This document shows positions 1-33,686 of a stretch of DNA of 33,686 nucleotides, piece by piece. Both the position numbers and the translations under genes were made by a program. Each line of letters opens with the position of its first letter. Positions within the stretch are counted from its first letter, which is position 1. Source of the stretch: an uncultured Rhodospirillales bacterium (GTDB lineage Bacteria; Pseudomonadota; Alphaproteobacteria; Acetobacterales; Acetobacteraceae); the NCBI GenBank assembly GCA_903843125.1, contig CAIMOR010000287.1:1-33686 (forward strand). Reading direction: 5' to 3'. Under the pieces are notes generated by a model. The model worked only from the letters and a program-made list of their open reading frames with translations, had not been told where the DNA came from and made no database searches.

Positions 1-729
1 ATGGCCAAGGGCGCCGGCTGCTACGCCGAATACGCGCTGGCCGATTGGGGCACCGTGGCCGCCATTCCCGGCAACAACATGGGCTGGGTGCAGGCCGCGA
101 CGCTGCCGGTGGCGCTGACCACCATGCACAACGCCGTGGTGACCATGGGCGGGCTGAAGCCGGGCCAGAGCATCCTGATCCAGGGCGCCTCCTCCGGTGT
201 CGGCCTGATGGGCATGCAGATCGCCAAGCTGATGGGCGCGGCCAAGGTGCTGGGCAGCAGCACCAACGCGGAGCGCCGCGCCAGGCTGAAGGAATTCGGC
301 TGCGACCTGGCCATCGATACCTCGGCGGCGGATTGGCCCGACCAGGTGCTGGCGGCCACCGATGGCCGCGGCGTCGACGTCATCGTGGACCAGATCAGCA
401 ACGGCGTGGCCAACGGCAACCTGACGTGCTGCGCCATCCTCGGCACCATCATCAATGTCGGGCGGCTCGGCGGCAGCAAGGGCGAGTTCGACTTCGACCT
501 GCATGCGGCACGGCGGATCAACTACATCGGCGTCACCTTCCGCACCCGCAGCGTGGAGGAAGTGCGCGAGATCAACCGCCTGATGGTCAAGGACCTGTGG
601 CCGGCGGTGGAGGAAGGCAAGCTCTCCCTGCCGATCGACCGCGTCTTCCCGCTGGCCCAGGCGGTGGAGGCGCTGGCGCACATGAAGGCCAACCAGCACT
701 TCGGCAAGATCGTGCTGTCGATGGAGTAG
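1..729 (+). CDS. NAD(P)H:quinone oxidoreductase / zinc-type alcohol dehydrogenase family protein (5' truncated)
   Basis: This is the C-terminal 242 residues of a medium-chain dehydrogenase/reductase. The GroES-like N-terminal half is missing, so the gene begins before the window and the ATG at position 1 is probably an internal Met. The Rossmann nucleotide-binding segment is visible as GASSGVGLMGMQIAKLMGA (about residues 62-80), followed by a typical tail ending HFGKIVLSME. No structural or catalytic zinc cysteines are seen in the visible part, which fits the quinone-oxidoreductase branch (NADPH-dependent reduction of quinones or enones) better than zinc alcohol dehydrogenases. It converges on the DMT transporter gene with 37 nt between stop codons. 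The family call is firm; the substrate cannot be read from sequence. Confidence 0.9.
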   Translation: MAKGAGCYAEYALADWGTVAAIPGNNMGWVQAATLPVALTTMHNAVVTMGGLKPGQSILIQGASSGVGLMGMQIAKLMGAAKVLGSSTNAERRARLKEFGCDLAIDTSAADWPDQVLAATDGRGVDVIVDQISNGVANGNLTCCAILGTIINVGRLGGSKGEFDFDLHAARRINYIGVTFRTRSVEEVREINRLMVKDLWPAVEEGKLSLPIDRVFPLAQAVEALAHMKANQHFGKIVLSME

Positions 730-766
730 CCCCGGGGGTAACGCCTGGCGCGGCCGGACGGTCGCG

Positions 767-1675
767 TCACCGCCGGATGCCAAGCTGGACCTCGCGCCAC
801 CAGATGTAGATGCCGCTGCCCACCAGCAGCGCAATGCCGGCCAGGGCGGCGGCATCCGGCACCTCGGACCAGACCACGGCGCCGAGCAAGGCGGTCCACA
901 GGATGCCGCTGTACTCGAAGGGAGCCAGCAGCGTCGCCTCGCCGCTGCGATAGGCGGCGGTCATCAGCACCTGGCCCAGCGCCGAGACCACGCCGCAGCC
1001 GGCCAGCAGCGCCCACTGAACCGCGCTTGGCGCCAGCCAGACCGGCAGCGCCAGCGCGGCCGCCACCACCGAGGCCGAGAACGCGAACCAGAGCACGATG
1101 GCGACGCCGCTTTCGCCGGCGTCCCCCATGCGGCGGATGGTCACCATGGCCATCGCCCAGCCCACCGCGCCCAGCAGCACGCCGCCGGCCGCCAGCAGGT
1201 CCAGCCCGGCGCCGCCACCCGGCCCGCCGCCGGGGCGCACCACCACCAGCACGCCGCAGAAGCCCAGCGCCACCGCCAGGCCGCGCCGCCAGCGCAGCCT
1301 TTCGCCCATGAACAGCACGGCGATCAGGGTCAGGAACAGCGGCATGGTGAAGCCCAGCGCCGTGGCGGTGGCCAGCGGCAGGTGGGCATAGCCATAGAAC
1401 GCCCCGGCCATGCCGATCAGGCCCCAGAACAGCCGCTCGGCGTGGGCGCGCGGGTGGCGGGTGCGCAGCGCACCCAGCCCTTCCGGCGCGCGCAGCAGCA
1501 GCGGCAGCAGGGCGGGAATGGCGAACAGGTTGCGGCACAGCATCACCTGCGTCACCGGGATGCTGCCGCCGAGCGCCTTCACGCAGGCCGCCGCCATGCC
1601 GAAGGCCGCCGCGGCGCCGAGCACGCAGAGGATGCCGCGGCGCCTGGCGCCGGCCTGGGTAACGGTGCTGCTCAT
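767..1675 (-). CDS. DMT superfamily transporter (EamA domains)
   Basis: A 302-residue inner-membrane protein of the drug/metabolite transporter superfamily, with about ten hydrophobic segments in two EamA repeats; the first opens with a Gly/Ala-rich helix after MSSTVTQAGARRRG. The frame stays open upstream to 1831, but I choose the ATG at 1675: it carries an AAGGG-type ribosome site about 9 nt upstream, gives the usual family length (about 300 aa), and avoids overlapping the divergent Nudix gene, whose start is 37 nt away. DMT proteins export or import small metabolites such as amino acids, purines or drugs; the substrate is not predictable here. The short shared intergenic region implies face-to-face promoters with the Nudix hydrolase. 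Confidence 0.9.
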   Translation of the reverse strand: MSSTVTQAGARRRGILCVLGAAAAFGMAAACVKALGGSIPVTQVMLCRNLFAIPALLPLLLRAPEGLGALRTRHPRAHAERLFWGLIGMAGAFYGYAHLPLATATALGFTMPLFLTLIAVLFMGERLRWRRGLAVALGFCGVLVVVRPGGGPGGGAGLDLLAAGGVLLGAVGWAMAMVTIRRMGDAGESGVAIVLWFAFSASVVAAALALPVWLAPSAVQWALLAGCGVVSALGQVLMTAAYRSGEATLLAPFEYSGILWTALLGAVVWSEVPDAAALAGIALLVGSGIYIWWREVQLGIRR

Positions 1676-1712
1676 GGACTGGCCCTTTCGCCAACGGTAG
1701 GGTCCACCCGCC

Positions 1713-2351
1713 ATGAACACCAGACCCGCCAAGGCGCCACCGATCCCGGCCCATCCGAAGATCCAGGTCCTGGAGGACCAGGTGGTCTGGGACGGCCGCT
1801 TCCCGCTGCAGCGGGTGAAGTTCCGCTTCACCCGGTTCGACGGCGCCGCCTCCGGCGTGCTGACCTGGGAACTGTGGCGCCGCGGCAGCGGCGTGGCGGT
1901 GCTGCCCTACGACCCCGCGCAGGATGCGGTGGCGCTGATCGAGCAGTTCCGCCTGCCGGCCCTGGCCGCCGGGCTTGACCCAATCATGACCGAATGCGCC
2001 GCCGGCCTGCTGGAGATCGGCGAGGACCCGCTGGAGGCGGCGAAGCGCGAGTGCGAGGAGGAAACCGGGCTGCAGCCGGACCGGTTCGAGAAGATCGGCC
2101 GCTTCATGCTGATGCAGGGCGGCTGCGACGAGGTGCTGCACATGTACGGCGCCCGCGTGGCCCTGCCACCGCCCGGCGCGGCCGGCACCCATGGCCTGCA
2201 GAGCGAGCACGAGGACATCAAGGTCACGGTGCTGCCGACGGCCGAGGCCTTCGCGCTGCTGGACGCCAACCGGGTGGAAAACGCCAGCGCCGCCATCTGC
2301 CTGTACTGGCTGCGCACCCATCGGGACCGATTGCTGCGGGAATGGCGCTGA
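1713..2351 (+). CDS. Nudix hydrolase, ADP-ribose pyrophosphatase-like
   Basis: A 212-residue protein with a complete Nudix box at residues 98-120: G98, E104, then R112-E113-C-E-E-E-T-G-L, matching Gx5Ex7REUxEExGU. The preceding part (VAVLPYDPAQDAVALIEQFR, then LPALAAGL) is typical of ADP-ribose pyrophosphatases (NudF type), which split ADP-ribose to AMP and ribose-5-phosphate. The glutamates of the box are the Mg2+ ligands. Length fits NudF (about 200-210 aa). It is divergent from the DMT transporter and lies 43 nt before the AlaX gene, so it may head the AlaX-sulfurtransferase-lyase run. Subfamily assignment is less sure than the Nudix fold itself. Confidence 0.92.
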   Translation: MNTRPAKAPPIPAHPKIQVLEDQVVWDGRFPLQRVKFRFTRFDGAASGVLTWELWRRGSGVAVLPYDPAQDAVALIEQFRLPALAAGLDPIMTECAAGLLEIGEDPLEAAKRECEEETGLQPDRFEKIGRFMLMQGGCDEVLHMYGARVALPPPGAAGTHGLQSEHEDIKVTVLPTAEAFALLDANRVENASAAICLYWLRTHRDRLLREWR

Positions 2352-2394
2352 GCGAAGGGTTGCGGCTGCGGCCCGGCCGGGGGAAACTGGCGGG

Positions 2395-3117
2395 ATGCCC
2401 ACCGAACTCCTGTTTCGCGCCGACGCCTATCTGCGCGACTGCACCGCAACGGTGCTTGCCGCCTCGCCCGAAGGCGTGGTGCTGGACCGCAGCGTCTTCT
2501 ACGTCCAGGGCGGCGGCCAGCCCGGCGATGCCGGCCGGCTGCACTGGCCCGGCGGCGAATGCGCCATCCTCAACACGGTGAAGTCGGCCGAGCCCGATAC
2601 GCTGCTTCACGTGCCGGCCGAGGGCGCCACGCTGCCGCCGGTGGGCACCACCGTGACGGCGGAACTGGACTGGGCGCGCCGCCACAGGCACATGCGCATG
2701 CACACCACGCTGCACCTGATGTGCAGCGTCATGCCCGGCATCTACGCCACAGGCAACCAGATCGGCGCCGACCGCTCGCGCCTCGACTTCGACCTGGCCG
2801 ACCCGCCGCCGAAGGAATGGTGGACCGAGAAGCTGAACGCCCTCATCGCCGCCGACCTGCCGGTGACGACCCGCTGGATCAGCGACGCTGAGCTGGATGC
2901 CAACCCGGAACTGGTCCGCACCCTCAGCGTGCAGCCACCGCGCGGTGCTGGCCAGGTGCGGCTGGTGCAGGTGGGCGAGGGCACCACGCCGGTGGACCGG
3001 CAACCCTGCGGCGGCACCCACGTGGCCCGCACCGGCGAGATCGGCCGGGTCGAGGTGACCAAGCTGGAAAACAAGGGCAAGCAGAACCGCCGCGTCTACG
3101 TGGTGCTGGGAGAGTAA
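2395..3117 (+). CDS. Alanyl-tRNA editing protein AlaX (AlaX-M type)
   Basis: A 240-residue free-standing editing domain of the AlaRS/AlaX family, which hydrolyses Ser- or Gly-mischarged tRNA-Ala in the cytoplasm. The zinc site is complete: H103xxxH107 (in RMHTTLHLM) and C205xxxH209 (in QPCGGTHV). The glycine-rich strand YVQGGGQPGD (37-46) marks the AlaX-M class, which is longer than AlaX-S; there is no C-terminal oligomerisation domain as in AlaX-L. I chose the ATG at 2395 because the frame upstream lies inside the Nudix gene and the family N-terminus begins just here. The sulfurtransferase gene starts 5 nt after the stop, so the two are probably co-transcribed. Confidence 0.92.
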   Translation: MPTELLFRADAYLRDCTATVLAASPEGVVLDRSVFYVQGGGQPGDAGRLHWPGGECAILNTVKSAEPDTLLHVPAEGATLPPVGTTVTAELDWARRHRHMRMHTTLHLMCSVMPGIYATGNQIGADRSRLDFDLADPPPKEWWTEKLNALIAADLPVTTRWISDAELDANPELVRTLSVQPPRGAGQVRLVQVGEGTTPVDRQPCGGTHVARTGEIGRVEVTKLENKGKQNRRVYVVLGE

Positions 3118-3122
3118 GCGCG

Positions 3123-3962
3123 ATGAGCAACCTGGTTTCCACCGAATGGCTGGCCGCCCAGCTGGGCAAGCCGGACCTGCTGGTGTTCGACACCACCAAG
3201 TACCTGCCGAACGAACCCTTCGACGGGAAGCAGAAGTTCGCCGAGGCGCATATCCCCGGCGCGCGCTTCTTCGATATCGACGAGGTCGCCGATATCGAGA
3301 ACCCGCTGCCGCACATGATCCCGACCGCGGCGCGGTTCGAGAAGCTGATGGCGGCGTTGGGCGTGTCCAACGCCTCGCGCTGCGTGTTCTACGACCAGAA
3401 GGGCCTGCAGAGCAGCGCCCGCGGCTGGTGGCTGATGCGCCTGTTCGGCCACGACAAGGCCAGCGTGCTGGATGGCGGCCTGCCGAAATGGCTGAAGGAA
3501 GGCCGGCCGACCGAGGCCGGCACGCCCGCGGCGCCGAAGCCGGCCCAGTTCGTCGCAGACTTCCGCGCCGAACGGGTCAAGGGCATCGGCGACGTCAAGA
3601 CCATCGTGGCCAGCGGCACGGCGCTGGTGCTGGATGCCCGGGCCAAGCCGCGCTTCGACGGCGCCGCGCCGGAGCCCCGCCCTGGCCTGCCCAGCGGCCA
3701 CATGCCCGGCGCCGAGAACGTGCCCTTCAACGAGCTGTTCAATCCGGACGGCACCATGAAGGAGCCGGCCGTGCTGCGCGCCCGCTTCAGCCGGGCGCGC
3801 GTGACGCCGGACAAGCCGGTGGTGACCAGCTGCGGCACCGGCGTCACCGCCTGCATCCTGACCCTCGGCCTGGTGCAGGCCGGCTTCCCCGAGGCCGCCG
3901 TCTACGACGGCAGCTGGACCGAATGGGCCTCCCGCCCCGAAACGCAGAAAGTGAACAGCTGA
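3123..3962 (+). CDS. sseA: 3-mercaptopyruvate sulfurtransferase (two-domain rhodanese)
   Basis: A 279-residue tandem rhodanese. The N-terminal inactive domain spans about residues 6-125 and the C-terminal catalytic domain about 160-275. The active-site loop is C237-G-T-G-V-T-A, the form typical of 3-mercaptopyruvate sulfurtransferases rather than thiosulfate sulfurtransferases (CRxGxR). The persulfide formed on C237 passes sulfur from mercaptopyruvate to cyanide, thiols or thioredoxin. Rhodanese structural motifs are visible: the AHIPGARFFDID segment in the first domain and GHMPGAENVPF in the second. It sits between alaX (5 nt) and the cystathionine beta-lyase (1 nt gap), so it reads as part of a sulfur amino-acid unit. 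Cytosolic; no signal peptide. Confidence 0.93.
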   Translation: MSNLVSTEWLAAQLGKPDLLVFDTTKYLPNEPFDGKQKFAEAHIPGARFFDIDEVADIENPLPHMIPTAARFEKLMAALGVSNASRCVFYDQKGLQSSARGWWLMRLFGHDKASVLDGGLPKWLKEGRPTEAGTPAAPKPAQFVADFRAERVKGIGDVKTIVASGTALVLDARAKPRFDGAAPEPRPGLPSGHMPGAENVPFNELFNPDGTMKEPAVLRARFSRARVTPDKPVVTSCGTGVTACILTLGLVQAGFPEAAVYDGSWTEWASRPETQKVNS

Positions 3963-3963
3963 G

Positions 3964-5148
3964 ATGGCCGACCATAAGGATCACAGCTTCTCCACCCGCA
4001 TGTCCCATGCGGGGCGGGCGGGCACGCATGTGCATGGCTTCGTCAATCCGGCGGTGCATCGCGGCAGCACCGTGCTGTTCCCGAACAGCCAGGCGCGGAA
4101 GGACGGCGCCAAGCATCGGTTCGAGCAGTACCAGACCTACGGCACCCAAGGCGGGCCCACCCACTACGCCTTCGAGGACGTCATCGCCGAGATCGAGGGC
4201 GGCACCCGCGCGCTGATCGTCGGCACCGGCCTGGCCGCGGTGGCGGTGCCGCTGCTGGCCTACCTGAAGGCCGGCGATCACTGCCTGATGCTGGACAGCT
4301 GCTACGGCCCGGCCCGCAACATCTGCGAGAACCTGCTGAAGCAGTGGGGCGTCGAGACCACCTACTACGACCCCTGCATCAGCCCGGCCGAGCTGGCCAA
4401 GCTGTTCAAGCCGAACACCAAGGTGCTGTACACCGAGAGCCCGGGCAGCCACACCTTCGAGGTGCAGGACATCCCGGCCCTGGCCGAAGTCGCCCATGCG
4501 AAGGGCGCCAAGGTGCTGATGGACAACACCTGGGGCATCCACCACTTCATGCCCTTCACCAAGGGCGTCGATGTCTCGATCCAGGCGCTGACCAAGTATG
4601 TCGGCGGCCATTCGGACGTGCTGCTGGGCAGCGTCACCGTCAACTCCGAGGCCGACTGGGTCACGGTGCGCGGCACCGCCTCCCTGCTCGGCCAGTTCGC
4701 CAGCCCGGATGACGTCTGGCTGGGCCTGCGCGGCGTACGCACCATGGCGGTGCGGCTGAAGCAGCAGATGGCGAGCGGCCTGGAAGTGGCGCGCTGGCTG
4801 GAGGCCCGGCCGGAGGTGAAGCAGGTGCTGCACCCGGCACTGCCCAGCCACCCGCAGCACGAGTTGTGGAAGCGCGACTTCACCGGCGCCTGCAGCCTGT
4901 TCGGCGTGGTGTTCCAGCCGAAGTACAGCGTCGAGGACGTCATGCGCTTCATCGACAACCTGGCGCTGTTCGGCATCGGCGCCAGCTGGGGCGGCTATGA
5001 GAGCCTGTGCATCCTGACCACCGGCAACGTCACCCGCACCGCCGGCTCCGGCGACTTCGGCGGCCCGGTGGCGCGGATGCATATCGGCCTGGAAGACCCG
5101 CAGGACCTGATGGCCGACCTGGCGCAGTCGCTCGCCAAGCTGGGGTGA
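3964..5148 (+). CDS. metC: Cystathionine beta-lyase (PLP, Cys/Met metabolism family)
   Basis: A 394-residue PLP enzyme of the Cys/Met metabolism (gamma) family. The Schiff-base lysine is K211 in IQALTKYVGGHSDV, the cofactor-phosphate region is around G87-T-G-L, and the Asp that contacts the pyridine nitrogen lies in LMDNTWG (D187). The TKYVGGHSD signature and overall length match alphaproteobacterial MetC, which cleaves cystathionine to homocysteine, pyruvate and ammonia. Gamma-lyases and gamma-synthases of the same fold remain possible. The start is 1 nt after the sulfurtransferase stop, so translation is probably coupled. A long hairpin follows the stop. Cytosolic. Confidence 0.9.
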   Translation: MADHKDHSFSTRMSHAGRAGTHVHGFVNPAVHRGSTVLFPNSQARKDGAKHRFEQYQTYGTQGGPTHYAFEDVIAEIEGGTRALIVGTGLAAVAVPLLAYLKAGDHCLMLDSCYGPARNICENLLKQWGVETTYYDPCISPAELAKLFKPNTKVLYTESPGSHTFEVQDIPALAEVAHAKGAKVLMDNTWGIHHFMPFTKGVDVSIQALTKYVGGHSDVLLGSVTVNSEADWVTVRGTASLLGQFASPDDVWLGLRGVRTMAVRLKQQMASGLEVARWLEARPEVKQVLHPALPSHPQHELWKRDFTGACSLFGVVFQPKYSVEDVMRFIDNLALFGIGASWGGYESLCILTTGNVTRTAGSGDFGGPVARMHIGLEDPQDLMADLAQSLAKLG

Positions 5149-5154
5149 GGCCAC

Positions 5155-5189
5155 GCCCGGCCCGGCGTCCGGCACGCCGGGGCCCGGGC
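5155..5189. terminator. Hairpin between convergent genes, probable bidirectional terminator
   Basis: Left arm 5155-5168 pairs with right arm 5174-5189. The 8-bp inner stem (CCCGGCGT with ACGCCGGG, loop CCGGC) is continued after a 2-nt bulge by a 6-bp outer stem (GCCCGG with CCGGGC). It lies between the metC stop (5148) and the hydrolase stop (5226) on the opposite strand. No T-run follows on either side, so termination could be partial or assisted. Confidence 0.5.
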
Positions 5190-5225
5190 GTCATCGTGAC
5201 ATGGCTGCCGGCGTGGCGGTGACGG

Positions 5226-6083
5226 TCAGGCCGGGTGCGCCGCCAGCCATTCCAGCAGCAGCCGGGTCGCCACCTCCGGCTGCTGGTCCGGCGCGTAGTG
5301 GCCAACGCCGGGCAGCACCTCGAACCGATACGCCGCCTCGATGAAGTCGGCGGTGCCCTCCGCCGCCATCCGCCCCACGGTGTCGTCGGCATCGCCCCAG
5401 ACGAACAGCGTGGGCACCTTGGTCGGCCCGATCGGCCGATGCACCACCCCGCGGGCGCGGTACCAGGCCAGCGCCGCCGCCATGGCATCCGGATTGCCGA
5501 TGACGGCCAGGTGCTTCTCGGTCTGCGCCGGCGGAATGCCCTGGGCGGCATGGCGCACCCGCAGCCACTTCGCGTCCTCCGCCAGCAGCGTCGCCACCGC
5601 ATCCGGCCGCAGGAAGGCCTGGTGGTGCCGGGACCGGCCGGGCTGCTCCGGGTCCTGCTGCAGCGCGCGGGCGAAGGCCAGCGGATGCGGGCGCGAGAAC
5701 ATGGTCAGCGATGCCAGGCGTTCCGGCCATTGGCTGGCGATGTCCCAGCTCAGGCTGCCGCCCCAGTCATGCCCCACCAGGTGGAAGCGCCGCCCGGCCG
5801 CGAACTGGTTCGCCAGCGCCATGGCATCGCCGATCAGCAGGTCGATGTCGTACCGTGGGAAATCCAGCGGGTCCGGCCGGGCGCCCGGCGAATAGCCGCG
5901 CTGGTTCGGTGCCAGGGCAAGGTAGCCGGCCGCCGCCAGCGCCGGCAGTTGCGCGTCGAACAGGTGCCGCGACACGCCGAAGCCGTGCAGCAGCAGCACC
6001 AGCGGCGCCGCGGAGTCGCCGGCAACCGAAGCGTCGAACACCAGCCCTGGCGCCCGTTCAATGCGCTGCGTCGCAACCATCAT
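5226..6083 (-). CDS. Alpha/beta-fold hydrolase with Asp nucleophile (epoxide-hydrolase-like)
   Basis: A 285-residue alpha/beta hydrolase. The oxyanion-hole motif LLLHGFG and the nucleophile elbow FHLVGHDWGG are clear, and the nucleophile is Asp (D106), not Ser. That places it with soluble epoxide hydrolases and haloalkane dehalogenases, which form an ester on Asp. The charge-relay acid lies in VWGDADDTVG and the catalytic His in VGHYAPDQ near the C-terminus. The H before the Asp (HDWG) favours the epoxide-hydrolase branch. Two adjacent ATGs (6083 and 6080) follow a GAGGG site; an ATG further upstream at 6119 adds 12 residues without a ribosome site. The gene is divergent from the 81-residue unknown and converges on metC. 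Substrate unknown. Confidence 0.88.
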   Translation of the reverse strand: MMVATQRIERAPGLVFDASVAGDSAAPLVLLLHGFGVSRHLFDAQLPALAAAGYLALAPNQRGYSPGARPDPLDFPRYDIDLLIGDAMALANQFAAGRRFHLVGHDWGGSLSWDIASQWPERLASLTMFSRPHPLAFARALQQDPEQPGRSRHHQAFLRPDAVATLLAEDAKWLRVRHAAQGIPPAQTEKHLAVIGNPDAMAAALAWYRARGVVHRPIGPTKVPTLFVWGDADDTVGRMAAEGTADFIEAAYRFEVLPGVGHYAPDQQPEVATRLLLEWLAAHPA

Positions 6084-6098
6084 GCACCCTCGTTTCCA
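6072..6098 (-). promoter_or_regulatory. Ribosome binding site deciding the hydrolase start
   Basis: On the minus strand GAGGG stands 3 nt before the ATG at 6083 and 6 nt before the ATG at 6080. The second spacing is closer to the optimum, so MVATQ may be the true N-terminus. The upstream ATG at 6119 has no such site. Confidence 0.4.
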
Positions 6099-6171
6099 GC
6101 CCTGGGCACAGCGAAGCACCGCGGCTCGCCGGGCTCAAGAATCGCTTCGCCATGAAGGTTTATGTTGCATC

Positions 6172-6198
6172 GCACCATGGCCCGCGCTCACATGGTGC
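6172..6198. repeat. 8-bp inverted repeat upstream of the 81-residue gene
   Basis: GCACCATG at 6172-6179 and CATGGTGC at 6191-6198 form a perfect dyad with an 11-nt spacer, ending 17 nt before the start codon at 6216. It could be an operator or a leader hairpin; no function is shown. Confidence 0.45.
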
Positions 6199-6215
6199 CT
6201 GTACAGGAGCTACCC

Positions 6216-6461
6216 ATGTCGAACTTCGTGGTCATGCAGGTGCGGGAGTATCGGCTGCACAAGATGGAGGTGATGGACCACGGCAAGGCCGGCTTCACCG
6301 TTACCATCATTCCGCCTGCCAATCGCGGTGGCGTGCCGCGCGAGGTCACCCGCGACAGCACGACCGTGACCCTGGCCGATACGCTGAACCGCGCCAAGGC
6401 CGAGATCGACGCGGTGATGGGGCCGAAGCCGGTCATGAAGCACCGCGGCTTCGGCCGTTAG
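6216..6461 (+). CDS. Hypothetical protein, 81 residues
   Basis: I do not recognise this family. The 81-residue protein is soluble and basic at its C-terminus (PVMKHRGFGR). The N-terminal half looks beta-rich (SNFVVMQVREYRLHKMEV, then GFTVTIIPP) and the second half helical (TLADTLNRAKAEIDAVMG). The start at 6216 is set by an AGGAG site 6 nt upstream; earlier in-frame Mets lack one. It stands alone, divergent from the Asp-nucleophile hydrolase (132 nt gap) and convergent with the M19 dipeptidase. An 8-bp inverted repeat at 6072-6098 does not belong to it, but another at 6172-6198 lies just before its ribosome site. No catalytic or metal motif is apparent. Confidence 0.7.
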   Translation: MSNFVVMQVREYRLHKMEVMDHGKAGFTVTIIPPANRGGVPREVTRDSTTVTLADTLNRAKAEIDAVMGPKPVMKHRGFGR

Positions 6462-6473
6462 CCGCGGCGCGTT

Positions 6474-6491
6474 CGGCCTGACTGGAGGCCG
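6474..6491. terminator. Small hairpin after the 81-residue gene
   Basis: CGGCCT (6474-6479) pairs with AGGCCG (6486-6491) around a 6-nt loop, 12 nt after the stop codon at 6461, followed by only TT. A weak intrinsic terminator at best. Confidence 0.3.
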
Positions 6492-6552
6492 TTCCGGCGG
6501 AGCCTATTTGCAGGCCGTGCCGGCGAAGCCTATTTGCAGGCCGTCCCGGCCA
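6488..6552. repeat. 26-bp tandem duplication covering the 3' end of the M19 dipeptidase gene
   Basis: The unit GGCCGT(N)CCGGCG(N) followed by AGCCTATTTGCA occurs at 6488-6513 and 6514-6539, with a third partial copy from 6540. The two full copies differ at only two positions. On the minus strand the unit encodes the last residues of the dipeptidase (GTACK and stop), so the end of the gene, including its TAG, has been copied downstream. Confidence 0.8.
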
Positions 6553-7861
6553 GGGCGGCGCTGCCGCCGGGCAGCCGCTGCGCCAGCAGGCGGCAGGCAT
6601 TGCCCCCGGCGGCCTGGCGCAACTGCGTCTCGGTCATGCCGCCCTGCGCCATCGCCCAGGTCAGCGCCGGCAGCCCGGCCACGTCGATCGGCGTTTCCAC
6701 GGCGCCGTCGAAGTCCGAGCCCAGCGCCAGGTGGGCGTGCGGGTCCAGCCCGGGATGCGTCGCCTTGAACGCCGGCTGCTGCAGGGCTCGGGCCACCTGG
6801 CGCATCACCCGCAGGATGTCCTGCACCCCATTCGGCCCCACCGCCTCCGGCCAGTAGCCGGCGCCGATCAACCCGCCCTTGGCCGCCACCAAGCGGATTT
6901 CGTCGTCGCTGAGGTTGCGCGGCCTGTAGCAGACGCCCTCGCAGCCCTCCTGCACGCCGGTATGCGAGACGATGATCGGCTGCGCCAGCAACGCCACCGC
7001 GTCCCGCAGCGTGGCCGAGGAGGCATGGGCGAGGTCGACGACCATGCCGAGTCGCTCGGCCTCCAGCAGTGCCCAGCGGCCCTGCGATGTCAGGCCGCGG
7101 CCCGAACAACCCTCGCTGGCGCCGCCGAGCGCGTTGTCGAACCGATGCGTCGGGGCGAAGACGCGGACGCCCAGGTCGAACAGCTCCTGCACCTGGGCGC
7201 GGGTCGTCGCCTCGTCGGCATCGCCCTGGCCGACCCAGTGGGCGCCTTCCACGCCGAGCACGCCGCCGACGACATTCTCGCCCGCGGCACGCCGGGCCAG
7301 CAGCCGGGCCAGGTCCGCCGCCGAGCGCACCACCATAAGCTCCGGCCCCTGGTAGCCCGGCGCGCGTGAACGCCGCTCGGCGTCCAGCAGCTTGCCGGCC
7401 TGGTCGTAGGCCCGGGCGCGCAGGTTGAACCAGGCGCGCGGCGGGCGGGTTTCCAGCACCGTCAGCAGCGCCGCCAGGTTGCGGCTGGTGGCGTAGATGC
7501 AATGGTCCACCGCGGGGTCGGCATTCGGGGTTTCGCGCGGCGTGTCGGTCACCAGGGTGAACACCTGCAGGCCAAGGCCACCCTGCTGCATCCGCGGCAG
7601 GTCGATATGCCCATGGTCGCCCGCTTCCAGCAGGTCGCGGTCCCACAGCAGCGTATCGGCGTGCAGGTCGGCCACGAACAGGCTGCGATGCAGCGCAAGG
7701 TGCGTTGGCGGCACCGCCGCCAGCAGCGCGGGCTGCTGCCCGGTGGTGCTGTTCTGCCCTGGCTCGATCACGTAGTCCGCCACCAGGGTGCAGCCGCCCA
7801 GCGCCACGGCCAACAGCGCCGCCGCCAGCAGGCGCAACAGACTTATCCAGCGCTGGGGCAT
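6530..7861 (-). CDS. Membrane dipeptidase (peptidase family M19), lipoprotein
   Basis: A 443-residue M19 (renal-dipeptidase-like) metallopeptidase that splits dipeptides or related amides with two zinc ions. Metal ligands are visible as H67-A-D69 in VADLHADTLLW, with later family motifs VDLAHAS, IIVSHTG and LGSDFDG. The chosen start (7861) gives a lipoprotein signal: a basic head, a Leu/Ala-rich helix and a lipobox VALGGC with the lipidated Cys at 24, so the enzyme should be anchored in the periplasm. The open frame continues upstream to 8008 but without a signal. It is divergent (103 nt) from the dipeptide-type permease pair, which suggests shared peptide or D-Ala-dipeptide use. The last codons and stop lie in a 26-bp tandem duplication. 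Confidence 0.93.
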   Translation of the reverse strand: MPQRWISLLRLLAAALLAVALGGCTLVADYVIEPGQNSTTGQQPALLAAVPPTHLALHRSLFVADLHADTLLWDRDLLEAGDHGHIDLPRMQQGGLGLQVFTLVTDTPRETPNADPAVDHCIYATSRNLAALLTVLETRPPRAWFNLRARAYDQAGKLLDAERRSRAPGYQGPELMVVRSAADLARLLARRAAGENVVGGVLGVEGAHWVGQGDADEATTRAQVQELFDLGVRVFAPTHRFDNALGGASEGCSGRGLTSQGRWALLEAERLGMVVDLAHASSATLRDAVALLAQPIIVSHTGVQEGCEGVCYRPRNLSDDEIRLVAAKGGLIGAGYWPEAVGPNGVQDILRVMRQVARALQQPAFKATHPGLDPHAHLALGSDFDGAVETPIDVAGLPALTWAMAQGGMTETQLRQAAGGNACRLLAQRLPGGSAALAGTACK

Positions 7862-7875
7862 GCGCGATTTCCTCG

Positions 7876-7893
7876 GGTTCCGATGCCGGAACC
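7876..7893. promoter_or_regulatory. Palindrome in divergent promoter region (possible operator)
   Basis: GGTTCCG (7876-7882) and CGGAACC (7887-7893) form a perfect 7-bp dyad with a 4-nt centre. It lies in the 103-nt region between the divergent M19 dipeptidase and DppB-type permease starts, 15 nt before the dipeptidase ATG. It could be a regulator site or a leader hairpin of the dipeptidase mRNA. Confidence 0.4.
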
Positions 7894-7964
7894 TTGCATG
7901 CTCCTGCCGCAAAGGAAACCGGAGCGGCCTTGCCATCGGCGGCCGCCGCCCGCAGGTTCGGCCC

Positions 7965-8882
7965 ATGCCGCGCCTGATCGCCCTTCGCCTGCTGCAGATG
8001 CTGGTCACGCTGGTGCTGCTTTCCGCGGTGATCTGGCTGCTGATCGGGCTGATGCCGGGCGACCCCGCCGACCTGGCGATTGCCGCCGACCCACGCCTGG
8101 GGCCGGAAGATGCCGCCCGGCTGCGCGCGCTGCATGGACTGGACCGCCCGTTGAGCGAACGCTACCTGGCCTGGGCCGGCGCCATGCTGCGTGGGGAGTT
8201 TGGCTATTCGCGGCTGTTCTCCCAACCCGTCACGGCGCTGCTGTGGCCGGCGCTGGGGTCCTCGCTGGCGCTGCTTGGCCTGGCGCTGGGGCTTTCGGCC
8301 GGTATCGGCATCGCGCTGGGCGTACTGGCGGCGGCGCGGCCGCGGCTGGCGCCGGCGGTGGAGGCGCTGGCGGTGCTGGCGCAATCCACGCCGAGCTTCT
8401 GGCTGGGGATGCTGCTGATCATCCTGTTCGCGGTGATGCTGGGCTGGTTGCCGGCCGGCGGCGCCGAGGGCGCGGCGAGCCTGGTGCTGCCGGTGGCAAC
8501 GCTGACCGTGGTGAACCTGGCCGCCTATGCCCGCCACGCCGCCAGCGCCATGACCGAGGTGCTGGCGCTGCCCTACGTGACCACGGCGCGGGCCAAGGGG
8601 CTTTCGGCGGCCACCGTGCTGTGGCGCCACGCCTTCCCCAACGCCGCGCTGCCGCTGCTGACCGTGGCGGCGCTGGATGCCGGCAGCCTGGTGTCTGGCG
8701 CGCTGGTGACCGAGACGATCTTCGCCCGCCCCGGCATGGGCAAGCTGATCTACGACGCCATCATGGGCAACGACTACAACCTGGCCCTGCTGGCGCTGCT
8801 GCTGGCCGCCGCCGTGACCATGCTGGCGACCTTGGCCGCCGACCTGGCGCAGCGCTGGCTGGACCCGAGGCTGGCGGCGTGA
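7965..8882 (+). CDS. ABC transporter permease, dipeptide/oligopeptide type (DppB-like)
   Basis: A 305-residue inner-membrane permease of the BPD-type (DppB/OppB) family. An N-terminal membrane helix (ALRLLQMLVTLVLLSAVIWL) is followed by the conserved LMPGDPADLA, a periplasmic stretch, and five further helices. The EAA-type cytoplasmic loop is in ALPYVTTARAKGLSAATVLWRH, and the family motif ETIFARPGMGKL is near the C-terminus. ATG 7965 matches the usual start; the open frame continues upstream without family similarity. The next permease begins in a GTGA overlap at 8879. Together they would form the channel of a peptide or nickel importer, but the binding protein and the two ATPases are not nearby. 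Confidence 0.92.
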   Translation: MPRLIALRLLQMLVTLVLLSAVIWLLIGLMPGDPADLAIAADPRLGPEDAARLRALHGLDRPLSERYLAWAGAMLRGEFGYSRLFSQPVTALLWPALGSSLALLGLALGLSAGIGIALGVLAAARPRLAPAVEALAVLAQSTPSFWLGMLLIILFAVMLGWLPAGGAEGAASLVLPVATLTVVNLAAYARHAASAMTEVLALPYVTTARAKGLSAATVLWRHAFPNAALPLLTVAALDAGSLVSGALVTETIFARPGMGKLIYDAIMGNDYNLALLALLLAAAVTMLATLAADLAQRWLDPRLAA

Positions 8883-9697
8883 GGCTGCGCCTGGGCCTGC
8901 TGCTGCTCGGCGGCATGGCGCTGGCCGCGCTGCTGGCGCCGGCGGTGGCCGCGCTGCTGGGGCATGACGCCGACCTGCCGGACCTGTTCAACCGCTTCGC
9001 CGCGCCCAGCCTGGACCACCCGCTGGGCACCGACGACCTGGGGAGGGACATGCTGCTGCGGCTGCTCTACGGCGCCCGCGTTTCGCTGGTGGTGGGGCTG
9101 GCGGTGGCGTTGGCGGCCACCGGGCTGGGCACCGCGCTTGGCCTGCTGGCGGCCTGGCGCGGCGGCTGGGTGGATGCTTTGCTGATGCGGCTGGCGGATG
9201 GGCTGCTGGCCCTGCCCGCGCTGCCGCTGCTGGTGGTGCTGGCGGCGGTGGACCCGGCCAAGCTCGGCCTGCCGCGGGGCGAGGCCAGCACCGACATCCT
9301 GCGCATCACCGTGATCCTGACGCTGTTCGGCTGGGTCGGCGTGGCGCGGCTGGCTCGCGCGGCGGCGCTGAGCGAGATGGCGAAGGACTACGTGGCCGCG
9401 GCCCGGGTCTGCGGCGCCAGCGAAGCCCGGCTGATGTGGCGCCACATCCTGCCCAACATCAGCGGGCCGATCGTGGTGGCGGCGACGCTGGCGGTGGCCG
9501 GGGCGATCCTTGCCGAAAGCACGCTGAGCTTCCTCGGCCTGGGCATCGCTCCGCCGGCGTCCAGCTGGGGCAACATGCTGTCCAACGCCCAGGAGCTGGT
9601 GTTTTCCGCGCCGCTCACGGCCGTGTGGCCGGGGTTGGCGATATTGCTGACCGTGGCCGGCTGCTCACTGCTGGCCGATGGGGTGCGCCGGCGCTGA
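8879..9697 (+). CDS. ABC transporter permease, dipeptide/oligopeptide type (DppC-like)
   Basis: A 272-residue partner permease. It starts with GTG inside the stop of dppB (GTGA), a clear sign of translational coupling. After the first helix comes the DppC motif SLDHPLGTDDLGRDML, then membrane helices and the EAA loop with AKDYVAAARVCGASEARLMWRHILPN. The C-terminus has the typical STLSFLGLGIAPPASSWGNML. The protein is a little shorter at the N-terminus than most DppC proteins (about 290-300 aa). Its 3' end overlaps the 3' end of the convergent Zur-type gene by 33 nt. Substrate (peptides, nickel, glutathione or opines) is undetermined. Confidence 0.92.
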   Translation: MRLRLGLLLLGGMALAALLAPAVAALLGHDADLPDLFNRFAAPSLDHPLGTDDLGRDMLLRLLYGARVSLVVGLAVALAATGLGTALGLLAAWRGGWVDALLMRLADGLLALPALPLLVVLAAVDPAKLGLPRGEASTDILRITVILTLFGWVGVARLARAAALSEMAKDYVAAARVCGASEARLMWRHILPNISGPIVVAATLAVAGAILAESTLSFLGLGIAPPASSWGNMLSNAQELVFSAPLTAVWPGLAILLTVAGCSLLADGVRRR

Positions 9698-10156
9698 ACA
9701 GCGACCGCAGACGCCTTCCATCTCCACCGTCGCCCGCGCCAGCGCGAAGCCAGCCCGTGCCGCGGCCTTTTCCAGCGCGTGGGAGACCGCGTGGTCGCTG
9801 ATCTCCACCGTGGCGCCGCAACGCTGGCAGATCAGGAATTGGTGCGGGTGGTCGTGCTCGGCCGGGCAGGCGCAGTCGGCCGGGTGGTCCAGCGCGTCGG
9901 CGCAGCCCACGAAGGCGTTCAGCCGCTCCACCTTGTGGATCAACCCCTGGTCCAGCAGGAAATCCAGCGCCCGGTACACCGTGGGCGGCGCGGCGCCGGC
10001 GCGCTCGGCCTTCAGCTTGTCCAGCAGGGCGTAGGCGCCCAGGGGCTGGTCGCTGGCCAGCACCAGCGCCAGCACCTGGCGGCGCAGCGCCGTCAGCTGC
10101 GCCCCCCGGCGGGCACACAGCGCCTCGGCGCGATCCAGCAATTCCAGCGTGGCCAT
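9665..10156 (-). CDS. zur: Fur-family transcriptional regulator, Zur-like
   Basis: A 163-residue Fur-family repressor: an N-terminal winged helix with the DNA-contact segment PPTVYRALDFL and a C-terminal dimerisation/metal domain. The structural zinc site is intact as two CxxC pairs, FLICQRC and GVCGRC. A His-rich sensor segment (AEHDHPHQF) precedes the first. Divergence from a COG0523 operon favours Zur (zinc) over Fur (iron). I prefer the ATG at 10156, which has AAGGA 7 nt upstream; an in-frame ATG at 10177 would add 7 residues but leave only 18 nt to the divergent hisI start. Its gene ends inside dppC by a 33-nt convergent overlap. It probably represses the neighbouring operon when zinc is ample; that is inference. 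Confidence 0.88.
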   Translation of the reverse strand: MATLELLDRAEALCARRGAQLTALRRQVLALVLASDQPLGAYALLDKLKAERAGAAPPTVYRALDFLLDQGLIHKVERLNAFVGCADALDHPADCACPAEHDHPHQFLICQRCGATVEISDHAVSHALEKAAARAGFALARATVEMEGVCGRCSAPAHPIGQQ

Positions 10157-10182
10157 GCTCTCGTCCTTTGGCGCCATACCAC

Positions 10183-10192
10183 CCTATATAGG
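10183..10192. promoter_or_regulatory. CCTATATAGG palindrome between zur and hisI
   Basis: A perfect 10-bp AT-centred palindrome lies in the 39-nt region between the divergent zur and hisI start codons. Its TATATA could serve as a -10 element in both directions. It ends 3 nt before the hisI ATG, so a hisI transcript started from it would be nearly leaderless. No clear -35 box and no familiar Zur box were found. Confidence 0.4.
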
Positions 10193-10195
10193 CGC

Positions 10196-10627
10196 ATGAC
10201 CGCGTTCCAGAGCTTGCTACCTCCCCTTGCCGACCCCGCCGCCCGCAGCGCCTTCGCCGACGCCGTGCGCTTCGACGCCCGCGGCCTGGTGCCGGTAGTG
10301 GCCCAGCAGCACGACAGCGGCGAGGTGCTGATGCTGGCGTACATGAACCGCGAGGCGCTGCTGGAGACGCTGGAGACCGGCCGGGTCTGCTACTTCAGCC
10401 GCAGCCGCGGCGGGCTGTGGCGCAAGGGGGAGACCAGCGGCCAGCAGCAGCACCTGGTTGACCTGCGGCTGGACTGCGACGGCGACACGCTGCTGGCGCT
10501 GGTGGACCAGCACGGCGTCGCCTGCCACACCGGACGGCGCAACTGCTTCTTCGTGGCGCTGCGCGACGGCAAGCTGACCGAGATCGCCGCGCCGCTGGTC
10601 TCGCCGGAGGAGCTGTACCGCAAATGA
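10196..10627 (+). CDS. hisI: Phosphoribosyl-AMP cyclohydrolase
   Basis: A 143-residue HisI, which opens the adenine ring of phosphoribosyl-AMP in histidine biosynthesis. The Mg2+ site D93-C94-D95-G-D97 and the zinc cysteines C94, C110 (ACHTG) and C117 (NCFF) are all present, so this is the zinc-containing form. The substrate-binding segment [16 protein letters not shown] (67-82) is intact. It lacks a fused HisE domain, as usual in Alphaproteobacteria. The gene is not in a his operon: it is divergent from zur and overlaps the COG0523 GTPase gene by ATGA. That context suggests a role tied to zinc supply, perhaps as a client of the GTPase or as a second, regulated copy. Confidence 0.93.
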
Positions 10628-11697
10628 AGGCCCCGGTTCCCGTCACGGTGCTGACCGGCTTCCTCGGCGCCGGCAAGACCACGCTGCTGAACAAGCTGCT
10701 GAAGCGGCCTGAGCTGGCCGAGACCGCCGTGCTGGTCAACGAGTTCGGCGAGGTGGGCCTGGACCACCTGCTGGTGGAGAAGCTGGACGACGACACCGTG
10801 CTGCTGAACAGCGGGTGCCTGTGCTGCACGGTGCGCGGCGACCTGGTGCGGGCGCTGCGCGACCTCGCGGTGAAGATCGAGCACGGCAAGGTCATTCGCC
10901 GCGTGGTGGTGGAAACCACCGGCCTGGCCGACCCGGCGCCGATATTGCAGACGCTGATGAGCGACCCGCTGGTGCTGTACCACTACCGGCTTGATGGCGT
11001 GGTGACGCTGGTGGATGCGGTGAATGCGCCCGCCACGCTGGACGCCCAGCCGGAGGCGGTGAAGCAGGTGGCGGTGGCCGACCGGGTCGTGGTGACCAAG
11101 TCTGACCTGGCCATGCCCGAGCAGATCTTGCCGCTGTGGCAGCGGCTGCGGGCGCTGAACCCCGGCGCGCCGATGCTGAACATCCTGCATGGCGAGATCG
11201 AGCCGGACCAGCTGCTGAACTGCGGCCTGTACGACAGCACGCAGAAGCACCCGCAGGTGCAGAAGTGGCTGGACCACGAGGCCTTCCACGCTGCTTCGGG
11301 CGCGCATTCGCACGACCACGACCACCATCACCACGACCCCAACCGGCACGACGCGCGCATCCACAGCTTCTGCCTGACCTTCGACGAGCCGCTGCCGTGG
11401 GACGGCCTGGCCACCTGGCTGGAGGTGCTGGCCATGACCAAGGGCGAGAACCTGCTGCGGATGAAGGCGATCCTGAACCTGCAGGGCGAATCGCAGCCCA
11501 TCGCCATCCACGCCGTGCAGCACCTGTTCCACCCGCCGGTGAAGCTGGCGGCCTGGCCGGAAGGCGATACGCGGCAGTCCCGCCTGGTCTTCATCCTGCG
11601 CGACCTGGACCGCGCCACGGTGGAGAACGGGCTGCGCGCCTTCGTCCAGGCCGCCGCCGAGGAAGCCCGGATCAGCGCGGGTGCCGCCCGGGTTTGA
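10624..11697 (+). CDS. COG0523-family GTPase, putative zinc chaperone (CobW/ZagA/YjiA type)
   Basis: A 357-residue G3E P-loop GTPase. The Walker A loop is GFLGAGKTT (12-20), the family metal site CxCC is C65-L-C67-C68, the switch/Walker B region is [10 protein letters not shown] (97-106), and the guanine-specificity motif is TKSD (158-161). A His-rich loop at about 227-242 ([10 protein letters not shown]) would bind several metal ions, and a CobW C-terminal domain follows. COG0523 proteins linked to Zur deliver zinc to client enzymes under shortage. Here the start overlaps hisI by 4 nt and zur is divergent, so a zinc role is likelier than a cobalt (CobW) or nitrile hydratase role. Cytosolic. 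No cobalamin genes are near. Confidence 0.93.
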
Positions 11698-11750
11698 CAC
11701 GTGGCTGGTCCGCCAGCGATGTTCCGGCCGCGAAGCAGGAGCCGCCGACC

Positions 11751-12401
11751 ATGCCGCTGACCATGCCGGAAGAGCTGATGCTGCTGATGCTGGACGACGC
11801 CACCGGCCGGCTGATGGAACGGGCCATGCCCGCCGGCGACTTCGCGCTCGCCGGCGCAGCGCTTTCGGAGCTTGCATTGGCAGGGCGGATCGACAGCGAC
11901 CCGCAGCGGCTCTACGTCACCGACCCGACGCCGACCGGCGACCCGCTGCTGGACGGCGTGCTGGCGCGGCTCGGCAGCCTGTTGCAGCCGCAGGACACGC
12001 GCGGCTGGATCGAGACCCTGGCGATGGATGCGGCCGAAATGCGCGACGCGCTGTTCGCCCGGCTGGTGGCCGCGGGCGTGCTGCGGCAGCAGGACAGCCG
12101 CTTCCTGTGGTTCTTCTCCGAACGGCGCTACCCGCAGGCCAGTGGCCGCGAGGAGCGCGAGGTCAAGGCCCGGCTGCTCGGCGTGCTGTTCAACGACGAC
12201 ATTCCCGATACGCGGGACGTACTGCTGATCGGGCTGGCGCGGGCGGCGAACCTGTTCGCGGTGATCCTCTCGGAGGAGGAGTTGCAGCGCGCCCAGCCCC
12301 GGATCGACCAGGTGGCCGATTTCGAGGAGATCAACCGCGCCCTGGCCGCGGCCGTGCGCGACATTCTCGGCCAGGTGGCACGCTACGCGTTCCTGGCATG
12401 A
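11751..12401 (+). CDS. GPP34 (GOLPH3/Vps74-like) domain protein
   Basis: A 216-residue, mostly helical protein matching the GPP34 family, whose eukaryotic members (GOLPH3, Vps74) bind phosphatidylinositol-4-phosphate and retain Golgi glycosyltransferases. The N-terminal signature MPEELMLLMLDDATGRLM is clear. Later segments carry DRFLWFF-like and ARLLGVLFNDDIPDTRDVLLIGL features of the family, and a hydrophobic hairpin is possible in ARAANLFAVIL. Bacterial members have no settled role. I chose ATG 11751 with AGGAG about 10 nt upstream; ATG 11763 is an alternative. It starts 53 nt after the COG0523 gene and overlaps the nitrilase-like gene by ATGA, with lpxB next, so a function at the membrane or in glycolipid assembly is an attractive guess. 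Confidence 0.85.
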   Translation: MPLTMPEELMLLMLDDATGRLMERAMPAGDFALAGAALSELALAGRIDSDPQRLYVTDPTPTGDPLLDGVLARLGSLLQPQDTRGWIETLAMDAAEMRDALFARLVAAGVLRQQDSRFLWFFSERRYPQASGREEREVKARLLGVLFNDDIPDTRDVLLIGLARAANLFAVILSEEELQRAQPRIDQVADFEEINRALAAAVRDILGQVARYAFLA

Positions 12402-13084
12402 AGCCGCTGCGCCTGGGCCTGCTGGCCGAATGCCCGGCCAACCCGGCGGCCCTGGACGCCCGGCTGACCGAAGCGGCGGGACAGGCCGACCTGCTGGTAC
12501 TGCCGGAAGGCCTCGGCGTGACCGAGCCCAGCCTGCGTGATTCCGCCCTTCGCCATGGCGTCTGGCTGGTCGGCGGCAGCCTGGTGCGCCTGGCCGGGCG
12601 CGCCGCTCCGCTGCTGACCCCGGCCGGCCGCTGCGCCTGGCAGGACCAGCACCAGCCCATCGACGCCCGCTGGGGCGCCGACCCCGCGGTGTTCGAGACG
12701 CCGTGGGGGCGGCTCGGCATCTCGCTGGGGGCCGACCTTGAATTCCCCAAGCACGCGCGGGCACAGGTGGAAGCCGGCGCCTGGCTGATCCTCTCCCCGG
12801 CCGGCGCCGCAGCCGACCACGCCGGGGAAAGGCTGCGGCTTTCGGCCCGCACGAGGGCGATGGAGAATCGCTGCTTCATCGCGCTGGCCCCGGCCGCGGG
12901 GGAAGCGCTGGTGCTCGGCCCGCTGGAAGCCGGCTTCCCGGCCGATGGCATCCTGGCGCGCGGCGTCGCCGGCTGGGTCTTCGCCACGCTCGACCCGGCG
13001 CGGCTGCTGCCCGCCGCTGCGCTCGGCCCCCGGCAATGGCCACGGGCGCCGGTCCCGATGCCCCAACCCGCCGAGTTCCGATGA
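12398..13084 (+). CDS. Nitrilase/carbon-nitrogen hydrolase-fold protein, probably catalytically inactive
   Basis: A 228-residue protein with the backbone of the nitrilase superfamily: the first strand MKPLRLGLLAE, the Glu motif VLPEGLGV, the segment FETPWGRLGISLGADLEFPKHAR, and RTRAMENRCFIALAP. The family's catalytic triad is Glu-Lys-Cys. The Glu is present, but at the Cys position (normally ICYDLEFP) the sequence reads LGADLEFP, so Cys is Gly. At the Lys position (YRKxHL) it reads WQDQHQP, so Lys is gone too. It is also shorter than most family members (260-280 aa). It overlaps GPP34 and lpxB by ATGA on each side. It may be a scaffold or a binding protein rather than an amidase. Confidence 0.8.
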   Translation: MKPLRLGLLAECPANPAALDARLTEAAGQADLLVLPEGLGVTEPSLRDSALRHGVWLVGGSLVRLAGRAAPLLTPAGRCAWQDQHQPIDARWGADPAVFETPWGRLGISLGADLEFPKHARAQVEAGAWLILSPAGAAADHAGERLRLSARTRAMENRCFIALAPAAGEALVLGPLEAGFPADGILARGVAGWVFATLDPARLLPAAALGPRQWPRAPVPMPQPAEFR

Positions 13085-14226
13085 CCCTGATCTACCTGCT
13101 GGCCGGCGAGGCCTCCGGCGACCTGCTCGGCGGCCGGCTGATGGCGGCGCTGCGGCGGCGCCGGCCCGACCTGGCCTTCGCCGGCGTCGGCGGCGAGCGC
13201 ATGGCGGCGCAGGGCCTGCACAGCCTGTTCCCGATGCATGAGCTGGCGCTGTTCGGCTTTCTCGAAGTGCTGCCCAAGCTGCGCGGGCTGCGCCGCCGCA
13301 TGGCGGAGGCCGAGGCCGACATCTTGGCCCGCCGGCCGGCATTGCTGGTCACCATCGACGCGCCCGGCTTCACGCTGCGGCTGGCAGCGCGGGTACGGCC
13401 GCAGGGGATCAAGGTGCTGCACTACGTCGCGCCGCAGCTGTGGGCCTGGCGCCCGGGGCGGGTGGCGAAGCTGAAGCAGCGCGTCGACGAGGTGCTGGCG
13501 CTGCTGCCCTTCGAGCCGGCCTTCTTCGAGCGGCATGGCCTGGCCGTGAGGTTCGTCGGCCACCCGGTGCTGGAGGGCGGCGCCGATACCGGCGACGCCG
13601 CCCGCTTCCGCGCGGCGCACGGGCTGCGCCCGGAGGAGCCGGTGGTGCTGGTGATGCCCGGCAGCCGGCGGGGTGAGATTTCCCGCCTGCTGGGCGCCTT
13701 CGGCGAGGCGTTGCGCCTGGTGGCGGCCGAGGTGCCCGGCATTCGACCGGTGGTGCCCCTGGCCGGTGCCGTGGCGGAGACGGTGCGCGCGGGCACGCGG
13801 GACTGGCCGGTGCAGCCCATCCTGGTCAGCGACGCCGGCGACAAGCACGACGCCTACGCCGCCGCCGCTGCGGGGTTGATCAAGTCCGGCACGTCATCGC
13901 TGGAGGTGGCACTGGCCGGCGTGCCGCATGTGGTCGGCTACAGGCTGAACCCGGTCACGGCCTTCCTGGTGCGGCGGCTGATCCAGGTCCGCCACGTCTC
14001 CATCGTCAACCTGCTGGCCGAGCGTACCATTGCGCCGGAACTGCTGCTGGAACACTGCAACCCCCGCGAACTGGCCGACGCGCTGCTGCCGCTGCTGCGC
14101 GACACCGCGGTGGCCGAGGCGCAGCGCGCCGGCTTCCGCGAGGTGATGGGCACGCTGCGCCCAGCCGAGGGTCTGCCGAGCGAAGCCGCTGCCGCCGCCG
14201 TGCTGGAGATGCTGGAGCGCGGCTAG
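13081..14226 (+). CDS. lpxB: Lipid-A-disaccharide synthase
   Basis: A 381-residue GT19 enzyme that joins lipid X and UDP-2,3-diacylglucosamine to the beta-1,6 disaccharide of lipid A at the inner membrane. Signatures are the N-terminal LLAGEASGDLLGGRLM, VTIDAPGFTLRLA, HYVAPQLWAWRPGRV, VMPGSRRGEI and the acceptor/UDP segment LIKSGTSSLEVALAGVPHVV. The ATG at 13081 overlaps the stop of the nitrilase-like gene, and length is normal for LpxB (380-390 aa). In most Alphaproteobacteria lpxB follows lpxD-fabZ-lpxA-lpxI; here it ends a hisI-COG0523-GPP34 run instead. A strong hairpin terminator follows within 30 nt. Confidence 0.95.
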   Translation: MTLIYLLAGEASGDLLGGRLMAALRRRRPDLAFAGVGGERMAAQGLHSLFPMHELALFGFLEVLPKLRGLRRRMAEAEADILARRPALLVTIDAPGFTLRLAARVRPQGIKVLHYVAPQLWAWRPGRVAKLKQRVDEVLALLPFEPAFFERHGLAVRFVGHPVLEGGADTGDAARFRAAHGLRPEEPVVLVMPGSRRGEISRLLGAFGEALRLVAAEVPGIRPVVPLAGAVAETVRAGTRDWPVQPILVSDAGDKHDAYAAAAAGLIKSGTSSLEVALAGVPHVVGYRLNPVTAFLVRRLIQVRHVSIVNLLAERTIAPELLLEHCNPRELADALLPLLRDTAVAEAQRAGFREVMGTLRPAEGLPSEAAAAAVLEMLERG

Positions 14227-14232
14227 CGCGCC

Positions 14233-14254
14233 ATGCGCCCTGTCGGGCGCATTT
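14233..14254 (+). terminator. Rho-independent terminator after lpxB
   Basis: ATGCGCCC (14233-14240) pairs perfectly with GGGCGCAT (14245-14252) around the loop TGTC, followed by TT(C). It lies 7 nt after the lpxB stop and closes the hisI-lpxB run. Confidence 0.7.
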
Positions 14255-14276
14255 CGTGCCCTATAACTGATTGAAA

Positions 14277-14328
14277 CTAGAGCAGGAAATCCGTTCTGAT
14301 GATTCCATCAGAACGGATGTCGCCCTAG
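14277..14328. repeat. 52-bp palindromic element (REP/MITE-like) overlapping the M28 peptidase stop codon
   Basis: A perfect 13-bp inverted repeat (ATCCGTTCTGATG at 14289-14301, CATCAGAACGGAT at 14306-14318, loop ATTC) is enclosed by imperfect outer arms beginning and ending in CTAG (14277-14283 with 14322-14328). It is much more AT-rich than its surroundings. The right-hand CTAG contributes the TAG stop (14325-14327, minus strand) of the M28 peptidase. The form suggests a dispersed intergenic palindrome; it can also act as a terminator for both flanking genes. Confidence 0.75.
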
Positions 14329-16079
14329 ACCCGCGCCAGCGTCGCCTCCACCAGCGCGCTGCAATCGCCCAGCGCATCGGCGATGCGGTTGCGTTCACGC
14401 ACCAGCTGCACCTCCAGCATCCAGCGCTGCTCGCCCTGCTCCAGACTGGCCAGCTTCGGCAGGTCGTACAGCGCCGGGATCATGGTGCCCTGCGGGCCGT
14501 AGCCGTAGGGGTCGTGGCTGTAGGTGCCCTTGGCGGTGCTGGCCAGCGGCACCAGGGTGCGCGACAGCTTCTTGAAGGCCGCGTTGAACGCCTCGGCCGG
14601 CGCATCGTCCGTGACGCTGCCGGCGGCGTATTTGGCCCGCCATCCATCGGCGGCGGCGTCCAGCTTCAGCGCGCTGGCACGGAAGGCCTCGGCGCGGGCC
14701 AGGGCGCCGCCCAGCCCGACGCTCTCGCCGGCCTGCGCCAGGCCGCCCAGCCGTTCGATGAATTGGTCGGCGACGCTGACGAACTCGTAGGGCAGAATCG
14801 GCGCGGTGCAGAGCTCCCACAGCCAGCCGGCGTAGATCTGCAGGCTGAGCTGCATCTCCTTCCAGTCCAGCTTGTCGATGGTGTTCTCGATGCTGTGGTG
14901 CCACCAGCCGAGCGTGGCGTTGGCGGTGGCCTTCAGCTCCTCCTCGGTATAGGCGCCATTGCCGGCCAGCATGGGCACGCCCAGGCCGAAGAAGCTGCTG
15001 TCCCCGGTCTTGACCGCGCGGCGCCAGCTGCGCGGGCGGTTGCCCAGCACCTTGCCCTCCACCTGCTGGTGGAAGCGCTTCAGCTCCACGTTGCTGCCGG
15101 TGCTCCAGCGGGTCCAGCCGATGCAGCCGGGCTGGTCGATCTGCAGGTAGGCCACCGCGTGCTCGCGCAGCCGGTCCCAGTTGCGGTCCACATAGGCCGA
15201 GGAGCCGATCATCGTGCCGGTCTCATGCGCGGTCCAGAAGCCCAGCACCAGGCCGCGACGCAGCTTGTCCTTGTGCTGGTTGAAGACGCGGGCGAGTTCC
15301 ATGATGCAGGCATTGCCGGCGGCATTGTCGGTGGCCTGCGGGCCAGGCCAGCTGTCCTGGTGGCCGCCGACCACGACGAAGTCGTCGCTGCCCGGCGCCT
15401 TGACCTCGCCGACGGTGATCTGCACGGGCTTCCAGCCATTCTCCACGTTCGCGCGCATGCGCACGCGCACCGGGCCGGCCTTGATCATCTCCCGCAGTTG
15501 CAGCCCGGCGGTGCGGGCGATGCCGATGCAGGGCAGCGTCGGCATCTCGGTGCGAAACTGCTCCGGCGTCGGGTTGCCCCAGGCTGGCTTGACGCTGCCG
15601 AAGGGCACGGCCGTGTTGCTGTCGTGCCCCCAGTTCATCATGATGCAGCCGACGCTGCCCATCAGTCCGGCGATGCGCTGCTTTTCATGCCGCGCCGGGT
15701 GGTAGCTCAGCTCGCTCAGCGTGATCTTGCCGGTGGCGTCCTGGCCTTCGTAGTCCTTGAAGTCGCCGGAATGGACGTCGATGACCTCGGCGCTGATGCC
15801 GTCCGCCAAGGTCGGCACGGAATGGCCGAGCGTATTCGCCTCGATCGCCACTTCCCGCGGCCACTGCACCAGCAGCTCGCCCTTCTCGGGGAAGCTGACC
15901 AGGCCGGGCATCTCGATGCACTGCGCCGGAATTCCCTCGGCCAGCAGGGCGTCGCGGCTGTATTCCGCCATGCGCTTCGCGTTGACGCTGCCGGCGAGGC
16001 GCGACGGGATCTCCGTGGTGATGTGCTCGATGTGCCTGCGCACATTGTCGGCGGAAACCTCGGCCTGCACGTTGGTCAT
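14325..16079 (-). CDS. M28 family metallopeptidase (aminopeptidase-like)
   Basis: A 584-residue M28 peptidase with a PA-like insert in the first 200 residues and the zinc-peptidase core after about 215. Expected metal ligands and catalytic residues are H240 (VVVGGHQDSW), D251 (ATDNAAGNA), E286 as base within WTAHETG, and a C-terminal His in WWHHSIENTIDKLD. Where many M28 enzymes read EEEG or EEWG near the base, this one has HETG. No signal peptide is visible at MTNVQAEVSADN, so the enzyme seems cytosolic, unlike most secreted M28 peptidases. It lies 117 nt downstream of the aldehyde dehydrogenase behind a strong hairpin, so it may have its own promoter. Its stop codon lies in a palindromic repeat. 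Confidence 0.9.
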   Translation of the reverse strand: MTNVQAEVSADNVRRHIEHITTEIPSRLAGSVNAKRMAEYSRDALLAEGIPAQCIEMPGLVSFPEKGELLVQWPREVAIEANTLGHSVPTLADGISAEVIDVHSGDFKDYEGQDATGKITLSELSYHPARHEKQRIAGLMGSVGCIMMNWGHDSNTAVPFGSVKPAWGNPTPEQFRTEMPTLPCIGIARTAGLQLREMIKAGPVRVRMRANVENGWKPVQITVGEVKAPGSDDFVVVGGHQDSWPGPQATDNAAGNACIMELARVFNQHKDKLRRGLVLGFWTAHETGTMIGSSAYVDRNWDRLREHAVAYLQIDQPGCIGWTRWSTGSNVELKRFHQQVEGKVLGNRPRSWRRAVKTGDSSFFGLGVPMLAGNGAYTEEELKATANATLGWWHHSIENTIDKLDWKEMQLSLQIYAGWLWELCTAPILPYEFVSVADQFIERLGGLAQAGESVGLGGALARAEAFRASALKLDAAADGWRAKYAAGSVTDDAPAEAFNAAFKKLSRTLVPLASTAKGTYSHDPYGYGPQGTMIPALYDLPKLASLEQGEQRWMLEVQLVRERNRIADALGDCSALVEATLARV

Positions 16080-16153
16080 CTGGCGCTCCCCTGCTCTGGC
16101 GGCAGCGCAGTAGAAACCGGCGTGGCGGCATCGGCAATGGGCGCGCGACGCAG

Positions 16154-16193
16154 CAGGCGCGGGGGCGGATTGGTGGGGCCGCCCCCGCGCCTG
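16154..16193 (-). terminator. 15-bp perfect hairpin after the aldehyde dehydrogenase gene
   Basis: Positions 16154-16168 pair with 16179-16193 without mismatch (all but one or two pairs G-C), loop 10 nt. It starts 4 nt after the stop of the aldehyde dehydrogenase on the minus strand and lies 75 nt before the M28 peptidase start. No U-run follows. It may terminate, or protect the upstream mRNA 3' end. Confidence 0.6.
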
Positions 16194-16196
16194 GCG

Positions 16197-17633
16197 TCAG
16201 ATGCCGGCCTGGGTGACGAACTTGGTGTTGAGGTAGGCCTCGATCGCCTCGGAGCCGCCCTCGCTGCCATAGCCGCTGTCCTTCATGCCGCCGAACGGCA
16301 CTTCCGGCAGCGCCAGCCCCAGGTGGTTGATGGTGACCATGCCGCTCTCGATGCCGTTGCCGAGCGCATTGGCGGTCTTGGCCGACTTGGTGAAGGCATA
16401 GCTGGCCAGGCCGTAGGGCAGCCGGTTGGCTTCCTCCAGCACGTCGGCCAGGTCGGTGAAGGGCGATATCATCGCCACCGGGCCGAACGGCTCCTCGTTC
16501 ATCATGCGGGCTTCCTTGCCCACGCCGGTCAGCACGGTCGGCTCGTAGAAGTAGCCCTTGTTGCCGATCCGCTCGCCGCCGGTGTGCACCTTGGCGCCGC
16601 GCTGGCGGGCATCCGCCATCAGCCCTTCCACCCAGGGAATCCGCCGGTCATGCGCCAGCGGGCCCATCTGGGTCCCGGCATCCATGCCGTTGCCGACCTT
16701 CACCGTCTTCGCAGCGGCGACGAAGGTTTCCACGAACTGCTCATACTTCGATTCCTGCACCAGGAAGCGCGTCGGCGAGACGCAGACCTGGCCGGCATTG
16801 CGGAACTTGGCCGCGGCCAGCGTCTTCGCCGCCATGGTGATGTCGGCGTCGTCGAACACGATGGCCGGGGCATGGCCGCCCAGTTCCATCGTCACGCGCT
16901 TCATGTGCTTGCCGGCCAGACCCGCCAGCAGCTTGCCCACGGGCGTGCTGCCGGTGAAGGTCACCTTGCGGATGACCGGATGGGCGATCAGGTATTCGCT
17001 GATCTCGGCCGGCACGCCGTAGACCAGGCTGATGACGTTGGCGGGGACGCCGGCATCCAGGAAGCAGCGGATCAGCTCGGCCGGGCTGGCCGGGGTTTCC
17101 TCGGGTGCCTTGACGATGATGGAGCAGCCGGTGGCCACGGCGCCGCAGAGCTTGCGCACCACCTGGTTGATCGGGAAGTTCCACGGCGTGAAGGCGGCAA
17201 CCGGGCCGATCGGTTCCTTGATGACCAGCTGATAGACGCCTTCGGCGCGGGCCGGGATGACGCGGCCATAGGCGCGACGGCCTTCCTCGGCGAACCAGTC
17301 GATGATGTCGGCCGCGGCCAGCGTCTCCATCTTCGCTTCGCCGACCGGTTTGCCCTGCTCCTGCGTCATCAGCGGGGCGATCATATCGGCGCGCTGGCGC
17401 ACCAGGTCGGCGGCCTTGCGCATGACCTTGTAGCGGTCGAAGGCGGAGACCTTCTTCCAGGCTTTGAAGCCGGCATCGGCGGCGGCCAGGGCCTCGTCCA
17501 GGTCGGCCTTCTCGGCGTGGGCGACGGTGCCGATCACCTCCTCGGTCGCCGGGTTCAATACCGGGATGGTCTTGCCGGAACGCGCGCCGCGCCATTCGCC
17601 GTTGATGTGCAGCAGGGTGTTCGGATAGCTCAT
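16197..17633 (-). CDS. NAD(P)-dependent succinate-semialdehyde dehydrogenase-type aldehyde dehydrogenase
   Basis: A 478-residue aldehyde dehydrogenase. Key residues are visible: the N153 region of [12 protein letters not shown]175 in [13 protein letters not shown], the coenzyme loop [11 protein letters not shown], the general base E250 in TMELGGHAP, and the nucleophile C284 in [13 protein letters not shown]. The [10 protein letters not shown]-terminus and the [17 protein letters not shown] segment match the GabD/succinate-semialdehyde family, which oxidises succinate semialdehyde to succinate in GABA breakdown. The start at 17633 ([14 protein letters not shown]) is the family start; an upstream ATG at 17717 only adds low-complexity residues. 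No GABA aminotransferase is near, so the substrate might be another semialdehyde. Cytosolic tetramer by family. Confidence 0.92.
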
Positions 17634-17741
17634 GCGCCGGTGCTCCTCGGTACGTCTTGGCCGGGGTTGGTCCCGGCGGCGGGGCGGGAGTGTGGCGGCA
17701 TGTGGCGCCGCTGGCAACGCGGCCCGGCTGCGCTGCGGCGG

Positions 17742-17987
17742 TTACAGACGCTGTTCAGGCGCCGGCGCGAAGCCCAGGCCGGCGGCCGCAAGACAGGCGG
17801 TGCGGAAGCGCAGCGCAAGGGACCGGCGTTGCGGCCGCACCGGCAGCGGCGGAATGGTCAGGCGCAGCGGCGGCGACGCCCGCCGGCTGGGCCGCAGCAG
17901 CGGCGAGAGCAGCGTGGGCCGCATCTGCTGGAACGTCGGCGGGCTACGTGTGAAGCTCAGGCTCGGGGCGGTACCGGCGTCGCACAT
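17742..17987 (-). CDS. Possible small protein, 81 residues, unknown
   Basis: This frame fills most of an otherwise empty 460-nt stretch between the aldehyde dehydrogenase and the GH16 gene. The 81-residue product is rich in Arg, Pro and Leu (for example MRPTLLSPLLRPSRRASPP) and has no recognisable domain. Support for coding is that about 70 of 81 third codon positions are G or C, close to real genes here, and a GAGG lies about 10 nt before the ATG. Against it: composition resembles translated GC-rich noncoding DNA and no homologue is recognised. A 13-bp palindrome lies 48 nt upstream. Confidence 0.4.
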   Translation of the reverse strand: MCDAGTAPSLSFTRSPPTFQQMRPTLLSPLLRPSRRASPPLRLTIPPLPVRPQRRSLALRFRTACLAAAGLGFAPAPEQRL

Positions 17988-18034
17988 GGGTGTCGTCCTC
18001 GTCGTCTCTTGGGCGAGAACATAGATGGAACCTT

Positions 18035-18066
18035 AGGATGTTCGCAACCAAAATTGCGAACATCCT
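18035..18066. terminator. 13-bp perfect inverted repeat after the GH16 gene
   Basis: AGGATGTTCGCAA (18035-18047) pairs with TTGCGAACATCCT (18054-18066) around CCAAAA. It starts 28 nt after the GH16 stop (18094) on the minus strand, and is unusually AT-rich for this genome. It may be the GH16 terminator, though no U-run follows. It also lies upstream of the possible small gene at 17742-17987 and could be an operator for that gene. Confidence 0.55.
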
Positions 18067-18093
18067 GGCAACCGTCGTAACCCGTGCCTGGCT

Positions 18094-20031
18094 TCAGGCG
18101 ATGCCGTTCCACTGCGCCATCACCAGGTTGTCCAGGTGGATGGTCACCAGCGGCGGCGTGGTGGCGTCCGGCGCGCCGCCCATCCAGCCATCCGCCGCGC
18201 TGCCGACGACGCCGAGCGCACCGAAGCCCATGGTGGTATCGGGGATGCCGTAGTTCCAGCTTGCGGTGACCACGCCATCGGTCGTGACCTGCACGATGTT
18301 CGGCAGCCAGGTCAGCTGGTAGTGGTGCCACTGGGACGGATCCGGGCCGCCGAACTGGATGACGGCATCGGCGCTGGTGCTGCCGAAATGCAGCGTGTGC
18401 ATCGCCTGGTCCTTCGGCGTTTCCAGCATGTCGATCTCGGGCGGCCAGGTATCGGTGACCGGCCACATCAGGAAGGCGGCAACGGTGCCCTGCGCGGCCT
18501 CCACCTTGGCGTCGAAGTCGACCGTGCCGTAGTGGATGCCAATGCCGGCGCGGAAGCTGTTGAAGCCGCCGGTATGCCAGCCATCGGCCTCATGCGTGAA
18601 GGTGACCTGCATCTCCCCGTTGCGGACGCCAACGGCGTTCACATCCCAGATATAGGCGCCGTTGGAGGATGGCCCGTTCGGCGAGGGCAGCGGGAACGGG
18701 TCGCCCCACTTCGAATGGTCGTAGCCGTTGCTGAAGTCGTCCTCCATCACCAGCGTGTAGCCGGGCTGCACCGGCGCCAGGCCGCCAGGCGCCGGCGTGC
18801 TGCCGGGTTCGGTGAAGGAGAAGGTGGACGGACCCGCCGACATCAGCGCGCTGACCGAGCCCGGCACGGCCGCGCCGTGGAAGGTTGCGCCATCCAGGTA
18901 CAGGTTGCGGTCGGTGGCCGGCGTGCCGCCATAGGCGTCGTTCAGGAAGTTCACGGTGACGCTGTGCGCGCCGGGCGCCCAGCTGCCGTTGATGGTCAGC
19001 GTGTCGTCCTGGCCGGCGGCGTGCGAGGCATGGGCGGTCTGCGTGCCGCCAACCTGCACGCCGTCGACGGAGACGGTGTATTGCGCGTCGCCCTGGTAGG
19101 CATCCTCGGAAAGCTTCAGCGTGATGCTGTCGGTACCGGTGCCTATGGTGGTGGCCACCGGCGTCGAGGGCGGCGCCGGCTCGGTGAACGAAAAGCTCGC
19201 GGGGCCGCTCGACATCAGCGCTGCGGTGGCGCCGGCGACGCTGGCGCCGTGGAAGGTGGCGCCGTCCAGGTACAGGTTGCGGTCGGTGGCCGGGGTGCCG
19301 CCATAGGCGTCGTTCAGGAAGTTGACGGTGACGCTGTGCGGCCCGGGCGCCCAGTTGCCCATCAGGTCGACGGTATCGTCCTGCTGGGCGGAATGCAGCG
19401 CATGCGCCGTCAGCGTGCCGCCCACCTGCACGCCGTCGACCGAGACGGTGTACTGCGCGTCGCCGTTCCAGGCGTCCTCGGACAGCAGCAGCACCAGCGT
19501 CTCGGTGCCGCTGCCGATGGTGGTGGTGACCGGCGTCGAGGTCGGCGGGCTGGCGGTGAAGCCGAAGCTTGCCGGCCCGGAGGACAGCAGCGCCGCCGTG
19601 GCGCCGGAGATGGCATTGCCGTGGTAGCTGGCACCGTCGAGGTAGAGGTTGCGGTCGGTGGTCGGGGTACCGGCGTAGAGGTCGTTCAGGAAGTTGACGC
19701 TGACGCTGTGCGGGCCGGCGGACCAGTTGCCCTGAACGGTGACGCTGTCGTCCTGGCCGGAGCCGTGGGTGGCGTGCGCCGTCAGCGTGCCGCCGACCTG
19801 GGTGCCGTCGACAGAGACGGTGTACTGCGCGTCGCCCTGGTAGGCGTCCTCGGAGAGCAGCAGGGTGAAGCTGTCGGCGCCGCTGCCGATGGTGGTCGCA
19901 ACGCCGGCCGCCGCCGGCGTGGTGGCCGGCGCAGGGGGGGCGCTTGAGACGTACCAGCTTCCCGTTGCGTTGTAGTTGGCCTGCGCCTGCGCCTGCGCCG
20001 CCAGCGCGTTCCAGTCAATGCTGCCTGACAC
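18094..20031 (-). CDS. GH16 glycoside hydrolase with three tandem CBM60-like xylan-binding modules
   Basis: A 645-residue carbohydrate-active enzyme. After a short N-terminal part (SGSIDWNALAAQAQAQANYN) come three near-identical modules of 124 residues (about 45-168, 169-292, 293-416), each with LSEDA(Y/W)xGDAQYTVSVDG and RNLYLDGA(S/T)(Y/F)HG, the pattern of Ca2+-dependent CBM36/60 xylan-binding modules. The C-terminal GH16 domain has the catalytic signature E532-I-D534-M-L-E537 (nucleophile, helper Asp, acid/base) and would cut a beta-glucan or an exopolysaccharide. GTG 20031 is chosen because GGAGGA stands 5 nt upstream; a longer frame from 20166 lacks that. No Sec or Tat signal is present, so export by a type I system is plausible, as for some rhizobial GH16 depolymerases. 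Confidence 0.88.
   Translation of the reverse strand: MSGSIDWNALAAQAQAQANYNATGSWYVSSAPPAPATTPAAAGVATTIGSGADSFTLLLSEDAYQGDAQYTVSVDGTQVGGTLTAHATHGSGQDDSVTVQGNWSAGPHSVSVNFLNDLYAGTPTTDRNLYLDGASYHGNAISGATAALLSSGPASFGFTASPPTSTPVTTTIGSGTETLVLLLSEDAWNGDAQYTVSVDGVQVGGTLTAHALHSAQQDDTVDLMGNWAPGPHSVTVNFLNDAYGGTPATDRNLYLDGATFHGASVAGATAALMSSGPASFSFTEPAPPSTPVATTIGTGTDSITLKLSEDAYQGDAQYTVSVDGVQVGGTQTAHASHAAGQDDTLTINGSWAPGAHSVTVNFLNDAYGGTPATDRNLYLDGATFHGAAVPGSVSALMSAGPSTFSFTEPGSTPAPGGLAPVQPGYTLVMEDDFSNGYDHSKWGDPFPLPSPNGPSSNGAYIWDVNAVGVRNGEMQVTFTHEADGWHTGGFNSFRAGIGIHYGTVDFDAKVEAAQGTVAAFLMWPVTDTWPPEIDMLETPKDQAMHTLHFGSTSADAVIQFGGPDPSQWHHYQLTWLPNIVQVTTDGVVTASWNYGIPDTTMGFGALGVVGSAADGWMGGAPDATTPPLVTIHLDNLVMAQWNGIA
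18784..19899 (-). repeat. Three 372-bp in-gene tandem repeats encoding CBM modules
   Basis: Units at 19528-19899, 19156-19527 and 18784-19155 each encode 124 residues. Stretches are nearly identical at the DNA level, especially units 2 and 3 around the RNLYLDGATFHG codons. Exact spacing and low divergence indicate recent duplication or continuing gene conversion. Confidence 0.85.
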
Positions 20032-20043
20032 CGAATTCCTCCG
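20026..20043 (-). promoter_or_regulatory. Ribosome binding site fixing the GH16 start
   Basis: The minus strand reads GGAGGA, then ATTCG, then GTG (20031-20029). This near-perfect anti-16S match at good spacing marks GTG as the start and removes 45 residues that would otherwise be assigned to the protein. Confidence 0.65.
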
Positions 20044-20191
20044 CGGATAGGCTTGAATCGTCGCCCTTCTCGCAGACGGGAACGCCAGCGCCGGCATGGT
20101 TTTCACGGCTCGCAGCAGCACTTGGGCGTGACAGAACCGGGGCGTGAACAACGCCGTACGCCGCACGCGCGGCAGGAGGAAACGCCGCGAT

Positions 20192-21124
20192 TCAGGTCGC
20201 CGGCTGGTCGCGCCTGTGCGCCGCCAGCGCCATCAGGCGGCGATCCCGCCAGGCGCTGCGTGCCTCGATGCCGTCCAGGGGCAACGCCTGCCGCCGCGTG
20301 GCGGCGACGGCCTCGACGACCGGGCCGGCGAAGCCGAACGGCGCCTGCTCGGCGGTGATCGCGCCCATCAGCGGGCCGAAGCGCTCGCAGTAGTCGGCCA
20401 CGCCCCCGGGCGCGTTCAGGTCGATGGTCTCGAACGGCCCCATGAAGGACCAGCGCAGCCCAAGGCCGTCCCTGACGCAGGCGTCGACGTCTTCGGGGGC
20501 CATGACGCCATCCCGCACCAGGCGGAAGGCTTCCGCCACCAGCGCTGCCTGCAGCCGGTTGAGCACGAAGCCGCGCGTTTCCTTCAGCGCCACCACCGGC
20601 ACCTGGCCGACGCGCTGCATCAGCGCTCGGGTGCGGGCAACGGCTTCGGGCGCGGTCCAGGGCGCGCCGACGATCTCCACCAGCGGCACCAGGTAGGGCG
20701 GGTTGACCGGATGGGCCACCAGGCAACGCGATTGCCCGCGCAGGTTGCCAGTGAACTCCGAGGCCGGGATGCCCGAGGTGGAGGAGGCCAACACCGTCTC
20801 CGGCGGGCAGAGCCGGTCGAGTTCGGCGAACAGGTGCTGCTTCGGCTCCAGCCGCTCCGGGCCATTTTCCTGCACGTGCACCGCGCCCGCGACGCAGTCG
20901 GCCAGCGTTTCGGCGGCGGCGATGCGGGCCAGCACGGCGGCCGGGGCTTCGCTGATCAGGCCGGCGGCGTGCAGGTCGGCCAGGCGGTCGGCGATCAGCC
21001 CCAGCGCGGCCTCGGCCACGCCGGGCACGATATCCCACAACCGCACCCGGCAGCCGGCCCGGGCGAAGACCATGCACCAGGCCCGGCCGATCAGCCCGGC
21101 GCCCACCACTGCGATCTGGTCCAT
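20192..21124 (-). CDS. 3-hydroxyacyl-CoA dehydrogenase family NAD-dependent oxidoreductase
   Basis: A 310-residue enzyme with an N-terminal Rossmann fold (VVGAGLIGRAW, acidic D31 in RLWDIVPG favouring NAD) and a helical C-terminal domain. Family motifs are SSTSGIPASEF and the catalytic region VAHPVNPPYLVPLVEIV, with His as general base, followed by KETRGFVLNRLQ. Length and the HPVNPPYLVPLVE segment resemble lambda-crystallin/L-gulonate 3-dehydrogenase and carnitine dehydrogenase relatives more than fatty-acid beta-oxidation enzymes. It converts a 3-hydroxy acid or its CoA ester to the 3-oxo form. It lies 160 nt upstream of the GH16 gene in the same direction and is divergent from the XpaC/TelA cassette. 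Confidence 0.88.
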   Translation of the reverse strand: MDQIAVVGAGLIGRAWCMVFARAGCRVRLWDIVPGVAEAALGLIADRLADLHAAGLISEAPAAVLARIAAAETLADCVAGAVHVQENGPERLEPKQHLFAELDRLCPPETVLASSTSGIPASEFTGNLRGQSRCLVAHPVNPPYLVPLVEIVGAPWTAPEAVARTRALMQRVGQVPVVALKETRGFVLNRLQAALVAEAFRLVRDGVMAPEDVDACVRDGLGLRWSFMGPFETIDLNAPGGVADYCERFGPLMGAITAEQAPFGFAGPVVEAVAATRRQALPLDGIEARSAWRDRRLMALAAHRRDQPAT

Positions 21125-21150
21125 CCGACGCTTCCTTCCCGTTGCGCGTT

Positions 21151-21196
21151 GTTACACGGTGGCGCTTGATAGGCGCTCACCTTGGGCCGATGTAAC
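21151..21196. promoter_or_regulatory. 46-nt imperfect dyad in the divergent region before the XpaC/TelA cassette
   Basis: Outer arms GTTACA (21151-21156) and TGTAAC (21191-21196) are perfect. Inside them GGTGGCGC and GCGCTCACC pair with one bulged base. The dyad lies between the divergent dehydrogenase start (21124) and the 55-aa gene start (21205). It may be an operator pair or a structured leader. Confidence 0.4.
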
Positions 21197-21204
21197 GGGC
21201 TGCG

Positions 21205-21372
21205 ATGACCTGGCGCAACATGACCACCCGAACCGCCTCCACGGCAGCGCCATCGGCGACGCCGCTTGCGACCCCGCTGGTCTGGGCCGGGGGCGGGGCG
21301 CTGCTGATGCTCAGCACCTGGCTGGTGAGCGTGGTGGCGCTGGTGCGTGGCTTCGCCCGGCTGTTCGGCTGA
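21205..21372 (+). CDS. Small membrane protein, 55 residues, upstream of xpaC
   Basis: A 55-residue frame with a Thr/Ala-rich N-terminus and one strong membrane helix (LVWAGGGALLMLSTWLVSVVALV, about 25-46) followed by a basic end RGFARLFG. This predicts an N-out, C-in single-pass peptide. Its stop TGA overlaps the ATG of the XpaC-like gene (TGATG), good evidence that it is translated and coupled. An internal ATG at 21220 would give a 50-residue form; neither start has a strong ribosome site. It resembles no family I know, but its place suggests a subunit or a regulator of the XpaC/TelA pair. Confidence 0.6.
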   Translation: MTWRNMTTRTASTAAPSATPLATPLVWAGGGALLMLSTWLVSVVALVRGFARLFG

Positions 21373-22121
21373 TGCTCGACGGCCTGCTCCGCGGCTGGAT
21401 CGGCTTGCGCGCGCGCTACCGCGGGCTGGTGCTGCCGTGCTTCGTGCTGCCGCTGGTACCGGCCGCCTTCGTCCATGCCCTGGCCGGCCGGTCCCAGGGC
21501 GTCACGGGCTGCCTGCTGGGACTGTTCTTCACCTGGCTGGCGCTGAAGGCGCTGCGGCGCGGCCGCACCGGAGACGCCCGGCGCGCCGGCGTGCTGATGG
21601 GCGTCGGCACCATGCTGGTGGCGCTGCTGGCCGCCAAGCTGGCCATGCCGATGCCGCTGCTGCTCGGCGCCATGGCGCTGTTCGGCACGCGTCTGCTCTA
21701 CGCCGAGATCCCCGAGCTGGCGCCGCCACCGCCGCCGCCTGCCCCGCCGCCGCCGCCCGGGCCGGTGGATGAGGCACGCGCGCGGCTGGAACGCATCCGG
21801 GGTGCCGCGCGCTGGTTGCAGGACAGCCACCTGGCAGCGACGGCGGAGGCGATGGGCGGCGTATTGGACGACCTGGTGGCGCGGCCGGAGCGGCTGCCCC
21901 TGGCGCGGCGCTTCCTGGCCGTGCACCTGGACGGCCTGGAGCGGATCACCGAGCGGCTGCAGGCCGGGGCGGCGGCACCTGCCACACTGGCGCCGCTGCT
22001 GGATGAGCTCACCCGCACCGCGGCAGAGCTGCGCGACAAGGTGCGGCGCGAGGAAAGCGAACAACTGGAGATCCAGGTGAAGGTCCTGTCGGACCGCCTG
22101 AAGCAGGAGGGTTTCGCGTGA
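21372..22121 (+). CDS. XpaC-like membrane protein (5-bromo-4-chloroindolyl phosphate hydrolysis family)
   Basis: A 249-residue protein. The first 110 residues hold three or four hydrophobic segments (about 18-38, 47-62, 74-90, 93-110). A proline stretch at 118-130 links them to a cytosolic helical domain of about 120 residues with heptad-like Leu/Ala spacing. This layout and the position directly before telA match the XpaC family (PF10112), named after an unproven phosphatase phenotype. The start overlaps the stop of the 55-residue gene, and its own stop overlaps the GTG of telA. The pair is known from tellurite/toxic-anion loci, where the biochemical role is still unclear. Domain assignment rests on architecture and neighbourhood. 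Confidence 0.75.
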   Translation: MLDGLLRGWIGLRARYRGLVLPCFVLPLVPAAFVHALAGRSQGVTGCLLGLFFTWLALKALRRGRTGDARRAGVLMGVGTMLVALLAAKLAMPMPLLLGAMALFGTRLLYAEIPELAPPPPPPAPPPPPGPVDEARARLERIRGAARWLQDSHLAATAEAMGGVLDDLVARPERLPLARRFLAVHLDGLERITERLQAGAAAPATLAPLLDELTRTAAELRDKVRREESEQLEIQVKVLSDRLKQEGFA

Positions 22122-23179
22122 GCGAGCAACTGCCCGAGACGACAGCGCCGCGCGCCGAGGTGCAGGCGCTGGTCAAGCAGATCGACCTGGGCGACCCCGG
22201 CAGCATCCTGCGCTTCGGCGCCGCGACGCAGAGCCGCGCCGCGGCCGCCGCCGATGCCATGCTGGAAGGCGCCCGCAACCAGGAGACCGGCGAGGCCGGC
22301 CAGACCCTGAGCGGGCTGCTCTCCACCCTCAAGGGTTTCGACGTCACCAAGATCGCCGAGAAGCCGAACCTGCTGGCGCGCTGGTTCAGCAAGGGCGGCG
22401 CCGAGGTGACGCGGATCATCCAGCAGTATGAGGGCGTGAAGGGCCAGGTCGAGAACATCGGAGACCGGCTGGATGCGCACCGCACCAAGCTGCTGGAGGA
22501 TGTCGAGCGGATCGAACGTCTGTATGCCGCGACGCTGGACTGGTTCCATGCCCTTGGCACCCACATCGCTGCCGGCGAGGAGGTGCTGGCCCAGACCGAC
22601 CGCGAGAGCATTCCGGCGCTGGAAGCCCAGGCACTTGCCAACCCGGCCGACGACCTGGCGCCGCAACGCCTGCGCGACCTGCGTGCGGCGCGCGACGAGC
22701 TGGAGCGCCGCACCCACGACCTGCGGCTGACGCGCCAAGTGGCGATGCAGGCGCTGCCCTCGCTGCGGCTGATCCAGGAAAACGACAAGGCGCTGGCCAG
22801 CAAGATCCACTCGGTGCTGGCCAATACCGTGCCGCTGTGGCGCCAGCAGCTGGCCCAGGCGCTGGCGATCCATCGCATGCGGGAGGCCGGCGCCGCGGTG
22901 AAGGCGGCGACCGACCTGACCAACCAGCTGCTGACCGCCAATGCCGAGACGCTGCGCCGTGGCAACGCAGAAGCGCGGGTGGAACTGGAACGCGGCGTCT
23001 TCGACATGGCCGCGGTGCAGAAGGCCAATGCCGCGCTGGTCGCTACCATCGAGGACAGCCTGCGCATTGCCGAGCAGGCCCGCGACGGCCGGCAGAAGGC
23101 GACGCAGGAGCTGGTAGCCTGCGAGCAGGATATCAGGCGCGCGCTGCTTTCGGCCAAGGCGCCGCCCGCTGGGCGTTAA
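22118..23179 (+). CDS. TelA-like toxic anion resistance protein
   Basis: A 353-residue, almost wholly helical soluble protein of the TelA/KlaA family (PF05816), linked to tellurite and other toxic-anion or antibiotic tolerance. Recognisable parts are ILRFGAATQSRAAAAADAML near the N-terminus, LLARWFSKGGAEVTRIIQQYEGVKGQVENI, the central LTRQVAMQALPSLRLIQEND, and KIHSVLANTVPLWRQQLAQALAIHRMREA. Long heptad stretches indicate coiled coils. It starts with GTG in a GTGA overlap with xpaC, so synthesis is coupled. None of the usual TerD/TerC partners is nearby. The family is well supported; a tellurite function is only by association. Confidence 0.9.
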   Translation: MSEQLPETTAPRAEVQALVKQIDLGDPGSILRFGAATQSRAAAAADAMLEGARNQETGEAGQTLSGLLSTLKGFDVTKIAEKPNLLARWFSKGGAEVTRIIQQYEGVKGQVENIGDRLDAHRTKLLEDVERIERLYAATLDWFHALGTHIAAGEEVLAQTDRESIPALEAQALANPADDLAPQRLRDLRAARDELERRTHDLRLTRQVAMQALPSLRLIQENDKALASKIHSVLANTVPLWRQQLAQALAIHRMREAGAAVKAATDLTNQLLTANAETLRRGNAEARVELERGVFDMAAVQKANAALVATIEDSLRIAEQARDGRQKATQELVACEQDIRRALLSAKAPPAGR

Positions 23180-23234
23180 TGTCCGATCATTGGCGGTCCG
23201 ACGCAGCCGCTTGATTGACAGGCGGAACCCGGCC

Positions 23235-23252
23235 GACGCTGCCGCGAGCGTC
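23235..23252. terminator. Weak hairpin between convergent telA and acyl-CoA ligase genes
   Basis: GACGCT (23235-23240) pairs with AGCGTC (23247-23252) around GCCGCG. It lies in the 82-nt region between the two stop codons, with no T-run. Confidence 0.3.
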
Positions 23253-23261
23253 TGCCAGACA

Positions 23262-24890
23262 CTAGGTGGTCAGGTAGCCGCCATACTTCGCCCGCAGCAC
23301 GTTCTTCTGGATCTTGCCGGTGGCGCCGTGGGGCAGCTCGTCCACCACCAGTACCGCATCCGGCACGCTGAACTTCGGCACCTTGTCGGCGAAGAAGGCC
23401 AGCACGCTCGCCTCGGTCACCGCGCGGCCCGGCTTGGCCACCACCACCAGCAACGGGCGTTCGGCCCATTTCGGGTGGGCGGCGGCTATGGCGGCGGCCT
23501 CGGCCACATCCGGGTGGGCGACGGCGATGTTCTCCAGGTCGATGCTGCTGATCCACTCGCCGCCGGACTTGATCAGGTCCTTGGTGCGGTCGGTCAGGCG
23601 GACAAAGCCATTGGTGTCGAAGGTGCCGACATCGCCGGTGGGGAACCAGCCGTGGTTGCCCACCGCGGTCTCCGGCTGGCGGAAGTAGCCGTTGGCCACC
23701 CAATGGCCCTGGAATTCCAGGTTGCCCGGCGTCTCGCCATCCCAGGGTGCCTCGGTGCCGTCCTCGCGCACCGCGCGCACATCGGCGCCGAAGACGGTGC
23801 GGCCCTGGGTCGCCCGCAGGTCCAGCGCCGCCTCGGGGTCCAGGTCCAGCGTGGCTTGGGTGGGCGCATTGGCGGTGGCGATCGGGCTGCTCTCGGTCAT
23901 GCCCCAGGCCTGCACGATGGGGATGCCCATCGCCTCGTAGGCCGCCATCAACGCGCGCGGCACGGCGCTGCCGCCGCACAGGGTACGCTTCACCGTCTCC
24001 AGCCGCTGGCCGGTCTCCCGCAGGTGGTGCAGCAGGCCTAGCCAGATGGTCGGCACCCCGGCCGAGAAGGTGGCGCGTTCGCCGTTCATCAGCGCCACCA
24101 GGCTGGGCGCGTCCAGGTGGCGGCCGGGCAGGATCAGCGCCGCGCCGGCCATGGGCGCGCCATAGGGCAGGCTCCAGGCATTGGCGTGGAACATCGGCAC
24201 CACCGGCAGCACGCGGTCGGCGGCGCGGACGCCCAGGCTGTCCCCGGCATTGCCGGCCATGCTGTGCAGCAGCGTGGAGCGGTGGCTGTACAGCACGCCC
24301 TTGGGCCGCCCGGTGGTGCCACTGGTGTAGCAGAGCGAGGAGGCGGTGTTCTCGTCGAACACCGGCCAGGCGTAGCTGTCATCGGCGCCGGCGATCAGGT
24401 CCTCGTGGGCCAGCAACGCCAAGCCGGCGGGCAGGTCCAGCGCCGGCACCTCACTGGCTGCGCCCAGGATCACGATGGCGCGCAGGCTGGCGGTGACCTG
24501 CGGCGCCACGGTCGCGATGGTTGCGGCGAAGAACGGGTCGGCGAACAGCACCACGTCCTCGGCGTGGTTCATGATGTAGGCGATGTCGTCGGTGGCCAGG
24601 CGGGGGTTGATGGTGTGGCAGACCGCGCCCATGCCGGAGATGCCGTAGTAGCATTCCAGGTGGCGGTGGCCGTTCATCGCCAGGGTGCCGACGCGGTCGC
24701 CCAGCTTCACGCCCAGGCCGCCCAGCGCCTGCGCCAGCCGGCGGGAACGGCGTTCCACCTCGGCATAGTTGCTGCGGTGCAGGCTGCCATCGGCCAGCTT
24801 CGAGACCACTTCGGCGCGGCCGTGGTGGCGGGCGGCGTAGCGGATGATGGACGAGATCAGCAGCGGCTGGCACTGCATCTGGCCAAGCAT
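23262..24890 (-). CDS. Acyl-CoA ligase (AMP-binding; long-chain fatty acid or 3-methylthiopropionate type)
   Basis: A 542-residue adenylate-forming enzyme that activates a carboxylic acid to its CoA thioester through an acyl-AMP. The P-loop is CYTSGTTGRPKGVLYSH, then VPMFHANAWSLPYG, the adenine-binding QAWGMTESSP, the acid-binding GWFPTGDVG, the hinge RTKDLIKSGGEWIS and the C-terminal catalytic Lys in GATGKIQKN. The N-terminus MLGQMQCQPLLISSII matches the branch that contains DmdB (methylthiopropionyl-CoA ligase) and medium/long-chain ligases. ATG 24890 has GGGAGG at 6 nt spacing; the frame open further upstream is not family-like. It is divergent from a Bug-type receptor across 139 nt. Confidence 0.92.
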   Translation of the reverse strand: MLGQMQCQPLLISSIIRYAARHHGRAEVVSKLADGSLHRSNYAEVERRSRRLAQALGGLGVKLGDRVGTLAMNGHRHLECYYGISGMGAVCHTINPRLATDDIAYIMNHAEDVVLFADPFFAATIATVAPQVTASLRAIVILGAASEVPALDLPAGLALLAHEDLIAGADDSYAWPVFDENTASSLCYTSGTTGRPKGVLYSHRSTLLHSMAGNAGDSLGVRAADRVLPVVPMFHANAWSLPYGAPMAGAALILPGRHLDAPSLVALMNGERATFSAGVPTIWLGLLHHLRETGQRLETVKRTLCGGSAVPRALMAAYEAMGIPIVQAWGMTESSPIATANAPTQATLDLDPEAALDLRATQGRTVFGADVRAVREDGTEAPWDGETPGNLEFQGHWVANGYFRQPETAVGNHGWFPTGDVGTFDTNGFVRLTDRTKDLIKSGGEWISSIDLENIAVAHPDVAEAAAIAAAHPKWAERPLLVVVAKPGRAVTEASVLAFFADKVPKFSVPDAVLVVDELPHGATGKIQKNVLRAKYGGYLTT

Positions 24891-25029
24891 TGGCGCCTCC
24901 CTGGCGTTTGTTGGCGCCAGCCTAACCGGGCGGCCAGCGGCCGGGAAGCGTTGCCTGCTGCCGCGCCGTGGTGGTTGACGCGCGGCCCGGAGTGCCGGCG
25001 CAATGCGCGCCAAGGGTAGGGAAATGCCA

Positions 25030-25995
25030 ATGACCATCGCTCGCCGCAGCATCATCGCGACCGCCTTGGCCGCCCCCGTGGTGGCGCGGGCGCAATCGGC
25101 CTGGCCCAACGGCACCATCCGCATGCTGGTGCCCTGGCCCGCCGGCGGCAGCGCCGATACGGTGGCGCGGCTGCTGCAGCCGCACGTCTCGGCGACGCTG
25201 GGCGTGCCGCTGGTGGTGGACAACCGCGCCGGCGCCAGCGGCAGCATCGGCACGCGGGAGGTGGCGCGCGCCGCGCCGGATGGCAACACCTGGGTCTTCG
25301 TGTTCGACACCCACGCCACCAACCCGTTCTTCATCCCCGACCTGGGCTTCGACACCAAGGCGGACCTGGCGCCGGTGATGCTGGTGGCGACCAGCCCGAT
25401 GATGCTGACCGCGATCAACAGCCGCCCCTGGCAGACGGTGGCCGAGATGCTGGCCGCGGCACGCGCGCGGCCGGAGACCATCACCTATGGCACGGTCGGC
25501 ATCGGCAGCCTGGCGCACCTGACCATGGAGCTGCTGCAGGCCGCGACGGGCGTGAAGCTGGTGCACGTGCCCTATCGCGGCGGCAACCCGCTGAACGCGG
25601 CGGCGGCGGCCGGCGACCTGGACCTGGCGATCTCCACCGCGGCGGGCATGGCGACGCTGATCGGCGACCACGTCCGGCCGTTGGCGCAGACCAGCGCGAC
25701 GCGCAGCGAGAACTGGCCACGCATTCCCACCTTGATCGAGGCCGGCGTTCCCGGCGTGGCCAGCCGGGCCTTCTGGGGCATCCTGGCGCCGGCTCGGGTG
25801 CCGGCGGCCGTGGTGGCACGGATGAACGCGGCGCTGCAGCAGGCGCTGCGTCAGCCGGTGGTGCGGGAGCGGATGACGAAGAACATGGGCGTCGACATCG
25901 TCGGCTCCTCGCCGGCCGCCTTCGCCAGCTTCCTGGACCAGCAGATCGATACCTGGGGCCGGGTGGTGCGGGAGCGCGGGATCAAGGCGGAGTAG
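25030..25995 (+). CDS. Bug-family periplasmic solute receptor (tripartite tricarboxylate transporter, TctC-like)
   Basis: A 321-residue periplasmic binding protein. The signal peptide MTIARRSIIATALAAPVVARA has a twin-arginine pair and an AxA cleavage site before QSAWPN. The family landmarks are IRMLVPWPAGGSADTVARLL, VVDNRAGASGSIGTREVARAAPDG, TYGTVGIGSLAHLTMELLQAATGVKLVHVPYRGG, and the C-terminal LDQQIDTWGRVVRERGIKAE. ATG 25030 is preferred because GGG lies about 8 nt upstream; ATGs at 25024 and 25003 are possible. Bug receptors bind small carboxylates or amides and many are orphans without TctAB membrane subunits, as here. The divergent acyl-CoA ligase hints that the ligand may be an organic acid, which is a guess. 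Confidence 0.92.
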   Translation: MTIARRSIIATALAAPVVARAQSAWPNGTIRMLVPWPAGGSADTVARLLQPHVSATLGVPLVVDNRAGASGSIGTREVARAAPDGNTWVFVFDTHATNPFFIPDLGFDTKADLAPVMLVATSPMMLTAINSRPWQTVAEMLAAARARPETITYGTVGIGSLAHLTMELLQAATGVKLVHVPYRGGNPLNAAAAAGDLDLAISTAAGMATLIGDHVRPLAQTSATRSENWPRIPTLIEAGVPGVASRAFWGILAPARVPAAVVARMNAALQQALRQPVVRERMTKNMGVDIVGSSPAAFASFLDQQIDTWGRVVRERGIKAE

Positions 25996-26005
25996 CTCCC
26001 GGGCC

Positions 26006-27292
26006 TCAAGGGGCGAGGAAGTGGAACTCCACCCGCGCCACGGCCACCGAGAGGATGCGCGTATCGGCGCTGGTGCCCTGCTCCGCCGGGCTGGCGTGGT
26101 GCAGGCTGGCCAGGCGCAGCGTCCGGCATGGCGCCGGGCCGGCCGGGGTGATGCGCAGGCGCCAGCCGGCGGGGCCTTCGCCCTCAAGCACCGTGGGTGC
26201 CTCGGCGCCATCCAGCCGCGCGGTCAGGGCCGGTCGCTCGGCGCCGTAGAGATGGCGAAGGTGCACGACCACCTGGCTGAGCGGCCGGTCCGGCGCCGGG
26301 TTGCCGATCGCCGCGGCCTCGCCCATCCAGCGGAAGTCGCCGCCGGCATCGCGTTCCAGCTGGTGCCAGCCGAAGCTGAAGTGCGGGCTGGCGGGCAGCA
26401 CCGTACTGTCCGCCCCCTCGGGCACGGTCTGCCCGGCCGCGGCGGGCAGCGGCGCGGCGCCGGCAATCAGCGCCCGCAGCGCCGCCAGGTCGGCGTCCTC
26501 CGCGGCCAGCGCACTGGCGGTACCGGCGACGCGGTCCAGCAGCAGGGCGCCGGCATATTCGATGAAGGCGTCGATCCGCGCCTGCTGTTCCAGGTGCAGG
26601 CGCTGCTGCTCGGCCGCGAGCTGGGCGATGCGCGCCTGGTTGGCCTCGGTCGCCTCCTGCAGCCGGGCTTCCAGCGCAACCAGGCGCTGCGCCTCGGCGT
26701 CGGCGTCCCGCCGTGACCAGGCCAGGGTGGCGAGCGCCGCCTCCTGCCCGGCGACATGCACCGAGACGACCAGGCCGGCGTCAAGCAGATCCTCAGGCAG
26801 CAATGGCAGCTGGAACGGCCAGAGCGCCGCGCCATCGGCCAGCGTGGCCGGCTGGCCGAGCAGCAGCGGGCGCGACAGGCTGGCATTGATGCGGGCGAAG
26901 GGCTGCGGCTCGGCCAGCGCGTTGGCGGCGTTGCGCAGCGCGCCGTGCAGCACGCCATGCTGCAGCGTCAGCTCCTCGGCCTGCCACAACCCGGGGCCGA
27001 ACAGCGCCACCGCATCCGCCGGGGTGCGCAGCGGCAGGGCGGCGGCCAGGTCACGCTCGGCGGTGCCCAGCCGGAGCTCCGCCGGCAATGGCACCCGCGG
27101 CAGCCGGGTGAGTTGCAGGCGCAGCTCCTCGCCCGGGTGTGGCGCGCGGGGCAGCGGGAGATGGCCAACCTCCATGCCGTTCAGCCAGGCGGTGATCCCG
27201 GCCGCGACGAACGGCGCGGTGCAGCGCAGGTGCACAACGCCCTGGCTGCCGCCCAGCAGGGCGCAGGGAAAGCTCTCGGGCGCCGGGTCCAT
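26006..27292 (-). CDS. Unknown protein with central coiled coil, 428 residues
   Basis: I do not recognise this family. Three parts can be seen. Residues 1-210 are beta-rich with a lectin-like or sandwich look (for example GVVHLRCTAPFVAAGITAWLNGMEVGHL). Residues about 210-262 are a strong coiled coil with many Gln/Glu/Ala (RRDADAEAQRLVALEARLQE and onward). Residues 300-428 are again beta-rich (SPHFSFGWHQLERDAGGDFRWMGE, then LSQVVVHLRHLYG) and end EFHFLAP. No signal peptide or membrane helix is visible. The gene is divergent from two glycosyltransferases with 60 nt between starts, so it may act on the same glycan, for instance as a further transferase accessory or a decorated-surface protein. 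Third codon positions are GC-rich throughout, supporting real coding. Confidence 0.75.
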   Translation of the reverse strand: MDPAPESFPCALLGGSQGVVHLRCTAPFVAAGITAWLNGMEVGHLPLPRAPHPGEELRLQLTRLPRVPLPAELRLGTAERDLAAALPLRTPADAVALFGPGLWQAEELTLQHGVLHGALRNAANALAEPQPFARINASLSRPLLLGQPATLADGAALWPFQLPLLPEDLLDAGLVVSVHVAGQEAALATLAWSRRDADAEAQRLVALEARLQEATEANQARIAQLAAEQQRLHLEQQARIDAFIEYAGALLLDRVAGTASALAAEDADLAALRALIAGAAPLPAAAGQTVPEGADSTVLPASPHFSFGWHQLERDAGGDFRWMGEAAAIGNPAPDRPLSQVVVHLRHLYGAERPALTARLDGAEAPTVLEGEGPAGWRLRITPAGPAPCRTLRLASLHHASPAEQGTSADTRILSVAVARVEFHFLAP

Positions 27293-27352
27293 GCCGCGGC
27301 GCTATCATGCGGGGGGTGGGCCGGCAAGCGCGGCGCTGCCAAGGTGGCGGCG

Positions 27353-28702
27353 ATGACCGCGATGCGCCCTGCCCTGCGGCTGGTGTCTCCGTTGCCGCCG
27401 GCACGGAACGGCATAGCCGACTACGCCGCCCGGCTGGCCGAGGCGCTGGCCGCTCATTACGCCGTGCAGCCCTGGGAGGCCGAGCCGGATGCCGCGCCGC
27501 CGCCGGCCCGGGTGCTGCACCAGCTGGGCAACAGCGCGGCGCATGGCTTCGTGTTGCGAGCGCTGCGCCGCTGGCCGGGCGTGGTGACGCTGCACGACCC
27601 TGGCCTGCTGTGGCTGCACCAGCAGCTGGGCGAGGACTGGTCCGCCGGGTTGGCGGCACCCGCTGGCAGCGCCCAGGCGCGACTGGCGGCGCGGCGCGGC
27701 CGGCAGTTGCGCGCCGGCGAGCCGCTCGGGCGTGGCGACCACTTGCTGTTCGACGCTGCCGGCCAGGTGCTGGCGCGGTCCCGGGCGGTGGTGGTGCATT
27801 CCCGCTTTGCGGCGGCGCGGCTGCGGGCGCTGCACGGCGCGGCGACGACAGCGGGCGTCGCGGTGGTGCCGCACCTGTTGCCGGCCGTGCAGCCGACCAC
27901 GCGCGCCGAGGCCCGCCGCGCGCTGGGCTGGCCCGCGGATGGGTTCGTGCTGGGCAGCGCCGGCATGCCGCACCCGGCCAAGCGCTTCGACTGGGTGCGC
28001 GACGCCGTGGCTGAGCTGCGTCGCCAGGGGCTGCACTTCCGCTACCTCCATGCCGGCGCCGACGACCCGGCCTTGCCGCCGGGCGCGGCGACCGGTTGGC
28101 TCGGCGAGGCTGCGCTTAACCTGCACATCGCCGCCTGCGATGCGCTGCTCTGCCTGCACTTTCCCTCGCACGGCGAGGCGAGCGGCGTGCTGGCGCGCGG
28201 CCTGGCGCTGGGGGTCTGCTGCCTGGTGATGGATACCGCGGGCTACGCCGAGCTGCCGCGCGATGCGGTGCTGCACCTGCCGGTGGCACAGGGGGCCGCC
28301 GGTCTGGCCGCCGCGGTGCGCGGGCTGCAGGGCAACCCGCCGCTGGCCTGGCGGATCGGCGCCGCCGGACAGCGCCATGGGCTGGCGGAAATGCGGCCGG
28401 AGGCGGTGGCGCACCGCTATCGCACGGTGATCGAGGCCAGCCTGGGGCGCGACATCCAGCCGCCCGAGGCTGATGCGCCGGCCGAGCTGACCCTGCCGGT
28501 CACCATCGGCGCCGCCGCGCTGGAGGCCGCACTGGCCACGCGGCGGGGCCTGGTGCGCCTCACGCTGGCCGGCAGCGCCGAAGCGCTGGCGACAGCCGGC
28601 CTGGGGCAACCCCTGCTGGACCGCTTGCTGCCGCCCGGGGTCGGGCTGCGCCGCCTGTGCGTCTCGCTGGAAGGGTTGCGGCTGGACATCATGGTGCCGT
28701 GA
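27353..28702 (+). CDS. GT4-like glycosyltransferase
   Basis: A 449-residue GT-B-fold transferase. The N-terminus LRLVSPLPPARNGIADYAARL is characteristic of GT4 enzymes that start with SPLPPxxSGIADY. The C-terminal sugar-nucleotide half holds VLGSAGMPHPAKRFDWV and FPSHGEASGVLARGLALG. In that segment the first Glu of the usual Ex7E pair is present, but the residue eight positions later is Gly, not Glu. About 80 extra residues follow the GT fold (from PAELTLPV to the end) and look like a separate small domain. ATG 27353 has an AGGTGG site at good spacing; the open frame extends upstream through the antisense gene. It overlaps the next transferase by GTGA. Acceptor unknown. Confidence 0.85.
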   Translation: MTAMRPALRLVSPLPPARNGIADYAARLAEALAAHYAVQPWEAEPDAAPPPARVLHQLGNSAAHGFVLRALRRWPGVVTLHDPGLLWLHQQLGEDWSAGLAAPAGSAQARLAARRGRQLRAGEPLGRGDHLLFDAAGQVLARSRAVVVHSRFAAARLRALHGAATTAGVAVVPHLLPAVQPTTRAEARRALGWPADGFVLGSAGMPHPAKRFDWVRDAVAELRRQGLHFRYLHAGADDPALPPGAATGWLGEAALNLHIAACDALLCLHFPSHGEASGVLARGLALGVCCLVMDTAGYAELPRDAVLHLPVAQGAAGLAAAVRGLQGNPPLAWRIGAAGQRHGLAEMRPEAVAHRYRTVIEASLGRDIQPPEADAPAELTLPVTIGAAALEAALATRRGLVRLTLAGSAEALATAGLGQPLLDRLLPPGVGLRRLCVSLEGLRLDIMVP

Positions 28703-29811
28703 GACCGCAGCCGCGCATCCTGCTGGTGGCGCCGATGCATTCGCATCCGCAGGACCAGGGCAATGCTGCCCGCCTGGCGGCCTTCGGCGCGGCGCTGCGT
28801 GCGCGCGGGGCCTGGGTGGAGCTGCTGTACTTTGGGCTGGAAGGCCTCGACCCCCCGCGCGAGGCGGCGATGCGCGCGGCCTGGGACGGATTCCACTACG
28901 TGCCGCCGGTGCCGCCGCGGCGGCAGTCCTTCCCGGGCTTCTGGGGCCTGGACGACTGGTGCCCGGACGCGCTGTGCCGGGCGGCGGCGGACCTGCACGC
29001 ACGCCAGCCGTACCAGGCCGTGATCGTCAACTATGTCTGGCTTTCGGCCGCGCTGGCGGTGGTGCCGGGGGCGCTGCGGGTGCTGGACACGCACGACCTG
29101 TTCGGCGACCGGCACCTGGTGGCGCGACGGGACGGGATGCCGCCCAGCTGGTACTTCACCAGCCAGGCCGAGGAAGCCCGCGGCCTGGCCCGCGCCGACC
29201 TGGTGCTGGGCATCCAGCAGGACGAAAGCGCCGAGTTGCGCCGCCGCGGCGCAGGGCAGGTGCTGACGGTGGGCCACCCGCCCGGGCTGCGCTTCCTGCA
29301 GCAGGCGCCAGGCAGCCAGGTCGTGGCGCGGTTCGGGCTGCTGGCCAGCGGCAACCCGTGGAACCTCGCGGCGGCCGCGGCGCTGGACCAGGCTCTGCGC
29401 GGGACGGAACTGGACTGGCTGCTGGCCGGCGGCATCCTGCGGTCGCCAGGGCTGCGGCTGCGCTCCGCGCCGCGGCGCCTGGCGGTGGCCGATGCGGCCG
29501 CCTTCTATGCCGCAGTGGACTGCGTGCTGAACCCGATGCAGGGCGGCACCGGACTGAAGATCAAGACCGTGGAGGCGCTCGGCTTCGGCGCGCCCATCCT
29601 CGGCACGCGGGACGCCTTCGCCGGGCTGGACGCCACCCACCCGGCGCACCAGGCGGCCGATGCGGCCGGGGTGGTGGCGCTGATGCGGGAATGGGCGGGA
29701 AGCCCGGCGTTTCGTGCCGAGGTCTCGCTGGCCGGGCGGGTGCTGGCGCTGCGCTATGCTGCCGAGGTCGAGCGGCAATACGATGCGCTGATGGCGGCGC
29801 TGGAGGGTTAG
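28699..29811 (+). CDS. Glycosyltransferase (GT4/GT-B type)
   Basis: A 370-residue GT-B-type transferase starting with GTG in the stop of the preceding gene (GTGA). The N-terminal strand RILLVAPMHSHPQDQGNAARL has the small-residue acceptor-side turn. The middle has the marker VLDTHDLFGDRHLVARR and a family-like SQAEEARGLARADLVLGIQ. The C-terminal half carries NPMQGGTGLKIKTVEALGFG, where the Gly-rich loop and the Glu of VEALGFG bind the donor sugar diphosphate. Proteins of this form often add sugars to surface glycans or to a polypeptide. Its stop is 3 nt before the alpha/beta hydrolase start, so all four plus-strand genes from 27353 are likely one transcript. Confidence 0.87.
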   Translation: MRPQPRILLVAPMHSHPQDQGNAARLAAFGAALRARGAWVELLYFGLEGLDPPREAAMRAAWDGFHYVPPVPPRRQSFPGFWGLDDWCPDALCRAAADLHARQPYQAVIVNYVWLSAALAVVPGALRVLDTHDLFGDRHLVARRDGMPPSWYFTSQAEEARGLARADLVLGIQQDESAELRRRGAGQVLTVGHPPGLRFLQQAPGSQVVARFGLLASGNPWNLAAAAALDQALRGTELDWLLAGGILRSPGLRLRSAPRRLAVADAAAFYAAVDCVLNPMQGGTGLKIKTVEALGFGAPILGTRDAFAGLDATHPAHQAADAAGVVALMREWAGSPAFRAEVSLAGRVLALRYAAEVERQYDALMAALEG

Positions 29812-29814
29812 CGA

Positions 29815-31785
29815 ATGGCGGTTGTACGGGTGGACTGGCAGCAGCCCCTGCCCTTCGCGGATGGCGTCGCCCATGGCGAGATCGGCGCCTACGAGCTGCT
29901 CTGCGGCCGTGCCCATTACGCCGTCTCGCCTGACGAGGCCGGTATCTTCGACCTGGCCCTGGCGCCGCGCGGTGCGGATGGGCTGGTGCATTTCGCCGGT
30001 GACGTGCAGGTGCTGAAGCCGGTGGACCCGGCCCGCGGCAACAAGCGCGTGTTCTTCGACTGGGGCAATCGCGGCAACAAGCGTTGCCTGCAGTATTTCA
30101 ACGACGCAGTGGCTTCCAACACGCCGCTCAGCGCCGCGCATGGCGGCAATGGCTACCTGATGCGGCGCGGCTACAGCGTGGTCTGGGGCGCCTGGCAGGC
30201 CGATTTGCTGCCCGGCAATGGCCGCGTGCTGCTGGATGTGCCGAAGCTGGATGTGCAGGGCCCGGTGCGCGTCGAGTTCATCGGCCAGGCCGGGGCGACG
30301 ACCTTTCCGCTGGGCGTCTATGTCAGCACCTATCGGCACCCGACCGTCTCGCTGGACAATGCCGGCGCCACGCTGACCCGGCGGCGCTATCCGTGGGACC
30401 AGCGCATCCCCGTGCCGAACGCCGAATGGTGCTTCGGCCAGGGCGAGGGCGGCATGGGGCTCGAGGTATTCGGCCACGACAGCTACGTGGAGCCGTCCCG
30501 CACGCATATCCACCTGCCCGCCGGGTTCCAGCCCGGCTGGATCTACGAGTTGATCTACCAGGGCGGGCAGCCGCTGGTGCTGGGCCTTGGCCATGCCGCG
30601 GTGCGCGACCTGGTGGCCTGGCTGCGGCACAGCCCGGCCTCGCCGCTGGGGCCGGTGGCGAAATGCTATGGCTTCGGCCGCAGCCAGACCGGGCGCGCCA
30701 TCCGCGATTTCCTGTATCGCGGCTTCAACGATGACGGCGCCGGCGGGCGCGTGTTCGATGGGCTGCTGCCGCATGTCGCCGGCGCCGGGCGCCTGTTCGC
30801 CGGGCGCTTCGGCAACCTGACGGTGCCGGCGGGCCAGCAGTACGAGGACCACTTCAACCCGGCCGACCGCTTCCCCTTCGCCTATGCCGAGACCACCGAC
30901 CACCTGACCGGGAAGACCGACGCCATCTGCAAGCGCCCGGCGACGGACCCGCTGGTGTTCCACAGCCAGAGCGCGACCGAATACTGGCAGCGGCGCGGCA
31001 GCCTGGCGCACACCACCACGCAGGGCGAGGACCTGCCGGAGCCGGCCAACCTGCGCTTCTACCACTGGTGCAGCAGCCAGCACGCCGCCAGCCCGCTGAT
31101 GGGCGCGCCGAAGCACGGCCAGTGCCATCAGTTGGAGAATGTGGTCTGGACCAGCATGCTGTTCCGCGCGCTGCTGGACGCGATGGATGCCTGGGCCACG
31201 CACGGCACGGCGCCGCCGGCCAGCCGCATGCCGCGCCGCGGGGACGGCACCGGCCTCACCTTCGCCGAATGGGCGGCGCGCTTCCCGGCCCTGCCCGGCG
31301 TGGCGCTGCCGCGCGAGGCCTGCCGCGCTCCGCTGCTGGACTTCGGGCCGGCGTTCGACGCCACCGGCGTGATCACGCGTGAGCCGCCCGGCGTGACCGA
31401 CGCCGCCGGCTATACCGTGCTGGTGCCGGCGCCGGATGCCGATGGCAATGACCTCGGCGGCGTCCGCGTGCCGATGGTGGCGGCGCCGCTGGCCACCTAT
31501 ACCGGCTGGAACCTGCGCGCCCGCGGCTGGGCGCCCGGCGCGCTGCATGAGTATTCCGGCAGCACCATCCCCTTGCCGGAGACGCCGGAGGAGGCAGCCG
31601 CCACCGGCGACCCGCGCGCCTCGGTGCAGCAGCGCTACGGCGATGCCGCCGGCTACGTCCGCGCCATCGAGGCCGCGGCGCGCGAGCTGGTCGCGGCACG
31701 TTTGATGCTGGAGGAGGACGTTCCGCGCGTATCGGCCGCCGCCCGCAACTGGCACGCGCCACGCCATGAGGTGAAGCTGCCATGA
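29815..31785 (+). CDS. Alpha/beta-hydrolase-domain protein (PF20091-type), large
   Basis: A 656-residue protein of the large alpha/beta hydrolase-domain family. The nucleophile elbow appears to be GFGRSQTGRAI with Ser290; downstream features include FDGLLPHVAGAGRLFAGRFG and HWCSSQHAASPLMG. The N-terminal 200 residues form the beta-rich lead domain seen in this family (from AVVRVDWQQPLPFADGVAHGE, with VFFDWGNRGNKRCLQ). There is no signal peptide at MAVVRVDW, so it is likely cytosolic although some members are exported. The gene begins 3 nt after a glycosyltransferase and ends in an ATGA overlap with the copper amine oxidase, so it probably works with the oxidase, perhaps opening an ester or lactone in the same route. 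Substrates of this family are mostly unknown. Confidence 0.8.
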   Translation: MAVVRVDWQQPLPFADGVAHGEIGAYELLCGRAHYAVSPDEAGIFDLALAPRGADGLVHFAGDVQVLKPVDPARGNKRVFFDWGNRGNKRCLQYFNDAVASNTPLSAAHGGNGYLMRRGYSVVWGAWQADLLPGNGRVLLDVPKLDVQGPVRVEFIGQAGATTFPLGVYVSTYRHPTVSLDNAGATLTRRRYPWDQRIPVPNAEWCFGQGEGGMGLEVFGHDSYVEPSRTHIHLPAGFQPGWIYELIYQGGQPLVLGLGHAAVRDLVAWLRHSPASPLGPVAKCYGFGRSQTGRAIRDFLYRGFNDDGAGGRVFDGLLPHVAGAGRLFAGRFGNLTVPAGQQYEDHFNPADRFPFAYAETTDHLTGKTDAICKRPATDPLVFHSQSATEYWQRRGSLAHTTTQGEDLPEPANLRFYHWCSSQHAASPLMGAPKHGQCHQLENVVWTSMLFRALLDAMDAWATHGTAPPASRMPRRGDGTGLTFAEWAARFPALPGVALPREACRAPLLDFGPAFDATGVITREPPGVTDAAGYTVLVPAPDADGNDLGGVRVPMVAAPLATYTGWNLRARGWAPGALHEYSGSTIPLPETPEEAAATGDPRASVQQRYGDAAGYVRAIEAAARELVAARLMLEEDVPRVSAAARNWHAPRHEVKLP

Positions 31786-33686
31786 CCCATCCGCTCGACC
31801 CGCTGAGCGCCGCCGAAGCCCAGCGCGCCTGCGACATCCTGAAGGCCAGCGGCCGGCTGGGCCCGCGCGCCCGCTTTCCCATCGTGCAGCTGGCCGAACC
31901 CGAGAAGGCCCGCGTGCTGGCCGGCCAGCCCTGCCCGCGCGAGGCCTTCGCCATGGTGCTGGACCGCGCCAATGGGGACACCTTCGAGGCGCTGGTCAAT
32001 CTCGACGCATCCGAAGTGAACGACTGGAAGCAGCTGCCGCTGGACCAGGCGCCCTATGGCCAGGCGCCGATCATGATCGAGGAGTTCTTTGCGTGTGAGC
32101 GCATCGTCAAGGCGGATGCCGGCTGGCAGGCGGCGCTGAAACGGCGCGGCGTGACCGAGGCCGAGTTCGAGCACGTGCAGGTGGACCCGTTCTCGGCCGG
32201 CTACTTCGGCGAGCCGGAATTCCAGGGCAAGCGCCTGCTGCGCGCCACCAGCTTCCTGCGGAGTTCACGCACCGACAACGGCTATGCCCACCCGATCGAA
32301 GGGCTGGTCGCGGTGGTGGATCTGATCGCCGAGCGCGTGGTGGAGTTGGTGGATGATGGCCGCGACACGCCGATCCCGCGCCGCAACCACCCCTACGACA
32401 CGGCTTCGCTGGGCACCCCGCGCGAGACGCTGAAGCCGCTGACCATCAGCCAGCCCAAGGGGCCTTCCTTCAGCGTGGATGGCTGGGCCGTGGCCTGGGA
32501 GAACTGGCGCTTCCGCATCGGCTTCACCCCGCGGGAGGGCCTGGTGCTGCACCAGTTGGGGTGGCAGGAGGGCGAAGCGCTGCGGCCCATCATGTACCGC
32601 GCCAGCGTCACCGAGATGTGCGTGCCCTATGCCGACCCGAACCACAGCCACTACTGGAAGTCCGCCTTCGACGCCGGCGAGTACGGCCTGGGCAAGCTGG
32701 CCAACCAGCTGGAGCTGGGCTGCGACTGCCTCGGCCTGATCCGCTACTTCGACGTGCCGGCGGTGGATGACGAGGGCAATGCCTTCGTGATGAAGAACGC
32801 CGTCTGCATGCATGAGGAAGACTACGGCACGCTGTGGAAGCACTACGAGTTCCGCACCGGCGTGTTCGAGGTCAGGCGCTCCCGCCGCCTCGTCATCAGC
32901 TTCTTCGCCACCGTCGGCAACTACGACTACGGCTTTTACTGGTACCTGTACCTGGATGGCACCATCCAGCTGGAAGCCAAGCTGACCGGCATCATCCAGA
33001 CCACCGGCGTGGCACCTGGCGCGGCCTATCCCTGGGGTGGCATGGTGGCCGAGGGGCTGGGCGGGCCGATGCACCAGCACTTCTTCAACGCAAGGCTGCA
33101 CATGGCGGTGGATGGCACCGGCAACAGCGTGACGGAGCACGAGTTCGTGCCGCGGCCGATGGGGCCGGACAACCCGCATGGCAACGTGTTCGACACCACG
33201 TCGCGCGTGCTGAAGTCCGAGCAGGAAGCGGCGCGCGAACTGGATGGCCGCACCGGGCGCTTCTGGAAGGTGGTTAACCCCAACAAGCGCAACGCGGTGG
33301 GCAACCACCCAGGCTACAAGCTGGTCGGCATGCCCAGCCCGCTGATGCTGGCGGCCGAGGGCAGCACGGTACGGCAGCGCGGCGCCTTCGCCACCAAGCA
33401 CCTCTGGGTCACGGCCTATGACCCCGCGCACAAGTACGCCAGCGGCGACTACCCGAACCAGCACCAGGGTGGCGCCGGGCTGCCGGCCTTCATCGCCGGG
33501 AACAAGGGCATCGAGAACGCCGACCTGGTGCTGTGGCACAGCTTCGGCCACACCCACGTCTGCAAGCCGGAGGACTTCCCGGTGATGCCGGTGGAGTACG
33601 CCGGGTTCTCGCTGAAGCCGAACAACTTCTTCACCGCCAATCCGGCCATGGACCTGCCGGCCGGCCGCGACGCCCACAGCGTGCAG
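31782..33686 (+). CDS. Copper amine oxidase (primary-amine oxidase, TPQ cofactor), 3' end beyond the window
   Basis: The first 635 residues of a copper amine oxidase, which oxidises a primary amine to aldehyde, ammonia and H2O2. The active site is complete in the visible part: catalytic base D297 in SAFDAGEYGLG, topaquinone precursor Y381 in the consensus TVGNYDYGFYW, and copper ligands H431 and H433 (MHQHFF) with H592 (GHTHV). Family proteins are about 640-720 aa, so only a short C-terminal piece is missing. No signal peptide (MTHPLDPLSAAEAQRAC), so it is cytosolic, like Arthrobacter-type enzymes. ATG 31782 overlaps the preceding stop (ATGA). No aldehyde dehydrogenase follows within view. 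The likely amine (tyramine, phenethylamine, methylamine or histamine) cannot be told. Confidence 0.95.
   Translation, partial: MTHPLDPLSAAEAQRACDILKASGRLGPRARFPIVQLAEPEKARVLAGQPCPREAFAMVLDRANGDTFEALVNLDASEVNDWKQLPLDQAPYGQAPIMIEEFFACERIVKADAGWQAALKRRGVTEAEFEHVQVDPFSAGYFGEPEFQGKRLLRATSFLRSSRTDNGYAHPIEGLVAVVDLIAERVVELVDDGRDTPIPRRNHPYDTASLGTPRETLKPLTISQPKGPSFSVDGWAVAWENWRFRIGFTPREGLVLHQLGWQEGEALRPIMYRASVTEMCVPYADPNHSHYWKSAFDAGEYGLGKLANQLELGCDCLGLIRYFDVPAVDDEGNAFVMKNAVCMHEEDYGTLWKHYEFRTGVFEVRRSRRLVISFFATVGNYDYGFYWYLYLDGTIQLEAKLTGIIQTTGVAPGAAYPWGGMVAEGLGGPMHQHFFNARLHMAVDGTGNSVTEHEFVPRPMGPDNPHGNVFDTTSRVLKSEQEAARELDGRTGRFWKVVNPNKRNAVGNHPGYKLVGMPSPLMLAAEGSTVRQRGAFATKHLWVTAYDPAHKYASGDYPNQHQGGAGLPAFIAGNKGIENADLVLWHSFGHTHVCKPEDFPVMPVEYAGFSLKPNNFFTANPAMDLPAGRDAHSVQ

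Follow-up and report, generated by a model that had tools for sequence, protein, structure and literature searches.

A nitrilase-fold protein encoded directly before lpxB in an uncultured Acetobacteraceae bacterium has lost its catalytic residues and is probably a retained pseudoenzyme

The 33,686-nucleotide stretch of DNA analysed here (the window) encodes, between a GPP34 gene and lpxB, a protein of nitrilase descent in which the nucleophilic cysteine is glycine and the catalytic lysine is glutamine. We consider it very probable that this protein is a true pseudoenzyme, kept for a non-catalytic and probably interaction-based role. The initial annotation had proposed a retained, non-decaying pseudoenzyme, and the series of orthologues, the dN/dS values and the fold prediction described below all support that proposal. 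The features concerned are collected in Table 1.

Table 1. Coordinates in the window of the pseudo-nitrilase gene, its neighbours and the codons and helices discussed in the text (trio: the window, G003 and G004).
Feature	Position	Strand	Remarks
Pseudo-nitrilase ORF, 228 aa	12398..13084	+	ATG 12398, TGA 13082-13084; omega 0.137
GPP34 (Golgi phosphoprotein 3-like) gene	11751..12401	+	Pfam PF05719, E 1.1e-47
lpxB, lipid-A-disaccharide synthase	13081..14226	+	PF02684, E 3.4e-97; TIGR00215 above cut-off
ATGA overlap, GPP34 / pseudo-nitrilase	12398..12401	+	only in the Gly clade, which lacks the GNAT gene
ATGA overlap, pseudo-nitrilase / lpxB	13081..13084	+	ancestral; in many intact orthologues too
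E37 codon, ancestral catalytic Glu	12506..12508	+	kept in window; Q in G003, A in G004
Q84 codon (CAG), catalytic Lys column	12647..12649	+	K in 101/104, Gln in 3
A90 codon, second active-site Glu column	12665..12667	+	E in 102/104
G111 codon (GGG), nucleophile Cys column	12728..12730	+	C in 100/104, Gly in 4
Helix 117-127, inferred dimer-surface helix	12746..12778	+	11/11 residues identical in trio
Helix 141-158, inferred second dimer-surface helix	12818..12871	+	16/18 identical in trio

Membership of the nitrilase superfamily, claimed in the initial annotation on the basis of a by-eye alignment, was confirmed by profile, sequence and structure comparison. The window protein matches the Pfam CN_hydrolase profile (PF00795) with E = 1.5e-6 and 28.2 bits, above the cut-off of 23.2, and the sister proteins score 22.2 to 47.3 bits, the one from G004 falling slightly under the cut-off. 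All significant PDB matches by sequence belong to the nitrilase superfamily (best NitFhit, 1.5e-4), and the closest NCBIfam profile is NF043013 (deaminated glutathione amidase), at 37 bits against a cut-off of 500. Judged by the PF00795 match and the predicted fold, the protein is a member of the nitrilase (CN hydrolase) superfamily by descent. The ATGA overlaps reported on both sides of the gene are present, with GPP34 upstream and lpxB downstream. Further upstream (window 9665-11697), hisI and a gene for a His-rich COG0523/CobW GTPase diverge from a gene for a Zur-like repressor, whose best NCBIfam match is Zur, under cut-off. This arrangement, of the zinc-starvation type, lies immediately before the GPP34-pseudonitrilase-lpxB genes. 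This hisI is the sole copy in the genome, and hisI-cobW recurs at the same locus across Acetobacteraceae. The bacterial GPP34 (GOLPH3-like) gene follows cobW in several Acetobacteraceae genera and was found in only 11 of the 120 genomes sampled.

Structure prediction, suggested earlier as a check, returned a nitrilase fold. AlphaFold2, run with a 20-sequence alignment, gave a mean pLDDT of 86.9 and a pTM of 0.88 for the window protein (92.8 and 0.93 for the intact protein of G001), and the predicted structure is the alpha-beta-beta-alpha sandwich. For both models the best PDB match in Foldseek was mouse Nit2 (2w1v), which superposes on the window protein with a TM score of 0.79 and an rmsd of 2.6; the window model had 187 PDB matches at E ≤ 0.001, and the best 50 of the 187 are all nitrilase-superfamily entries. 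Compared with the intact protein, about 60 residues are missing: a helical stretch that follows the first Glu, residues flanking the second Glu, and a hairpin of 13 residues close to the pocket. The ORF shortens by in-frame deletions from 292 to 257 to about 227 aa. The initial annotation had overlooked both this deletion of loops and helices and the loss of the second active-site Glu. What is kept is unevenly distributed. Helix 117-127, directly after the former nucleophile elbow, retains 6/6 conserved positions and helix 141-158 just 6 of the 11 conserved in intact enzymes; the counts are 3/7 for the Lys loop and 0/3 for loop 136-140. These two post-nucleophile helices form what we take to be the main dimer interface of the nitrilase superfamily, and by analogy they may still serve dimerisation in the window protein, of which they are the best-conserved part. 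A scaffold or binding protein would be expected to show this pattern, with the interface preserved and the pocket given up.

The catalytic columns were read from an alignment of 104 distinct Acetobacteraceae sequences (window included), collected by whole-genome searches of the same genus, family and class and from named genomes. The sister genomes G001 to G004 are the MAGs Jr-11may16-217, JR-MC-C-240519-128, KT_bin-0655 and Jr-7aug17-12, respectively; the window, G003 and G004, the genomes without both Cys and Lys, are referred to as the trio. Gly111 and Gln84 fall without gaps on the Cys and Lys columns that are invariant among the 100 intact orthologues, so that the replacement of both canonical residues, first proposed by eye, now stands on an orthologue alignment. 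Gly at the nucleophile column occurs in exactly the window, G002, G003 and G004, which form one clade (support 0.993), and the sister of this clade is G001, with an intact 292-aa enzyme. At positions 37, 84, 90 and 111, G001 has E, K, E, C; G002 has E, K, E, G; G003 has Q, Q, E, G; G004 has A, Q, G, G; and the window has E, Q, A, G. In the window, E37 is all that remains of the Glu-Lys-Cys triad, and the second conserved active-site Glu, whose role has been described for MtCPA (PMC4812014), is Ala. As read from this alignment and its tree, the loss of catalytic residues is derived, recent and limited to one clade, and its order is nucleophile Cys first, then Lys, with both glutamates drifting independently. 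Given that drift among relatives, the Glu37 retained in the window is not a sign of residual catalysis.

A homologue search, suggested earlier to see whether the Gly is conserved among neighbours of lpxB, showed that it is not general there: 100 of the 104 orthologues carry Cys. Homologues with an intact Cys-Lys pair, which had been named as counting against a pseudoenzyme, do exist, but what they reveal is a recent loss restricted to one clade. A sequencing error behind Gly111 was rejected, since four separate assemblies concur. The other point raised at the outset, that the cysteine of MENRCFIAL might occupy the active site, was settled by the same alignment. That residue, C159, corresponds to the ancestral ENQC cysteine; it is invariant in 104/104 sequences and, being present in intact enzymes too, was rejected as a displaced nucleophile.

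Across Acetobacteraceae, the locus from which the gene descends has a GNAT acetyltransferase gene followed by the gene for an intact nitrilase of about 290 residues. In Roseomonas-type genera lpxB comes directly after the nitrilase, often with the same four-base overlap; in Acetobacter and Gluconacetobacter no lpxB was found in the stretch of sequence examined at the locus. We take these GNAT-linked carbon-nitrogen hydrolases to be the superfamily's Rim1-like branch. Of the 77 named intact loci, 76 have the GNAT gene next to the nitrilase (the exception is at a contig edge), and none of the pseudo loci has it there. A genome-wide search of six genomes of the genus with the G001 GNAT as query recovered it from G001 only, and not from G000 or G002-G005. 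As all four pseudo genomes belong to one clade, the loss of GNAT and the loss of the active site count as a single evolutionary event. Several other genera have GPP34 between cobW and GNAT. In G001, where the contig breaks off within GNAT, GPP34 was not found. The GNAT-nitrilase pair is conserved across Acetobacteraceae (loci L098-L177), mostly beside lpxB, suggesting a connection, so far undescribed, with the metabolism of lipid A or amino sugars. Literature searches returned no description of the function of the intact pair beside lpxB, and nothing relevant on GNAT-fused branches or on bacterial GPP34 with lipid A.

Selection on codons was estimated with a GY94 codon likelihood model (F3x4 frequencies, own code, bootstrap 95% intervals); the four-taxon fit for CobW did not converge and was left out. 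Within the trio, omega is 0.137 (95% 0.097-0.195) and omega = 1 is rejected (2ΔlnL 155), so the gene has been retained under purifying selection. This is about 2.5 times the value of neighbouring genes in the same trio (0.05-0.06 for GPP34, LpxB, CobW and HisI) and compares with 0.045-0.10 in sets of intact orthologues. By half, omega is 0.13 and 0.12, and it falls below 0.05 in segments 61-110 and 111-160, residues 61-160 being the most constrained; the last 29 codons (omega 0.69, not different from 1) look unconstrained. A branch model gave 0.086 for intact, 0.293 for transitional and 0.147 for within-trio branches, in agreement with a constraint that relaxed or shifted and was later renewed. 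Coding in another frame was rejected: most of the omegas obtained in false frames exceed 1, and the single antisense frame with a low value is low in control genes too and always lies above the sense value.

These values bear on whether the gene was merely relaxed recently and is on its way out, its purifying selection pre-dating the loss and its conservation in the trio being inherited, which we regard as improbable. Such a course would agree with a within-trio omega above that of both intact orthologues and neighbours and with the still higher transitional value, but omega was taken from branches that follow the loss of Cys and Lys and total about 1.5 substitutions per codon, where relaxation would give about 1, and it drops again after the transition. 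A possible disruption in G005 also speaks for this course. There, a mobile-element end lies about 30 bases before lpxB, at the expected nitrilase site (L092 1-178), about 10 nitrilase codons are visible before lpxB, and GNAT is missing too. The 150-base repeat involved is found again at the start of a G005 contig and in G004, where it lies beside what we recognised by eye as presumably IS21-like transposase fragments. It is probably the end of an IS21-like mobile element, and the element likely interrupts the nitrilase gene in G005, where the region lies at contig edges. If this interruption is real, that lineage can do without the pseudoenzyme.

The initial annotation had taken the ATGA overlaps as proof that the gene is not decaying. 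This argument does not carry, because the overlap with lpxB is already present in intact orthologues and is thus ancestral, and long open frames prove little at high GC. The same overlap, together with an ORF that keeps shrinking in frame and the near-neutral last 29 codons, would also fit a relic leader, an ORF that has no protein function and stays open only through translational coupling to lpxB. We hold this to be slightly less probable still than recent relaxation. Coupling requires an open frame only, yet both halves of the gene, and residues 61-160 above all, are under strong amino acid constraint, and in G005 lpxB is retained although hardly any nitrilase sequence is left immediately before it. 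It is this codon evidence, not the overlaps, that excludes a relic kept open for coupled translation. Least probable of all is an enzyme that has switched to another reaction using residues other than Glu-Lys-Cys: the trio shares many fixed derived residues (e.g. H85, Q86, P87, A112, R158) and D113 and C159 are invariant, but loops of the pocket have been deleted, neither glutamate is constant among close relatives, and no new conserved nucleophile appears, C159 being the ancestral strand cysteine.

The retained pseudoenzyme that we favour would have arisen from an intact GNAT-linked nitrilase upstream of lpxB, as in most Acetobacteraceae examined. The GNAT gene was lost in one clade, for which the isolate names of the sister genomes suggest a freshwater origin. 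In the nitrilase, Cys changed to Gly, Lys was lost next, selection on both glutamates then lapsed, and loops around the pocket were deleted. The product may still fold, and dimerise by way of the two conserved helices that follow the former nucleophile elbow. Translated together with GPP34 and LpxB, it could act in binding or as a scaffold; the support for this role is the retention of the presumed dimer helices. Its partner might be LpxB, GPP34 or a lipid A-related factor, which is a guess. The more specific idea of a dimeric scaffold or regulator, taken up after loss of GNAT and the active site and acting through LpxB and GPP34 on lipid A synthesis or membrane association, is possible but rather unlikely.

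Pseudoenzymes are common, yet the steps of their origin are seldom preserved. Here, a single genus holds the intact enzyme, a copy that has lost the nucleophile only and copies in which nearly the whole active site is gone, and the codons of this series give evidence of a selection that first eased and later resumed. The intact GNAT-nitrilase pair beside lpxB becomes a target for study as well. Our literature searches turned up neither a reported pseudoenzyme of the nitrilase superfamily nor, for this superfamily, a described non-catalytic function of the lipid A scaffold kind. The protein is thus ordinary as a kind, and unusual within its superfamily (for the literature searched) and in the preservation of its steps of loss. 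Pseudoenzymes in general are described, in one review (PMC10211241), as keeping the fold and losing catalytic residues while being retained under selection; to that extent the window protein resembles them, and its catalytic motif is lost while orthologues keep it (4/104 without Cys). Among solved structures, the closest fold is that of Nit2, a deaminated glutathione amidase (2w1v), whose catalytic residues the window protein lacks. The intact GNAT-linked carbon-nitrogen hydrolases of Roseomonas-type genera, Gluconacetobacter and Acetobacter are orthologous by tree and share the fold, and mostly occupy the same locus, GNAT-nitrilase-lpxB, often with the same ATGA overlap. They have E, K, E and C, are about 290 aa long and are encoded next to a GNAT gene, whereas the proteins of the Gly clade are without the Cys, mostly without the Lys, about 60 residues shorter and without the GNAT gene.
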